A DNA stretch of 59,357 nucleotides, taken from Amaricoccus macauensis (GTDB lineage: Bacteria > Pseudomonadota > Alphaproteobacteria > Rhodobacterales > Rhodobacteraceae). The translations under genes and the position numbers were made by a program. The stretch lies in assembly GCF_014201905.1 (NCBI RefSeq), contig NZ_JACHFM010000008.1, positions 1 to 59,357 on the forward strand, in the 5' to 3' direction. How positions within the stretch are numbered: the first letter of the stretch is position 1; every line of letters starts with the position of its first letter. The notes under the pieces were generated by a model. It ran no database searches. It was not told where the DNA came from and worked only from the letters and a program-made list of their open reading frames with translations. Of this stretch, positions 1 through 59,357 are shown one piece after another.

Positions 1-82
1 CGAGGCTGAGGCGGAGGCGGCACGGCTCGGGATCTGGTCGACCGAGTTCGAGATGCCGTGGGACTATCGCCGGGCGCATTAG
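1..82 (+). CDS. C-terminal end of a staphylococcal-nuclease-like protein (partial)
   Basis: An open frame enters from the left edge (first full codon at base 2) and stops at TAG 80-82. The 26 visible residues end in a GIWSTEFEMPWDYRRAH tail. A small acidic/alanine helix followed by G-(I/L)-W and a final F..PW..R is typical of the C-terminus of thermonuclease (SNase) family proteins, which are secreted or periplasmic Ca-dependent nucleases. The active site lies outside the window, so activity cannot be judged. The next gene encodes an Excalibur Ca-binding domain, which often occurs fused to or beside SNase domains and supports the call. The family rests on a short tail only. Confidence 0.55.
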   Translation, partial: EAEAEAARLGIWSTEFEMPWDYRRAH

Positions 83-157
83 CGAAGGCGCGAGGCCGGC
101 ATTGAGCGGTTGCACGGCGATGCCTTAGGGTCTGGTCCGGGGAGCTGGGGGGCGGTC

Positions 158-340
158 GTGCGGTTCATTCTGGTTGTTGCGGCGATGCTGGCGGCGCCGG
201 TGGCGTCGGCAAGGGACTACGATTGCGGCGATTTCTCGACCCAGGCCGAGGCGCAGCGGGTCTACGAGGATGCCGGCCCGGGAGACCCCTATCGGCTCGA
301 TCGCGATCATGACGGGGTCGCCTGCGAAACCCTGCCCTGA
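158..340 (+). CDS. Small secreted Excalibur calcium-binding domain protein
   Basis: The open frame can start at ATG 110, but GTG 158 is preferred. It gives a 60-residue protein beginning directly with a signal peptide ([18 protein letters not shown]), with purine-rich GGGGAG/GGGGGG upstream. After the predicted cleavage the mature part has [14 protein letters not shown], then [13 protein letters not shown]. This is the Excalibur pattern: a first Cys, then a DxDxDGxxCE calcium loop with a second Cys that probably forms a disulfide. Excalibur domains bind Ca extracellularly and often accompany nucleases. Its place 75 bp after the SNase-like tail suggests a periplasmic nuclease pair. Function beyond Ca binding is inference. 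Confidence 0.7.
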
Positions 341-522
341 CGGATGCGACGGGCGCGTCCCGGCATCGGCCGGGACCGGGCTCTACTCGGCCGCGCCGGC
401 CTCCCCGAGCCGGCAAGCCGTCTCGGCCCATTCGGGTGACGATCCCTCGCGCGAGCCCCCGCCGTTGTCCGTGGTTGCAGACCGGCCACGTGGCCCCAAT
501 GGCGCAGCTTCGAGCTAGCGGT

Positions 523-858
523 TCAGTCTCCTTCTGGGAAATCACAGTGACAGTACCACTGACCGTTCTGCGAGAGCGTCCTACAGCCGACCACGTTGCA
601 ACGGCGATTGCTGGGTGCACATCCGCCAGCAATGAAGACGCAGCGATTATCTCTAATCTCTTCATCCTTGACTGTAATTCCTAAATCGCTTTCTATTAAT
701 GTTTTCCACTCCATTGGAGTAAGAGGCTGTAAAAACTTGCGTCCCTCTGAAGAGACTACGATCCGAAATCCATAAGGAAAGATAACACCTTGTGCGGCGT
801 CCAAAAGTCCCGCTTCGCTTAGTGCCGCCACTACCGAATCTGGATCTACCTGGGGCAT
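523..858 (-). CDS. Orphan 111-aa protein with a six-cysteine C-terminus
   Basis: This frame encodes 111 residues from ATG 858. Its base composition is clearly lower in GC than its neighbours, and codons such as AAA, TTT and ATT are frequent, which suggests recent acquisition. The N-terminal two thirds (MPQVDPDSVVAALSEAG..., then PLTPMEWKTLIESDLGIT) look like a soluble helical domain. The last 40 residues hold six cysteines spaced C-x6-C-x6-C-x4-C-x10-C-x-C and end in an acidic PEGD. I do not recognise a family. The layout of leader-like helices plus a Cys-rich tail could be a metal-binding or disulfide-rich protein, or a precursor peptide, but no modification enzyme is visible nearby. It has no partner on its strand and sits between genes of the opposite strand. 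Confidence 0.5.
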   Translation of the reverse strand: MPQVDPDSVVAALSEAGLLDAAQGVIFPYGFRIVVSSEGRKFLQPLTPMEWKTLIESDLGITVKDEEIRDNRCVFIAGGCAPSNRRCNVVGCRTLSQNGQWYCHCDFPEGD

Positions 859-1185
859 GATGTTCCCTACTAACTGGGGCGTCCTCGAAGCGTACAGTTC
901 CCGCCTGAGTCGAAACAGTGCGATTTAAACGCGCGTGCGGAGCTGGTGCGAATGGCAAGATTGTGGCCACGCCAGACGGATCAGAACGCTTAGATCGACG
1001 AGCCACGGTCAGCCTCCTGTTTCGCAGCGATGACACCCTCGCGGATCGCAGCCAGGGCGTGCCCGGCGCGGACGCGCCGGCAACCACGAATACGGCTTCC
1101 GCTTCGCAGATCCTCCGCATTCGCGGTTGCCCCCTGCCCTCTTCCGATCCGCCGGCCGGTCGTCACCGAAACAACGGAGGCTGAC
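859..1185. other. Intergenic region, no gene seen
   Basis: I see no convincing gene in these 327 bases; open frames here have no ribosome site or protein-like composition. The stretch must hold the promoter of the minus-strand orphan and the leader of the 73-aa gene. It contains one compact perfect inverted repeat, CCGGCGC (1063-1069) and GCGCCGG (1074-1080), with a 4-base loop and no T tract, so it is not a clear terminator. A strong ribosome site (ACGGAGG) ends the region just before ATG 1186. Confidence 0.5.
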
Positions 1186-1407
1186 ATGACCCGCTACGTC
1201 CTTACCGTCCCCTACACCTTCGAGCGCAACGGCCAGACCGAGACCCGCTTCCGCCGCGTCGGCGCGATCTTCGAGAACGCCCGCCGCGAGACCGGCGAGG
1301 TCTTCCTCTCGGTGAAGCTCGACTTCCCCGTTGCCGCTACCGAACTCGTCGGCTTCCCGCCCCGGCCGGAAGACGACCCGGCCTCGGACGAGGTCACGCA
1401 GTCCTGA
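1186..1407 (+). CDS. Conserved-looking 73-aa hypothetical protein upstream of ardC
   Basis: ATG 1186 is chosen over the upstream in-frame ATG 1030 because ACGGAGG lies 6-7 bases before it and the upstream extension looks non-coding (Arg/Pro-rich). The 73-residue product starts MTRYVLTVPYTFERNGQ, has alternating beta-strand-like segments and ends in an acidic tail with PPRPEDDPASDE. There is no signal peptide or membrane segment. It is followed by a strong rho-independent terminator and then the ardC region, both on the plus strand. I do not recognise the family. Position in the presumed leading region of transfer suggests a small plasmid-maintenance or establishment protein, which is inference only. 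Confidence 0.65.
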   Translation: MTRYVLTVPYTFERNGQTETRFRRVGAIFENARRETGEVFLSVKLDFPVAATELVGFPPRPEDDPASDEVTQS

Positions 1408-1417
1408 CGGACCTCGG

Positions 1418-1447
1418 AGGGCGGCCGACAAGGCCGCCCTTTCCTTC
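1418..1447 (+). terminator. Rho-independent terminator after the 73-aa gene
   Basis: A perfect 9-bp stem, AGGGCGGCC (1418-1426) and GGCCGCCCT (1432-1440), with a 5-base loop GACAA is followed by TTTCCTT. It lies 11 bases after the stop of the 73-aa gene and would insulate it from the octamer array and ardC leader that follow. Confidence 0.8.
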
Positions 1448-1452
1448 GCTAT

Positions 1453-1505
1453 GCGACGGTACGGATATACGGCAAAGCGGCAGAACGCCGATACGTCATA
1501 ACGGC
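1453..1505. repeat. Seven-unit 8-bp-phased repeat array upstream of ardC
   Basis: Seven consecutive units start at 1453, 1461, 1469, 1477, 1485, 1493 and 1501, exactly 8 bp apart: GCGAC, ACGGA, ACGGC, GCGGC, ACGCC, ACGTC, ACGGC. Each is followed by three mostly A/T bases (ggt, tat, aaa, aga, gat, ata). The consensus RCGNC-NNN is the same as in the larger array at 4226-4551 beside virC1. The array is immediately followed by an inverted repeat GATCGCC-AA-GGCGATC (1509-1524). It is probably a binding site for the same ribbon-helix-helix or ParA-partner protein, placed to control ardC or to act as a second centromere/overdrive block. Confidence 0.75.
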
Positions 1506-1508
1506 TGA

Positions 1509-1885
1509 GATCGCCAAGGCGATCGTGATGATCAACGGCCAAGACGGGAGATCGACGGGCCGAGGCCCGCTCACCCCCTCCCTGACGACTTCGCCATGCC
1601 TGACGTCCGCCCAGCATCCGGGCGCCCGCGCGTCAACCGGCAAGCGGCGGCGAGGGCCGCCGGCTCCGCCGCCCCCCGTGTCCTCGCCTCCGGCTGCGGG
1701 CCGCGCCAGGGGCGTCTCCGCCCGGTTGACCCGCGTCCGCCCGGCCGCGGGTCGGGCAGCGCCCTCCCCGCTCTGCCCACCCGGGAAATGCGGAGAGCAT
1801 TTCCGGTCGGTCGACCGGGAGGCGCCGCCCAGACGGCGGGCCGAGGGCAGAAGACCCCGACCGCTCCACCACGAAGGAGACGGAC
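1509..1885 (+). promoter_or_regulatory. Long, highly structured leader upstream of ardC
   Basis: There is no gene in these 377 bases, but the stretch is packed with inverted repeats. They are GATCGCC/GGCGATC (1509-1524); GTCAACCGG (1632-1640) pairing with CCGGTTGAC (1722-1730) around GC-rich inner stems such as GCGGCGG/CCGCCGC; GGGCAG/CTGCCC in 1753-1778; GGAAATGC/GCATTTCC near 1783-1804; and the palindrome CGGTCGACCG nearby. It ends at the ardC ribosome site (GAAGGAGACGGAC). This could be a structured mRNA leader, a small RNA, or a single-stranded-DNA promoter that folds on the entering strand. Nothing here matches a riboswitch I know. The structure is seen; the role is inference. Confidence 0.45.
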
Positions 1886-2782
1886 ATGACCGGCAAGTTC
1901 GACGCGCAGCAGGAAGTGACGGACCGCATTATCGCGGCGATCGAGGCCGGCACGCCGCCGTGGCGGAAGCCGTGGACCGGAGACCGGGGCGGCGCGGCCT
2001 TTCCGCTGCGGGCCTGCGGCGAGCCCTACCGTGGGATCAACGTCATCCTGCTCTGGCTCGAGGCCGACGCGAAGGGCTACACCTCGCCGCACTGGTTCAC
2101 CTATCGGCAGGCGCAGGAGCTGGGGGCCCATGTCCGGAAGGGCGAGAAGTCGGCACCGGTGATCAAGTTCGGCACTTTCGACACCGAAAAGGCCGAGCCG
2201 GCGGGCGAGGATGCCGCGACACGCAAGGTGATGTTCACCAAGCTCTACCACGTCTTCAACGCCGACCAGATCGACGGGCTGGCGGAGGGCTACTATCGGC
2301 GGCCGGAACCGGCTCGCGACCTCGGCACCGAGCCGGACGCCGAGCTGGAGGCCTTCTTTGCGGCAACCGGTGCGGTCATCGAGACCAGCGACGACCCCCG
2401 GGCCTACTACAACCCGGTGGCCGATCGCATCCACATGCCGCCGGTTCGCACCTTCGAGTCCGCGGGCGCCTACTACGCGACCCTGGCCCACGAGGCGGCG
2501 CACTGGACCGGGCACGGCACCCGCCTCGACCGCATCAAGAAGTTCGCCGACCGGAAGGCCTATGCTTTCGAGGAGCTCGTCGCCGAGCTCGGCAACGTCA
2601 TCCTTTGCACCCACCTCGGGCTCACCCCGGATTTCGAGCAGAGCGGCGCCTACGTCGAGAGCTGGCTCAAGGCGTTGAAGGAGGACAAGCGGGCGATCTT
2701 CCGTGCCGCCGCCGAGGGGCAGAAGGCGGCAGACCTGCTTCTGGCGCTTGCCGACGTCGACGAGAAGGAGGCGGCCGCATAG
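1886..2782 (+). CDS. ardC: ArdC-like antirestriction protein (DUF1738, zincin-like domain)
   Basis: The 298-residue protein starts at ATG 1886 after AAGGAGACGGAC. The N-terminal half has the ArdC signature: an early helix with TPPWRKPW, then GEPYRGINVILLW, SPHWFTYRQAQELGAHVRKG and KLYHVFNADQI. This region binds single-stranded DNA in ArdC of IncW plasmid pSa. The C-terminal half is a zincin-like metallopeptidase domain with LAHEAAHWTGH near residues 200-210, giving HExxH plus a further His, and an FEELVAELG helix carrying the presumed third ligand. ArdC proteins protect incoming conjugative DNA from restriction. Its plus-strand orientation and place about 1.9 kb on the leading side of the predicted nick fit expression soon after entry. 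Length is normal for the family. Confidence 0.9.
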   Translation: MTGKFDAQQEVTDRIIAAIEAGTPPWRKPWTGDRGGAAFPLRACGEPYRGINVILLWLEADAKGYTSPHWFTYRQAQELGAHVRKGEKSAPVIKFGTFDTEKAEPAGEDAATRKVMFTKLYHVFNADQIDGLAEGYYRRPEPARDLGTEPDAELEAFFAATGAVIETSDDPRAYYNPVADRIHMPPVRTFESAGAYYATLAHEAAHWTGHGTRLDRIKKFADRKAYAFEELVAELGNVILCTHLGLTPDFEQSGAYVESWLKALKEDKRAIFRAAAEGQKAADLLLALADVDEKEAAA

Positions 2783-2801
2783 CGGCCTCCCCTGCCCTAC
2801 T

Positions 2802-2845
2802 AAGAAATTTGGCCGGTTGGGCAATCTCTGGATTGCCCAACCGGC
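2802..2845 (-). terminator. Hairpin terminator between ardC and virC2
   Basis: A perfect 15-bp inverted repeat, 2812-2826 and 2831-2845 (core GGTTGGGCAATC), has a TCTG loop. Read on the minus strand it lies 34 bases after the virC2 stop and is followed by AAATTTCTTA. It sits between convergent genes and probably ends the virC transcript, and possibly the ardC transcript too. Confidence 0.7.
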
Positions 2846-2879
2846 GTAGCGCCTCCGGCGCTGGCCCAAGGACCGATCC

Positions 2880-3497
2880 TCAGCCCTCTTCGTTCGCGGC
2901 TGGCAAGGTCGGTGCATGTCCGGCCGATACCCGTATTCCTCTCTCGAGGTATCGGGCCAGCGCGGCCATGCTGATAGCGCGTCCCAATCCGCCGGGAGTC
3001 TCCAGATCCAAAGGGTCGAGAGCCGCCTTGGCGGCAGCATAGAGCCCAGGGCTCAGCATCTTGGTAGTGTTGAGGCTGACCTTTCCGGCGGGATAGGTCG
3101 CAGGACTGATCCTCTCGCCCCGCTCCACCGCGTCGGCCAAGTCGGAAAGCGAACGAGAGAGCAGCCGTTGCAATGCGCGCTTCTCTCCCATGGATGCCGC
3201 GGCCTGGTCGAACAGCGGAAAGGCGCCCGGCTTTGGAGCCGGAACGCGTAGCTTCACCGGAACAGTTCCCTCGCTGTCCTCCGCTGGTGACCTCGTTGGC
3301 GCCGCCCTCGGAGGGCGAGCTTTCCGTGTGACAGGCTGAGGCCGCGCTTTCCTATCAGCTTGGGGTTCTGGGGCAGCCGTCGGCGGCGCGGCGGCAGGTT
3401 CCTCGGGTGCCTCTGCGGGAAGAGGCAACCCGCGCTTCATGTTGAACTCGCGCCGCTGCGCCTCGTAGCTCTTTTTCGGTTTGACGATGCCCGCCAC
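2880..3497 (-). CDS. virC2: VirC2-like relaxosome accessory protein
   Basis: This 205-residue protein starts at GTG 3497, with TGGAGGAA overlapping the end of virC1. The first 85 residues are a low-complexity Ala/Pro/Arg linker. The C-terminal ~115 residues resemble Agrobacterium VirC2 as I recall it: RALQRLLSRSLSDLADAV, then ISPATYPAGK, TKMLSP, and DPLDLETPGGLGRAI before a final helix. VirC2 has a ribbon-helix-helix fold, binds overdrive DNA and helps VirC1 increase T-strand production. Order and direction (virC1 then virC2, diverging from virD) match the Ti plasmid virC operon. It is the best candidate to bind the 8-bp arrays in this window. The assignment rests on remembered sequence, not an alignment. 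Confidence 0.75.
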   Translation of the reverse strand: MAGIVKPKKSYEAQRREFNMKRGLPLPAEAPEEPAAAPPTAAPEPQADRKARPQPVTRKARPPRAAPTRSPAEDSEGTVPVKLRVPAPKPGAFPLFDQAAASMGEKRALQRLLSRSLSDLADAVERGERISPATYPAGKVSLNTTKMLSPGLYAAAKAALDPLDLETPGGLGRAISMAALARYLERGIRVSAGHAPTLPAANEEG

Positions 3498-3499
3498 TG

Positions 3500-4192
3500 C
3501 TATTCCTCCAGAGCCACGAGTACGTCTGTCGCCAGCTCGTCGGCTTCGGCCATGGCAATCTTGAAGTGCTTTGCCGAAATGCGGCTCGCTGGATCCAACT
3601 CCTTTGCACGGACGGTCAGGTGGAGCATGCCGTCCCTCTTCATGCTGGCGTAGGCATCGCGATCCCGCAGCTTGGTGGCTAACATGGGAAAGACTTCCAG
3701 CCGATCGATCTCGATCTGTCGGGACTTGTTCGGCGTGTGGGGGAGCTTCGTGACCAGCAACGCTATAAGCGTGTTGGTCCCCTCCTCCTCGATCTGGTCG
3801 TGGACAAACTCCATCGTGTTGACCGCCTCGTCGATGTCGTATGTCGTGATCGCCGTGGGGACGATGACCAGCGCCGAGTTCGCGACGACGATGCTGTTGA
3901 TTTCGGACCCGCCACCGTGGGTGTCAGCGAGCATGAACTCGACCCCCTGTTTCTCGGCTTCCACGACCGCTTTCTCAAAGCTGTCGAGATCGGCTGCGAA
4001 GTAGATCTGACAGGTGTCGTCCCAGCGGCCGGCGGCTTTGGCGTAGCTGCGCCACTGCGAGATCGGGGCGTTCTCGTCGCCCTCGAGAAGGGCAACCTTG
4101 CGGCCGCGAGCCAGGAGGGCCGAGCAGAGGGCGCTCAGCGCCGTCGTCTTGCCGGCCCCTCCTTTCAACGAGACGAAACTGATCAGCTTCAT
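3500..4192 (-). CDS. virC1: VirC1-like ParA-family ATPase
   Basis: The 230-residue ATPase has the deviant Walker A motif KGGAGKTT at residues 10-17, a Walker B-like strand with FMLADTHGGGSEINS, and no DNA-binding N-terminal extension. Segments ALLEGDENAPISQWR, TTYDIDEAVNT and RDAYASMKRDGMLHLT match VirC1 of Agrobacterium more closely than chromosomal or RepA-type ParA proteins as I recall them. VirC1 gathers relaxosomes at the cell pole, brings VirD2 to the VirD4 coupling protein and with VirC2 stimulates border nicking through overdrive. The ATG at 4192 opens a minus-strand operon with virC2; its upstream region is the octamer array. A plasmid-partition ParA is the alternative, but the VirC2-like partner and oriT context favour VirC1. 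Confidence 0.85.
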   Translation of the reverse strand: MKLISFVSLKGGAGKTTALSALCSALLARGRKVALLEGDENAPISQWRSYAKAAGRWDDTCQIYFAADLDSFEKAVVEAEKQGVEFMLADTHGGGSEINSIVVANSALVIVPTAITTYDIDEAVNTMEFVHDQIEEEGTNTLIALLVTKLPHTPNKSRQIEIDRLEVFPMLATKLRDRDAYASMKRDGMLHLTVRAKELDPASRISAKHFKIAMAEADELATDVLVALEE

Positions 4193-4225
4193 TCGGTCCC
4201 TTCCACCACTTCCCAGAACCGCAAT

Positions 4226-4551
4226 GCGGCATCACGGCGAAGCGGCAAAATTCGAAAACGCCAAAACGGCATAGCCACCGATACGCTTAAACTACCCTAG
4301 CGGCGATGCGTCAACGCGCGGATACGGCACAGCGTTGAAGCGGCGACGCGCCGTTGCGAAAAAGCGACAAACACTGAGATACGGAAAACAGCAAAGAAAC
4401 GCAAAAGCGCCTGAAGGCCGGATACCCCATAAACGGCAAAGCGCGGTTAACATCAAAACGCCATAACCGCAGAACGTCATAAGTGCTATAATCAAAAAAC
4501 GACGAAACGCATAAACGTGAATACCGCCGTGCGTCACTACGGCAGAGCCTT
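4226..4551. repeat. Large array of degenerate 8-bp repeats in the virC-virD intergenic region
   Basis: The array consists of 5-base GC units (RCGNC, most often ACGGC, GCGGC or ACGCC) separated by three mostly A/T bases, repeating every 8 bp. In-phase runs start at 4226 (seven units to 4274), 4300 (nine units to 4364), 4399 (two), 4433 (two), 4458 (four units to 4482) and 4499 (seven units to 4547). Runs are joined by short spacers that shift the phase by one or two bases. It lies between virC1 and virD1 and ends about 100 bp from the border-like nick site. Likely roles are an overdrive-like transfer enhancer, a centromere for VirC1/VirC2, or an operator array for virC. It is too short-phased and degenerate to be a CRISPR. 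Confidence 0.85.
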
Positions 4552-4636
4552 TTGGGGTCCGCGGGAGGGTCGAAGCAACGAGCGCCCCAGCGGCCCGCTG
4601 AGCCGCCGGGAGAAAGGGTTGAAAAGAGTGAGAGGG

Positions 4637-4666
4637 TTGGGTTAGATTGATGGCAGGATATATAAA
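4637..4666 (+). promoter_or_regulatory. Possible virD promoter overlapping the nick site
   Basis: TTGGGT (4637-4642) lies 16-18 bases before TATATA (4659-4664) or TATAAA (4661-4666), inside an AT-rich stretch just before virD1 ATG 4685. No clear Shine-Dalgarno sequence precedes that ATG, so the leader would be very short. The -10 element coincides with the border-like sequence, so relaxosome binding could repress virD expression. This is prediction only. Confidence 0.4.
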
Positions 4667-4675
4667 AATGTAGAA
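4651..4675 (+). other. T-DNA-border-like nic site (predicted oriT)
   Basis: The first 13 bases, TGGCAGGATATAT (4651-4663), are identical to the core of Agrobacterium T-DNA borders. After a variable A-rich spacer, GTA at 4670-4672 matches the conserved distal block of the 25-bp consensus, leaving one mismatch (G at 4673 for A) among its specified bases. It is 10 bp upstream of virD1 and next to virC/virD genes. By analogy, VirD2 would cut the minus strand as TATATCCTG|CCA, between bases 4654 and 4653, and lead with the strand running toward lower coordinates. That places virC1, virC2 and ardC in the leading region and virD1/virD2/virD4 in the part transferred last. Confidence 0.88.
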
Positions 4676-4684
4676 CATTTAACG

Positions 4685-5218
4685 ATGACCCAACCCAAGG
4701 CCACCGACCGAGCCAGCAAGAGCGCCGCCAATGACGGCGCCGCCTCCGGCTGGCGCGATCGCCAGATGATCCGCGGCAAATGGCAGGATCCCGAGGCGGC
4801 GAAGAAGGAGCCGCGCGCCGATCGCACGATCTCGATCCGCCTGACCGAGGCCGAACTCGCCGAGTTCGACGCCCAGATCGCGGGCCTCGGCCTCAACCGA
4901 AACCGCGCCTTGCGGATCGCCGCTCGGCGGATCGGCGGCTTTCTGGAGGTCGACGGGGAGACGGTGGAGGCGCTGCGCTCGATCAACCGGCAGCTCGCCG
5001 GCGTCGCGACGAACATCAACCAGATCGCGCATTCGGCCAACCGGACGCACGATCCGGACTATCGCGCCTTCATGGCGCAGCGGGCCGAACTCGGCCGGAT
5101 CCTGATCGAGACCCGCGGCGCGCTGCAGCGGATCCTCGACCTCGGTGCCCGGCGCGAGGACGGCCTCGGGCGGCTGAAGGCCGCGGCCGCGGCCGAGAGG
5201 GCAGGGGGGCCGGAATGA
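4685..5218 (+). CDS. virD1: VirD1/MobC-family relaxosome accessory protein
   Basis: The 177-residue protein starts at ATG 4685, 10 bp after the border-like site. A polar N-terminus of about 45 residues is followed by a ribbon-helix-helix region (RTISIRLTEAELAEFD, then NRALRIAARRIGGFLEVDGE). A helical MobC-like part follows with RQLAGVATNINQIAHSAN, FMAQRAELGR and LDLGARREDG. The blocks IAARRI.GFLE, FM.QRAELGR and R..DG also occur in Agrobacterium VirD1 as I recall it. VirD1 melts or topologically opens the border so that VirD2 can cut duplex DNA. The stop overlaps the virD2 start (ATGA), so the two are translationally coupled. It is slightly longer than Ti VirD1 (about 147 residues) because of both termini. 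Confidence 0.87.
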   Translation: MTQPKATDRASKSAANDGAASGWRDRQMIRGKWQDPEAAKKEPRADRTISIRLTEAELAEFDAQIAGLGLNRNRALRIAARRIGGFLEVDGETVEALRSINRQLAGVATNINQIAHSANRTHDPDYRAFMAQRAELGRILIETRGALQRILDLGARREDGLGRLKAAAAAERAGGPE

Positions 5219-6927
5219 GCGTGCCGTCGGTTCCCGAACTCCTGCGACGCGGGGCGCAGGCGCCGGCCTGGGTCTCGGCGGTCGACGCGGTGATGGGCGA
5301 AGACTGGGCGCATCTCGAGCTCGGACGCGGCAGCGCCGTGCGGCTGCCGGTGGACGAGGGGCGGCGGACGGGAGCGCGGCGGCGGGCGGCGATCGGCGGG
5401 GCGCTGTCGCCGAACCCGCAGGCGCTGGTGAAGCTGATCTGCTCGGGCGGCACGGCGACGAGCGGCGCGCTGCGGGCGCAGATGGACTATCTGAGCCGGC
5501 AGGGCGACGTGCCGCTGGTGTCGTCCGAGAGCACCTTCGGAACCGAGCTCTGGGTCGGCGATGCGGCGCAGATCGCCGCTGCCTGGGGGCTGCCGGATGT
5601 TGACCGGGGCGGGGCCGACCGGACCTCGCACTTCGTGGTCAGCTTTCCCCAGGGGACCGATCCGGACGCGGCCGAGCGGGCAGGGCGGGCGTGGGCGGCG
5701 TCGCTCTTCGACAGCGGCGCCCATGGCGACCGCTGGGACTATTACACCGCCTTCCACAAGGACACGGCCTATCCGCACATCCATGTCGTCGTCGGCCGGC
5801 GCGGGCTCGACGAGGGGCAGTGGCTGCGGGTGTCGTCGCGCGGAGAGCTGACCTTCGACCGGCTGCGCGAGGTGCAGGTCGCAGTGGCGGCGCGGGAGGG
5901 GATCGCGCTGACCGGGACGACGCGGCTGTCGCGCGGGGTGCATGATCGGCCGGTGCCGGATGCCGAGTACCGTCGCGCCCGCACCGAAGGACGGGAGGCG
6001 GTGGCGCCGGCGCATACCGAGGCCTCGGCGCTCGCCACGGCGGCGGAGATCCTCGACTACGCCCGGAACTACCAGGGCGCGGCGGCATCGATCGCCGAAC
6101 GGGCGCCGGAGCTTGCCGGTCGGCTGGAAGCCGCGGCGGCGACGATCCTTGCAGGCCAGGAACTTGTGGCGGAGCGCGCGGCGGCGCCGAGATTGACACC
6201 AGAGGAGGCCATGCGGATGGCGGAGACGATCGAGCAGCTGCAGGCCGAGGTGCGGCAGAACTTCGTCGAGCTCGAGGCCGACGTGCGGTCGGTCGAGAAT
6301 CCGGCGAAGCGGGCGGAGTTCCTGCGCGACCTCGCCGGGCTGAAGGCCGAGGCGGCGCCGTTCATCCGCGACGATATGGGGTTGCAGGGCTACCGGGCCG
6401 AGGCGGTCCACGCGGACTACCGCGGGCTGGCGGTGCCGGCCGGCGATGCGCGGACGGCAGCGATCAAGGTCGAGGCCGACAGGGACGTGGCACGGCTCGC
6501 CGAGCGGTTCGGCTTGCAGCCCGAGGCGACGCTGGCGCGCTTCGCGGCCGGGACGGTGTCGATGGGGCTCGGGCGCGACTACCGGGCAGAGGAGCTCGCC
6601 GAGCGGGCGGCGGATCGCATGGCGCGGGGTCAGCCGGCCGAACGGGTCGACGAGGCGACGGCGCAACTCGCCGACTTCCACCGCCGTGTGGGGACGATCT
6701 ACCGCGAGGCGGCCGAGCGGGTGCGCGAGATTGAACGCGAGGACCCGCGCGGCGCGCCCGACCTCGGGACGACGCGGGACGCCGTTGGTGGACGCGGGCA
6801 GGCTCGCGGCGGGGAAGGGGGCGCCAGGCCGTCGGCCGGTCGTGATGACGACGTGCCGGAAGGGCGCGGCAAGCCCGAGCGGCCGGGCCGGCGCCGCGAC
6901 CGCGACGACGACGATCGGAGCCGGTGA
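5215..6927 (+). CDS. virD2: VirD2-type relaxase (MOB-P family)
   Basis: ATG 5215 overlaps the virD1 stop and gives 570 residues. The relaxase domain covers about residues 70-260. Motif I is QMDYLSRQGDV, with probable nicking Tyr92. A strand SHFVVSFPQGTD follows, then motif III HKDTAYPHIHVVV, with metal-binding His181, His188 and His190. Further blocks (REGIALTGTTR, then RGVHDRPVPDAEYRR) parallel Agrobacterium VirD2. Residues 260-520 are an Ala/Glu-rich, probably coiled helical region. The last ~45 residues are an alternating Arg/Asp tail like the VirD2 export tail. An N-terminal extension of about 70 residues precedes the usual start of VirD2 and is odd. It cuts oriT, stays on the 5' end and pilots the strand into the T4SS. 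The stop overlaps virD4. Confidence 0.9.
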   Translation: MSVPSVPELLRRGAQAPAWVSAVDAVMGEDWAHLELGRGSAVRLPVDEGRRTGARRRAAIGGALSPNPQALVKLICSGGTATSGALRAQMDYLSRQGDVPLVSSESTFGTELWVGDAAQIAAAWGLPDVDRGGADRTSHFVVSFPQGTDPDAAERAGRAWAASLFDSGAHGDRWDYYTAFHKDTAYPHIHVVVGRRGLDEGQWLRVSSRGELTFDRLREVQVAVAAREGIALTGTTRLSRGVHDRPVPDAEYRRARTEGREAVAPAHTEASALATAAEILDYARNYQGAAASIAERAPELAGRLEAAAATILAGQELVAERAAAPRLTPEEAMRMAETIEQLQAEVRQNFVELEADVRSVENPAKRAEFLRDLAGLKAEAAPFIRDDMGLQGYRAEAVHADYRGLAVPAGDARTAAIKVEADRDVARLAERFGLQPEATLARFAAGTVSMGLGRDYRAEELAERAADRMARGQPAERVDEATAQLADFHRRVGTIYREAAERVREIEREDPRGAPDLGTTRDAVGGRGQARGGEGGARPSAGRDDDVPEGRGKPERPGRRRDRDDDDRSR

Positions 6928-8813
6928 TGACGCGGCGCGGACAGGACATCCTGCTCGGCGGCGGCGTGGGGCTGATGGTCGGCATCCTGCCCGGCCTGCT
7001 CGCCGCCGGTGCCGTCGTCACCTGGCGGCTCGGCGGCGATCTGGGCGAGATCGATCTCGCGACTTATTTTCGTACGCTGCCTGCTGCGGCGCGCTGGGAG
7101 GGATTGCCGACGACAGCGGCGTTGATCGGGGTAGGGGTGGCGCTCGCCTTCGCCCTGGCCGGCATCGCGCTGCTGTGGCGACCGCAGCTGAGCCTACACG
7201 GCACGGCCCGCTGGGCCGAGCCGGGCGAGCTGCGTCGGGCCGGGCTGCTGGCGCGGCGGCTCGAGGAGGTGCGCGGGCCGATCTGGGGCAAGCTCGGATC
7301 GCCGAAGTCGCGGGCGCCGTACCTGAGCTCGGAGAAGATCGTGCATTCGCTGGTGGCGGCGCCGACCGGGGCAGGGAAGGGGGTCGGGGTCGTCATCCCG
7401 ACATTGCTCACCTACCCGGGGTCGACCGTGGTGCTCGACGTCAAGGGCGAGAACTACGAGAAAACCGCGGCGCGGCGGCAGGAGCTCGGCGACCGGGTGT
7501 TCAAGTTCGCCCCCTACGCCAAGGATCGACGGACTCACCGCTACAACCCGTTCGACGAGGTGGCGGCGGCTCCGGAGCGGCGGCGGTTCTCCGAAGCGCT
7601 GCGGCTGGCGAACAGCCTCGTGGAGGCGAAGGGCAAGGGGACCGAGTCCTGGGTCGACGGTGCGCGCGAGATCTTCGCGGCGACGGCGGTGGTTGCGCAC
7701 GAGCGCCGAACGCCGACGATCGCTGCGGTCTACGACCTGCTGACGGAGGCGGGAGCGCCGGGAGCGCTGCTCGAAGGGCTCGCGGCGAGCACGCAGTCCG
7801 GGGAGGCGCGGTCGGTGTTCAATCGCTTCGCCGGCCAGCCAGAGAAGGTGCTCGGCAGCTACATGTCGGTGCTCTTCGACGGTGGTCTGCGGCTCTGGGC
7901 CGACCCGGACGTCCGCGACGCGACCGCGGCAACGGATTTCTGGATCACCGACTTCCGCTCGGACCCGGCGAGCGTCTTCCTGTGCGTCAGCCAGAAGGAC
8001 CTCGGCGTGCTGTCGCCGCTGATCCGACTGATGTTCCAGCAGATGTTCACACTGCTGCAGGAGACTGACCAGACCGAGAAGGATAAATTCGACGTGCTCT
8101 TCCTGCTCGACGAGTTCGCCTCGCTCGGAAAGATGCAGGAGATGGGACGGGCGATCACCACGGTGCGCTCCTCGGGCGCGCACCTGATGCTGATCGTTCA
8201 GTCGCTCGCCAACCTGCGTGAGGTGTATGGCACCGACGGTGCAGCGAACTTCATGGGCAACTGTGAGCTGCAGCTCTTCATGGCGCCGACCGATGCCGAT
8301 ACGCCGCGGTACGTTTCCGAGGCGATCGGCGACCAAACGCGGATGGTGCGGGTGAAGTCCTGGCGGCAGCGCGGCTGGGACGCAGCGTCGATCCAGGAGC
8401 GGCAGGAGGGAATCCGGCTGATCCGGCCGGAGCAGATCCGCATGCTGGGGCCGGATGCGGCGATCGCGTTGGTGCGGGATCAAAACCCGGTGCGGATGGC
8501 GAAGGTGCGGTACTACGAGGACCGGGGGCTCAGGGCGCTATACGAGGGGCAGAAGGGCGTCGGACCTTTCCAGGAGATCGGCGAGATGCCGGAGGCAATC
8601 CCGCCTGGGGGGGACAACGAGAAGAAAGTGGCCTCCAACAACGGACCTGAAAAGCGGGCCGAACCCTCGCTGGACTCGGGCCACGATGTCGTTGTGAAGT
8701 CAGCGATTCTAGAGACGCCGGTAGCGAAGCTTAGGATTGTCCGAGGAAAGCAGGTCGACCTCAGGCAGGCAATAGCTGTCTACCGACAAGGTCCGGAGGC
8801 TCTGAGAAAGTGA
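6927..8813 (+). CDS. virD4: VirD4/TraG-family type IV coupling protein
   Basis: ATG 6927 is used; it overlaps the virD2 TGA by one base, although GTG 6924 is also in frame. The protein has about 628 residues. Two N-terminal membrane segments (about residues 8-35 and 60-85) precede the cytoplasmic P-loop domain, with Walker A APTGAGKG near residue 150 and Walker B FLLDEFASLGKM near residue 395. Other hallmarks are LDVKGENYEKTA, RYNPFDE and FLCVSQKDL. A hydrophilic C-terminal tail of about 70 residues is less conserved. It links the VirD2-DNA complex to the VirB channel at the inner membrane. It is the last gene of virD1-virD2-virD4, and its 3' end marks the left edge of the cargo. Confidence 0.93.
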   Translation: MTRRGQDILLGGGVGLMVGILPGLLAAGAVVTWRLGGDLGEIDLATYFRTLPAAARWEGLPTTAALIGVGVALAFALAGIALLWRPQLSLHGTARWAEPGELRRAGLLARRLEEVRGPIWGKLGSPKSRAPYLSSEKIVHSLVAAPTGAGKGVGVVIPTLLTYPGSTVVLDVKGENYEKTAARRQELGDRVFKFAPYAKDRRTHRYNPFDEVAAAPERRRFSEALRLANSLVEAKGKGTESWVDGAREIFAATAVVAHERRTPTIAAVYDLLTEAGAPGALLEGLAASTQSGEARSVFNRFAGQPEKVLGSYMSVLFDGGLRLWADPDVRDATAATDFWITDFRSDPASVFLCVSQKDLGVLSPLIRLMFQQMFTLLQETDQTEKDKFDVLFLLDEFASLGKMQEMGRAITTVRSSGAHLMLIVQSLANLREVYGTDGAANFMGNCELQLFMAPTDADTPRYVSEAIGDQTRMVRVKSWRQRGWDAASIQERQEGIRLIRPEQIRMLGPDAAIALVRDQNPVRMAKVRYYEDRGLRALYEGQKGVGPFQEIGEMPEAIPPGGDNEKKVASNNGPEKRAEPSLDSGHDVVVKSAILETPVAKLRIVRGKQVDLRQAIAVYRQGPEALRK

Positions 8814-10200
<1,387 letters not shown>

Positions 10201-10677
10201 CGAAGCCGGAGTTCAGCATCCGGAGGATGTCCGCGGACTCGTTGCTGACAATCGTTGCCCGCTGCTTGTCCCACAGAACCGGCACCGTCGCCCGTCCGGT
10301 GAAGGCCAGGTCCGCACGAGTGTAGATCTCGTAGAGATAGGTGGCGCCGTTCAGCTCATCACGGTCGGACCCCGGGTAGTCGCGAAGCGCCAGCCCTGGT
10401 CGGTCAGCGCCGGCTCTACGACCGAGACCGAGATCACATCGTCTAGCTTCTTCAGCTTGCGGCCGATCAACGTGCGCGAGGCCCAGGGACAGATCAGCGC
10501 GACGTAGAGGTGGTAACGCCCCGCTTCGGCTGCGAAGCCGCCCTCGCCAGTGGGCCCGGCGCTTCCGTCGGGCGTGACCCAGTTGCGGAAGCTTGAGGTC
10601 TGACGGACGAAGCCGCCCTTCTCGTCCTTGGCCTGGACCGGGTGCCACTCGGCAGTCCATTTACCATTCACCAGCAT
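10201..10677 (-). pseudogene. Glutathionyl-hydroquinone reductase N-terminal half, frameshifted and truncated
   Basis: The gene starts at ATG 10677 (MLVNGKWTAEWHPVQAKDE) and shows SFRNWVTPDGSAGPTGEGG and YHLYVALICPWASRT, whose CPWA cysteine is the catalytic residue of this Xi-class glutathione transferase family (YqjG/PcpF type). Around 10382 the frame shifts by one base: one frame ends GWRFATTRG... and stops, while the other resumes DYPGSDRDELNGATYLYEIY, TVPVLWDKQ, TIVSNESADILRMLNSGF. Homology then ends and dehydrogenase sequence begins. The C-terminal alpha domain is lost. It lies downstream of the LysR/DODA/reductase/DoxX cluster in the same direction, which is probably its original operon. 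Confidence 0.85.
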
Positions 10678-10767
10678 GTCTCGGTCCTCAAACGGATGTT
10701 GCGAGATACCTGCCGCGACCCAGCCATTTCGAACCGGGCCGCGGCAGGGGATGGCTGATGGTCAGGC

Positions 10768-11205
10768 TCAGCCGCGGCGGAGGGCGTAGGCGCCGTCGCC
10801 GAGCAGGGCCTGGACGATCAGCGCGACCACCCAGAAGGCCGGAAACTCCCAGCCACCACCCTCGTTGGAGAAGAAGAACCCGGCCGCGCCGTGCGGGGCG
10901 TAGATCGAGCCGAGCAGGACCGGCACCAGCCCCAGCGAAACCCAGCGCGTCCACACGCCGAGGATGAGCGAGATGCCGCCGAGGAGCTCGGCTGCGATGA
11001 CGAGATAGGCGAGCGGCCCGGGGAAGCCGAGGCTCTCGAAGAAGCCAGCAGTGCCCGCTGGCGTGAAGACGAAGAGCTTCAGCCCGGCATGAGCTAGGAA
11101 AAGGGCGCCGGTGGAGACGCGCAGGACGAGCGCGGCGAGATCGGCGTTGCTGACGCCGGCAACGACAGACGGCCGGGCAGCATGGGAGGCGGTGGCGTAG
11201 GTCAT
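10768..11205 (-). CDS. DoxX-family membrane protein
   Basis: ATG 11205 is chosen because AAGGAA precedes it; upstream in-frame codons look non-coding. The 145-residue protein has four hydrophobic segments: DLAALVLRVSTGALFLAHAG, AYLVIAAELLGGISLILG, VSLGLVPVLLGSIYAP and FPAFWVVALIVQALLGDGAY. The GALFLAHAGLKL and AELLGGISLILG motifs are typical of DoxX/DUF417-like quinone-associated proteins. DoxX proteins are linked to thiol and quinone redox at the inner membrane, though most lack a defined reaction. It lies between the F420-reductase-like gene and the broken glutathionyl-hydroquinone reductase, consistent with a quinone/electrophile response operon. Confidence 0.85.
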   Translation of the reverse strand: MTYATASHAARPSVVAGVSNADLAALVLRVSTGALFLAHAGLKLFVFTPAGTAGFFESLGFPGPLAYLVIAAELLGGISLILGVWTRWVSLGLVPVLLGSIYAPHGAAGFFFSNEGGGWEFPAFWVVALIVQALLGDGAYALRRG

Positions 11206-11233
11206 GGTCAGGTTCCTTGCATGTGAGATGAAG

Positions 11234-11866
11234 TCAGGCAGCGCGCTGCCAGGTCGGGGCGATGTCGGTGCCGAGGCCGAGGCCGTAGCCGAGGGCGATG
11301 TTGAGGCCGGCGAGCGGCTCGAGGTACCGGGCAGAAGCGAGCCCGCCGGTCTCGATCGTCTCAAAGCCGGCGTTGACGGCGAGGTCGGAGACGGTCTTGC
11401 GGGCTTCGGCGTTGTCGCCGGCGACGAAAACGGTGACGGGACGGCCCGCTGCCTTGCCGCCGGCCTGAAGCACAGAGGCGAACACGGTGTTGAAGGCTTT
11501 CACCACCTTGGCACCGGGCGCGAGCTTCTGGATTTCCTCGGCCGCGCTGGTGGTATGACCGATGGTCAACGCGGAGTAGTCGGCGGTCATCGGGTTGGTG
11601 ATGTCGACAAGGGTCTTGCCCGTGAGATCGCCAGCGGCGCGGATGATGTCCGCAGCGGCGTCGTAGGGCACCGCCAGCACGACCAGATCAGCCTTGCGGG
11701 CCGCTTCGGCGAGCTCCGCGCCAGTGATGCCGTTGCCAATCTTGCTGGCGACCACCTTCGCCTTCTCGGCGTCGCGCGATCCGAGGGTGACAGTGTGACT
11801 GGCCTTGGCGAAGAGCACGGCGAGGCCGGCGGCCATGTTGCCGGTGCCGAGGAGAGAAATGTTCAT
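11234..11866 (-). CDS. NADPH-dependent F420 reductase-like oxidoreductase
   Basis: The 210-residue protein starts MNISLLGTGNMAAGLAVLF, a Rossmann GxGxxA loop, with a basic SRDAEKA stretch after strand two that favours NADP(H). DLVVLAVPYDAA, VDITNP and KAFNTVFA are shared with the F420H2:NADP oxidoreductase-like (NPDR, COG2085) family. In bacteria without F420 these proteins act on unknown substrates, sometimes flavins or quinones. It is cotranscribed with DoxX (28-bp gap) and lies near a LysR gene and a DODA-type dioxygenase, a grouping seen in redox-responsive loci. The upstream AAAGGAGAACACC is a strong ribosome site. The exact substrate is unknown. Confidence 0.85.
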   Translation of the reverse strand: MNISLLGTGNMAAGLAVLFAKASHTVTLGSRDAEKAKVVASKIGNGITGAELAEAARKADLVVLAVPYDAAADIIRAAGDLTGKTLVDITNPMTADYSALTIGHTTSAAEEIQKLAPGAKVVKAFNTVFASVLQAGGKAAGRPVTVFVAGDNAEARKTVSDLAVNAGFETIETGGLASARYLEPLAGLNIALGYGLGLGTDIAPTWQRAA

Positions 11867-12065
11867 GTTGGTGTTCTCCTTTGAGGGGGACGCGCATCCG
11901 CGTCGTCTGTGGGGAGAACATGGACCTGTTCAGGAGGAATGATAATCCAGCCTACCTGAAGATGATTGCATCCTCAGTGGAAGAGGTCGGCTTACCGGGC
12001 TGGCTTCCGATGGGCTCGCCCGGCATGGGAATCCACCTAGCGGGCGCTTAGCGCGATCGCCAGTC

Positions 12066-12914
12066 TCAGATGTTGGTCTGATCGGGCGGCACCCCGTGGG
12101 GCAGCTGGGCGGCGCCATCCCCCGCTTCACAGACTACGTCGTTCATGCCCACGCCGTAGCAGCTCATCGAGAGCGATCCCATGGCGTAGCCGCGCAGCAG
12201 GGCCTGAGCATCGGTTTCCGCGGTCGCGAGCCCTGCGGTGTAGAGGAGCGGAATGAAGTGATCGGGCGTGGGAACCGCCAGATTGAAATCGGGATGCTCC
12301 AGGGACTTCAGAATGTCGGCCGGCGCCTCGGTCATCTGGCGAGCGACCATGTCGTCGAAGCGGCGGGCCCACTCGGTACCGGCGTCAGGGCGGTTCCACT
12401 CGATGCGGCCGAGGTTGTGCACGACGTTGCCACTCGACACGATCATGACGCCGCGTGCGCGCAGCTCGTTCAGCTTCGTGGCAAGCTCGATGTGATAGTC
12501 GAGCGGCTTGAGCGCGTTGATCGACAGTTGGACGACGGGAATGTCGGCTTGGGGGAAGAGGTGGGCGAGCACGCTCCAGGTGCCGTGGTCCAACCCCCAT
12601 TGGTCACGGTCGGCGCCGACCCAGTGCGGCTTGACGACTTCGGCCACTTCGCCCGCCAGCTCCGGCAGGCCTGGTGCGGGATAGTCAAAGGCGAACAGCT
12701 CGTCGGGAAACCCATAGAAGTCGTGGATCGTGCGCGGCCGCGCCATCGCGGTCACGGCGGTCGCGCCGATGAACCAATGCGCCGATACCACCAGCACTGC
12801 ACGCGGCTGCGGCAGCGCCCGCCCAAGCCTGCGCCATGCTCGCGTATAGCCATTGTCCTCGAGCGTGTTCATCGGGCTGCCGTGACCGACAAAAAGCGCA
12901 GGCATGATTGTCAC
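12066..12914 (-). CDS. DODA-type extradiol dioxygenase (YgiD-like)
   Basis: The 282-residue frame starts at ATG 12914; ATG 12905 is an equally plausible start. The class III extradiol/YgiD fold is shown by MPALFVGHGSPMNTLEDN, VVSAHWFIGATAVT, WGLDHGTWSVLAHLFP and VMIVSSGNVVHNLGRIEW, which hold the conserved metal-binding histidines. YgiD-type enzymes open catechol-like rings such as DOPA and need Zn or Fe. The gene is upstream of the F420-reductase-like and DoxX genes and downstream of a LysR gene, all on the minus strand, although gaps of about 160-200 bp suggest separate promoters. The C-terminal PHGVPPDQTNI tail is slightly longer than usual. Natural substrate unknown. Confidence 0.9.
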   Translation of the reverse strand: MTIMPALFVGHGSPMNTLEDNGYTRAWRRLGRALPQPRAVLVVSAHWFIGATAVTAMARPRTIHDFYGFPDELFAFDYPAPGLPELAGEVAEVVKPHWVGADRDQWGLDHGTWSVLAHLFPQADIPVVQLSINALKPLDYHIELATKLNELRARGVMIVSSGNVVHNLGRIEWNRPDAGTEWARRFDDMVARQMTEAPADILKSLEHPDFNLAVPTPDHFIPLLYTAGLATAETDAQALLRGYAMGSLSMSCYGVGMNDVVCEAGDGAAQLPHGVPPDQTNI

Positions 12915-13078
12915 TTCGACCTCCGTTGTGTGCCAGTAAGCTGCCGGACACGATGCCAGCGAACGTCGTCCGCCCCAGGATACCCGAAACTATCCTGCCT
13001 GCGCTCACATTCGTACCGGCAGCGGTGGCTCTCTTGGTCCCGCAGTCGGAATGCTTGCGATCGCTCGGGGAAGGCCGC

Positions 13079-13990
13079 TCACCAGCCAACCTCCCAGTGG
13101 GGCTGGCCACGGTACCGCGTGGCAAGGAAGTCGACCAGCACCCGCACCTTTGCCGCGAGATGACGGCTGTGCGGGTAGAGCGCGTGGACGCCGAAGGGCT
13201 CGGCGCTGAACGCGTTCAGGAGTGCGCGGACTTTCCCGGCGGCGATGGCGGGACCGGCAACGAAGCTCGGCACATAGGCGAGGCCCAGTCCGGCCTCGGC
13301 CGCGCCGAGGCACGCCTCGGCGTTCGAATAGTAGAGCCGGCCGGTCACCGGGACTGTGATGGTCTCGCCGTCCGTGCTCCGGAACGGCCAGCGACCGGGC
13401 TCGCGAAAGTTCGTGTCGATGATGCACGCGTGCCGGGGCAACTCGTCGGGTGTCGACGGCGCACCGTGCGCGGCGAGATAGGAGTTCGACCCTACGAGAA
13501 CGATCCGCACGTCGCAGAGCTTACGGGCGATCAGACTTGTGTCGGTGGGGCGCCCGACGCGAACGGCGATGTCGAAGCCTTCGTCCACTAGGTTCACGAC
13601 TCGGTCGGAGAAGTTGACGTCGAGCTCGATCTCGGGATAGCCCGCAGCGAAGTCGTTGAGCGCGCGCGCAAGCTCGACGGTTCCAAAGGTCAGGGGAGCC
13701 GTGAGACGCAGCCGACCGCGTGGGGTTTGTGCGACGTTCCGGATCGCCAAGTCGAGGTTGTCGATCTCGTCCAGAATGGCACGCACGCGTTCGAAATACG
13801 CCCGGCCGGCTTCGGTCTCGGACACGGCGCGCGTGGTCCGGTTCAGCAGGCGCACGCCGAGCTCGGCTTCGAGGCGGGAAACGAGCTTGGAAGCTTGTCC
13901 GGAGCTGGTGCCGAGCTTGACCGCGGCGCTGGTGAAGGAGCGGGCCTCGACCACTGCGACGAACATGCGATCACACTCAAGACGATCCAT
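13079..13990 (-). CDS. LysR-family transcriptional regulator
   Basis: The 303-residue protein has a LysR N-terminal winged helix: MDRLECDRMFVAVVEARSFT, then SSGQASKLVSRLEAELGVRL and NRTTRAVSETEAG. A C-terminal periplasmic-binding-like effector domain follows, with GRLRLTAPLTFG and AVRVGRPTDTSLIARKL. The S-G-Q-x-S-K-L recognition helix and DIAVRVG motif are of the CrgA/PA subgroup that controls nearby oxidoreductase genes. It is encoded just upstream of the YgiD-like dioxygenase on the same strand rather than divergently. It probably regulates the dioxygenase-reductase-DoxX-GHR series; the inducer may be a quinone or other electrophile, which is inference. Confidence 0.92.
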   Translation of the reverse strand: MDRLECDRMFVAVVEARSFTSAAVKLGTSSGQASKLVSRLEAELGVRLLNRTTRAVSETEAGRAYFERVRAILDEIDNLDLAIRNVAQTPRGRLRLTAPLTFGTVELARALNDFAAGYPEIELDVNFSDRVVNLVDEGFDIAVRVGRPTDTSLIARKLCDVRIVLVGSNSYLAAHGAPSTPDELPRHACIIDTNFREPGRWPFRSTDGETITVPVTGRLYYSNAEACLGAAEAGLGLAYVPSFVAGPAIAAGKVRALLNAFSAEPFGVHALYPHSRHLAAKVRVLVDFLATRYRGQPHWEVGW

Positions 13991-14146
13991 GGCTCCTCGC
14001 TCGCCGGAAGCAGTTAGTGCCCGCGCGCGTTCATTTCCCGGAGATTAGAGGAAATTGCATCCGTCGCTACCTGCCTATCAGCCAGCGCCGACGCCACGCC
14101 CACTCCTACTGAGCAAGGGGCGTGGCTTGGCCGAACCGCGATGGGG

Positions 14147-14845
14147 CTAAGGTCTCGCGTCGCCGGGGTCGCCATCCGACCCCGGAGCGGGCGATGCGGC
14201 GGCGGACCTTGGCGGAAAACTTCGGGGCGCACGTGGGCGATAGACGGGGATACGCCACCCGAAGCGAAGCGAGCCCGCGCGGAGTACGAAGGTGGCGACC
14301 GAGGCGGTCAGCAGCGACAGCGTTTCGGCCGTGGGAAACAGGTGGAGCATCAGGACACTCGCGAACGCGCCGACGAGACAGGCGCTGACATAGAGTTCGC
14401 CCTGACGCAGGACCAGCGGGATCTCGTTGGTGACCACGTCGCGCATCAGTCCGCCAAAGGTGCCGGTCGCGACACCCATGACCAGAATGATCGGCCAGGG
14501 GGCGCCGGCCTCGCGCGCAATCGACACGCCGGCGGCGGCCGCGACCGAAAGCGCCACCGCATCGAGCCAGACAATCGCCTGGTAGCGGGACTCGAGCCGG
14601 TGGGCGGCGAAGAACGCCAGGATCGCCGCGGCGCAGGCGACCGCGAGGTAGTGCGGGCTGCCGACCCAGAAGACCGGGTCTCGCCCGAGCACAAGATCGC
14701 GAAGTGTGCCGCCCCCGACGCCTGTCAGGCAGCCGAGAAAAAGAAATCCCACGATGTCGAGCTGGGCGCGGGATGCGACGAGACCGCCGGTCAGCGCAAA
14801 GACGAAGACGGCGATCAGGTCCAGGATTGCAGCGAGCGGCATCAC
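14147..14845 (-). CDS. TRIC-type (UPF0126/YicG-like) membrane protein
   Basis: The 232-residue protein has about seven hydrophobic segments and two copies of the glycine-rich repeat of bacterial TRIC channels: LTGVGGGTLRDLVLGRDPVFW in the first half and ATGTFGGLMRDVVTNEIPLVL in the second, each with G-G-x-x-R-D. TRIC proteins form trimeric monovalent cation channels in the membrane; YicG may instead concern glycine. The last 30 residues (RPRAPRSFPPRSAAAS...) are low-complexity and hydrophilic, longer than usual. It stands alone between the LysR gene and purU. Start ATG 14845 gives MMPLAAILDLIAVFVFALTG, a normal beginning. Confidence 0.88.
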   Translation of the reverse strand: MMPLAAILDLIAVFVFALTGGLVASRAQLDIVGFLFLGCLTGVGGGTLRDLVLGRDPVFWVGSPHYLAVACAAAILAFFAAHRLESRYQAIVWLDAVALSVAAAAGVSIAREAGAPWPIILVMGVATGTFGGLMRDVVTNEIPLVLRQGELYVSACLVGAFASVLMLHLFPTAETLSLLTASVATFVLRAGSLRFGWRIPVYRPRAPRSFPPRSAAASPAPGSDGDPGDARP

Positions 14846-15045
14846 TGACCACTCGGCGGGTTGGACTCCGCCCGCATCATTTCGCAGGAGCGCCTAGGCC
14901 TGGGCCCGGACAAGGGTCGCGCTGCCAAAGTCGCAGCAGCTTCGTCCTCATCATGGTCCGGCGAGATCGGCATCCAGTGGACACGTTCTCGTCGACTTCT
15001 GGGGCCTTGTAAGTCGCTCGTCCTCATGAACCTGCACATCGCAAT

Positions 15046-15903
15046 CTACTTTCCGAAGACCACCGTGCGCGTGCTGCACAGGAGGACGCGGCGTTCGAGG
15101 TGGCTCTTCACGGCACGGGCAAGCACGCGGGATTCAGTGTCGCGGCCGATGGCGACGAGATCCTCGGCGGTATCAGCATGGCTGACCCGGGCGACGTCCT
15201 GCTCGATGATCGGACCTTCGTCGAGATCACTGGTCACGTAGTGCGAGGTGGCGCCGATCAGCTTCACGCCGCGCTGGTAGGCCTGCTTGTAGGGGTTCGC
15301 GCCCTTGAAGGCCGGCAGGAAGGAGTGGTGGATGTTGATCGCCCGGCCTGAGAGCTTGCGGGTGAGGTCGTCGGAGAGGATCTGCATGTAGCGGGCCAGG
15401 ATGACGAGCTCGGCGCCGGTCTCATCGACGAGGGCGAGGAGCGCGGCTTCCTGCTGCGGCTTGGTCTCGGGCGTCACCGGCAGGTGGACGAAGCGGATGC
15501 CCTCGTGATCGGCGAAGCGACGTGCGTCCTCGTGGTTCGAGACGAGCGCGGCGACCTCTGCATGCAGCCAGCCGACGCGGATCTGGTAGAGCAGGTGCAG
15601 GAGCGCGTGGTCGAACTTCGAGACCATGGCAATCACTTTCGGCGGGCGCGCCGCGTCGACGACCTTCAGGTCGAGGCCAAGCTTTTCGGCGGTGGGGGCG
15701 AGCGCCTGCTCGACCGCCGTCGCGGTCAGCCCTTCGGGACCGAAGAATGCGACGCGCAGGAAGAAGCGATCGGTTGGCCGGTCCCAGTGCTGGTGGGTCT
15801 CGTGAATGTTGCCGCCGAGGTCGGCGATGGCCGTCGAGACGGCAGCGATGATCCCCGGCAGGGGAGCACTCGTCAGGGTCAGGATGAAAGAGGTCTCCGA
15901 CAC
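15046..15903 (-). CDS. purU: Formyltetrahydrofolate deformylase
   Basis: GTG 15903 lies two bases after the sdaA TGA, with CCGGAG upstream, giving 285 residues (E. coli PurU has 280). An N-terminal ACT-like domain (SFILTLTSAPLPGIIAAVST, GNIHETHQHWD) is followed by the formyl transferase-type catalytic domain with MVSKFDHALLHLLYQ, LARYMQILS and INIHHSFLPAFKGANPY, then TSDLDEGPIIEQDV. PurU hydrolyses 10-formyl-THF to THF and formate. At the end of a sarcosine oxidase/glyA/sdaA series it recycles the one-carbon load produced when sarcosine methyl groups enter folate, keeping THF free. The in-frame open sequence upstream is the antisense reading of sdaA's other frame, not a fusion. Confidence 0.95.
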   Translation of the reverse strand: MSETSFILTLTSAPLPGIIAAVSTAIADLGGNIHETHQHWDRPTDRFFLRVAFFGPEGLTATAVEQALAPTAEKLGLDLKVVDAARPPKVIAMVSKFDHALLHLLYQIRVGWLHAEVAALVSNHEDARRFADHEGIRFVHLPVTPETKPQQEAALLALVDETGAELVILARYMQILSDDLTRKLSGRAINIHHSFLPAFKGANPYKQAYQRGVKLIGATSHYVTSDLDEGPIIEQDVARVSHADTAEDLVAIGRDTESRVLARAVKSHLERRVLLCSTRTVVFGK

Positions 15904-15905
15904 GT

Positions 15906-17300
15906 TCAGCACTCCGGGAGGTTGACGGCGAGCCCACCGGTGGAAGTTTCCTTGTACTTCACGCTCATGTCGCGGCCGGTCTGGCGCATGGTTTCGATGC
16001 AGGCGTCGAGCGGGACGACGTGGGTGCCGTCGCCGCGCAGCGCCAGCGAGGCGGCGGCGACGGCCTTGATGGCGCCGAGGCCGTTCCGCTCGATGCAGGG
16101 GACCTGGACCAGGCCGCGGATGGGATCGCAGGTCATGCCGAGGTGGTGCTCGAGCGCGATCTCGGCGGCGTTCTCGACCTGGGCGTTCGAGCCGCCGAGC
16201 GCGGCGCAGAGGCCGGCGGCGGCCATGGCGGCGGCCGAGCCGACCTCGCCCTGGCAGCCGACCTCGGCGCCGGAGATCGAGGCGTTGGTCTTGATGATGC
16301 CGCCGACCGCGGCGGCGGTCAGCAGGAAGTCGCGGATGCCGGCGTGGGTCGCGCCGACGCAGTGGTCGCGGTAGTAGCGGATGACTGCCGGGACGACCCC
16401 GGCGGCGCCGTTGGTCGGCGCGGTGACGACCTGGCCGCCGGCGGCGTTCTCCTCGTTGACCGCCATGGCGTAGACCGAGAGCCAGTCGTTGACGGTGTGC
16501 GGCTGGGCTAGGTTCAGGCCGCGCTCGGCGAGGAGCGCCTGGTGGATGGCGCGGGCGCGGCGGCGGACCTTGAGGCCGCCGGGCAGGGTGCCGTCGGTGG
16601 CGAGGCCGCGCTCGATGCAGGCGTCCATCACCGACCAGAGCCGGTCGAGGCCGGCGTCGAGCGGGCGGCCACCGCCGGCGGTCTCGTTGGCGCGCTTCAT
16701 CGCGGCGATCGGGAGGCCGGAGGCCTCGCCCATGTCGAGCATCTCGGCAGCGGTGGCGAAGGGGTGGGGGCGGGTGACCTCGGCGTCGTCGCCCTTCATG
16801 GCCTCGGTCCGCATCTCGCGCTCGGTCAGCACGAAGCCGCCGCCGATCGAGTAGTAGGTTTCGGTGAGGTGCAGGTTGCCGGCGGCGTCGAAGGCCTTGA
16901 GCACCATGCCGTTGGCGTGGCCGGGGAGCGGCGGGCCGTAGTCGAAGACGACGCCCTTCTCGGGATCGAATTCGAGAGGCCCGATGCCAGGCACGTCGAT
17001 CGTTCCGGTCTCGCGGAGGGTGCTCAGGCGGCGCTCGGCTTCGGTGGGGTCGAGGGTGTCGGGGACGAAGCCGAGCAGGCCGAGGATCACCGCGCGATCG
17101 GTGGCGTGGCCCTTGCCGGTGAAGGCGAGACTGCCGTGCAGGCTCGCCTCGAGCCGGACCGCGGCGCCCGAGCCAGGCACGCGGTCGGACCCGGCGCGCA
17201 CCGCGTCTAGGAAGCGGGCGGAGGCGAGCATCGGCCCCATGGTGTGGGAGCTCGACGGGCCGACGCCGACCTTGAAGATGTCGAAGACGCTGAGGAACAT
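15906..17300 (-). CDS. sdaA: L-serine ammonia-lyase (iron-sulfur type)
   Basis: The 464-residue single-chain enzyme has the beta domain first ([20 protein letters not shown], with the P-S-S-S-H-T motif) and the alpha domain second ([53 protein letters not shown]). The three cysteines in these last motifs bind the 4Fe-4S cluster, which is oxygen-sensitive. It converts L-serine to pyruvate and ammonia. It follows glyA by 104 bp and overlaps the purU ribosome site, so the operon completes glycine-to-pyruvate flux. Length is normal (about 455-460). Confidence 0.96.
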
Positions 17301-17364
17301 GGATGTCCCCTTGCACTGGGTGGATCAGCGCCCACGTCGCTGACCTCACCGTGACGGTTTGGTC

Positions 17365-17387
17365 CCGCGCGGACGAACCCCGCGCGG
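17365..17387 (-). promoter_or_regulatory. Intercistronic stem-loop between glyA and sdaA
   Basis: Two copies of the palindromic 8-mer CCGCGCGG (17365-17372 and 17380-17387) flank a 7-base loop. In the minus-strand transcript they form a strong hairpin after the glyA stop without a T tract. It may stabilise the glyA 3' end or partly attenuate sdaA. The 104-bp gap was inspected for a glycine riboswitch and none was recognised. Confidence 0.4.
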
Positions 17388-17404
17388 AGAGAGCGATGTA
17401 AGTC

Positions 17405-18673
17405 TCAGCCCTCGTAGATCGGGTGGGCGTCGGTCAGCCTGCGCACCTCGGCCTGCACCTCGGCCTCGACTGCTGCGTCGCCTTCGGCGCCCTTCGTGGC
17501 AAGCGCATCCACGACCTTCAGCACCAGTTCGCCGACGCGGGCGAACTCGGCCTCGCCGAAGCCGCGGGTGGTGCCGGCGGAGGTGCCGAGGCGGACACCG
17601 GAGGTGACGAAGGGCTTCTCCGGGTCGAAGGGGATGGCGTTCTTGTTGCAGGTGAGGCCGGCGCGCTCGAGCGCGCGCTCAGCGTCGCGGCCCTTCACGC
17701 CCTTCGGACGGAGGTCGACCAGCACCATGTGGCAGTCGGTGCCGCCGGAGACGATGTCGAGGCCGCCCTTCTGCAGGGTCGCGGCGAGGGTCTTGGCGTT
17801 GGCGATGACGGCGGCGGCGTAGTCCTTGAACGACGGCTGCAGCGCCTCGCCGAAGGCGACGGCCTTGGCGGCGATGACGTGCATCAGGGGGCCGCCCTGG
17901 TTGCCGGGGAAGACCGCGGAGTTGAGCTTCTTCGCCAGGGCCTCGTCGTTGGTCAGGATGATGCCGCCGCGCGGGCCGCGCAGCGTCTTGTGGGTGGTCG
18001 AGGTGGTGACGTGGGCGTGGGGCACCGGGTTCGGGTAGAGGCCGGCGGCGATCAGGCCGGCGTAGTGGGCCATGTCGACCATCAGGTACGCGCCGACCTC
18101 GTCGGCGATGGCGCGGAAGCCGGCGAAGTCGATCTCGCGCGGGTAGGCGGAGGCGCCGGCGATGATCAGCTTCGGCTTCGTCTCGAGGGCGCGCTCGCGC
18201 ACCGCGTCCATGTCGATCAGCTGGTCCTGCTCGCGGACCTCGTAGCTGACGACGTCGAACCACTTGCCGGACATGGTGACCGGCGAGCCGTGGGTGAGGT
18301 GGCCGCCGTGGGCGAGGTTCATGCCCATGATGCGGTCGCCGGGCTGGAGCAGGGCGAGGAACACCGCCTGGTTGGCCTGGGCGCCCGAGTGCGGCTGGAC
18401 GTTGGCGTAGGCGGCGCCGAAGAGCTGCTTGACGCGGTCGATGGCGATGGTCTCGACCTCGTCTACGAACTCGCAGCCGCCGTAGTAGCGCTTGCCGGGG
18501 TAGCCCTCGGCGTACTTGTTGGTCAGCACCGAGCCCTGGGCGATCAGCACGTCGCGGGAAACGATGTTCTCGGACGCGATGAGCTCGATCTGGTGCTGCT
18601 GGCGGCCGAGCTCGCGGCCGATGGCGGCGGCGACGGCCTCGTCGGCGAGGCGGGGGGTGGTGGTGTCGAGCAT
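17405..18673 (-). CDS. glyA: Serine hydroxymethyltransferase
   Basis: ATG 18673 is chosen, with CAAGGAAACGCTTC upstream; the longer frame from 18709 adds a basic non-homologous stretch. The 422-residue PLP enzyme shows [38 protein letters not shown]-type [12 protein letters not shown] and [15 protein letters not shown], whose Lys (about residue 228) binds PLP, plus [14 protein letters not shown]. It interconverts glycine plus 5,10-methylene-THF with serine plus THF. Sarcosine oxidase supplies both co-substrates, so placement right after soxG (20-bp gap) is the classic sox operon layout. Length and motifs are normal. Confidence 0.97.
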
Positions 18674-18692
18674 GAAGCGTTTCCTTGTTTTC

Positions 18693-19205
18693 TCAGAGGC
18701 CGGCGGCAAGCTCGCGCTGGGCGAGGTCGAGGAGGGCGCGGACGTGGGAGGCGAAAGAGCGCCAGACAGTCAGGTGGAAGCGGTCGTCGGTCTCGCGGGT
18801 CAGCACGACCTGCGCGGTGTCGAAAACGGTGCGGGCGCCCGAGCCGACGGGCATCCGCGCGAGGTCGCGCGGGCAGCCGGTGGCGAGCAGGTCGAGGACC
18901 GCCGGGCCTTCGAGGGCGTAGGTGATCTCGCGGTCGGAGACCTCGACGGCGCTGTGCGGCGCCGAGATGCCGGCGAGCGTCGCGAGGACGGCGGCGCGGT
19001 CGGCCTCGGGGGCCTCGATCAGCCACTCGTCGGGGCCGAGGCATAGCGCGGTGCGGGAGCCGTCGGCGCTGCGGGCGCCGACCTCAGTGGGCAGCGAGAG
19101 GCCGGGCACCGTGGCGGGGTCGGCGAGGCGGAGCGCGATCCGGGTGGTCGGCGCCAGCTCCGTGATCGTGACGCCGGCGGCAAGTGTGGAAGTCATGGCG
19201 TTCAT
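18693..19205 (-). CDS. soxG: Sarcosine oxidase gamma subunit
   Basis: ATG 19205 follows GGAGGACAGG at good spacing; the upstream ATG 19217 sits inside that ribosome site. The 170-residue protein has the weakly conserved SoxG/GcvT-like fold: [54 protein letters not shown] and [16 protein letters not shown]. SoxG is the gamma subunit of heterotetrameric sarcosine oxidase and helps assemble or stabilise the complex. It lies between soxA and glyA on the minus strand. The family call is firm because of gene order as well as sequence. Confidence 0.93.
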
Positions 19206-19219
19206 CCTGTCCTCCATCG

Positions 19220-22219
19220 TCAGGCGCTGATGCGGGTATTTTCGGGGTCGTAGAAGACCGTGCTCTTCACCACCTTCGCGGTGATCGTGCGGTCGGGCAT
19301 CGGCACGTGCAGCGTCTGGCCGTCGCGGTCACGGCCGTCGACGACCACCGCCATGGCGATCGACCGGCCGAGCGCGTCGCTCCAGTAGGACGAGGTGACG
19401 TGGCCGAGCATGGTCATCGGCTTCGGCTGGCTTGGGTCGGCGACGATCTGCGCGCCTTCCTGCAGCACGACCTTCGGATCGTCGGTCAGGAGGCCTACGA
19501 GCTGCTTGCGGCCTTTCGCCACCATGTCGGGGCGGGCGAGCGAGCGCTTGCCGACGAAGTCGCGCTTGGCCTTGCCGATCGCCCAAGTGAGGCCGGCGTC
19601 GTCCGGGGTCAGCGTGCCGTCGGTGTCCTGGCCGACGATGATGTAGCCCTTCTCGGCGCGCAACACGTGCATGGTCTCGGTGCCGTAGGGGCAGATGTCG
19701 TACTGCTGGCCGGCCGCCATCAGCTTCTCCCAGAGGGCGAGGCCATGGCGCGCGGGGACGTTCACCTCGAAGCCGAGCTCGCCGGTGAAGGAGATGCGGA
19801 AGAGGCGGGCCGGGAAGCCGGCGACGGTGCATTCGGCGACGGCCATGTGCGGGAAGGCCTCCGCCGAGATGTCGATGCCCTCGACGAAGGGCTCCAGCAG
19901 CTTGCGGGCGTTCGGGCCCTGGAGGGCAATGGTCGCCCACTGCTCGGTGGTCGAGGTGAGCCAGACCTTCAGGTCCGGCCACTCGGTCTGCAGGTAGTCC
20001 TCCATCATGTTGAGGACGCGCGCCGCCCCCCCGGTGGTGGTGGTGACGTGGAAGCGGTCGGCGGACAGCCGGCCGATGACGCCGTCGTCGCGGATGAAGC
20101 CGTCCTCGCCGAGGAGGAGGCCGTAGCGGCAGCGCCCGACCCCGAGCTTTGCCCAGGGGTTGGTGTACATCCGCTCCATGAAGGTGACGGCGTCGCGGCC
20201 TGTGACCTCGATCTTGCCTAAGGTGGATGCGTCGAAGATGCCGACCGAGGCGCGGGCGGCGCGGCACTCGCGCGAGACCGCGGCGTGCATGTCCTCGCCC
20301 GGCTTCGGGAAGTACCAGGCGCGGCGCCAGAGGGCGACCGGCTCGAAGGCGGCGCCGTTGGCCTCGGCCCAGCCGTCGATCGGGGTCCTGCGGGTGACCT
20401 CGAAGGTCGCGTCCTTGTGGTAGCCGGCGAAGGTGCCGAACGTGGTGGGCGAGTACGGCGGGCGGAAGGTGGTCAGTCCGACCTGCGGCGGCGCCTTGCC
20501 AAGGGCGTCGGAGGCGATCATCAGGCCGTTGACGTTCGACATCTTGCCCTGGTCGGTCGCCATGCCGTTGGTGGTGTAGCGCTTCACGTGCTCGATCGAG
20601 CGCATCCCCTCGCGGACCGCGAGGCGGATGTCCTTGGCGGTGACGTCGTTCTGGAAGTCGATGAAGGCCTTGGCCTTGCCCGGGTCCTTGTCGGTTGGCA
20701 GCTCCTTGCAGGTGACGCCCGAGCCGGTGCGGTCGGCGGTGACCGTGTGGGTCTGCGCGGTCGCATCGTGGCCCGCGTCGCGGGCAGCAGTGGCGCCGGC
20801 GGTGGCGCCATCCTCGAGGGTGCTGGCGATGCCCCAGAGGCCGCGGCCCGCGCCAGCGATCTGCACCGCCTCGGTCTTCTTGCCCGGCAGGTAGACCTGC
20901 AGCGCCTCGTCCCACGCGAGCTTGCTCTGCGTGTGGCTGAAGAGGTGGAGGCAGGGTGTCCAGCCGCCACACATCAGCACGGCGTCGCAGCCGATGTCGC
21001 GCGGCGCGCCGGGCTTGCCACCCTCCATGCGGTTGACGCGGAGGGACTTCACCCGCAGCCGGCCGGAGGTGCCGGTGACGGTGCGGCCGAGCAGCACTTC
21101 GATGCCGAGGGCGCGGGCGCGGTCGGTGAGGGCTGTGTCAACCGCCGGGCGAACGTCGACGATGGCCACGGGCTTCGCCCCGGCGTCGGCGAGGTCGAAG
21201 GCGGCGTGCCAGGCGCTGTCGTGGGCGGTGACGATGGCCGGGCGGTCGCCGACCTTGACGCCGAAGCGGTTGAGATAGGTCTGGGCGGCGCCGGCGAGCA
21301 TCACCCCGGGGCGGTCGTTGCCGTCGAAGACCAGCGGCTTCTCGAGCGCGCCCTGGGCGAGGACGACCTCCCTGGCGCGGACCTTCCACATCCGCTCGCG
21401 CGGGGCGTCGGAGGGGGCGGTGTCGAGGTGGTCGGTCAGGCGCTGGGCGAGACCGACGAGGTTCTGGTGGTAGTAGCCGATCGCCGTCGTCCGGGTCATG
21501 ACGGTGACGTTCGGCAGGCCAGCGAGTTCGGCAAGCGCCTGGGCGAGCCAGTCCCAGGCGGGCTTGCCGTCGATGACGACCGAGGGCTCGGAGAGCAGCG
21601 TGCCGCCCGGTTCGGCATTCTCGTCGACGAGCATAACCGAGGCGCCCGCGCGGCCGGCGGCGAGCGCGGCGGCGAGGCCGGCGGGGCCGGCGCCGACGAC
21701 GAGCACGTCGGTGTGGTGGAAGCGGCTGGCGTAGGTGTCGGCATCGGACTCGGTCGGCGAGACGCCGAGGCCGGCGGCGTTGCGGATGATCGGCTCGTAG
21801 ACCCGGTCCCAGAACGAGCGCGGCCACATGAAGGTCTTGTAGTAGAAGCCGGCCGAGAACAGCGAGCCCATGTTGTCGTTGATCGCGCCCATGTCGAAGG
21901 CGAGGCTTGGCCAGCGGTTCTGGCTAGTCGCCTCGAGACCGGCGCGCAGCTCCTGGATCGTCGCTCGGGTGTTCGGCTCGAAGCGGCCGGGGCCGCGGCG
22001 CGTGCCCATTAGCGCGTTCGGCTCGTCGGAGCCGGCGGAGACGACGCCGCGCGGGCGGTGGTACTTGAAGGAGCGGCCCATCAGGTGGACGCCGTTGGCG
22101 AGCAGCGCCGAGGCGAGGGTGTCGCCGGCGAGGCCCTGGTAGGACTTGCCGTCGAACGTGAAGCGGACGGACTTGCGATGGTCGACACGGCCGCGGTTGG
22201 GGAGGCGGTAGCTGGTCAT
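19220..22219 (-). CDS. soxA: Sarcosine oxidase alpha subunit
   Basis: ATG 22219 overlaps the soxD stop (ATGA) and gives 999 residues, normal for SoxA. The layout is an N-terminal ferredoxin-like domain (RKSVRFTFDGKSYQGLAGD); a dinucleotide-binding domain with VLVVGAGPAGLAAALAAGRA; a second nucleotide region; and a C-terminal GcvT-like folate domain with SLGKIEVTG-type DASTLGKIEVTGRDA, ALQGPNARKLLEPF and FTGELGFEVNVPARHG. The subunit binds NAD and tetrahydrofolate and receives the methyl-derived iminium to make 5,10-methylene-THF and glycine. A longer open frame upstream is antisense-like and not used. It belongs to soxB-soxD-soxA-soxG-glyA-sdaA-purU. Confidence 0.97.
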   Translation of the reverse strand: MTSYRLPNRGRVDHRKSVRFTFDGKSYQGLAGDTLASALLANGVHLMGRSFKYHRPRGVVSAGSDEPNALMGTRRGPGRFEPNTRATIQELRAGLEATSQNRWPSLAFDMGAINDNMGSLFSAGFYYKTFMWPRSFWDRVYEPIIRNAAGLGVSPTESDADTYASRFHHTDVLVVGAGPAGLAAALAAGRAGASVMLVDENAEPGGTLLSEPSVVIDGKPAWDWLAQALAELAGLPNVTVMTRTTAIGYYHQNLVGLAQRLTDHLDTAPSDAPRERMWKVRAREVVLAQGALEKPLVFDGNDRPGVMLAGAAQTYLNRFGVKVGDRPAIVTAHDSAWHAAFDLADAGAKPVAIVDVRPAVDTALTDRARALGIEVLLGRTVTGTSGRLRVKSLRVNRMEGGKPGAPRDIGCDAVLMCGGWTPCLHLFSHTQSKLAWDEALQVYLPGKKTEAVQIAGAGRGLWGIASTLEDGATAGATAARDAGHDATAQTHTVTADRTGSGVTCKELPTDKDPGKAKAFIDFQNDVTAKDIRLAVREGMRSIEHVKRYTTNGMATDQGKMSNVNGLMIASDALGKAPPQVGLTTFRPPYSPTTFGTFAGYHKDATFEVTRRTPIDGWAEANGAAFEPVALWRRAWYFPKPGEDMHAAVSRECRAARASVGIFDASTLGKIEVTGRDAVTFMERMYTNPWAKLGVGRCRYGLLLGEDGFIRDDGVIGRLSADRFHVTTTTGGAARVLNMMEDYLQTEWPDLKVWLTSTTEQWATIALQGPNARKLLEPFVEGIDISAEAFPHMAVAECTVAGFPARLFRISFTGELGFEVNVPARHGLALWEKLMAAGQQYDICPYGTETMHVLRAEKGYIIVGQDTDGTLTPDDAGLTWAIGKAKRDFVGKRSLARPDMVAKGRKQLVGLLTDDPKVVLQEGAQIVADPSQPKPMTMLGHVTSSYWSDALGRSIAMAVVVDGRDRDGQTLHVPMPDRTITAKVVKSTVFYDPENTRISA

Positions 22220-22530
22220 TTGGCGTCTCCTGTCGGGCTGGCGAGGAGGGCGTCGGCGTCCGGGCGGGGCTCGCCAGCCTTGTAGGTGGCGAGGAACTTG
22301 TCGCCGACGGTCTCGCGGGCGGCGTTGAAGAAGCGGGCGCAGCCGTTCAGGTGTCGCCAGCGCTCGAAGTGGACGCCCTTCGGGTTCGAGCGGATGAAGA
22401 GGAAGTCGCGCCACTCCTCGTCGCTGAGCGCCGCGGGATCGGCCGGGCGGGCGATGTGGGCCTCGCCGGCGTAGGCGAACTCGAGCTCGGGAAGGTCCTG
22501 CTCGCAGTAGGGGCAATAGATTAGAAGCAT
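22216..22530 (-). CDS. soxD: Sarcosine oxidase delta subunit
   Basis: The 104-residue protein starts MLLIYCPYCEQDLPELEF and contains CPYC, His25 and His59, and a later Cys in HLNGCARFF. Together these form the Zn site of SoxD. FIRSNPKGVHFERWRH is a strong family signature. It is a structural subunit at the interface of SoxA and SoxB. The start is 10 bp after the soxB stop, and the stop overlaps soxA. Length is normal. Confidence 0.96.
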   Translation of the reverse strand: MLLIYCPYCEQDLPELEFAYAGEAHIARPADPAALSDEEWRDFLFIRSNPKGVHFERWRHLNGCARFFNAARETVGDKFLATYKAGEPRPDADALLASPTGDAK

Positions 22531-22540
22531 GGTCGGATCC

Positions 22541-23794
22541 TCAGTGCGCGACGGCGGCGGCGGCGGCTTCGTCGATCAGCCGGCCGGTGGTGAAGCGCTC
22601 GAGCGTGAACGGGGCGTTGATCGGGTGCGGCTCGTCCTTCGCGACCGTATGGGCGAGCACGTGGGCGGCGCCCGGCGTTGCCTTGAAGCCGCCGGTGCCC
22701 CAGCCGCAGTTGACGTAGAGGCCTGGCACCGGGGTTTTGCCAAGGATCGCCGAACGGTCCGGAGTCACGTCGACGATGCCGCCCCACTTCCGGAGCATTC
22801 GCATCCGGCGGAAGATCGGGAAGATCTCGCAGATCGCCGCCAGTGTGTGCTCGATCAGCGGCAGGCCGCCGCGCTGGGAGTAGCTGACGTACTGGTCGGT
22901 GCCCGAGCCGATGACGAGCTCGCCCTTGTCGGACTGGCTGATGTAGGCGTGCACCGAGTTCGACATCACGACGCACGGGAAGATCGGCTTGATCGGCTCG
23001 GAGACCAGCGCCTGCAGCGGGTAGGACTCGAGCGGCAGGCGAACGCCCGCGGTCTCCATCACCACCGAGGTGTGGCCCGCCGCGGAGACCGCGACCTTTT
23101 TCGCGGCGATGAAGCCCTTCGCGGTCTCGACGCCGGTGACGCGGCCGTCCGGGCCGCGGCGGATCGCAGTCACCGGGCAGTTCTGGATGATGTCGACGCC
23201 GCGGGCGGCGGCGCCGCGGGCGTAGCCCCAGGCGACGGCGTCGTGGCGGGCGGTGCCGGCGCGGCGCTGCAGCGCGGCGCCCATCACCGGGTAGCGGGCG
23301 TTCGGATTGATGTCGAGCGGCGGGCAGAAGAGCTTCGCCTCCTTCGCCGACAGCCATTGGTTGTCGACGCCGTTCAGCCGGTTCGAATGGACGTGGCGCT
23401 GGAAGGACTGCACGTCGTGGACGTTGTGGGCGAGCATCAGCACGCCGCGCTTCGAGAACATGACGTTGTAGTTGAGGTCCTGGGAGAGGTTCTCCCAGAG
23501 GTCGAGGGCATGGTCGTAGAGCCGGGCGCTCTCGTCGTAGAGGTAGTTGGAGCGGATGATCGTGGTGTTGCGGCCGGTGTTGCCGCCGCCGAGCCAGCCC
23601 TTGTCGATCACCGCGACGTTGGTGATGCCGTGCTCCTTCGCGAGGTAGTAGGCGGCGCCGAGGCCGTGGCCACCGGCGCCGACGATCACCACGTCGTAGG
23701 CGGCCTTCGGCTCGCGATCGGGCCACTGCGGCGTCCAGTTCTTCTGGCCGGTCAGCGCGCCCTTGACGACCTGGGCGAAGGAAAAGTGCGTCAT
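22541..23794 (-). CDS. soxB: Sarcosine oxidase beta subunit
   Basis: ATG 23794 is chosen after AGAAAGGGTTCGCA; it gives 417 residues as usual. An FAD-binding domain starts at [20 protein letters not shown], followed by [20 protein letters not shown], a hallmark of SoxB, and the C-terminal [20 protein letters not shown]. The subunit carries FAD and, at the alpha interface, covalent FMN; it oxidises sarcosine to the glycine iminium and passes electrons to oxygen as peroxide. It opens the sox operon. The 189 bp upstream, before the permease stop, should carry the operon promoter if it is separate from the permease transcript. Confidence 0.97.
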
Positions 23795-23983
23795 TGCGAA
23801 CCCTTTCTGAATTGTCCCGCTTCTACAGCGGATCGATTCGGCGACCCAGATCGCCAACGAGACCAGCTTCCGCGACCTGCCGCACGTGATCAGGGTCTTT
23901 CGGACGGGCGACCCGGGAAGGTCGCCCGCTCCGGTGTTGATCGCCGCTCAGGCTGGCGCCGCCGTCGCGTTCGGCACGAAGAT

Positions 23984-25801
23984 CTACTCGTGCACGTTGT
24001 GGGTGCCGCTCGACACTATGTGCCGCACCGGCAGATCGCGGGAGCCGAGAGCCTCGTTCACTTCGTCCTCGTGCAGCCAGACCGAACGCCCGTCCGGGTG
24101 AGTGGCGATCACGACGCGATCGGGTCTGAACGCAACCACGGCCTCCTGAAGGGCCACGAGCGGTCGGTAGTCGCCCAAGGCACCCGTGGCCTTCAAGCCC
24201 TTCGCGCGCAGCGCAGCCAGCGTGCTGTCGAGGCGCTCCTGCGCGGCCTTGACCGTCGCCTGCCATACCCAGACGGCGCCGGCGTGCTCGGTCTGGTGGG
24301 TGTCCACTGGGTTTGCGGGCACACAGACGAAGTATTCCGCCTTGTCGGACCGATCCATCTGGTGCAACTCGCGGAGCAACTCGGGAGCACCGACGGTCTC
24401 GTTGGCGAGCACCAGCACGCGGGAGGCGCCGGGAACGGCAGGCGCATCGTGGAACTCGCCGAGGCGGTTCTGGCGCCACTTGTTTGCGGCGAAGCCGACC
24501 AGCACGACGCCCCAGGCGAGCAGGCTGAGCAGGAGCTGCGAGCGAGTGGCCTCGCCCATGTACATGCCGACTAGAATCGCCAGCATGGCGACGATGGCGG
24601 CGATGGTCAGGTACGGGAACAGCCACATCTTCAGGCGCAGCCTTGCCGGGTCGGTACGCCGGCGTAGCACCAGCTGCGAAACGGCGATTAGCCCGTAGAC
24701 GAAGAGGATGACCGCACCCGAGGAGTTCAGGAGGAACAGGAAGACACCCGTGGGCGAGATCGCGGCCGCGATCACGCAGAGGAAGCCCACGACCGTCGAG
24801 GCGAGGATCGCGTTCGCCGGCACGCCCTTCTTGCTGACGTTGACCAGGCGGGCAGGGGCCTCACGTCGGCCCGCGAGCACGAAGAGCATGCGCGAGGCGG
24901 TATAGAGGCCGGAGTTCAGGCACGACAGCACCGCTGTCAGCACCACCGCGTTCATCACGTGGTCGGCATAGGGCAGGCCCATGGCCTTGAAGGCGGCGAC
25001 GAAGGGGCCGGCGTGCACATCCTCGTTGTTCCACGGCATCATGACCACGAGCAGGAAGACCGAGCCGACGAAGAAGGTCATCAAGCGAACGATTACCGAG
25101 TTCATCGCCTTGGTGACGGCGCGCTCGGGGTTCTCGGATTCCGCCGCCGCGATGGTCGCGACCTCGGCGCCGACCATCGAGAAGATGACGATGACGATGC
25201 TGGAGAAGATCGCCGGAATCCCGTGGGGGAAGAAACCACCGTGCGCCCAGAGGTTGCTGAAGTCCATCGATCTGCCGGGCCAGAACCCGAGGACGAAGAG
25301 GGAGGCGAGGGTCAGGAAGACCACGATGGCGCCCACCTTGATGCCGGCGAACCAGTACTCGAACTCGCCGAAGGAGGAGACCGAGAACAGGTTGGTGGCG
25401 GTCATCGCCACCATCAGGATGAGCGAGAGCAGCCAGAGCGGCGAGTCGATCCAGTACTGGAGCACCTGCGCCCCGGCGACTGCCTCGAACCCGACCACGA
25501 TCACCCAGAAATACCAGTAGAGCCATCCGACGGAGAACCCGGCCCAGTCGCCGAGCGCGTCGCGGGCGTAGTCGGCGAAGGAGCCGGTGGACGGGCGCGC
25601 GACCGCCATCTCGGCGAGCATCCGCATCACCAGCACGATGATGGCGCCGGTCAGCGCGGAGGTCACGAAGGCAGCCGGACCGGTGGTCTTGATGAGGGTG
25701 CCCGAGCCGATGAACAGTCCGGCGCCGATGGCGCCGCCCAGGGCGATCATCGTCACATGGCGCTGCTTGAGACCCTTGTGGAGCTCTACGGGCGGGTTCA
25801 C
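23984..25801 (-). CDS. APC-family amino-acid permease with C-terminal universal-stress-like domain
   Basis: GTG 25801 is preferred (VNPPVELHKGLKQRHVTMIA), because GabP/AnsP-type permeases begin close to the LKQRHVTMIALGG motif; the frame open to 25933 adds unrelated sequence. The 605-residue protein has about 12 membrane segments with GLFIGSGTLI, SFADYARDALG and a conserved helix 8 EVATIAAAESENPERAVTKAM. After about residue 460 comes a soluble domain (SRVLVLANETVGAPELLREL, then ATHPDGRSVWLHEDEVNEAL) that looks UspA-like. Its substrate may be a creatine-pathway amino acid such as sarcosine or glycine. The GTG overlaps the stop of an upstream 29-codon frame with a much better ribosome site, so expression may be coupled to it. 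Confidence 0.85.
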   Translation of the reverse strand: MNPPVELHKGLKQRHVTMIALGGAIGAGLFIGSGTLIKTTGPAAFVTSALTGAIIVLVMRMLAEMAVARPSTGSFADYARDALGDWAGFSVGWLYWYFWVIVVGFEAVAGAQVLQYWIDSPLWLLSLILMVAMTATNLFSVSSFGEFEYWFAGIKVGAIVVFLTLASLFVLGFWPGRSMDFSNLWAHGGFFPHGIPAIFSSIVIVIFSMVGAEVATIAAAESENPERAVTKAMNSVIVRLMTFFVGSVFLLVVMMPWNNEDVHAGPFVAAFKAMGLPYADHVMNAVVLTAVLSCLNSGLYTASRMLFVLAGRREAPARLVNVSKKGVPANAILASTVVGFLCVIAAAISPTGVFLFLLNSSGAVILFVYGLIAVSQLVLRRRTDPARLRLKMWLFPYLTIAAIVAMLAILVGMYMGEATRSQLLLSLLAWGVVLVGFAANKWRQNRLGEFHDAPAVPGASRVLVLANETVGAPELLRELHQMDRSDKAEYFVCVPANPVDTHQTEHAGAVWVWQATVKAAQERLDSTLAALRAKGLKATGALGDYRPLVALQEAVVAFRPDRVVIATHPDGRSVWLHEDEVNEALGSRDLPVRHIVSSGTHNVHE

Positions 25802-25887
25802 GCGCGAGCCCCCGGTGCGGTTCTGCCTGCGAGGGCAGCTGCAATGCAGAAAGCCGCCGCCCCAGCAGGACGGATACGGTATGCCAT
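25798..25887 (-). CDS. 29-residue leader ORF coupled to the permease
   Basis: ATG 25887 is preceded by TTTGGAGGAAACGACG, one of the strongest ribosome sites in the region. The frame encodes MAYRIRPAGAAAFCIAAALA plus nine more residues and ends in TGA 25800-25798, overlapping the permease GTG as GTGA. Either this is a translated leader that couples to the weakly initiated permease, or it is the remnant of the original N-terminus after a frameshift. The product looks like a signal peptide or single hydrophobic helix. No regulatory codon run is evident. Confidence 0.45.
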   Translation of the reverse strand: MAYRIRPAGAAAFCIAAALAGRTAPGARA

Positions 25888-25994
25888 CGTCGTTTCCTCC
25901 AAAGTCTTGCTTTTGCGCCGGACCCGCCGACAAGCAGCGGGTCGAGGTCGGAATCGGTCGTCCGAGGCCGGCTGGAGCCGGCCGGGGGGGTCGA

Positions 25995-27218
25995 TCACTT
26001 CACGATCAGATGCTCCGGCCCATACGGGAAGCCGGTGACGTTCCTGTTGCCGTCCTCGGTGACGACGAGGATGTCGTGCTCGCGGTAGCCCCCGGCGCCC
26101 GCCATTCCCTCGGGGATGGTGATCATCGGCTCCATCGACACGACCATGCCGGGCTCGAGCACGGTCTCGCAGTCCTCGCGGAGCTCGAGGCCGGCTTCGC
26201 GGCCGTAGTAGTGGCAGAGCACGCCGAACGAGTGGCCGTAGCCGAAGCTGCGGTACTGGAGCAGGTTCTTCTCCGCATACATCGCGTTGAGCTCCTTGGC
26301 GATGTCCGAGCACTTGTTGCCGGGCACCAGCAGCTCCTTGCCGCGATCGTGGACGTCGCAGTTGAACTGCCAGAGCCGGATGTGCTCGTCGGTCGCGCTC
26401 TCGGCGAAGAGGGTGCGCTCGAGCGCGACGTAGTAGCCGGCGACCATCGGGAAGCAGTTTAGCGAGAGGATGTCGCCCTTCTCGATCTTGCGGCTGGTGA
26501 CCGGGTTGTGGGCGCCGTCGGTGTTGAGGCCGGACTGGAACCAAGTCCAGGTGTCGAGGAGCTCGCCGTGCGGCCAGGTCCTGGCGATCTCGCGGACCAT
26601 GGTGGCGGTCGAGTGCAGCGCCACCTCGTGCTCGGGGGTCCCGACCTTCGTCGCCTCGACGCAGGCGGCGCCGCCGATGTCGGCGATGCGGGTCATCTCG
26701 GTGATGTGGGCGATCTCCTCGGCCGACTTGATCATGCGGAGTCGCATGGAGGGCGCGGCGATGTCGACGAACTCCATGCCCGGGAACTCGGACTTGAGCA
26801 GGTTCAGGGTATCGATGTTGATGTGGTCGAACTCGATGCCGAGCCGCTTGACGCCGCCGGTCAGGGTGCGGACGGCGTGGAAGTAGTTGTCCTTCTGCCA
26901 GTCGGTGTAGGTGACGTTGCCGCCGAAGGTGCGCCGCGCCGGCTGGCCGCCGTCGATGCCGGCCGAGATCGAGGTCGCGGCGTCGGGAGTGACGACAAAG
27001 CCGTAGCGCCGGCCGAAGTAGCAGAAGAGGAAGTCGGAGTAATAGTTGATGCAGTGGTAGGAGGTGAACAGCGCCGCGTCGATCTTTGCATCGGCCATGT
27101 GGGCGCGGATCGCGTCGAGCCGGCGCTGCATCTCGGCCGCCGAGAAGGTTGGCGTCACCTTGGGGCCATTCTTGGTGTAGTCCTGAAGGCGCTCACGCTC
27201 GAGCACGAGGCTGGTCAT
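25995..27218 (-). CDS. Creatinase (creatine amidinohydrolase)
   Basis: The 407-residue protein has the creatinase/aminopeptidase P fold. Near the N-terminus it has AALFTSYHCINYYSDFLFC and SAGIDGGQPARRTFGG; in the middle MRLRMIKSAEEIAHI, DTWTWFQSGLNTDGAHNPV, with the catalytic His region, and ILSLNCFPMVAGYYVALERT; at the end YGHSFGVLCHYYGREAGLEL and EPMITIPEGMAGAGGYREHD. These blocks match Pseudomonas creatinase (about 403 residues) closely as I recall it, and distinguish it from M24 peptidases, which keep five metal ligands. It hydrolyses creatine to sarcosine and urea. It lies upstream of the permease and sox genes on the same strand and diverges from a LysR gene. Confidence 0.95.
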   Translation of the reverse strand: MTSLVLERERLQDYTKNGPKVTPTFSAAEMQRRLDAIRAHMADAKIDAALFTSYHCINYYSDFLFCYFGRRYGFVVTPDAATSISAGIDGGQPARRTFGGNVTYTDWQKDNYFHAVRTLTGGVKRLGIEFDHINIDTLNLLKSEFPGMEFVDIAAPSMRLRMIKSAEEIAHITEMTRIADIGGAACVEATKVGTPEHEVALHSTATMVREIARTWPHGELLDTWTWFQSGLNTDGAHNPVTSRKIEKGDILSLNCFPMVAGYYVALERTLFAESATDEHIRLWQFNCDVHDRGKELLVPGNKCSDIAKELNAMYAEKNLLQYRSFGYGHSFGVLCHYYGREAGLELREDCETVLEPGMVVSMEPMITIPEGMAGAGGYREHDILVVTEDGNRNVTGFPYGPEHLIVK

Positions 27219-27324
27219 CGGGGATTCCTCCTGTGGTTAATGACGGGGAGTTTCCCGTTCCGAGCGCCCTCTTGTCAAAAGATGGTTTCTCAGGGAACAA
27301 TGAGGTGAGCTCATGGAGGAGGCT

Positions 27325-28203
27325 ATGGTTCAAGCACCGCTCGGCGCGCTCCGCACGTTCGAGGCCGTTGCCCGGCACGGCAGCTTCAGCCGGGCAGCCA
27401 ACGAGCTCTGCGTGACCCAGTCGGCGGTCAGCCACCAGATGCGCGGGCTCGAGGCCTGGTTCGGAGTGCCCTTGTTCGAGCGGCATGGCAACCGTATGGC
27501 GCTCATGCCCCACAGCGCGGAGCTCGGCGCGGCGCTCGGGCGGTCGTTCGGGGACATCGAGGCATCCTGCCGGCGGGCGCGGCGGGCCGGCGGGCCGGTG
27601 ACGCTGACAGTTGCGGTGATTCCGTCGGTGGCGATCTGCTGGCTGATTCCGCGGCTCGGCGCCTTCCGTGCTCTGGCGCCGGGGTTCGAGGTGCGGATCG
27701 TCTATGCGATCCACGGGCAGCCGATCGACTTCAACGACGTCGATCTCGCGGTGGTCTTCGCTGACGCGCCGCCGGATCTGGCCGGGATGGCGGTCACGCC
27801 GTTCCTGCCCGGGCTGACGGCGCCGGTCTGCGCCCCGCACCTCGGGGGTCCGCGCACCGCGGCCGAGATGCTCGCCGCCGGGTTGCTGCATGACACCGAC
27901 GCCAGCGGCTGGCGCGACTGGTTCGACGCGACGGGCGAGCCGGAGGTGGCGGTGGCCGCCGGGCCGGTCTTCGAGGACTTCAACCTGTTGCGCGCCGCGG
28001 CGCTGGCGGGGCAGGGGGTCGCGCTCTGCGCGCTGGCGATCATCGCCGATGACCTGCGCGAGGAGCGGCTGGTTCAGCTCTCCGACCGGCTGATCCGGGC
28101 CGAATACGGCTACTACATCGTGACCCAGCGCACGGCCGAGGAGCCGTCCGGGGCGGTCGGCCGGTTCCGCGCGTGGCTGCTGTCGACGGCGCCAACGCCT
28201 TAG
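27325..28203 (+). CDS. LysR-family regulator (GcvA-like), divergent from creatinase
   Basis: ATG 27325 is chosen because GGAGGAGG lies just upstream; the in-frame ATG 27313 is inside that site. The 292-residue protein begins with a LysR helix-turn-helix: LGALRTFEAVARHGSFSRAA, then ELCVTQSAVSHQMRGLE, WFGVPLFERHGNRM. This is the GcvA pattern. The effector domain includes VAVIPSVAICWLIPRLGAF and DVDLAVVF. The 106-bp gap to the divergently transcribed creatinase is the obvious operator region. GcvA-type regulators often sense glycine or related compounds, so this protein may gauge pathway intermediates; that is inference. Confidence 0.92.
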   Translation: MVQAPLGALRTFEAVARHGSFSRAANELCVTQSAVSHQMRGLEAWFGVPLFERHGNRMALMPHSAELGAALGRSFGDIEASCRRARRAGGPVTLTVAVIPSVAICWLIPRLGAFRALAPGFEVRIVYAIHGQPIDFNDVDLAVVFADAPPDLAGMAVTPFLPGLTAPVCAPHLGGPRTAAEMLAAGLLHDTDASGWRDWFDATGEPEVAVAAGPVFEDFNLLRAAALAGQGVALCALAIIADDLREERLVQLSDRLIRAEYGYYIVTQRTAEEPSGAVGRFRAWLLSTAPTP

Positions 28204-28219
28204 GCGGGCGACCGCCGGA

Positions 28220-29314
28220 TCAGCCGCCGGGCAGGACGTGGCCGGCCTCGGGGCCCCAGGACATCCAGACCTTGTCGCCGGGCGAAAGGGTTAGGCGGGC
28301 GAGCTCGTCGTGGCTCTTCTGCGCCCGCAACTCCTCGCCGCCGGGACCTTCGAGGTGGACGACGGCGGTGGCGCCGACGAACTCCTCGGCGAGGACGGTG
28401 GCCTCGAGCGCGTTGCCGCTTTCCGGGCGGCTGCCGCTCAGCTGCATCCGGTCGTCGGAGACGACGAACGTCGCATCGTCGCCCGGACGTAGTGCGGCGG
28501 CCAGCTCGCCCAAGGGGGCCGCGAAAGTGCCGGCAGGGGTCTCGACGCGGATGCCGCCGCCGGCCGCCTCGGCAACCCGACCCGCGAAGACGTTCGAGGA
28601 TCCGAGGAACTCGGCGACGAAGCGGGTCCGCGGCGAGCGGTAAATCTCCTGTGGCGCGCCGATCTGCTCGATGCGGCCGCGGCTCATAATGACGACGCGG
28701 TCGGCCATCGAGAAGGCCTCGGACTGCGAATGGGTGACGTAGACGAAAGTGATCCCGAGCTCGCGCTGCAGGTTCGAGAGCACCGCCTGCATCCGCACCT
28801 TGAGATGGGCGTCGAGTGCGGAGAGCGGCTCGTCGAGGAGCAGGATCTCGGGCTCTGTGACCAGCGAACGGGCGAGCGCGACGCGCTGGCGCTGGCCGCC
28901 CGAAAGGTGGGCGACGTTGCGATCGGCGAACTCGGTGATCTGCATCCGCTCGAGCCACTTGTCGGCGCGCTGGCGCCGCTCGGCCTTGCCGACCCCGCGC
29001 ATCCGGAGGGAGAACTCGACGTTCTCGCGCACTGTGAGGAAGGGAAAGAGTGCGAGGCTCTGCCAGACCATCGGCGTGTCGCGCTGCCACGTAGGCAGGT
29101 CGTTGATCCGCTCGCCTGCAAGACGGATTTCGCCCTCGGTCGGGGCCTCGAGGCCGGCGAGCATCCGCAGCGTGGTAGTCTTGCCGCAGCCGCTCGACCC
29201 CATGATGGCGAGGAACTCGCCTTTGTGGATCTCGAGGTGCATCGGCTCGACGGCGACGAAGTCGCCGAAGCGCTTGCCGACACGGTCGAAGGCGACGAGG
29301 GGTTCGCTGGTCAT
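28220..29314 (-). CDS. ABC transporter ATPase, PotA/polyamine-opine-type
   Basis: The 364-residue protein has Walker A GSSGCGKTT near residue 40, the Q-loop MVWQSLALFPFLTV, signature [15 protein letters not shown], Walker B ILLLDEPLSALD and the switch His in YVTHSQSEAFSMADRV. A C-terminal TOBE domain follows (about residues 245-364). This matches the PotA/FbpC group that energises uptake of polyamines, opines and other cationic nitrogen compounds. It is the last gene of a SBP-permease-permease-ATPase operon set between creatinase and creatininase regulators. Creatinine or creatine is the probable ligand by context. Confidence 0.93.
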   Translation of the reverse strand: MTSEPLVAFDRVGKRFGDFVAVEPMHLEIHKGEFLAIMGSSGCGKTTTLRMLAGLEAPTEGEIRLAGERINDLPTWQRDTPMVWQSLALFPFLTVRENVEFSLRMRGVGKAERRQRADKWLERMQITEFADRNVAHLSGGQRQRVALARSLVTEPEILLLDEPLSALDAHLKVRMQAVLSNLQRELGITFVYVTHSQSEAFSMADRVVIMSRGRIEQIGAPQEIYRSPRTRFVAEFLGSSNVFAGRVAEAAGGGIRVETPAGTFAAPLGELAAALRPGDDATFVVSDDRMQLSGSRPESGNALEATVLAEEFVGATAVVHLEGPGGEELRAQKSHDELARLTLSPGDKVWMSWGPEAGHVLPGG

Positions 29315-29327
29315 GACGGCGTTTCCT

Positions 29328-30140
29328 TCACTGACCGGCTTTCCCGCCGGTGCTGCGTTTCATCAGGAGGATCTGGGCGAGGATCACCAGGGTCATCGAG
29401 GTAAGGAAGACGAAGGTCCCGATCACGTTGATCTTCGGGCTGACCTGGCCCTGCAGGAAGCCGAGGACCTTGACCGGCAGCGTCTCGTTGAGGCCAGAGA
29501 CGAACCACGACACCGCGAACTCGTCGAAGGAGACTGCCATGGTGATGAACAGAGCCGCGAAGATCGCTGGCCGGCAGAAGGGGATGATGACATGGCGCAT
29601 CGCCACCCATTGCGAGGCCCCGAGGTTCCAGGCGGCGGCCTCGAGCGAGGCGTCCATCTGCGACAGCCTGAGCCGGATGATCGCCATGGCGAAGGGGGCG
29701 CACATCACGACGTGGGCGATGATGACCGAGTGGATGCCGCCCGAAAGACCGATGTTGGCGAGGAAGGCGAGCATCGCGAGCCCGAGGATGACGACCGGAA
29801 TCGTCGGCGGCAGCAGCGCCAGCGCGAGATAGAGCGACTTGCCGAAGAAGTTGTAGCGGAAGTCGGTGTAGGCAGCGCCGAAACCGAGGGCGGTCGCGAG
29901 CACCGAAACGGTGATGCCGGCGATCAGCGTGTTGCGCAGGCCCTCCCAGACCAGCGGGTCGGCGGCCACCTGCTGGTACCAGGTGAGCGAGAAGCCTCCG
30001 AGCGGCAGGGAGGGGAAGCGGTCGACGTTGAAGGAGAAGACGAAGCTCGCGGCGATCGGCGCGAAGACGAAGGCGAAGGTCAGGAGCAGGTAGGCCCGGA
30101 GGCCCCACTCAACCGGCGCGCTACGGTTGAAGTCGCTCAT
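29328..30140 (-). CDS. ABC transporter permease, PotC-like
   Basis: ATG 30140 overlaps the upstream permease stop (ATGA) and gives 270 residues. Six membrane helices are evident (YLLLTFAFVFAPIAASFVFS, LRNTLIAGITVSVLATALG, LYLALALLPPTIPVVILGLA and so on). The permease EAA loop reads DASLEAAAWNLGASQWVAMR. GGFSLTWYQQ near residue 48 is typical of the PotC group. It forms the inner membrane channel with the neighbouring PotB-like protein. The long in-frame sequence upstream is a shadow of that gene. Confidence 0.92.
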   Translation of the reverse strand: MSDFNRSAPVEWGLRAYLLLTFAFVFAPIAASFVFSFNVDRFPSLPLGGFSLTWYQQVAADPLVWEGLRNTLIAGITVSVLATALGFGAAYTDFRYNFFGKSLYLALALLPPTIPVVILGLAMLAFLANIGLSGGIHSVIIAHVVMCAPFAMAIIRLRLSQMDASLEAAAWNLGASQWVAMRHVIIPFCRPAIFAALFITMAVSFDEFAVSWFVSGLNETLPVKVLGFLQGQVSPKINVIGTFVFLTSMTLVILAQILLMKRSTGGKAGQ

Positions 30141-31084
30141 CGGCCACGCTCCTTGTAGGCGAACCGCACAGCGGCGAAGGCGATCACGAGCAGCGTCGCG
30201 ATCATCACGAGCGCCACGACGGCGGCCCGTGGCCACTGCTGGCCCGACTTGGTGGTGTCGGTGATCAGGATCGAGAGGGTCGGAGGGTCGCCGCCGCCGA
30301 GGTAGAGCGGGCTGACGAAGTCGCCGAAGGTCAGGATGAAGCAGAAGAGCGCAGCGATGGTCAGACCGACCCGGGCCGCCGGGACCACCACCTCGAAGAC
30401 GGTCCTGAGTCGGCCGCAGCGCAGGTTGTGCGCGGCCTCGACAAGCGTGCGGTCGACGAAGATCAAACTGAACAGCTGCAGGAGGATCACGAGCGGAAGG
30501 CACAGGGTCAGGTAGCCGACCATGGTGCCGAAGTTCGAGTTAAGCATCGGGAACGGCCCGAGCCCGATCTTCGCGAGCAGGGCGTTGATGATGCCGTTGT
30601 CGGAAAGGAAGATTTGCCAAGAGTAGACCCTCACCAGGTAGCTGGTGAAGAACGGGATCACCATCAGGAAGATCGCCCAGCGCCGTGCGGTCTCGGAGAG
30701 CTTGAAAGCGATGGCGTAAGAGGCCGGGAAGGCGACGGCGCTCGTCACGATCGCCGCGGTCGCCGAGAGCAGCAGCGTGCGAAGGTAGGCCTCCCAGAAC
30801 ACCGACCGACCGAGCATGCGCGACCAGTTGTCCGGGTTGAAGTCCGGCTCCATGCGGAAGTTGCGCACCGACCAGAAGCTCAGCGCCACCAGGAAGAGGA
30901 GCGGCGCGAGGAAGAAGATCATCTGCCAGAGCAGCATCGGTAGCGAGAAGGTCAGGCCGTATAGCGAGACCGTCTTGCGGGCGCGACCCGGCGCGGGAGC
31001 TCCCGCAGGCCGTGCCTGACCCGGCATCTCCCTGCGGGCCGGCACGGGCCCGGCCGCAAGGCCGGACCGATCGGAGGCGGTCAT
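30137..31084 (-). CDS. ABC transporter permease, PotB-like
   Basis: The 315-residue protein starts at ATG 31084, overlapping the binding-protein stop. About 37 hydrophilic residues rich in Arg/Pro/Ala precede the first helix, SLPMLLWQMIFFLAPLLFLV. Later motifs are VIPFFTSYLVRVYSWQIFL with LLSDNG-like ILSDNGIINALL, and the EAA-type loop DRTLVEAAHNLRCGRLRTVF. FSDPxY-type FGDFVSPLYLGGG near the end is typical of PotB. It pairs with the PotC-like permease. Confidence 0.92.
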   Translation of the reverse strand: MTASDRSGLAAGPVPARREMPGQARPAGAPAPGRARKTVSLYGLTFSLPMLLWQMIFFLAPLLFLVALSFWSVRNFRMEPDFNPDNWSRMLGRSVFWEAYLRTLLLSATAAIVTSAVAFPASYAIAFKLSETARRWAIFLMVIPFFTSYLVRVYSWQIFLSDNGIINALLAKIGLGPFPMLNSNFGTMVGYLTLCLPLVILLQLFSLIFVDRTLVEAAHNLRCGRLRTVFEVVVPAARVGLTIAALFCFILTFGDFVSPLYLGGGDPPTLSILITDTTKSGQQWPRAAVVALVMIATLLVIAFAAVRFAYKERGR

Positions 31085-32214
31085 GCGCCCTTGTAGTCCG
31101 ACCAGAAGTCGTTCCAGTCCTCAAGGCTCTGCTGGAACGGCAGCTGGCGGTACTTGATTCTGCCTTGGCGGATCATCTCGACCGCGTTGCTCGGATCGTC
31201 AAGAAGCATCCCCTGGCGCTTGGCCTCCGCGGGGTCCTCCTTGGAGAGGAGCTCCCATCCCGCCTTGTTCGGTATCAGCGCGGGATAGGCGGCCATGGTC
31301 GCCGACTTCACCTGGCCCTGGGCCGAGGTGATGTACTGGATCCATTTCTTCGCGAGATCGGCCTTGGCCGAGCCCTTGCCGATCGAGAAGGACTCGGTCC
31401 ACTGCAAGCCGCCCTCCTCGGGGATGACGCTGCGGACCTTGGCGCCGTTGCGCTCGAGGGTGCCGGTTATCCAGTCGCCGATCCCGGCCATCGCCAGCAT
31501 CTGGCCGCTCTGCAGCGAGGAGAAGGTACCGCCGTAGTCGAAGAAGCCGCCAATCTGCGGGCGGAGCGTCATCATCTTCTCCTGCACCGCCTCCCAGGCA
31601 TCCTCGTCGATGTCGTAGGGCGAGGCGTTGCCCTGCAACAGGCTAATCTGGCCGAGGTTCGGCAGGTGCCAGTCGAAGTGCCCGACCTTGCCGGTCAGCT
31701 TCTCGGACCAGTAGACGTTGTAGGTCGAGGCCTCCTTCTCGGTGATCGCGTCGGTGTTGTAGGCAACGCCCAGGAAGCCAAACCTGGTCAGGACCGAAAA
31801 CAGCTTGCCGTCCTGCCAGTGCCCGGGAAATTGCTGGAACTCCGGGAAATACTCGCCGAAGGGATAGTCCGCCGGATCGAGCTCCTCGATGTATCCGGCC
31901 GCGTTCAGCTGCTGGACGTATTCGGCGTCCGACAGGATCACGTCGAAGGTGCCGGGAGGCGACTGGGCGATCAGGCCGAGCATGTTGTCGCCACCGGTAT
32001 AATATTTCGGCTTGAACTTGACGTTGTGCTCGGCCTCGAAGGCGGCCACCACGTCCGGCTCGGCATGGCCATACCAGGCGAGCATGGTGAGCTCGACTGG
32101 TTGCGCGAAGGCGCGACGATTGAGGAACGGCGTCGCAAGAACGCCTCCGGCAAGAGCCGTCGCGCCCTTGAGGAAATGGCGACGCGTCCCGGAGGACGAG
32201 CTCAGGTCTGACAT
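31081..32214 (-). CDS. ABC transporter substrate-binding protein, PotD-like, Tat-exported
   Basis: ATG 32214 gives 377 residues. The N-terminus has a twin-arginine signal, TRRHFLKGATALAGGVLATP, ending RAFAQP, so export is probably by Tat as a folded protein. The mature domain is a type II periplasmic binding fold with LTMLAWYGHAEPDVVAAFE, FDVILSDAEYVQQL, VAYNTDAITEKEASTYNVYW and a C-terminal LPFQQSLEDWNDFWSDYK. It is first in the operon. Family members bind polyamines, opines or related amines; the position between creatinase and creatininase makes creatinine or creatine the first ligand to test. Confidence 0.92.
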   Translation of the reverse strand: MSDLSSSSGTRRHFLKGATALAGGVLATPFLNRRAFAQPVELTMLAWYGHAEPDVVAAFEAEHNVKFKPKYYTGGDNMLGLIAQSPPGTFDVILSDAEYVQQLNAAGYIEELDPADYPFGEYFPEFQQFPGHWQDGKLFSVLTRFGFLGVAYNTDAITEKEASTYNVYWSEKLTGKVGHFDWHLPNLGQISLLQGNASPYDIDEDAWEAVQEKMMTLRPQIGGFFDYGGTFSSLQSGQMLAMAGIGDWITGTLERNGAKVRSVIPEEGGLQWTESFSIGKGSAKADLAKKWIQYITSAQGQVKSATMAAYPALIPNKAGWELLSKEDPAEAKRQGMLLDDPSNAVEMIRQGRIKYRQLPFQQSLEDWNDFWSDYKGA

Positions 32215-32315
32215 TGGCGTTTCTCCACCTTGTGGCACAGAAATCCTAACAGAAAGGGTTCCATCAGGAAAATCGATTGACAAAATAGAACCATAAATCT
32301 GGCAAATGATCGCGC

Positions 32316-33233
32316 CTACAATCCGCGCAACTCGCCAAGCGCGCGAGTGGGGTCGCCCGAAGTGCCAGCGGCGTCGAGCTGGCTGATCACATGGTTGATC
32401 AGGCCAAGACCGGCGCTGGTCAGACGAGGGTGTTTGTAGAACAGACCAACCCGAATGTCCTCGAGGGATGGCAGACCCTCCTCGGGACCGAGCACACGCA
32501 TGCCGGGCAGCAGCGTATGCCGCGTCAGGGCGCTCACCCCGAGGCCGTTGACGACGGCGTTCTGCAAGCCGGAGATGCCAGGGCTCGTGTAGGCGATCCG
32601 CCACCGGATGCGGGCGGCATCGAGGGCGCGTATCATCCGGGCGCGGTAGGTGCATCCGTCGGGGTGGGCCGCGATCGGTAGACCCGCCTTGATGCTGATT
32701 CGCCCGTGCTCGGCACCCGCCCAGATCGGACGCTCGATCCAGGAGCGGGAGAGATACTGCTTGCGCTCGGTATCGACCATCGCGATCACGAGGTCGAGCT
32801 CGTCCGCACGCATCCGCTCGAGGATCACCGAGCTGAGGCCGCAGTGAACCTCCAGGAGAACTTCGGGATGCTTCCGGACGTGGTCGGTGATGACCCCCTG
32901 CAGGAACGCAACCCCATAGTCGCTCGGCAGGCCGACGCGAAGGATGCCCGAATGCCTGGCGCGGCTAAAGAGAGCCGCCGCCTGATCGTTCAGCCGCAGA
33001 ATATCGCGCGCATAGCTCAGCAGCATCTCGCCATCGGGCGTAAGCCGGAAGGATCGGCCCTCCTGGCGCAGAAGCGGCCGGCCAACGAGCTCCTCGAGGC
33101 GGCGCATCTGCAGCGATATCGCGGGCTGGCTTCTGCCAAGCGCCGTCCCGGCCTTCGTGAAGCTACCGAGGTCAATGACGGAGACGAATGCGCGCAGCAG
33201 GTCAGTCTGCAGATTGATCAGCGGATGATACAT
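32316..33233 (-). CDS. LysR-family regulator, divergent from creatininase
   Basis: The 305-residue protein has a LysR helix-turn-helix: NLQTDLLRAFVSVIDLGSFT, then RSQPAISLQMRRLEELVGRP and RLTPDGEMLLSYARDIL. Its effector domain starts GILRVGLPSDYGVAFLQGV. It is divergent from creatininase across 93 bp (33234-33326) that are AT-richer than the surroundings. The PotD-like operon starts about 100 bp beyond its 3' end in the same direction. It probably controls creatininase and perhaps the ABC operon. Confidence 0.92.
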   Translation of the reverse strand: MYHPLINLQTDLLRAFVSVIDLGSFTKAGTALGRSQPAISLQMRRLEELVGRPLLRQEGRSFRLTPDGEMLLSYARDILRLNDQAAALFSRARHSGILRVGLPSDYGVAFLQGVITDHVRKHPEVLLEVHCGLSSVILERMRADELDLVIAMVDTERKQYLSRSWIERPIWAGAEHGRISIKAGLPIAAHPDGCTYRARMIRALDAARIRWRIAYTSPGISGLQNAVVNGLGVSALTRHTLLPGMRVLGPEEGLPSLEDIRVGLFYKHPRLTSAGLGLINHVISQLDAAGTSGDPTRALGELRGL

Positions 33234-33326
33234 GTTCGATGCTGATGGCAGGATGAGAACAATAAATTTATCATATACGGGGGTTCGGGTCTATCCCGCT
33301 CGATGTGTCCGACCTGGAGGTTACCC

Positions 33327-34118
33327 ATGCCGAATGCCACCGTCTTCGCCGCCGAGCTGGCCTGGCCCGACTACGATGCCCGGGTCCGGGATGGCGCGGT
33401 TCCGATTCTGCTGCCGATCGGCTCGATGGAACAACACGGCCACCATATGCCGATGCACGTCGACGTGCTGCTGCCGGTGGAGTTCTCGCGGCGCGTTGCC
33501 GAGCAGGTCGGCGCGCTGGTCGCGCCACCCTTCACCTACGGCTACAAGTCCCACCAGAAGTCTGGCGGCGGCAACCACCTGCCGGGGACGACGAGCCTCG
33601 ACGGCGCCACCCTCGTTGCCGCGCTGCGCGACGTCATCAAGGAGTTCGCGCGGCACGGCGTGCGCCGCATCTGCCTGATGAACGGCCATTTCGAGAATTC
33701 CTGGTTCATCGTCGAGGGCATCGACCTGGCGTTGCGCGAGCTGCGCTGGGACGGGATCGCCGAAATGAAGATCGTGGTGCTGTCCTACTGGGACTTCGTC
33801 GATCCGGCGACGATCGAACGGCTTTACCCGGATGGCTTCACCGGCTGGGCCCTTGAGCACGGCGGGGTGCTGGAGACCTCGCTGATGCTGGCGCTTCATC
33901 CGCACCTCGTCGCGCTCGAACGGGCCGTCGACCATCCGCCGGCCGTCTTCCCGCCCTACGACGTCTATCCGCCGCGCCCGGACTGGACGCCGCCCAGCGG
34001 TACGCTGTCCTCGCCGCGGCAGGCGTCGAAGGAGAAGGGCGAGATCCTGCTCGAGGTCTGCACCACCGGCATCGTGCAGGCGCTCTGCACCGAGTTTCCG
34101 GCTGCCGCGCACACGTAA
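33327..34118 (+). CDS. Creatininase (creatinine amidohydrolase)
   Basis: ATG 33327 follows CTGGAGGTTACCC and gives 263 residues (Pseudomonas enzyme about 260). The metal-binding motif IGSMEQHGHHMPMHVDVLL holds Glu35, His37 and Asp46; NGHFENSWFIVEGIDLALRE holds the later His and Glu. YGYKSHQKSGGGNHLPGTTS and LEHGGVLETSLMLALHP are near-identical to creatininase as I recall it, rather than to MftE-type relatives. The enzyme opens creatinine to creatine with two divalent metals in the cytoplasm. It starts a plus-strand operon with an MFS carrier and diverges from a LysR gene. Confidence 0.96.
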   Translation: MPNATVFAAELAWPDYDARVRDGAVPILLPIGSMEQHGHHMPMHVDVLLPVEFSRRVAEQVGALVAPPFTYGYKSHQKSGGGNHLPGTTSLDGATLVAALRDVIKEFARHGVRRICLMNGHFENSWFIVEGIDLALRELRWDGIAEMKIVVLSYWDFVDPATIERLYPDGFTGWALEHGGVLETSLMLALHPHLVALERAVDHPPAVFPPYDVYPPRPDWTPPSGTLSSPRQASKEKGEILLEVCTTGIVQALCTEFPAAAHT

Positions 34119-34158
34119 GCACCGGCGCCTGCGGGCCAGACATGCTGCGGAACCCTCA

Positions 34159-35364
34159 ATGCCACGCGCGCGGGCTGACCTCATGCGGATCGGCTTCGCG
34201 GCGCTGACCGTCGCCTATGTTCTCAGCCAGTTCTATCGCGCTTTCCTCGCGGTGCTGGCGCCGGTGCTGAACGCCGACATCGGCGCGAGTGCCGAGGATC
34301 TCGCCTTCGCCTCGGGCATCTGGCTGGCGGCGTTCGCCGGGCTCCAGCTGCCGATCGGTTACGCGCTCGACTACCTCGGTCCGCGCCGCACCGCCGGCGG
34401 GCTCGTGCTGGCCGCAGTCGGGGCGGCGGTCTTCGCCGTCGCCCATGGCCCGACCATGGTGACGGTCGCGATGGCGCTGATCGGAGCCGGCTGCGCGCCG
34501 GCACTGATGGTCTCGCTCTACATCTTCGCCCGAGCCTACCCGCCCGCGATGTTCGCGAGCCTCACGGGACTGCTGATCGGCGTGAGCTCGGTTGGCAACC
34601 TCGCCGCCGCGACCCCGATGGCCTGGGCGGCGGAAACTATCGGCTGGCGCGCCTGCCTCTGGGGGCTGGCGATAGTGACGCTCCTGATCACGCTCGCGCT
34701 CTTCGCCTTCGTCCGTGACTCGCCCCGCGCCGCCGCCGCCGGGCACGATGGCGCGGGGCTTCTCGCGCTGATGCGGGCGCCTTCCGTGTTGCTTCTCGTG
34801 CCCCTCACCTTCGCCCACTACGCCCCGGTCGCGGGTGTCCGCGGGCTCTGGGTCGGCCCCTACCTCGCGGACGTCTTCCATCTCGACGCGCTGGCTCTCG
34901 GCAGCGCATCCCTCGCGATGGGCATCGCGATGATCCTCGGGAGCCTCGCCTACGGCCCGCTCGACCGGCTGCTCGGAACTCGCAAGGGGGTGCTGCTCGG
35001 CGGCAACCTCGCGCTCGCAGCGGCGCTCCTCGGGCTCTGGGCCTGGCCAGCGGCGGAGCTCGGCCTCGCCGTCTCGCTCCTCCGCGCCGTCGGCTTCTTC
35101 GGCTCTTCCTACCCGCTGATGATCGCGCACGGGCGGAGCTTCTTTCCCCACCATTTGGCGGGGCGCGGCGTCACGTTCCTGAATCTCCTGGCCATGGGTG
35201 GCGCCGGCCTGGCGCAGATCGCGAGCGGGCGGGTCTATGCTGCGGTGACCGCCGGCCGGCCAGCCGACGCCTCTGCCGCTCACGCGTCGGTCTTTCTCTT
35301 CTTCGGCCTGCTCGTGCTTGTCGCTTGCGTTCCTTACACCTTTTCGCGCGACAGACTCGATTGA
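34159..35364 (+). CDS. MFS transporter downstream of creatininase
   Basis: The 401-residue protein has about twelve hydrophobic segments. The loop 2-3 motif reads IGYALDYLGPRRT, the usual MFS G-x-L-x-D-x-x-G-R-R variant, and helix 4 has GAGCAPALMVSLYIFAR. LMIAHGRSFFPHHLAGRGVT is found in the C-terminal half. It starts 40 bp after creatininase and is probably cotranscribed. A role in creatinine uptake or product efflux is inferred from context. A degenerate duplicate of its bases 35057-35126 lies just downstream. Confidence 0.88.
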   Translation: MPRARADLMRIGFAALTVAYVLSQFYRAFLAVLAPVLNADIGASAEDLAFASGIWLAAFAGLQLPIGYALDYLGPRRTAGGLVLAAVGAAVFAVAHGPTMVTVAMALIGAGCAPALMVSLYIFARAYPPAMFASLTGLLIGVSSVGNLAAATPMAWAAETIGWRACLWGLAIVTLLITLALFAFVRDSPRAAAAGHDGAGLLALMRAPSVLLLVPLTFAHYAPVAGVRGLWVGPYLADVFHLDALALGSASLAMGIAMILGSLAYGPLDRLLGTRKGVLLGGNLALAAALLGLWAWPAAELGLAVSLLRAVGFFGSSYPLMIAHGRSFFPHHLAGRGVTFLNLLAMGGAGLAQIASGRVYAAVTAGRPADASAAHASVFLFFGLLVLVACVPYTFSRDRLD

Positions 35365-35400
35365 AGAGGTACGGCCGGGTTTGGGCGCCGGGCGCGACGG

Positions 35401-35469
35401 GGGCTCGGCCTCGTCGGCGCGCTACTCTGCGCTGCCGGCTTCTTCGAGTTTCCTACCCGCTGATGATCG
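35401..35469 (+). repeat. Degenerate duplicate of part of the MFS gene
   Basis: About 69 bases align with 35057-35126 inside the MFS gene with one 1-base gap. Shared blocks include GCTCGGCCTCG, CGGCTTCTTCG and CCTACCCGCTGATGATCGC. It is not in an open coding frame. The rest of the 347-base gap (35365-35711) holds no gene; its last 70 bases are AT-rich and carry the regulator operator. It is probably a remnant of a second MFS gene or of a local duplication. Confidence 0.7.
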
Positions 35470-35663
35470 CGGTCTCGGGGTTGCCCGCTGACTGGCGGCG
35501 AGAATCACCTGACCCGGTTCTAGCTCTTGTCGCCTCGGGTCGTTCAAGCGAAGACTCCCGGTTTTCTAGCCGCAGCGCGGGCTGGCGCCGGCTCCTGTCA
35601 TTCGGCGCCAAGCGCGCGACTCTGTAGCGACACCCGGGACGACCTCCACATTTCTATGTTGAA

Positions 35664-35685
35664 AGGATATCCTACAAGTGGATAT
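35664..35685. promoter_or_regulatory. Palindromic operator candidate upstream of the FadR-type regulator
   Basis: AGGATATCCT (35664-35673) is a perfect palindrome, and its ATATCC half pairs again with GGATAT at 35680-35685 across 7 bases. It sits 27-48 bases upstream of the regulator ATG, in the AT-rich part of the gap. Autorepression by the FCD-type regulator, released by an amino sugar or sialic acid, would fit. The two overlapping dyads make it a compact target. Confidence 0.5.
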
Positions 35686-35711
35686 AGGGCAGATAACCCA
35701 TCGGCGAGGAA

Positions 35712-36443
35712 ATGGATGTGAGGCCCATCTCCGCACTCAAGAGGCCCCCTTCGCTGCATGTGTCCGTCCAGGAAAGCCTGCGGAGCTACATTGCCGAGAA
35801 CCACCTCGAAGCGGGCGCGCCGCTGCCCGCAGAGGGCGACCTTGCCCAGCAACTCGGCGTCAGCCGCAACTCGGTGCGCGAGAGTATTAAGGCGCTCGAG
35901 TCTGTCGGCGTGCTCGAGGTCCGGCGCGGCAGCGGCGTTTTCGTCAAGGCGTTCTCGTTCGAGCCGCTGCTCGACAATCTCACCTACGGGCTCGGGGACG
36001 TCCTCACCCAGATCGAGAACGTCGTCGCCGTGCGCCGCGCGCTCGAGCTTGGCATGATCGACCGGACCCTCGAGCAGATCGAGCCCGAAGATATCCGCGA
36101 CCTCCGTACCACGCTCGGAGCGATGCGCGACCACGCCGAGCGCGGCGAGGCGGCGCCCGAGGCCGACCGGCAGTTCCATGTCTTGCTGTTCCGGTGCCTC
36201 GACAACGCCATCCTGACACGGCTGATCGAGGTGTTCTGGCTCGCCTTCTACCGGGCGTCGAACTTCACTGATCTGACCAACCCCGATCCCCTGCAGACGT
36301 GGCGGGATCACGTCGCGATCGTCGATGCGATCGAGGCTCGCGACCTCGCCTCGGTGCGGGACCAGCTCGACAGACATTACCAGGGGATCATGCAGGTGAT
36401 CGCCTTCAACAAATTCGGCCATTCCAACGGGAGGGAACTATGA
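35712..36443 (+). CDS. nanR: GntR-family (FadR/FCD) regulator of the sialic acid region
   Basis: The 243-residue protein has a GntR winged helix (SVQESLRSYIAENHLEAGAP, LPAEGDLAQQLGVSRNSVRE, LEVRRGSGVFV), then an all-helical FCD effector domain with metal-binding His in DRQFHVLLFRC, TWRDHVAIVDAI and DQLDRHYQGIM. NanR of E. coli belongs to this subfamily and senses N-acetylneuraminate. It is the first gene of the operon; its stop overlaps the binding-protein start (ATGA). The name is inferred from context. Confidence 0.75.
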   Translation: MDVRPISALKRPPSLHVSVQESLRSYIAENHLEAGAPLPAEGDLAQQLGVSRNSVRESIKALESVGVLEVRRGSGVFVKAFSFEPLLDNLTYGLGDVLTQIENVVAVRRALELGMIDRTLEQIEPEDIRDLRTTLGAMRDHAERGEAAPEADRQFHVLLFRCLDNAILTRLIEVFWLAFYRASNFTDLTNPDPLQTWRDHVAIVDAIEARDLASVRDQLDRHYQGIMQVIAFNKFGHSNGREL

Positions 36444-38023
36444 GACTGGGAATGCTCGCTTCGGCGCTGGCGGTGACGGCCGCGCTCGCCACCGGCTCGA
36501 CGATGCTCGCGCTGCCGGCCGTGGCGCAGGACGGGGCCACCATCACGGGCGGCTTCGATGTCGGCCCGGGCGGCCTGCAGGGCAACTTCAACCCGCTCGC
36601 CGCCACTGCGGGCTTCACCTGGCTCGTCACCTATTTCGAGCCGCTGGTGATCTGGAACGCCGAGCTCACGAGGATCGAGGGCGCGCTCGCAGAGTCCTTC
36701 GAGGTCAGCGACGACCAGCTCACCTATACCTTCAAGCTCGCCGAGGCCAAATGGCATGACGGCGAGGCGTTCACCTCGGCCGACGTGGCCTTCACCATCA
36801 GGCTGGCGCAGAACGACAAGTCCGGCTCGGTGCTCGCCGCGCGCCTCGGCTCGATCGCCTCGGTCGAGACGCCCGACGAGCGCACGGCCGTGATCAAGCT
36901 GTCGAAGCCGGCCGCCAATATGCTCGACACGTTGACCAAGCTGATGATGCTGCCCGAGCACGCGCTCTCGAAGATCCCAGTCGAGGAGCTCGCCAAGAAC
37001 GCCTGGTGGTCGGCGACGCCGATCGGGACCGGTCCGTTCAAGTTCTCGCGCTACGCGACTGACCAGTACGTCGAGGTAGTGGCGAATCCCGACTACCGCG
37101 GCGGCGCTCCCGAGGCCGCGCGGCTCATCAACCGCTACTTCAAGGATCCGGCGGCCGCCATCGCCGCGCTTCGGGCCGGCGAGATCCAGTTCACCTACGT
37201 CGACTCGAACGACGTCTCGACCTTCGCCGACGCCGCCGCCTTCGAGGTGATCGAGGGGCCTTCCCTCGTCGTCAATTACGTCGGCTTCAATCAGGAGGTC
37301 CCGCTCTGGAAGGACCTGCGCGTCCGGCAGGCATTCATGTACGCCATCAACCGGGACGCGATCATCCAGAGCCTCTACGGCGGTGCGGCCGAGGCGGCGA
37401 ACTGCGTCTATACCGTCGATCAGTTCGTGCCGGAGGGGATCGAGGCGTTCGCCTACGATCCGGAGAAGGCGAAGGCGTTGCTCGACGAGGCCGGCTGGGC
37501 CGAGCTGAACGGCGACAAGCCGATCACCATCCTGACCTACTACACCTCGCCGCTCGTGACGAACGTGCTCGCGGCCATGCAGGCGATGCTCGCTCAGGTC
37601 GGGATCAACATCGTGCCACGCGCCGTCGACACGCCCACCTACAACTCGATCGTCTATGGCGAGACCTACGGGGACTTCCCGCTGATCTTCGCCGGTCTGC
37701 AGAACGGCCCCGATCCGAGCAACATCAACATCGGGCTGAACGAGAGCCAGATCCCGCCGGCCGGCGCCAACATCATGCGGGTGCAAATGCCGGAAGTGAC
37801 CGCTGCGCTCGACGCCGCGCTCGGCGAGACCGATGCCGCCGCGCGTGACGTTGCCTTCCAGGAGGTGTGCAAGGCGACAAACGCCAACTTGCCGTGGGCG
37901 ACGATGTGGGTGGCGAACCGCTACGGCGTCGCCTCGACGAAGCTCGAGAACTTCGTCTGGACCCCTGCCCCAGCCGGTGGACCCTTCCAGGCGCATCCCG
38001 AGAAGTGGTCGGTCGCACAGTGA
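36440..38023 (+). CDS. ABC transporter substrate-binding protein, peptide/DppA-SatA type
   Basis: ATG 36440 overlaps the regulator stop and gives 527 residues. A Sec signal peptide ends at PAVAQ/DGATI near residue 30. The SBP_bac_5 fold is shown by NFNPLAATAGFTWLVTYFEP, AKWHDGEAFTSADVAFTI, GTGPFKFSRYATDQYVEVV and LRVRQAFMYAINRDAIIQSL. Family members bind peptides, nickel, heme or, in the SatABCD system of Haemophilus ducreyi, sialic acid. The operon encodes sialic acid enzymes, so Neu5Ac is the likely ligand. Confidence 0.9.
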   Translation: MRLGMLASALAVTAALATGSTMLALPAVAQDGATITGGFDVGPGGLQGNFNPLAATAGFTWLVTYFEPLVIWNAELTRIEGALAESFEVSDDQLTYTFKLAEAKWHDGEAFTSADVAFTIRLAQNDKSGSVLAARLGSIASVETPDERTAVIKLSKPAANMLDTLTKLMMLPEHALSKIPVEELAKNAWWSATPIGTGPFKFSRYATDQYVEVVANPDYRGGAPEAARLINRYFKDPAAAIAALRAGEIQFTYVDSNDVSTFADAAAFEVIEGPSLVVNYVGFNQEVPLWKDLRVRQAFMYAINRDAIIQSLYGGAAEAANCVYTVDQFVPEGIEAFAYDPEKAKALLDEAGWAELNGDKPITILTYYTSPLVTNVLAAMQAMLAQVGINIVPRAVDTPTYNSIVYGETYGDFPLIFAGLQNGPDPSNINIGLNESQIPPAGANIMRVQMPEVTAALDAALGETDAAARDVAFQEVCKATNANLPWATMWVANRYGVASTKLENFVWTPAPAGGPFQAHPEKWSVAQ

Positions 38024-38051
38024 CCTGACGCGGTGATCTGAACCAGCCCGG

Positions 38052-38072
38052 GGCGGCCGCACGCCGGCCGCC
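38052..38072 (+). promoter_or_regulatory. Stem-loop between binding protein and permease
   Basis: GGCGGCC (38052-38058) pairs with GGCCGCC (38066-38072) around a 7-base loop, 28 bases after the binding-protein stop and without a T tract. Such stems protect the 3' end of binding-protein mRNA and give higher expression than the permease genes. Confidence 0.5.
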
Positions 38073-38099
38073 TCCAGCCCAGCTTTCGGATGGCGCACC

Positions 38100-39059
38100 A
38101 TGCTTCGCTACACCTTGCACCGCCTTCTCATCGGAGCGGGGATGCTCCTCGCGCTCTCGGTCCTGATCTTCATCCTGCTCCGGCTGACGCCGGGTGACCC
38201 GATCGACGCCTACATCGACCCCAACGTCGCGATATCCCAGGAGGAGATGGCGGCACTGCGGACCCGGCTCGGGCTCGACCAGCCGCTCCCCGTGCAATAC
38301 TTCGCGTGGCTGTCGCAGGCGGTGCAGGGGAACCTCGGCTACTCGATACAGCGCTTCGACCAGACGGTTGCGGGGCTGATCGCGCAGCGGATGGGGCCGA
38401 CACTGCTCCTGATGGCCGCGGGGCTTACCATCGCCATCGTCGTCGGGATCACCGCTGGCGTCATCGGAGCGATCCGCCGCAACACCTTGCCGGACCTCTC
38501 GCTGTCGGTGCTGGCGCTCGTCGGCATCTCGAGCCCGGCCTTCCTGACGGCGCTCCTCGGGCTCTACGTGTTCTCGGTGCGCCTGCACTGGACCCCGTCG
38601 GGAGGAATGCTGACCCCGGCAACGCCGTTCTCGCTCCTCGATCTCCTCCACCACCTGATCCTCCCGGCGATCGTGCTGTCGGTCGGATACACCTCGCTCA
38701 TCATGCGCTACACCCGCGCCTCGATGCTCGAGGTTCTGAACCAGGACTACGTGCGGACCGCGCGCGCCAAGGGCGTCAAGGAGTTCTGGGTGATCGTCAA
38801 GCACACGCTCAGGAATGCGCTGCTGCCGGTCGTCACGCTCATCGGCTCGACCATCGGCCTCGCGGTCGGGGGGGCGATCTTCATCGAGACCGTCTTCAAT
38901 TGGCCGGGGATGGGGCTCCTGCTCGTCGATGCCGTCGGCACCCGCGACTATCCGGTCATCATGGGCGCGACGCTCGTCATCGGCGCCGCCGTGATCGTGG
39001 TCAACATCCTGACAGACCTCACCTATGCGGTCGTCGACCCACGCATCAAGGTGGCCTGA
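38100..39059 (+). CDS. ABC transporter permease, DppB type
   Basis: The 319-residue protein has the usual DppB beginning, [20 protein letters not shown], then [13 protein letters not shown], a periplasmic loop with [15 protein letters not shown], and five further helices. The EAA loop is [20 protein letters not shown] and the end has [18 protein letters not shown]. It forms the channel with the DppC-type partner, whose ATG begins one base after this stop. Confidence 0.94.
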
Positions 39060-39060
39060 C

Positions 39061-39930
39061 ATGAGCGCACTCACCCTCTCTGCCTCCGGTCCGCTGGCGC
39101 GGTCGATCGTCCGCTTCGTCGACAACCGGGCCGCGCTCTTCGGGCTGGCGGTGCTCGTCCCGATGCTGCTCGCGATCCTCACTTACCCGCTGTGGCTTCC
39201 CTACAAGCCGAACGACATCGACCTCCTGGCGATGAACGCCGGCCCGTCGGCCACCCACTGGTTCGGCACCGACGGCGTAGGGCGCGACGTGTTTGCCCGG
39301 ACGCTCGAGGGCGGGCGCATCTCGCTCCTCGTCGCGGTTTCCTCGGTGGTGCTCTCGACCGCGATTGGCTTTCTCGTCGGCGCGATCTCGGCCTTCGGCG
39401 GACGCTGGGCGGATGCGATCGCCATGCGCAGCGTCGACCTCGCGATGACGCTGCCGCCGATCATCTTCCTGCTCGTGCTCGCCTCGATCATCGGCTCGGG
39501 CATCTGGTCGACGGTCATCGTCATCGCGCTGCTCTCGTGGCCGGTGCTGTCGCGCATGGTCCGCGCCCGCCTGCTCGAGCTGCGCGAGCGCGACTTCGTC
39601 ATGGCCTCGCGCGGCATGGGCGCGGGCATGGGACACCTGCTTTTCCGCCACGGCCTGCCGAACTCGATCGACATCCTCGTGGTCTACGCGACCCTTCAGG
39701 TGGCGAACGCCATCCTGCTCGAGGCCGGGCTCTCGTTCCTCGGCCTCGGCGTGCCGCCCCCCGCGGCGAGCTGGGGCAACATGCTGAACGCGGCGCGCTC
39801 GACCGCGGTGCTCGAGCAGTTCCCCTGGCAGTGGCTGTTCCCCGGCGGGGCGCTGGTGGTGACGGTTCTCGCGATCAACTTCATCGGTGACGGCCTCCGT
39901 GACGCCTTCGACCCCCGTGCCGACCTCTAA
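39061..39930 (+). CDS. ABC transporter permease, DppC type
   Basis: ATG 39061 gives 289 residues. [20 protein letters not shown] near residue 62 is the DppC family hallmark. Six helices and the loop [20 protein letters not shown] follow, then [20 protein letters not shown]. It pairs with the DppB-type permease and precedes the nanA-like gene by 18 bp with AAGGACAGGAAAG as ribosome region. Confidence 0.94.
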
Positions 39931-39948
39931 GGACAGGAAAGACAGAAA

Positions 39949-40863
39949 ATGCCGAAGTTCCAGGGCGTCGTGCCCCCCGTTGTCACCCCGTACAACGCCG
40001 ACTTCTCGGTCGACTACTCGTCCTACACCCGGGTGCTCGAGCACCTGATCGGCGGCGGCTGCCACGGCCTCTTCGTGCTCGGCTCGACGAGCGAGGTGAC
40101 GTTCTTCGACGAGGCGACGCGGCGGAAGATCCTCGAGCATACGGTCAAAGTGGTGAACGGTCGGGTGCCGGTCATCACCGGCGTCCTCGACCCCGCTACC
40201 GACCGGGTGATCAGCCACGCGAAGGTGGCGCAGTCGATCGGGGTGGATGCCGTGGTGGCGACGGCGCCCTTCTACACCATCACCAGCCAGTCCGAGATCC
40301 TCGAGCACTTCCGCATCCTGCGCGGCGCGCTCGACCTGCCGGTCATCGCCTACGACATCCCGGTCTGCGTGCACGTGAAGCTCGCCCGCCAGACGGTGGT
40401 GACGCTGGCGAGGGAAGGCGCGCTCGCCGGCCTCAAGGACAGCTCGGGCGACGACGGCAACTTCCGCTACGTGCTTTTCGACCTCGCCGACGACAAGGAC
40501 TTCTTCCTGATGACCGGGTCGGAGATCGTCGTCGACAGCGTGCTCCAGATGGGCGCGCACGGGGTAGTGCCGGGCCTCGCCAACGTCGATCCGCACGGCT
40601 ACGTCCGGCTCTGGGACGCGGCGCAGAAGGGCGACTGGACGGCGGCGAAGAAGGAGCAGGAGCGGCTCTGCCGTCTCTTCGAGATCGTCTGGGTGGCCGC
40701 GGGACGGGTCAGCGGCGGCGCCACCGGCGTCGGCGGCTTCAAGACCGCGATGCGCAGCCTCGGGATCATCGACACCAACGCCATGGCCCGCCCGCGCCAG
40801 CCGCTGAACGACGCCGAGGCCAAAGGCGTCGACGACATCCTGCGCGCGGTGGGGCTCAAATGA
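39949..40863 (+). CDS. nanA: DHDPS/NAL-family lyase, probable N-acetylneuraminate lyase
   Basis: The 304-residue (beta/alpha)8 protein has the family motifs [14 protein letters not shown] (GxxGE loop variant), [14 protein letters not shown] with the active-site Tyr, and [14 protein letters not shown] with the Schiff-base Lys near residue 167. NAL, DHDPS, KDPG aldolase and other class I lyases share these. Placement inside a transporter operon followed by NagB-like, NagA, NanE and NanK genes supports cleavage of sialic acid to ManNAc and pyruvate. The Ser in place of the usual Gly in GSTSE and Asp in YDIP mean another keto-acid substrate is possible. Confidence 0.75.
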
Positions 40864-41891
40864 ACGCGATCGCCACCGGCACCGACCCGATCCTCGAGAT
40901 CGACGGCCTGCGCACGGAGTTCCGCCTGCGCGGCGGCACGATCACCGCGGTCAACGATCTCGACCTCACGATCCGCCCGGGCGAGACGGTGGCGCTCGTC
41001 GGCGAGTCGGGCTCCGGCAAGTCGGTGACGAGCCTGTCGGTGATGCGGCTCCTCGCCCGCAAGGTCGGCGCGATCGCCGCGGGCAGCGTCCGCTTCCGTG
41101 GCAAGGACGGCACGGTGCGCGACCTCGTGACCCTCGACGAGGAGTCGATGCGGCAGGTGCGCGGCAACGACATCGCCATGGTGTTCCAGGAGCCGATGAC
41201 GAGCCTGAACCCGGTCTACACCATCGGCGACCAGATCTCGGAGCCGATGCGCGTCCACCAGGGCACGCCGAAGGGCGAGGCATGGGACGCGGCGGTGGCG
41301 CTCTTGGAGAAGGTCGGCATCCCCGATCCGCGCCGGCGCGCCGGGCAGTACCCGCACGAGCTCTCGGGCGGCATGCGCCAGCGCGCCACCATCGCCATGG
41401 CGCTCGCCTGCGACCCGATGCTGCTCATTGCCGACGAGCCGACCACGGCGCTCGACGTGACTATCCAGGCGCAGATCCTCGAGCTAATGCAGGCGCTCCA
41501 GCGCGACACCGGGATGGGGATGCTGTTCGTGACCCACAACCTCGGCGTCGTCGCCGAGATCGCCCATCGGGTCGCGGTGATGTACGCCGGCCGCCTCATC
41601 GAGGACGGGCCGGTGCGCGAGGTATTCCGCAACCCGCGCCACCCCTACACGGTCGGGCTGCTCAAATCGATGCCGAAGCTCGGCGACGCGACGCGCATGA
41701 AGAAGGCCGGCGAGACGCTCAACGCCATTCCCGGCATGGTTCCGAGCCTCAGGAACCTGCCCTCCGGCTGTTCGTTTGCGCCGCGCTGCAGCTACGCGAT
41801 CGACGCCTGCCGCGCCGCCGTCCCGCCGCTCGCCGCTGTGAGCGAAAACCATCACAGCCGCTGCATCCGCTGGCAGGAGGTCCGCCCATGA
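40860..41891 (+). CDS. ABC transporter ATPase, DppD type
   Basis: The 343-residue protein overlaps the nanA-like stop (ATGA). It has Walker [17 protein letters not shown]-loop [14 protein letters not shown], signature [16 protein letters not shown], Walker [15 protein letters not shown] and switch [16 protein letters not shown]. The C-terminal oligopeptide extension has [16 protein letters not shown], whose cysteines often bind an Fe-S cluster in DppD. It supplies half of the ATPase pair. Confidence 0.95.
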
Positions 41892-42841
41892 TCGAGACGT
41901 TGCTCGCCGTCCGCGACCTCGCCAAGCACTATCCGTCGCAGGGCACGACGCTCCGCATCCTCGAGAACATCTCCTTCGACGTCGCGAAGGGCGAGGTCGT
42001 CGGGCTCGTCGGCGAGTCGGGCAGCGGCAAGACCACGATCGGCCGCGCCGTGCTGCGCCTGATCGAGCCGACGTCGGGCACCGTCACCTTCGACGGCACC
42101 GAGCTCACCACGCTCTCCGCCGGCGAGATGCGCCGCCAGCGACCGCGGATGCAGTACATATTCCAGGACCCCTTCGCGAGCCTGTCGCCGCGCATGACCA
42201 TCGGCGAGATCCTGACCGAGGGGCTGAAGATCCAAAAGATCGGGACCGCGAAAGAGCGCGAGGAGCGCGCGCGCAAGGCGCTCGAGCATGTCGACCTGCC
42301 GGCCGACGCCTACAACCGCTATGCGCACGAGTTTTCCGGCGGCCAGCGCCAGCGCGTCGGCATCGCCCGTGCCCTGGCGCTCGCGCCCGAGTTCATCGTC
42401 GCCGACGAGCCGGTGTCGGCGCTCGACGTGTCGATCCAGGCGCAGGTCGTCAACCTGCTGCGCGAGCTGCAGCAGCGGCTCGGACTGACGATGCTCTTCA
42501 TCAGCCACGACCTCGCGGTCGTCGAGTTCATCTGCGACCGGGTGATCGTGCTCTATCTCGGGCGGATCATGGAGATCGCCTCGAGCGAGGACCTCTACGC
42601 GAGCCCGCAGCATCCCTACACCCGCGCGCTCCTCTCAGCGATCCCGATGCCCGACCCGGACGCCAAGGCCGACCGCCAGATCCTGAAGGGCGACGTGCCG
42701 AGTCCGGCCAACCCGCCGTCGGGCTGCGTCTTCCGCACCCGATGCCCAGTGGCGCTCGAGGCCTGCGCGGGCGCGGTTCCGGCGTTGCGCGAGGTCGCTC
42801 CGGGGCACTTCAAGGCCTGCATCCGCGACGACCTCGGCTGA
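41888..42841 (+). CDS. ABC transporter ATPase, DppF type
   Basis: ATG 41888 overlaps the DppD-type stop and gives 317 residues. Walker A is [15 protein letters not shown]; the Q-loop [14 protein letters not shown], signature [15 protein letters not shown] and Walker [15 protein letters not shown] follow. The C-terminal Cys-rich segment [18 protein letters not shown] is typical. A long in-frame sequence upstream is a shadow of DppD and not part of the protein. Confidence 0.95.
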
Positions 42842-42916
42842 CAAGGCCGGGGCGCGAGCCCCGTGGGATTTCGCGGCCCGCTTCGCAGGACCGCGCCGAA
42901 CAGGAGGCAAGACGAC

Positions 42917-43951
42917 ATGAGCGAGACCAAGTCCCTGATGCACGCCGAGGTCGAGGAGATCCCGGCTGCAGCGAAGCGGTTCCTGACCGAGTCGCGCGAC
43001 AACGTGGTGGCGGCGGGCGCGGCGATGCGGGCGGCCGACCCGCGGGTGCTGGTGACGGTGGCGCGCGGGTCCTCCGACCACGCGGCGACGTACCTGAAGT
43101 ACGCCGTCGAGCTCGTCGCCGGGGTGCCGGTCGCCTCGGTGGGGCCGTCGGTCGCCTCGATCTACGGGCGGACGTTGAAGCTCGACGGGGCGGCGTGCCT
43201 CGGCATCTCGCAGTCGGGCAAGAGCCCCGACATCGTCGAGATGATGAAGAGCGCCGGCGCCGGCGGGGCGCTGACGGTGGCGCTCACCAACGTCGCCGAC
43301 TCGCCGATGGCTGGGGCCTGCGACCACAGCCTGCCGCTCAGGGCGGGCGTCGAGCGCAGCGTCGCGGCCACCAAGACCTTCATCACCTCGGTGCTGGCGG
43401 CGCTGGCGCTGGTGGCCGAGTGGCGCGAGGACGACGACCTGCGCGCGGCGGTGGCGGCGCTGCCCGACCAGTTCGCCGCGGCGCTCGCCTGCGACTGGAC
43501 GCCGCTCGCCGAGCGGCTGGTGCGGGCGAACTCGGCCTTCGTGCTCGGACGCGGCCCGGGCTTCGCCATTGCCAACGAGATGGCGCTGAAGTTCAAGGAA
43601 ACGAGCGGCATCCACGCCGAGAGCTACTCGGCGGCGGAGGTCCTGCACGGGCCGGCGGCGCTGGTCCAGGCGGGCTTCCCGGTGCTGGCGCTCGGGGTCG
43701 ACGACGCGGCGCTGCCGCAGGTCATGGCCACCGCCGACCGGCTGGCGGGGCAGGGGGCCGACGTGTTCCTGACCGCGAAGGGCGCGGGCGGCGCGGTCAA
43801 GGTGCTGCCCTCGGTCGAGGGCGTGCACGCGCTGACCGCGCCGCTGGTGCTGGCGGCGTCGTTCTATCGCTTCATCGAGGCGCTGGCGCGGCGGCGCGGC
43901 TTCAACCCCGATACGCCGCCGCATCTGCGCAAGGTGACGGAGACGGTGTGA
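42917..43951 (+). CDS. nagB: SIS-domain glucosamine-6-phosphate deaminase (NagB-II type)
   Basis: ATG 42917 follows CAGGAGGCAAGACGAC and gives 344 residues with two SIS domains, like the isomerase half of GlmS without the glutamine amidotransferase domain. Motifs are MHAEVEEIPAAAKRFL, ARGSSDHAATYLKYA, LGISQSGKSPDIVEMM, RSVAATKTFITSVLAAL and ETSGIHAESYSAAEVLHGP. NagB-II proteins of this build convert GlcN-6-P to Fru-6-P plus ammonia. It lies directly before nagA, closing the amino sugar route. Confidence 0.88.
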   Translation: MSETKSLMHAEVEEIPAAAKRFLTESRDNVVAAGAAMRAADPRVLVTVARGSSDHAATYLKYAVELVAGVPVASVGPSVASIYGRTLKLDGAACLGISQSGKSPDIVEMMKSAGAGGALTVALTNVADSPMAGACDHSLPLRAGVERSVAATKTFITSVLAALALVAEWREDDDLRAAVAALPDQFAAALACDWTPLAERLVRANSAFVLGRGPGFAIANEMALKFKETSGIHAESYSAAEVLHGPAALVQAGFPVLALGVDDAALPQVMATADRLAGQGADVFLTAKGAGGAVKVLPSVEGVHALTAPLVLAASFYRFIEALARRRGFNPDTPPHLRKVTETV

Positions 43952-43981
43952 GCGCGGCGCAGGATCAGGCAGGACAGCGAG

Positions 43982-45139
43982 ATGAGCGCAGCCACGGCAG
44001 TGACCGTCTTTACCGGCGCGGCGGTCTTCGACGGCGACCGGCTCCACGAGGATGCCGCCCTCGTCGTCGAGGACGGGCGGATCACGGCGATCGTTCCTGC
44101 GGCCGAAGCCCCCGATGGCGCGCGGGTCGAGCTCGACGGCGGAACGCTTGCCCCGGGGTTCATCGACATCCAGGTGAACGGCGGTGCCGGCATCCTCCTG
44201 AACGACAAGCCCGACGTGGAGGGGATCGCGGCGATCTGCGCGGCGCATGGCCGGCTCGGCACCACCGGGCTCCTGCCGACGCTGATTACCGACACTCCGC
44301 AGGCGACGCGCGCGACCATCGAGGCCGGGGTCACCGCGGCGGGGAGCGTGCCGGGCTTCCTCGGGCTGCACCTCGAGGGGCCGCACCTCGACCTCCGGCG
44401 CAAGGGCGCGCACGATCCTCGGCTGATCCGGCCGATGACGCCGGACGATCTCGACATGCTGTGCGACGCCGCGGCCCGCCTGCCGGCGCTCGTCGTCACG
44501 CTGGCGCCGGCCAGCGCCACGGCCGAGCAGGTCGCGGCACTCGTGGAGGCGAGAGCCATCGTCAGCCTCGGGCATTCCGAAGCCACCCTCGCCGAAGCGC
44601 GGGCGCTGTTCGGCGCCGGAGCGCGCATGGTGACGCATCTCTTCAACGCCATGAGCCAGCTCGGCAACCGCGAGCCGGGGCTGGTCGGGGCGACGCTCGA
44701 CGACGCGGGCGTCTCCGCCGGGCTGATCGCTGACGGCATCCACGTCGCACCGGAATCGATGCGCGCGGCGCTCGCCGCGAAGCGGGGTACCGACAGCGTG
44801 TTTCTGGTCACCGACGCCATGGCGCCTGCCGGCACCGACATCACCGAGTTCACGCTGAACGGGCGGCGCATCCTGCGGCGCGACGGCCGGCTGACGCTCG
44901 AGGACGGCACCCTCGCCGGGGCGGACGTCGACTTTCCCGGCGTCATCCGGGTGATGGTGCGGGACGTCGGGCTGACGCTGCCGGAGACGCTGCGCATGGC
45001 GACCTATGCTCCGGCGGCGGCGCTCCGTGCCACCGACCGGATGGGCCGCCTCGCGCCGGGGCTCGCCGCCGACCTCGTGCATCTCGACGCCGACCTCGCG
45101 CTCGGGGGCGTCTGGCGCGGCGGCGCGCCGCTGGACTGA
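43982..45139 (+). CDS. nagA: N-acetylglucosamine-6-phosphate deacetylase
   Basis: The 385-residue amidohydrolase has LAPGFIDIQVNGGAGILLND, LGLHLEGPHLDLRRKGAHDP, SLGHSEATLAEARALF, THLFNAMSQLGNREPGLVGA and VTDAMAPAGTDI with the catalytic Asp. These are the NagA metal-ligand and substrate motifs. It removes acetate from GlcNAc-6-P to give GlcN-6-P for the preceding SIS deaminase. The 30-bp gap to nagB indicates an operon. Confidence 0.95.
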   Translation: MSAATAVTVFTGAAVFDGDRLHEDAALVVEDGRITAIVPAAEAPDGARVELDGGTLAPGFIDIQVNGGAGILLNDKPDVEGIAAICAAHGRLGTTGLLPTLITDTPQATRATIEAGVTAAGSVPGFLGLHLEGPHLDLRRKGAHDPRLIRPMTPDDLDMLCDAAARLPALVVTLAPASATAEQVAALVEARAIVSLGHSEATLAEARALFGAGARMVTHLFNAMSQLGNREPGLVGATLDDAGVSAGLIADGIHVAPESMRAALAAKRGTDSVFLVTDAMAPAGTDITEFTLNGRRILRRDGRLTLEDGTLAGADVDFPGVIRVMVRDVGLTLPETLRMATYAPAAALRATDRMGRLAPGLAADLVHLDADLALGGVWRGGAPLD

Positions 45140-45243
45140 GCCGGCAACGCGCCCTCCGGGCGTGCCTTCAGAGAAGTTCGCGCGGCGGAGTGATGCCGCC
45201 GACCAACCAATTGCGTCAAAAAGGAGAATACGATGCCTCGTCC

Positions 45244-45560
45244 ATGAAGTCCCTGACTGCGCTCGGTCTCGTCCTGGCGCTCGGCTGGGCTGCCCCGGCG
45301 CTTGCGGATGACGTTTCGCTGACTTGGGAGGAGCTGCCCCCGGTTCCGGCCAACGCCAGCACCTGGAACGACGCCATCCCGGTCGGCGAGACCTGGTGGC
45401 GGCAGCTCGGGCTCGCCGGCCCGATCACCGGCGTGCATGGCGACTATCTCCTCGTCGGCGGCGGTGCCAACTTCCCCGAGCCGGGCAAGACGTCGAACGA
45501 GGCCACCACCCTCGGCAAGGTCTATTGGAACGAGCTCTTCGTCCTCGACCTCGCCAAGGA
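45244..45560 (+). pseudogene. nanM: N-acetylneuraminate epimerase (NanM-like) N-terminal fragment
   Basis: ATG 45244 starts a signal peptide (MKSLTALGLVLALGWAAPALA) followed by [14 protein letters not shown], a [20 protein letters not shown] kelch blade, and [14 protein letters not shown]. About 105 residues of a protein normally near 350 remain; the frame then passes into unrelated sequence at about 45560. The ribosome site AAGGAG is placed for ATG 45233, which opens only MPRP before a TGA that overlaps ATG 45244. NanM-like periplasmic kelch proteins convert alpha- to beta-sialic acid. The remnant shows the operon once had it. Confidence 0.75.
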
Positions 45561-46556
45561 GACACCCACCTCGTCAAGCTCACGTTCAGGGGGCTGCCGG
45601 GCATCCCGGTCTATCTCAAGGCCGAGAGCACCCCTCCGACCGGCAGCCTCAAGCACCGGCTGGCGCGGTCGCTGTTCCTCTACGGCATCTGCAACGGCCG
45701 CATCGGCCCCGGAACGACGCTGGTCGAAGCCTCGTCGGGCTCCACCGCGGTGTCCGAGGCGTACTTCGCGGAGCTTCTCGGCCTGCCCTTCGTCGCCGTC
45801 ATGCCGCGCTCGACGAGCGGCCAGAAGATCGCGGCGATCGAACGCTTCGGCGGCACCTGCCGCTTCGTCGACCACGCCGGCGAGGTGTACGCCATCGTCG
45901 AGCGCCTCGCCGGGGAGGCCGGCGGCCACTACCTCGACCAGTTCACCAACGCCGAGCGGGCGACCGACTGGCGCGGCTACAACAAAATCGCCCAGAGCAT
46001 CTTCGAGCTGATGGAGGCCGAGGCCGAGCCGGTGCCGGAATGGGTGGTGATGAGCGCAGGCACCGGCGGCACCTCGGCGACCATCGGCCGCTACCTGCGC
46101 TACCGCAATCTCGCGACCCGGCTCTGCGTGGTGGACGTCGAAGGCTCCGCCTTCTACGACGCCTGGAAGAGCGGCGACCGCGGCTTCATCACTCCCGGCA
46201 GCCGGATCGAGGGCATCGGCCGCCCCAGCGTCGAGCCGTCGTTCCTGCCCGAAGTCATCGACCATATGATCCGCGTGCCCGACGCCGCCTCGATCGCGGC
46301 GGCGCACGTCCTCTCGGAGCGGCTGTTCCGCCGGGTCGGCTGCTCCACCGGCACGAACTTCTTCGGGCTGCTCTCGATCGCCGCCCGGATGGCGCGGGAA
46401 GGGCGGGCCGGGGCGCTCGTCACGCTGATCTGCGACAGCGGCGACCGGTACGCGTCGACCTACTACGACAGCGGATGGCTGGCGAGGAACGGCCTCGAAA
46501 TCCAACCCTGGCGCGACCGTATCGAGGATTTTCTCGACCATGGCCGGGCTGCCTGA
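45560..46556 (+). pseudogene. PLP-dependent cysteine synthase-like/Cds1 protein, 5'-truncated
   Basis: About 331 codons remain of a PLP fold type II enzyme: [35 protein letters not shown] with the PLP Lys, [48 protein letters not shown] and [19 protein letters not shown]. It resembles Cds1-type L-cysteine desulfhydrases. The first 35-40 residues are replaced by NanM sequence in another frame, so no native start is left. The body has no internal stop, suggesting a recent deletion. Confidence 0.78.
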
Positions 46557-46574
46557 CGTCGATCGCCAGTGGCG

Positions 46575-47576
46575 TCAGCGCGGCACCGACTGCTCCACCT
46601 CCACCTCGCGGCGCTCGCGGGCGGCGCGGAGGGCCGCCTCGATGCAGGCGACGACGTGCAGCCCGTCCTCGCCGGTGACGGGCGGCGGTGAGCCTGCCCG
46701 CACCGCCTCCGCGAACGCCTGCCACTGCCGCTCGAGGGCGCGCCCGGCGATGTCGTCCTCGTACGAGGCAGGCACCGCTTGCCACCGCTGGCCGCGGCCG
46801 AGCTCGACGCCGCTGAAGAAGTCGACCCTCAGCACGCCTTCGTCGCAGACGATCTCGTCGCCGGAGATGAACGCGCCGTCGCGATAGCCGATGCTCGCCA
46901 CCTGCCCGGCGGCGTCCTCGCCGAAGCGGAGGAGGAGGAGCGCGCTGTCGTCGGCTTTCTGATCGTGGAAGGCGGTGGCGGTGACGGCGCTCACATGGGT
47001 CGGCCGTCGCCCGGCGAGACCGATCAGCCGGTCGAGCGCATGGATGCCCGCGGTGAACAGCATCCCCCCGCCGCGCTCCGGGTCGAGGTGCCAGTCGCGG
47101 CGGTTCTCCTCCATCCAGAGCTTGATCATCCGGCTGGAGCCGAAGCGCATCCGTCCGATCTCGCCGCTCTCGACGATCCGCCGCGCCGCGAGGAAGGGCA
47201 GGGTGAAGCGCATGGTGTGGCCGGGCATCAGCGTCACCCCGGCGGCATCGGCGGCAGCGAGGATGCGCCGGCACTCGGCGACGGTCGGCGCGAGCGGCTT
47301 CTCGAGCATGACGTGCCTGCCCGAGCCGGCGGCGGCGATGGCCACCTCGGCGTGCAGTTGGTGCGGCAGGGCGACGACGACCGCGTCGATCCCGGGATCG
47401 GCGAGCAGGTCGCGATAGTCGCGATAGCCCTTGCAGCCGAACCCGGCGCAGAACGCCGCGAGCCCGGCCTCGTCGTTGCGGCAGGCGGCGACGAGCCGCG
47501 CGTCGTCGACCGCTGCGAGCGCCCGCGCATGGGCGGCGCCGAAGTGGCCCGCCCCGATGATCCCGACCCGCAGCAT
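46575..47576 (-). CDS. Gfo/Idh/MocA-family oxidoreductase (1)
   Basis: ATG 47576 is chosen, giving MLRVGIIGAGHFGAAHARAL and 333 residues. The Rossmann domain covers about residues 1-125 with VMLEKPLAPT carrying the conserved EKP. The C-terminal alpha/beta domain has GGGMLFTAGIHALDRL, whose G-G-x-x-x-D-x-G-x-H-like segment holds the catalytic region. It uses NAD(P) to oxidise a sugar or cyclitol. It starts one base after the stop of the second oxidoreductase, so the two are coupled. A 2,7-anhydro-sialic acid oxidoreductase is one possibility from context. Confidence 0.9.
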   Translation of the reverse strand: MLRVGIIGAGHFGAAHARALAAVDDARLVAACRNDEAGLAAFCAGFGCKGYRDYRDLLADPGIDAVVVALPHQLHAEVAIAAAGSGRHVMLEKPLAPTVAECRRILAAADAAGVTLMPGHTMRFTLPFLAARRIVESGEIGRMRFGSSRMIKLWMEENRRDWHLDPERGGGMLFTAGIHALDRLIGLAGRRPTHVSAVTATAFHDQKADDSALLLLRFGEDAAGQVASIGYRDGAFISGDEIVCDEGVLRVDFFSGVELGRGQRWQAVPASYEDDIAGRALERQWQAFAEAVRAGSPPPVTGEDGLHVVACIEAALRAARERREVEVEQSVPR

Positions 47577-47577
47577 C

Positions 47578-48546
47578 TCAGCCACCTCCGGCATAGCAGC
47601 GATCGATGAGGTCCATGGCGCGCCAGTGGTCCATGAGCGAGACGACCGGCCTCCGTCGCGACCTCACCCGATCGATGGTGTCGGCCATCAGCGCATCGTA
47701 GCGACGGCCGAGCGGCGTCGCCGCGAGCTCCCGGGTCTCCCCGTCGTCGAGCGTCGCGACCCGCAGCCGGTCGCCGGTGTCGATCAGGGTGGCGTTCTTC
47801 GCCGAGACCCGCCACTCGAAGCTGCCGCCCGTCATCGAGGCGAAGGTGTACCCGGCCTCGACGATCCCCATGGCGCCGTCGGCGGCCCGCAGCACGACGA
47901 GCGCGTAGTCCTCGACCGGCGTTCCTTGCAGAGGCCGCCCGAACGTGACGTGCTCCACGGCGACGTCCTGTTCCCCGGCCAGTCCGAGGAACGCGTCAAC
48001 CCCGTGAAGCCCCAGGTTGCGCAGGGCCCCTCCGCCGCTGACCGCGGCGTCGAGCACCCACCCGCAGCCATCCTTCACGTATCGCTCCGGCGGGCCGTTA
48101 ATCAGGCAGAAGCGGGAATGCGAGAGGGCGCCGAGACGACCGGCCTGTCCGAGCACGCGGACCTCGCCGGGCAACGGCCCGACCCGGTGGGCGAGCGCGA
48201 CGGCGACGAAGGCGCCCGCGCGCTCCGCCGCTTCGGCCAAGGGCCGCAGCACGGCACCGGAGACGCCGACCGGCTTCTCGACCAGCACCGGCAGTTGTTC
48301 GCCGACGAAGCGTCCCGCCAGAGCCATCATCTCGGCCGGACGCCCCATGACCACCGCCAGATCCGGCCGCAACGCCAGCGCCTCGTCAATGGTTTCGACA
48401 GCCGGGCAGCGATGTGCCGAGGCGAATTCGGTCGCACGTTCGGACGCCGGATCCCACGCCGCAACGATCTCGGCATCGGCGACTCGCGCCGCTGCGGCGT
48501 GCATCCCGGCATGCCAGTGACCGACGCCGAAAAGCGCGAGCTTCAC
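47578..48546 (-). CDS. Gfo/Idh/MocA-family oxidoreductase (2)
   Basis: The 322-residue protein starts MKLALFGVGHWHAGMHAAAA, a variant G-x-G-H-W-H loop, with LVEKPVGVSG as the EKP motif and DAAVSGGGALRNLGLHGVDA as the G-G-G-x-L-x-N-x-G-x-H active-site segment. It is first in a two-gene minus-strand operon that faces the HutC-type regulator across 133 bp. Paired Gfo/Idh/MocA enzymes often carry out successive oxidation and reduction of one sugar. Confidence 0.9.
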   Translation of the reverse strand: MKLALFGVGHWHAGMHAAAARVADAEIVAAWDPASERATEFASAHRCPAVETIDEALALRPDLAVVMGRPAEMMALAGRFVGEQLPVLVEKPVGVSGAVLRPLAEAAERAGAFVAVALAHRVGPLPGEVRVLGQAGRLGALSHSRFCLINGPPERYVKDGCGWVLDAAVSGGGALRNLGLHGVDAFLGLAGEQDVAVEHVTFGRPLQGTPVEDYALVVLRAADGAMGIVEAGYTFASMTGGSFEWRVSAKNATLIDTGDRLRVATLDDGETRELAATPLGRRYDALMADTIDRVRSRRRPVVSLMDHWRAMDLIDRCYAGGG

Positions 48547-48679
48547 CTTCCCCCCGCAAAAACGCGCTCACATGGTAATGGCGGCGTGACGGGTCGTCCA
48601 GCGAGCGCCTCGCCGCTGTAGTCACCGATCCGAAGCTGTTGTAGCCGGGGACGAGGCGGCACAGGATGGTTGGAACGGC

Positions 48680-49438
48680 ATGTGCAGGGACGGTCCCATC
48701 GAAGAATTGGCGGGGCGGCTCAAGCAATGCCTGGTCGAGCGTGGCCTTCAGCCGATTTGGATCAGCATCCGGGACGAGATCGCAGCAGCCATTGCCGAAG
48801 GTCTGATCCGGCCCGGCATGCCGATGCCGAGCGAACGCCTTCTCGCGAACGAACTCGGGGTCTCGCGGATGACGCTCCGCCGCGCCCTCGGCGCACTGAG
48901 CGAGGACGGCCTCGTGGCACGCCAGCAGGGCGCCCGGACGGCCGTGGCGCGCAGACTGGAGAAGTCGGTCTCGCGACTGGTCGGCTTCTCCGAGGACATG
49001 CGGGCGCGTGGCCGGACGCCCGGGGCGGTCCTGATCGCCAGCACGGTGGCGAGACCGACCAAGGCCGAGATGGCAGCGCTCGGGCTGGAAGGGGATGCGA
49101 GCGTGGTGCGCATCGAGCGCGTGCGTCTGGCCGACCTGGAGCCTGTCGCCATCGAGCGCGCGGTGCTCCCTGCGGCGATCCTCCCCGATCCGTCCATGGT
49201 CGGCGAGTCGCTCTATGCCGCGCTCGACGCCCTGGGTATGCGGCCGGTGCGCGGGAGCGAGCGGTTCCGCGCCGTGGTGGCTCTGCCGCGGGATGTGCGC
49301 CACCTGTGCTGCGCGCCCGGCGCTCCCCTCCTCAGCATCGAAAGGCGCTGCTTCGCCGCGGCGGGCGTCCCCGTCGAATTCACCGAAACCCGCTATCTCG
49401 GCGAGGCGTACGACTTTACCGTGGATCTCATCCGCTAG
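48680..49438 (+). CDS. GntR-family (HutC/UTRA) regulator
   Basis: The 252-residue protein has a GntR winged helix at about residues 25-90 ([52 protein letters not shown]) and a UTRA domain with [36 protein letters not shown] and [18 protein letters not shown]. This is the NagR/DasR build, which senses GlcN-6-P or GlcNAc-6-P. It is divergent from the two oxidoreductases and 65 bp upstream of nanE. Confidence 0.92.
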
Positions 49439-49503
49439 ACCAGTCAAATACCAGTTTGCAGGCGAAGCCTTTCGTGGCATTACCCTCATGGGGAGGAAAG
49501 CCG

Positions 49504-50178
49504 ATGCTCGACAGACTGAGGGGCAAGCTCGTCGTCTCGTGCCAGCCCGTTCCCGACGGGCCGATGGATCGGCCGGAGATCGTCGCGGCGTTCGCGCTGG
49601 CCGCCCTCGCAGGCGGCGCGGCGGGCCTTCGGATCGAGGGGGTGGCGAACGTCGTTGCCGTACGTGCCGCGACGGACGCGCCGATCATCGGGATCATCAA
49701 GCGCGACCTCGACGACTCTCCCGTGCGAATCACGCCGTATCTCGAGGACGTCGACGCGCTCGCCGACGCGGGCGCGGACATCATTGCCGTGGACGCCACC
49801 CTGCGACCGCGCCCGGTCGCGGTGCAGCCATTGATCGAGCGCATCGCCGCGCGCGGGCTGATCGCCATGGCCGACTGCGCGACCGCCGAGGAGGGCCAGG
49901 CGGCGCACGACGCCGGGGCATCCGTACTCGGCAGCACCATGTCCGGCTACACCGGGGGCGACGTGCCGGCCGAACCCGACTACGAGCTGGTGGCGGCGCT
50001 CGGGCGCGTCGGCGGCTTCGTCGTGGCCGAGGGGCGCTATCACCGGCCCGAGCAGGCCGCGCGCGCCCGGACGCTCGGGGCGGACACGGTGGTGGTGGGG
50101 TCGGCCATCACGCGAACCGAGCACGTGACGAGCTGGTTCGTTCAGGCGTTGGCGGAGGGGAATCGCAAGGATGGCTGA
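49504..50178 (+). CDS. nanE: N-acylmannosamine-6-phosphate 2-epimerase
   Basis: ATG 49504 follows TGGGGAGGAAAGCCG and gives 224 residues. The TIM-barrel motifs are [54 protein letters not shown] with the catalytic Lys, [23 protein letters not shown] and [16 protein letters not shown]. It turns ManNAc-6-P into GlcNAc-6-P for nagA. The stop overlaps nanK by 8 bp. Confidence 0.95.
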
Positions 50179-51034
50179 GTCGGTTCTGGTCCTCGACGTG
50201 GGAGGGACCAAGACGCTCGCGGCCCTGGTGCGCGGCGCCGAAGTGCTCGCGGAAGCGCGGGTGCCGACCGACGCCACGGCGAGCCCCGACGTCTGGATCG
50301 ACGCCGCCGGCCGCGAGGCCCAAGCCTGGGCGGGACGCTTCGACCGGGTCGTCGCCGCCGTCACCGGCATCGTCGCGGACGGCCGCTGGTCGGCGCTCAA
50401 CCCCGGCACGCTGGCCATTCCGGACGGCTTCCCGCTCGAAGAGCGGCTGCGCACCCGTTTCTGCGTCCCCGCCGTCGCGCTCAACGACGCGCAGGCCGCC
50501 GCGTGGGGCGAATACCGGCACGGCGCCGGGCAGGGCGCGGACATGGTCTTCGTCACGGTTTCCACGGGCGTCGGCGGTGGCATCGTCCTCGGCGGGCGGC
50601 TCGTGCGCGGCCGCGGGGGGCTCGCGGGCCACTTCGGCATCGCCTACCCCCTCCCCGAGGACAGCGCGTTCGCCCACGTCGAGGACGGCATCGCCGGCCG
50701 CTGGGTCGCGGCCGAGGCCGCGCGCGAGGGGCACGGGCTGGACGCGCGCGGGGTATTCGAAGCCGCCGGGAGGGGAGAGGCGTGGGCGGAGGCGCTCCTG
50801 TCGCGACAGGCGCACCGCGCGTCGCGCCTCCTCGCCAACATCCAGCTCGCGATCGCGCCCGACGTTATCGTCGTGGGCGGCGGCATCGGGCTTGCCGACG
50901 GATACCTGGCGCGCCTCGAGGCGGCGCTCGCGTCGACGCCCCCCGTCCGTCGGCCACGGCTCGTCGCCGCGGCACTGGGAACCCGGGCGGGCCTCGTTGG
51001 CGCGGCTGACATCGCGAAACAGGATGCGGTTTAG
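50171..51034 (+). CDS. nanK: ROK-family N-acetylmannosamine kinase
   Basis: The 287-residue kinase starts [20 protein letters not shown] (ATP loop) and has [34 protein letters not shown] with the catalytic Asp, [20 protein letters not shown] and [18 protein letters not shown]. It phosphorylates ManNAc at C6. Where ROK proteins normally have GHx...CxCGxxGC, this one reads [20 protein letters not shown] with no cysteine, so the structural Zn is absent, as reported for some NanK proteins. It is coupled to nanE. Confidence 0.9.
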
Positions 51035-51048
51035 AGGGAGAGACTCGC

Positions 51049-52368
51049 ATGCAAGCAAAGACACTGTCGGCCACGCTCGCCTTCCTTGCCCTCGCGACAC
51101 CGGGGCTGGCCGAGGTTACGGTCCTCGGGTGGCCGGGCGGCCCGGAAGAAATCGCGCTCCGCGCGGCGGCCGAGGCGTACAATGCCCGGGAAGGGCTTCC
51201 CGAAGAGGATCGCGTAGCGCTCCTCTTCACCTCGCGTGATGGATTCTACGACAAGCTCGCCGCCGATCTCGCGGCGGGCACCACCGCGTTCGACGCTCAG
51301 CAGATCGCGACTTACTCGATCGGCCGCTACGCGCCCTTCATGACGCCTGTGGATCTCGGTCCCGATGCGGCCACGACCTTCGGCGACTCCGTGCTCGCCA
51401 CGATGCAGTTTGACGGCAAGCAGTACGGCGTGCCCACCGACCTGTCCCTGCACTTCCTCTATTATCGGACCGATCTCGTTGACGCACTGCTGAAGGACGC
51501 GGATGCCTCCAAGCGCTATGCCGAGATCGCACAGAAGTACCTCGGCGAAGCCCTGACCCCGAAGGCGCCCGACGAGTGGACGTGGCGCGACTGGGCGGCG
51601 ACGGCGCTCTATTTCACCAAAGGCGTCAACCCCGACAGCCCGACGCGCTACGGCACCGTGCTGCAGATGAAGAACCTGCTCTTCAACATCATGGTGTTCC
51701 AGTCGCTTCCCCGCGCCTATGGCGGCGACTGGACCGACGAGGTGGGCAAGGTGACCGTCGATTCCGAGGCCTACCGGACCGGCCTCGATCTCTACAAGAT
51801 GCTCTACGACGCCGGCGCCACGCCGCCCGACTCCACCGGCTACGAATTTGCCGAAGCCAATGCCGCCTATGCGTCCGGGCAGGTGGCGACGATGGTGCAG
51901 TGGAACGCCGCCGCGGCCGAGCTCACCGATCCCGAGAAGGCGCCGGTGGTGGCCGCCGTCACCGCCACCATCGCGCCTCCCGCCGGCCCGGCGGGCCGCT
52001 TCACCCATGTCCACAGCCTCGGCCTCGGGCTGAACGCGGCCTCCACGCACAAGGAGGGCGCGCAGCGCTTCCTCCAGTGGCTCGCCACCCCCGAGGCGAT
52101 GGCGACCTACGCGCGCGCCGGCGGCGCTCCGGGACTTACTGGCGCGGCCCTCGAAGCTGTGGTCGGTGAACGACCCGACCTCGCGCCGCTTGGCGAGTAC
52201 GCAAGCCAGTACGGCTACGTCATGCGGGGCGGCACCAGCGCCAATGCACTCGCGATCTACCAGCTCCAGGCGGCCGAGTTCACCGGCTACTGGGCGGGCA
52301 CCCAGAGCCTCGACCAGGCCCTCGCCAACACGACCAAGGGCATGACCGGGTTCCTCGCCGGGAAGTGA
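51049..52368 (+). CDS. ABC transporter sugar-binding protein (SBP_bac_1 type)
   Basis: The 439-residue protein has a signal peptide (MQAKTLSATLAFLALATPGLA, cleavage near residue 21) and a maltose-type binding fold: VTVLGWPGGPEEIALRAAAE, GVPTDLSLHFLYYRTDLVDA, ASGQVATMVQWNAAAAE and HSLGLGLNAASTHKEGAQRF. It follows nanK by 14 bp and heads a second, carbohydrate-type ABC operon. The ligand is not evident; a sialoside, ManNAc or GlcNAc-containing sugar is likely by context. Confidence 0.92.
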   Translation: MQAKTLSATLAFLALATPGLAEVTVLGWPGGPEEIALRAAAEAYNAREGLPEEDRVALLFTSRDGFYDKLAADLAAGTTAFDAQQIATYSIGRYAPFMTPVDLGPDAATTFGDSVLATMQFDGKQYGVPTDLSLHFLYYRTDLVDALLKDADASKRYAEIAQKYLGEALTPKAPDEWTWRDWAATALYFTKGVNPDSPTRYGTVLQMKNLLFNIMVFQSLPRAYGGDWTDEVGKVTVDSEAYRTGLDLYKMLYDAGATPPDSTGYEFAEANAAYASGQVATMVQWNAAAAELTDPEKAPVVAAVTATIAPPAGPAGRFTHVHSLGLGLNAASTHKEGAQRFLQWLATPEAMATYARAGGAPGLTGAALEAVVGERPDLAPLGEYASQYGYVMRGGTSANALAIYQLQAAEFTGYWAGTQSLDQALANTTKGMTGFLAGK

Positions 52369-52387
52369 CGTTCCGCACCTGAACCGG

Positions 52388-52420
52388 GCGCCTGCGCGGG
52401 AGCTTCCCCCGCGCGGGCGC
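52388..52420 (+). promoter_or_regulatory. Stem-loop after the sugar-binding protein gene
   Basis: A 13-bp stem (52388-52400 with 52408-52420, core GCGCGGG/CCCGCGC, one G-T pair) with a 7-base loop lies 19 bases after the binding-protein stop. There is no T tract. It probably stabilises the upstream mRNA or lowers permease expression, as between malE and malF. Confidence 0.6.
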
Positions 52421-52442
52421 GCCACACGGCGGGAGGACCGAC

Positions 52443-53312
52443 ATGATGGCTCCGAAGACGCGGGAAAACCGGCTGCTGGCAACACCGCTGGTGCTCTATC
52501 TCCTGCTGCTACTCGGGTTTCCCTCCCTTCTCAACGTCTTCTACAGTCTTTCCGACGTGACCTTCGAGACCCTGCGCACCCCGCGCCTTTCGGGTTTCGG
52601 CAACTTCGCCGCGGTGCTTTCCGACCCGGCGTTCTGGCGCGCAGTCTGGTTCTCCCTGCGGTTCGGCGTGCTGACCGCCACAGTCGAGGTGGCGCTCGGG
52701 CTCTTCCTCGCGGTGTTCCTGTCGCCGCTCCTGCAGGCAAGGCCGTGGCTGCTCGCGCTGCTCACGCTGCCGATAATGATCGCGCCCGCGATGATGGGCC
52801 TGATGTACCGTCTGGTGCTCCACGAGTTCGTCGGGCCGCTGCCCTACTACCTCTTCGAGTGGTTCGGCAATTCGCCCGCCTTCCTGAGCCCCGGCTGGGT
52901 GTTCTGGACCGTTTGCGTGATCGAGATCCTCCAGTGGACGCCGTTCGCGCTCCTCCTCTTCCACCTCGCCTATTCCTCAATCCCCGCTGACGTCCGTGAG
53001 GCCGCGCGCATGGACGGGGCGCGGGGCTGGCGCACCTTCCGCCGGGTGGAGCTGCCGATGCTGATGCCGACGCTGGCGCTCGCCGCGGTGATCCGGCTCA
53101 TCGACGGCATCCGGGTCTTCGACAACATCTACGTGCTGGTCGGCGCGGGCCCGGGCGGGTCCACGACCTCGCTGCCGATCTACATCTACACGTCGTTCTT
53201 CCGCGGCGGTTCCCTCGGACCGGCGCTCGCGGCCTCCGTGCTCTTCGCGCTCGCGGCCTTCGCGGGACTTTTCCTCGCGCTCCGCGCCGCCGACCGGAGG
53301 GCAGGGGCATGA
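52443..53312 (+). CDS. Sugar ABC transporter permease, MalF/UgpA type
   Basis: The 289-residue protein starts MMAPKTRENRLLATPLVLYL and has six helices. The first periplasmic part has YSLSDVTFETLRTPRLSGFG, and the EAA loop reads PADVREAARMDGARGWRTFR. FDNIYVLVGAGPGGSTTSLP near the end is typical for MalF-like permeases. It overlaps the next permease by four bases. Confidence 0.94.
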   Translation: MMAPKTRENRLLATPLVLYLLLLLGFPSLLNVFYSLSDVTFETLRTPRLSGFGNFAAVLSDPAFWRAVWFSLRFGVLTATVEVALGLFLAVFLSPLLQARPWLLALLTLPIMIAPAMMGLMYRLVLHEFVGPLPYYLFEWFGNSPAFLSPGWVFWTVCVIEILQWTPFALLLFHLAYSSIPADVREAARMDGARGWRTFRRVELPMLMPTLALAAVIRLIDGIRVFDNIYVLVGAGPGGSTTSLPIYIYTSFFRGGSLGPALAASVLFALAAFAGLFLALRAADRRAGA

Positions 53313-54127
53313 ACGCCCTCCGCTGGGCGGTGCTCGTCATCGCCGTCCTCGTCATGAACATGCCGGTCATCGTGACCATCGTGACATCGCTCAAGCCGCC
53401 CGCGGAGATCATGTCGAATCCGGGGCTGATCGTGCAGTCGCCGACGCTCGCCAACTACGCCACCGTCGTCACGGTCAGCGACCGCCTCAACGTCTGGGCC
53501 TACCTGACCAACAGCGTCATCGCCGCGCTCATCGGCTCGCTCCTGCCGCTCGCGCTCTGCCTGCCGTTCGCCTTCGCCGCGGCGCGGCGCGGCTTCGGGC
53601 GCCGGTTGCTCTTGCCGCTGGTGGTGAACCTCCGCGCGCTGCCGCTCATCATCTTCGCGATCCCGATCTATCTCATGTATCAGGCCGTGGGCCTGCTCGA
53701 CACGCGGATCGGCCTCGGGCTCGTGCTCGCCGTCGTGAACCTGCCGCTGACCATGCTCATCCTGCTCAACGCGATCGCGGAGATCCCCCGCGAGCTCGAC
53801 GAGGCCGCCGCCATGGACGGCGCGCGGACCGGCCGGCTCATCGCGCGCATCATCCTTCCGACCGTGCGGCCCGCGCTCGCCACCGCCTTCGTCTTCGGCT
53901 TCATCACCGCGTGGAACGAGTTCCTGTTCGGGTTGATTCTGACCACCCAGCACGCCGTGCCGATGACAGTCGGCGCGTCGTTCTTCTTCGCCACCGGCGG
54001 CGGCGGGGTGCAGTGGGGCGTCGCGGCGGCGGTGATCGTGGTGGCGAGCCTGCCGCCCGTCATCCTCGGGCTCGCCATGTACAAGCAGATCGGCCGCGCC
54101 ATGGTGGCCGGCGCGGTGAAGGGCTGA
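53309..54127 (+). CDS. Sugar ABC transporter permease, MalG/UgpE type
   Basis: The 272-residue protein has six helices, an N-terminal VLVMNMPVIVTIVTSLKPPA with the MalG-type LKP motif, the EAA loop PRELDEAAAMDGARTGRLIA, and AFVFGFITAWNEFLFGLILT at the end. ATG 53309 overlaps the upstream stop. It completes the membrane pore. Confidence 0.95.
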   Translation: MNALRWAVLVIAVLVMNMPVIVTIVTSLKPPAEIMSNPGLIVQSPTLANYATVVTVSDRLNVWAYLTNSVIAALIGSLLPLALCLPFAFAAARRGFGRRLLLPLVVNLRALPLIIFAIPIYLMYQAVGLLDTRIGLGLVLAVVNLPLTMLILLNAIAEIPRELDEAAAMDGARTGRLIARIILPTVRPALATAFVFGFITAWNEFLFGLILTTQHAVPMTVGASFFFATGGGGVQWGVAAAVIVVASLPPVILGLAMYKQIGRAMVAGAVKG

Positions 54128-54163
54128 AGCGACGGAACCGAACTGACGCGAGGGGAAAAGCCA

Positions 54164-55234
54164 ATGGGACGGCTGGCGCTTGAGGGTGTGAAGAAGTCGT
54201 TCGGCGGCGTGGACGTGATCCGCGGCGTCGACCTCGCCATCCGCGACGGCGAGTTCGTGGTGATGGTCGGCCCGTCCGGCTGTGGAAAATCCACGCTCCT
54301 GCGGCTCATCGCCGGGCTCGAGCCGGTGACGGCCGGCCGCATCGAGATCGACGGGCGCGACGTGACCGCGCTCGAGCCGGTGGACCGCCGCCTCGCCATG
54401 GTGTTCCAGAGTTACGCCCTCTACCCGCACATGACGGTGCGCGGAAACATGGCCTTCGGCCTCGAGACCGCGCGGGTGCCGAAGCCGGAGATTGACGCCA
54501 AGGTGGCCGAGGCGGCGCGCATCCTGGCGCTGGAGCCGCTGCTCGACCGGTTGCCCAAGCAGCTCTCGGGCGGCCAGCGCCAGCGCGTTGCGATCGGCCG
54601 CGCGATCGTTCGCGATCCCGTGGCCTTCCTCTTCGACGAGCCGCTGTCGAACCTCGACGCCGCCCTTCGCGTCCAGACCCGCCACGAGATCGCCAAGCTG
54701 CACCGGAGCCTCGGCCGCACCGCCGTCTATGTCACCCACGACCAGGTCGAGGCGATGACCCTCGCCGACCGGATCGTGGTCATGGACGCGGGCTCGGTGC
54801 GCCAGTTCGACACGCCGGAGGCGCTCTACCACCGGCCCGCCGACCTCTTCGTGGCGCAGTTTATCGGCAGCCCGAAGATGAACGTCCTTCCCGCCCGGGC
54901 CGCGGACGGCGGCGTGTCGATCCTCGGGGGACCGCCCGTTGCCGTGCCGCTCCCTTCGCGGGGGCGCGCGCCGACGCAACTGGGGGTCAGGCCCGAACAT
55001 CTGGAGTTCGCCGCGCCGGAGGCGGGGGCGTTGACCGGAACCGTGTCGGATGTCGAGTACCTGGGCGCCGACTCGATCGTCTTCGTGGCGCATGCCGAGG
55101 GCACCGAAGTCACCCTCCGCGTCCCAGGCCGCGCCCCCGTCCGTGTAGGCGAGGCAGTGGGTGTCGCCATATCTCCCGCCGCCGTCCATCTCTTCGATGG
55201 AGAGGGCCGCGCGCTGGCGGGTGGCGAGAGGTAA
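54164..55234 (+). CDS. Sugar ABC transporter ATPase, MalK/UgpC type
   Basis: The 356-residue protein has Walker [18 protein letters not shown]-loop [14 protein letters not shown], signature [15 protein letters not shown], Walker [15 protein letters not shown] and switch [18 protein letters not shown]-terminal TOBE/MalK domain (about residues 235-356) has [11 protein letters not shown]. It is the last gene of the operon and the last intact cargo gene before the decayed right junction. Confidence 0.95.
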
Positions 55235-55331
55235 GGCAAGCATCCGGTGGCGCCCCTCTCTCGGCTTTCGATCCAGCCCGATCCTCCGCGGAAGCGCGCG
55301 CCTGCCGCCTGCTTTGCAATATAGGAGGCGC

Positions 55332-55632
55332 ATGAACGCAGAGACTTCGGACGAGATCGCCATCCACTGGTTCCGCCGCGATCTGCGGCTCGCGGACAAC
55401 CCGCTCTCGCGGCCGCCGCGGCACTGTGGTTCCGGTCGTCGTGCTCGATCCCGAGACCGAGGCCTTGGGGGCGGCCAGCCGGTGGCGGTTGGGACTGGCA
55501 CTCGTCGAGCACCTTGCGGAGAGTCTCGAGAAAGCCGGGAGCCGGCTCGTTCTTCGCCGCGAGCGGGCGGAGGAAGCGTTGCCGGCCCTCATGCGAGAGA
55601 CCGGCGCCACCGAGGCGATCACGGTCTCGTAG
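55332..55632 (+). pseudogene. Photolyase/cryptochrome N-terminal remnant
   Basis: ATG 55332 after TAGGAGGCGC opens IAIHWFRRDLRLADNPL, the N-terminal motif of DNA photolyase. The frame then shifts by one base near 55400-55425 and resumes as VVPVVVLDPETEALGAASRW, then RLVLRRERAEEALPAL and RETGATEA before TAG 55630-55632. Only about 100 of some 470 residues are left; the FAD-binding domain is absent. It is a truncated, frameshifted fragment. Confidence 0.82.
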
Positions 55633-55664
55633 GTCCCCCGATCGCGGATCGAATGCGCCTGACT

Positions 55665-56279
55665 TCATGCCTGGAAGTCGGGCTGCCAAGTGAGGTGGGC
55701 ATCCGCAAAGGCAGCGATCGTCTCGCAACGTGCCCTGAGAGCGTGGAGCTGCGGGTAGCGAGTCGTGTCGACGCCGAAGCGCTCGGCCGAGCACATACCC
55801 GGCGCATCGCCGAAGGCAAAGGCACCCTTCCTCTCCCTGCCGAGCATGGCTTCGCAGGCGTTGAGGCCGGGGGTGATCCAGTGCCGGCACCAGGTGTCGA
55901 GGCCGTCCTGGTCCTGCCCAAACGTCTTCTTCAGGTAGCGAAGTACCCGCAGATTCTGCAGCGGGTGGATGTCGCAGGCGATCGCTTGGGCAAACGCCCG
56001 GGCATGCGCGCGAAGGGTCACGCTCTCCGGCAGCAGCCGCGGCTCGGGATACATCTCGTCTAACCATTCAACAATCGCGATCGACTGGGTCAGCACCGTT
56101 CCGTCGTCGGTTTCCAGCGACGGCACCAGCCCCTGCGGGTTCAGCGCAAGGTAGCTCTAAGAGCGCTGGTCCCCCCGGCGAAGATGGACGGAATGGGTTT
56201 CGTAGCCGAGACCCTTGAGGTTTAGGGCGATGCGAAGGCGATGCGCCGCTGAGCTGAGGAAAAAGCCATTCAGGACCAT
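55665..56279 (-). pseudogene. maiA: Maleylacetoacetate isomerase-like GST with one in-frame stop
   Basis: Reading from ATG 56279, VLNGFFLSSAAHRLRIALN and LKGLGYETHSVHLRRGDQ form a zeta-class GST N-terminus (SSAAxRxRIALNLKG). A TAG at 56159-56157 replaces codon 41. The frame then continues unbroken with SYLALNPQGLVPSLETDDG, LTQSIAIVEWLDEMYP, ACDIHPLQNLRVLRYL and WITPGLNACEAML to 55665. Total length, 204 sense-equivalent codons plus stop, is normal. The nonsense codon in the glutathione domain should inactivate it unless suppressed or restarted internally. Confidence 0.85.
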
Positions 56280-56401
56280 CCAGGCCTCTCACAAATCGTC
56301 CCGGTCGGACATCAAGGGGTAGGTGACGGGCGCGCAGCGGGTCAACCGCGCTTCAGGTGCCTCCACACTTGCTCGCTTTCGCTTCGAGGCGTTTTGGCTG
56401 A

Positions 56402-56548
56402 CAATTGATCCGCCGAGTGCGTGACGCGACGCTCTTCGGCGACCACCACATGCACGGGCCGCGCCTTTACACCCTGCTGAAGACCATCACCACCCGCTGG
56501 CCCACCGGCTTGCGGGCCGAGGCTGAGTTCATGCCGACGATGGGCTGA
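56402..56548 (+). other. Unassigned open fragment at the right cargo junction
   Basis: A frame open from 56402 to TGA 56546-56548 reads RDATLFGDHHMHGPRLYTLL, then KTITTRWPTGLRAEAEFM. It looks protein-like but has no clear start or ribosome site and matches nothing I recognise. It ends three bases before the virB11 stop on the other strand. It may be the tail of a gene cut by the cargo junction. The rest of 56280-56551 shows no feature. Confidence 0.25.
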
Positions 56549-56551
56549 AGT

Positions 56552-57571
56552 CTAGCGGGGGCCCGGAATAGGCTTTGCCAAGGCTGGCAGATGAATCTCT
56601 AGGACACCGCGCTGTCCGCCGCGGCGTCCAACTTGGATGATCAGGTCGAGCGTGCGAGCCGCATACTCCAATACATCACTCCGAGTCTGCCGGTTGCCGA
56701 CTCGCATCACCATCAGCGCTAGTCGCTCTAATGCCAGAACCGGACTGTCCGCATGGATCGTGCTGATCGAGCCAGGATGGCCGGTGTTGATCGCCTCGAG
56801 AAAGGCGAGGGCCTCTTCGCCACGCATCTCGCCAAGGATGAGCCGATCAGGTCTCATCCGAAGTGCAGCCACCAACAGCTTAGCTGGCGTCCGCTCCGAC
56901 GCCTCAATCCGCTCGGCGATCAGTGCCACACTGTTCTCATGCGGCAGATGAAGCTCCCGAGCATCCTCGATGGTCACCAGTCGCTCTGCTGGATGCGCAA
57001 GGGACAATAGCGCCCGCGCCACCGTGGTCTTGCCTGACGACGTCCCGCCCGAAACGAGGATGTTCATCCGCTGATCGATGGCCCGCTGGAAAAGCTCGGC
57101 GAGCCGCCCGGCCTCGGCCAGTTCCGCGAGCTCCGCGAGCCGCGCGCGCCGCTCGCCTTCGACGCTCACCTGTCGTCCCTCCAGGAACCCGATCTCGCCG
57201 ACGTCCAGGATCCGCGAGACGTACTTCCGGATCGACAGCGACGCCCCTTCCTCAACCGCCGGCGGCACGACGATCTGCACGCGCAACACCTGGCCGAAGG
57301 CGTGCAGGCTCCCCGAGACGATCGGATGCTTCGGCCCCAGCCGATTCATCGTCTCCCCGGCAAGGTGTTTGCTGAGCTGCAACACCTTCCCCTGTGGAAA
57401 CCTGTGCCCGGTCTTCACCATGTGCTCGGCATCGGCGCGCTCGGCCCAGACTTGGCCGTCGGGATTGATCACCACCTCGTTGACGTCGTCGGCGACGAGC
57501 AGCGGCCGGAGTTCCCGGAGATCGTGCTCGGCATGACTGCTGGATGCGAGCCGGGCAGGGGTCTCGCCCAT
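56552..57571 (-). CDS. virB11: VirB11-family T4SS ATPase
   Basis: ATG 57571 overlaps the virB10 TGA by one base and gives 339 residues. An N-terminal domain with VVINPDGQVWAERADAEHMV is followed by the RecA-like domain: ILVSGGTSSGKTTVARALL (Walker A), TIEDARELHLPHENSVALI (Asp box), LRMRPDRLILGEMRGEEA (Walker B region) and GHPGSISTIHADSP (His box). The hexameric ATPase powers pilus assembly and substrate transfer on the inner membrane. Its 3' end faces the cargo. Confidence 0.95.
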   Translation of the reverse strand: MGETPARLASSSHAEHDLRELRPLLVADDVNEVVINPDGQVWAERADAEHMVKTGHRFPQGKVLQLSKHLAGETMNRLGPKHPIVSGSLHAFGQVLRVQIVVPPAVEEGASLSIRKYVSRILDVGEIGFLEGRQVSVEGERRARLAELAELAEAGRLAELFQRAIDQRMNILVSGGTSSGKTTVARALLSLAHPAERLVTIEDARELHLPHENSVALIAERIEASERTPAKLLVAALRMRPDRLILGEMRGEEALAFLEAINTGHPGSISTIHADSPVLALERLALMVMRVGNRQTRSDVLEYAARTLDLIIQVGRRGGQRGVLEIHLPALAKPIPGPR

Positions 57572-58848
57572 CAAAACACCAGATCTCTATTGACGAAGAT
57601 GGTGAGCCGGTCGCCCTGGTCGACGTTGATCGTCGGCGGGATGCGCAGGTAGGCGTCGAGCGCCGAGCGCGAGGTCGACTCGAGGTCGCCGCCCATGGCG
57701 TCGATCGCGTCGGCGACATCCTCGTCGGTCTCGTCGTCGATGGCGAACTGCGGCCCGAGCGCGAAGATCGAGATCAGCGCCGCCGAGCCGAACCGCTCCC
57801 AGAAATGCGTGTCGACATGCCCGGTCTGCCCGCTCCGCCCGAGCGCATCGGCACCGATGCCGCCGAGCGCGACGCTGGTCCCCGCCGGCGTCACCGCCCG
57901 GTTCCAGGCGATCAGCGCCCGGCGCTGCGCGATCTTGACGTTGGAGCTGTAGCTGCCGATCAGCCGGGTGCCGCGGGGGAGGAGCGTGGTCGACCCGTCG
58001 TAGGAGACGACGTCCTCGGTCAGCACCGCCCGGATCGCGCCGGGGAGATCGGTGTTGATTGCCGTCTCGAGCACGCCTTCGAGGATCGTGCCCTGGACGA
58101 TGGTCCGCGACGGATCGGCAATCTGCTCGGCGCGCACGGTCTTGTGGGTCTGCTCGGCCGCCGCGGCGAGGAAGCCCTCGTTCTCGGAGAGCCGCCGCCC
58201 GCCAGCGCCGCCGGCGGCGGTCTCCCCGCCGTTCACCCCGTCGATCACCACGCCGTTCGAGGCGATCTGCGCCTTGTTGATCGCCTCGCGGCGCTTCCGC
58301 TCCTCCTCCATGCGCTTGCGCGCCTCGGCCTCGGCCGCGGCGCCCGTCGGATCGACACCGGCGGTGACCGGGTTCCGGGCGAGGAGCTGCCGGGTGATTT
58401 CAGCGCGGAGCTGCGCGGCGTTCTGGTCGAGCATCGCCTGAAGCTCCTCCCGGGTCATCCCGCCGGGCTGGTCGGCAAGCGCCCCCAGCCGCGCCTCCAT
58501 CTGGTCGAGGCGCAGCTGATCCTCCGGGGTCAGGCCTTGCGCCTTCGGTGGCGCCACCGGCAGCTCGGTCGAGAGTTGCGCGGTGTCGACGCTCTCGCCG
58601 CGCGGGACCTCGGTCGAGATGCCGTCGGTGAAGGCGGCCGGCTGCTGCATATCCTGCGGGCGCGAGGTCCCGAAGCCGAAGAGCGAGCGGACCTGCGCCG
58701 GGGCGAAGGTCCAGAGCGCGCCGACGACGAGCAGCACGGCGATGAGGATGCCGCCGGCGGTGCGCGGCCCGCGGCCGGGACGGGCCGGCGCCATCCGCCG
58801 GCGGATAAGATCGAGACGGGCGAGCTCCTCCTCGCTCTTCTCGGTCAT
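57571..58848 (-). CDS. virB10: VirB10-family T4SS channel protein
   Basis: The 425-residue protein has a cytoplasmic N-terminus, a membrane helix (TAGGILIAVLLVVGALWTFA), a periplasmic Gln/Glu-rich coiled linker (residues 100-190), and a C-terminal beta-barrel domain: TIVQGTILEGVLETAINTDL, LLPRGTRLIGSYSSNVKI and a closing VDQGDRLTIFVNRDLVF. The TILEG...L(P)G...P(R)GT pattern is diagnostic. VirB10 spans both membranes and forms the core complex with VirB7 and VirB9. Confidence 0.95.
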   Translation of the reverse strand: MTEKSEEELARLDLIRRRMAPARPGRGPRTAGGILIAVLLVVGALWTFAPAQVRSLFGFGTSRPQDMQQPAAFTDGISTEVPRGESVDTAQLSTELPVAPPKAQGLTPEDQLRLDQMEARLGALADQPGGMTREELQAMLDQNAAQLRAEITRQLLARNPVTAGVDPTGAAAEAEARKRMEEERKRREAINKAQIASNGVVIDGVNGGETAAGGAGGRRLSENEGFLAAAAEQTHKTVRAEQIADPSRTIVQGTILEGVLETAINTDLPGAIRAVLTEDVVSYDGSTTLLPRGTRLIGSYSSNVKIAQRRALIAWNRAVTPAGTSVALGGIGADALGRSGQTGHVDTHFWERFGSAALISIFALGPQFAIDDETDEDVADAIDAMGGDLESTSRSALDAYLRIPPTINVDQGDRLTIFVNRDLVF

Positions 58849-59357
58849 TTCGGGAGACCGGGGATGGCGGAGGCGGGCTGGCTGGTCGCGACGAGATAGC
58901 CGGAGCGGAGCGCCTTGGCGCGGCGGCCGCCGGGGACGGTCTTGATGACCCGCCCGTGGGCGACGCAGAGCTCTTCCTCGCCGATCCGGAGCGTCCAGCG
59001 GTCGGAGGTGCCCATGACCACTGCGCCGGTCTCGGTCTCGCGAACGTTGATAATGCTCTCGCGGCCCTGCTCGTCGACGCGGAAGATCGCCGGCCGCGGC
59101 GCATCGCGCGGAAACTCAAAGGTGGTGCGCCGGCCATCGTCATAGACCGCCACGGGGCGGAACTTCGTCGCGGCACCGGCAACATAGTAGTTCGGATCGC
59201 GCGGCCGCGCCTGCTCGACCTGACGGCTCGCCACCTTCGCCCGCTCGCGTTCGGGGTATCGGAAACCGATCCGGTAGCTGAGGGTCGAGGAGCCGGCCGG
59301 GATCGGCACGGCGCGGAGCTCGAAGGTGTAGGTGTTCTGCGAGGTGTAGACCGTCAT
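58845..59357 (-). CDS. virB9: VirB9-family T4SS protein (partial, N-terminus off the window)
   Basis: The frame runs off the right edge; the ATG at 59357 is internal. The visible 170 residues start MTVYTSQNTYTFELRAVP, which is the middle of VirB9 (TNM-x-V-x-T-x-x-R-x-Y-x-F-x-L), then YRIGFRYPERE, NYYVAGAATKFRPVAVYDDG and the C-terminal immunoglobulin-like domain with TFEFPRDAPRPAIFRVDEQG. It overlaps virB10 by four bases. VirB9 joins VirB10 and lipoprotein VirB7 in the outer-membrane core. Order virB9-virB10-virB11 is standard. Confidence 0.93.
   Translation of the reverse strand: MTVYTSQNTYTFELRAVPIPAGSSTLSYRIGFRYPERERAKVASRQVEQARPRDPNYYVAGAATKFRPVAVYDDGRRTTFEFPRDAPRPAIFRVDEQGRESIINVRETETGAVVMGTSDRWTLRIGEEELCVAHGRVIKTVPGGRRAKALRSGYLVATSQPASAIPGLPK

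Follow-up and report, generated by a model that had tools for sequence, protein, structure and literature searches.

Positions 4213–4696 of the 59,357-base stretch of Amaricoccus macauensis DNA analysed here (contig C8, hereafter the window) are best explained, as a whole, as the origin of transfer (oriT) of a conjugative RepABC plasmid of the VirB/VirD4 type that operates through the mechanism proposed below, a reading to which we assign a probability of roughly 0.92. It draws on sites, conservation, covariation, gene context and specificity that were observed directly, and it adds a nick, a direction of transfer and roles for VirC and for a hairpin that we infer. The border-like block at 4651–4675 is, from sequence comparison, almost certainly the plasmid nick site at which transfer to another cell starts.

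A border-like block between the virC and virD operons

The block TGGCAGGATATATAAAAATGTAGAA occupies positions 4651–4675, between the divergent virC2-virC1 and virD1-relaxase-virD4 operons, and ends 9 bp short of position 4685, where virD1 starts. The genes and the block are as follows.

2880–3497, minus strand: virC2 (PF07181, E 4.1e-7; PDB 2rh3 VirC2, E 3e-7)
3500–4192, minus strand: virC1, ParA-like ATPase (PF07015, E 1.8e-72)
4651–4675, plus strand: T-DNA-border-like block, nick region of the predicted oriT
4653–4663, plus strand: GCAGGATATAT core, identical in 14 of 15 aligned oriTs and with a single mismatch in one
4685–5218, plus strand: virD1, relaxosome accessory protein (PF07328, E 1.7e-17; NCBIfam VirD1 135.9 bits, cut-off 173)
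5215–6927, plus strand: VirD2-like relaxase with an N-terminal extension (39% over 195 aa to VirD2 of strain B6)
6924–8813, plus strand: virD4 coupling protein (PF02534, E 1.1e-90)
56552–57574, minus strand: virB11 (PF00437; named by family and order)
57571–58848, minus strand: virB10 (PF03743)
58845–59357, minus strand: virB9-like frame at the contig end (name from gene order)

The relaxase and VirD2 share the aligned motifs MDYLSRQG/LEYLSRKG and HxH, and the alignment predicts Tyr92 and HIH (188–190) as the catalytic residues. A search of solved structures with the relaxase gave nothing useful, and no relatives were found in the viral contigs searched. Scored against the NCBIfam Ti equivalogs, VirC1 reached 240 of 313 bits, VirD1 136 of 173, VirD2 136 of 623 and VirD4 654 of 681, none over its cut-off, and VirC2 was likewise below its own at 39 of 255 bits. 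By these profile scores the VirC and VirD proteins of the window are related to, but outside, the Ti families.

The rest of the transfer system is spread over several contigs. C9 ends like the window, and each of C10 and C11 encodes RepC. The end of C11 is occupied by virB4, a virB5-like gene, virB6 and virB8, and the end of C10 likewise holds virB4 and virB8. C9 has copies of the window's virB9-like, virB10 and virB11 frames at 97, 96 and 91% identity, and C10 has copies of the C11 genes virB4 and virB8 at 98 and 97%. C8–C11 are apparently two co-resident sister RepABC plasmids, which the assembly has split between virB8 and virB9; a search for overlap between the plasmid contigs found none.

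The initial annotation described a 13-base core plus the distal GTA of a T-DNA border, with one mismatch. The 25-bp border consensus agrees with the Agrobacterium copies compared here, and over this correctly spaced consensus the block shows exactly one mismatch, as described. TGGCAGGATATAT has a single match in the window at up to two mismatches, and that match is exact; 0.16 matches are expected by chance, and 15 of 100 shuffles contain at least one. The spaced pattern TGGCAGGATATATNNNNNTGTAA, with up to three mismatches allowed, also matches the window once, with 1 mismatch, and has no match in 100 dinucleotide shuffles. These counts confirm the initial observation. Elsewhere in the host genome (4.83 Mb, 18 contigs) a second exact 13-mer is found only on C9, likewise between virC1 and virD1, and three copies with one mismatch lie on C1 and C3. 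C10 and C11, probably the remaining parts of the plasmids, gave neither an exact nor a 1-mismatch border copy. The window and C9 can be aligned only over window positions 4624–4800, at 80%, the upstream spacer having diverged.

Conservation and specificity of the site

The proposal that the block is an oriT is strongly supported by comparison. Of the 16 loci in the window's relaxase clade, 14 carry GCAGGATATAT in the virC1–virD1 interval, one of them with a mismatch, and tblastn placed the core between these genes in all 14 core-bearing clade loci as well as in L088 and L115. The initial annotation had suggested conservation of the 25-bp block in relatives as a check; the 11-bp core and GT are kept, and the bases between them vary under a base-pairing constraint. 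The two clade loci that lack the site, L043 (Haematobacter) and L058, look damaged, since in L043 an IS110 gene abuts the relaxase gene and the stretch yielded neither a virD1 nor a virC1 match, and in L058 the relaxase match is split between frames. Among seven annotated plasmids (Acuticoccus, Jiella, Roseobacter, Phaeobacter and Haematobacter), six carry GCAGGATATAT between virC1 and virD1, and the seventh, in which it was not found there, is again L043.

A profile scan of species genomes for VirC1 yielded at least 33 loci, of which 17 (L045 to L061) were inspected; the remaining sixteen are weaker matches outside the core counts. The core is exact in five of the 17 (L046, L047, L052, L054 and L059) and carries one mismatch in L055. 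For the other 11, namely the Agrobacterium loci L045, L049, L050 and L057, the rhizobial loci L048, L051, L053, L056 and L060, and L058 and L061, the best core match has 2–4 mismatches, and a reversed control motif gave 2–4 throughout.

We also built a covariance model of the oriT, 35 bases long. Across 292 genomes of the order, at a threshold of E <= 0.01, it found 4 sites in 3 genomes: the window, C9, an R. litoralis plasmid (training set) and G139. In 385 genomes of the class it returned at E < 1e-5 only the window and C9, which belong to the training set, and G451, the only independent class-level site, which lies between virC1 and virD1; one extra weak match (E 0.004) has no mob genes nearby. 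These large-scale scans used stricter filters, which lose weak matches. VirC1 exceeded 200 bits in the same 385 genomes only in G451, C8 and C9, with the next match at 80 bits, in a search that scored at most 7 candidates per genome, and all three of these matches adjoin a covariance-model site.

The block also has the features of a MOBP/VirD2-type oriT: the nick motif (C/T)ATCCTG(C/T), present as TATCCTGC on the minus strand at 4660–4653, an inverted repeat near the nick, and a nearby relaxase with Tyr and HxH motifs. No prior description of this oriT appeared among the matches listed in the literature searched, in which subscription journals are thinly covered.

Two contigs, G139 C18 and G299 C44, carry the oriT site without mob genes in the flanking 1.5 kb, and the window's relaxase had no tblastn match on either. 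Their ends overlap by 123 and 77 bases, so they are probably small circular plasmids, and they look mobilisable in trans. These orphan-oriT plasmids are L128 (8197 b) and L129 (9003 b); L129 also has a Mu-gpT-like capsid gene, a ClpP-like protease gene and, next to a Rep3 initiator, a D5-type protein.

A hairpin, an outer repeat and a tandem array

Three linked parts of the site were absent from the earlier description.

4213–4553, plus strand: degenerate tandem octamer array, ~38 units, consensus aCGgCAaA
4634–4696: outer inverted repeat with arms at 4634–4642 (GGGTTGGGT) and 4688–4696 (ACCCAACCC), enclosing the nick and hairpin
4666–4680, no strand: inner hairpin AAATGT-AGA-ACATTT, immediately 5' of the nick on the strand that is cut

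The bases shared after the core in the aligned sites are N6-GT-NNN-AC. Over 15 distinct sites, 112 of 120 base-pair cells of the hairpin are paired (93.3%), compared with 70.6% in shuffles and 36–51% when the hairpin is slid. Six of the eight pairs change on both sides, which was matched by 10 of 500 shuffles; the covariation score was equalled by none of 500, and the number of further pair types was reached by 25 of 500. The invariance of the two inner pairs arises partly by construction, because site extraction required T and AC at three hairpin positions, a requirement that all 16 loci given to extraction satisfied. L088 and L098 came from the 12-mer search alone and were then included on account of their hairpin. 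The cut strand carries the hairpin immediately 5' of the nick, a position shared with the oriTs described in PMC3772185.

The right arm of the outer repeat falls within the first codons of virD1. The repeat has a mean score of 8.4 over 17 sites versus 6.2 for mismatched pairs, and none of 5000 permutations of within-locus versus between-locus pairing was as good; site by site, 5 of the 17 lie above the 95th percentile.

Between virC1 and the nick, units of 8 or 9 bp form an array that is clear in 14 of 15 spacers, the fifteenth having a period of 17, and no period-8/9 array was present in 7 Agrobacterium or rhizobial spacers. TRF at score 30 reported no array in the window, probably owing to the degeneracy of the units. 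We propose that the array is the binding region for VirC2/VirC1. Helical phasing of the array (10–11 bp) was rejected, the period being 8 or 9. Homology of the array to overdrive also found no support: in 250 bp either side of the Agrobacterium and rhizobial borders and two orphan sites, the mean Z at period 8 peaked at 1.4, a value that came from a telomere array. The stimulator of pRi8196 reportedly has 8-bp units.

Proposed mechanism and alternative explanations

The chemistry of VirD2 and other MOBP relaxases is established, and the nick position and direction proposed here follow it by analogy. VirD1 and the VirD2-like relaxase would bind the nick region and the adjacent hairpin. The relaxase Tyr would cut the minus strand between 4654 and 4653 (5'-TATATCCTG/CCA-3') and stay on the 5' end, and the cut strand would exit toward lower coordinates through VirD4 and VirB, the VirD genes passing last. 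VirC1 (ParA-like) and VirC2 may load on the octamer array and stimulate or position the relaxosome, as VirC1 does at overdrive. The hairpin would serve recognition and, by analogy with RSF1010, the closing reaction that rejoins the returning end. In the predicted leading region (window 1–2880), the scanned frames have no Pfam or NCBIfam match, and ArdC-type genes were not found among the scanned frames of window 1–2900; the equivalent region in L038, L040 and L041 has annotated zincin-like or ArdC-like genes.

Proximity to virD1 allows a different reading, in which the block is the virD1 promoter or operator, the palindrome an RHH operator, TATAT a -10-like box and the border resemblance incidental. 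The 9-bp distance to the virD1 start fits this, as does the symmetry that is typical of operators. However, the core equals both the MOBP nick motif and the T-DNA borders, in six annotated plasmids ~70–190 bp separate it from the annotated start of virD1, a search within 1.5 kb of the orphan copies on two small plasmids yielded no virD1, and the arm sequence varies while pairing is kept. We regard an operator in place of an oriT as very unlikely; the two roles could coexist.

Identity with the border core raises the alternative that the block is one border of a true T-DNA for a eukaryotic recipient. Transfer by roseobacter T4SSs to eukaryotic hosts has been suggested (PMC4886583), and right-border-only plasmids do transfer (PMC5985610). 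A second direct copy bracketing a segment was looked for, but C8 and C9 have one exact copy each; exact 12- and 13-mers occurred at most once per contig in the five genomes searched (G000, G293, G297, G299 and G303), so nothing is bracketed. The site is also placed inside the mob operons, and a hairpin follows its core, with a stem of 6 in the window versus at most 3 in Agrobacterium borders. We rate a true border as slightly less probable still than an operator. Least credible of all is a secondary or decayed nick site with the working oriT elsewhere on the plasmid. Two sister plasmids could indeed share one working site, yet the block is kept in both of them although the upstream spacer diverged, and it is conserved across the clade.

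Relationship to T-DNA borders

For comparison with the oriT sites, a border set was assembled from exact 12-mers, 8 from three Agrobacterium genomes and 15 from five rhizobial genomes. Four copies without GTA (L100, L085, L095 and, in a Jannaschia genome, L087), on contigs of 603, 482, 449 and 40 kb, were set aside as chance, which favours the GTA counts; the eighth exact Agrobacterium copy, on the 603-kb contig, is one of these. The rhizobial list in the stem/GTA comparison has one extra row that is not a border. A contiguous stem of at least 5 is found in 16 of 17 oriT sites; one of at least 4 is absent from all 7 Agrobacterium borders and present in 2 of the 13 rhizobial ones (both AFS068226). 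GTA occurs at positions 7–9 after the core in 14 of 17 oriTs (GT in all 17), 7 of 7 Agrobacterium borders and 11 of 13 rhizobial borders, placing the distal GTA of the border at the hairpin-tip position of the oriT. The covariance model gave 41–49 bits for the five tested oriTs and at most 22.9 for every border.

The relaxase tree (48 rows, midpoint-rooted) has long branches, among the rhizobial rows too; near-duplicate or short rows (L009, L013, L022 and L050) were left out, and L048, L060 and L061, which gave no relaxase match, stand outside it. Sixteen oceanic rows including the window form one group (98/99). Its sister is a group of three Agrobacterium and three rhizobial rows (100/99), and both are apart from 26 other roseobacter relaxases (96/87). 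GCAGGATA is present within 1.2 kb upstream in 13 of 27 outgroup loci and absent there in 14, and a reversed control motif was found in none of the 27. Eleven of the 13 form one outgroup clade with TTGGCAGGATA and a hairpin of 3–5 pairs; the other two are single loci.

Because a nick in cis is present in the window's clade and mainly in one outgroup clade, it is the more parsimonious older state. The initial annotation saw here the ancestral conjugative form of T-DNA transfer; the sister relationship and the parsimony of an older cis nick agree with this in part, but these plasmids are living cousins, not the ancestor. The conserved layout suggests that Agrobacterium borders are a stripped-down version of such a site, and they look like the same site cut to the nick core plus the hairpin-tip GTA. 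We offer, tentatively and at rather worse than even odds, a joint reading in which these plasmids keep the complete oriT (VirC-bound iteron array, core and closing hairpin) from which the border was cut down, the GTA 7–9 bases after the core is a remnant of the hairpin tip, loss of the hairpin arms marks the switch from rejoining conjugation to one-way linear delivery, and telomere-type repeats immediately inside the rhizobial borders show the linear fate.

That T-DNA transfer derived from conjugation is accepted, and VirC, VirD and a border-like oriT in one plasmid family would be a concrete intermediate. The finding predicts the former function of the border parts, proposes a partition-like complex on iterons at the oriT as the original role of VirC1/VirC2, provides a specific motif with which marine Alphaproteobacteria can be searched for mobilisable plasmids, and opens the origin of T-DNA to tests in harmless marine bacteria.

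Telomere-type repeats and other border copies in rhizobial relatives

In Mesorhizobium sp. GbtcB19, Rhizobium terrae and Rhizobiales AFS068226, hosts whose relaxases belong to the sister clade of the window's, border copies directly adjoin telomere-oriented TTAGGG/CCCTAA arrays with 4 to 17 perfect units. AFS080716 has 3 TTAGGG-type units ~105 bp from a border. The telomere-repeat/border loci are listed below.

L082/L118 (G300:C68:26455-26513)
L117:30-47
L092 (G300:C270:1-39)
L083 (G298:C45:8843-8899)
L102 (G296:C46:2329-2457)
L101 (G294:C62)

Arrays of at least 3 units in 125 loci (857 kb, some overlapping) were listed ten times, representing six distinct arrays; five of the six are within ~110 bp of a border and the sixth is at a contig end facing one. 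A segment of ~26.5 kb in GbtcB19 has repeats at both ends and a border at one, the border at the other end being reconstructed across a contig break. It resembles a T-DNA bearing telomere seeds as caps, the recipient perhaps being a fungus or another eukaryote with TTAGGG telomeres. No report of a telomere-capped T-DNA was found among the matches listed in the literature searched, and a crude pattern count of fungal-type introns in the rhizobial segment showed no excess. Frames of the GbtcB19 segment encode an M24 peptidase, a TauD dioxygenase, a histidine phosphatase plus SDR, and a SIS domain; of 10 scanned frames, 5 were without a match and one resembled a transposase family at a score below cut-off. 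A protein of ~410 aa is common to both telomere-bearing segments (L121:7252-8502 and L118:3106-4347; 52% identity over 414 aa), and its AFS068226 copy has no Pfam match.

On plasmid pRL7 of Rhizobium johnstonii 3841 (L122; NC_008382, 44854-54574), 10 kb of sequence contain five border copies, all pointing the same way. The copies at 48927 and 54563 are followed by TTTCTTTGT, resembling overdrive, which suggests two small border-bounded segments of ~1.2 and 1.3 kb.

Comparison with known systems

Dinoroseobacter shibae similarly has two sister RepABC plasmids with virB and virD operons; the paper concerns conjugation, and its main text holds 0 mentions of oriT or 'origin of transfer' (PMC4886583). 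PMC3772185 describes two further systems. The IncP/RP4-type MOBP oriT has (C/T)ATCCTG(C/T) and an inverted repeat near the nick; the window differs in its extra ATAT, its VirC genes and octamer array, and in a relaxase that matches MobP1 weakly. In H. pylori tfs4, which has a VirD2-like relaxase, the oriT combines the nick motif TATCCTGC with an inverted repeat lying upstream of virD2, and an interaction with a putative VirC1 is reported there; according to that paper the relaxase is phylogenetically distinct, and the repeat is longer, at 25 bp.

Overdrive, beside Ti right borders, is a cis enhancer bound by VirC1 (PMC4285021). The array may be a comparable cis element that VirC would bind. 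Overdrive differs in its length of 24 nt (PMC5030305), it lies on the other side of the nick, and there is no period-8 array beside 7 Agrobacterium borders.

A last comparison is with the Ti system itself. Strain B6 has four border copies tens of kb from virC1, and none of the 7 Agrobacterium border copies has the hairpin. In likeness, VirD1, VirD2, VirC1 and VirC2 are related to their counterparts in the window, and all 7 Agrobacterium border copies carry GGCAGGATATAT with GTA at the same distance.
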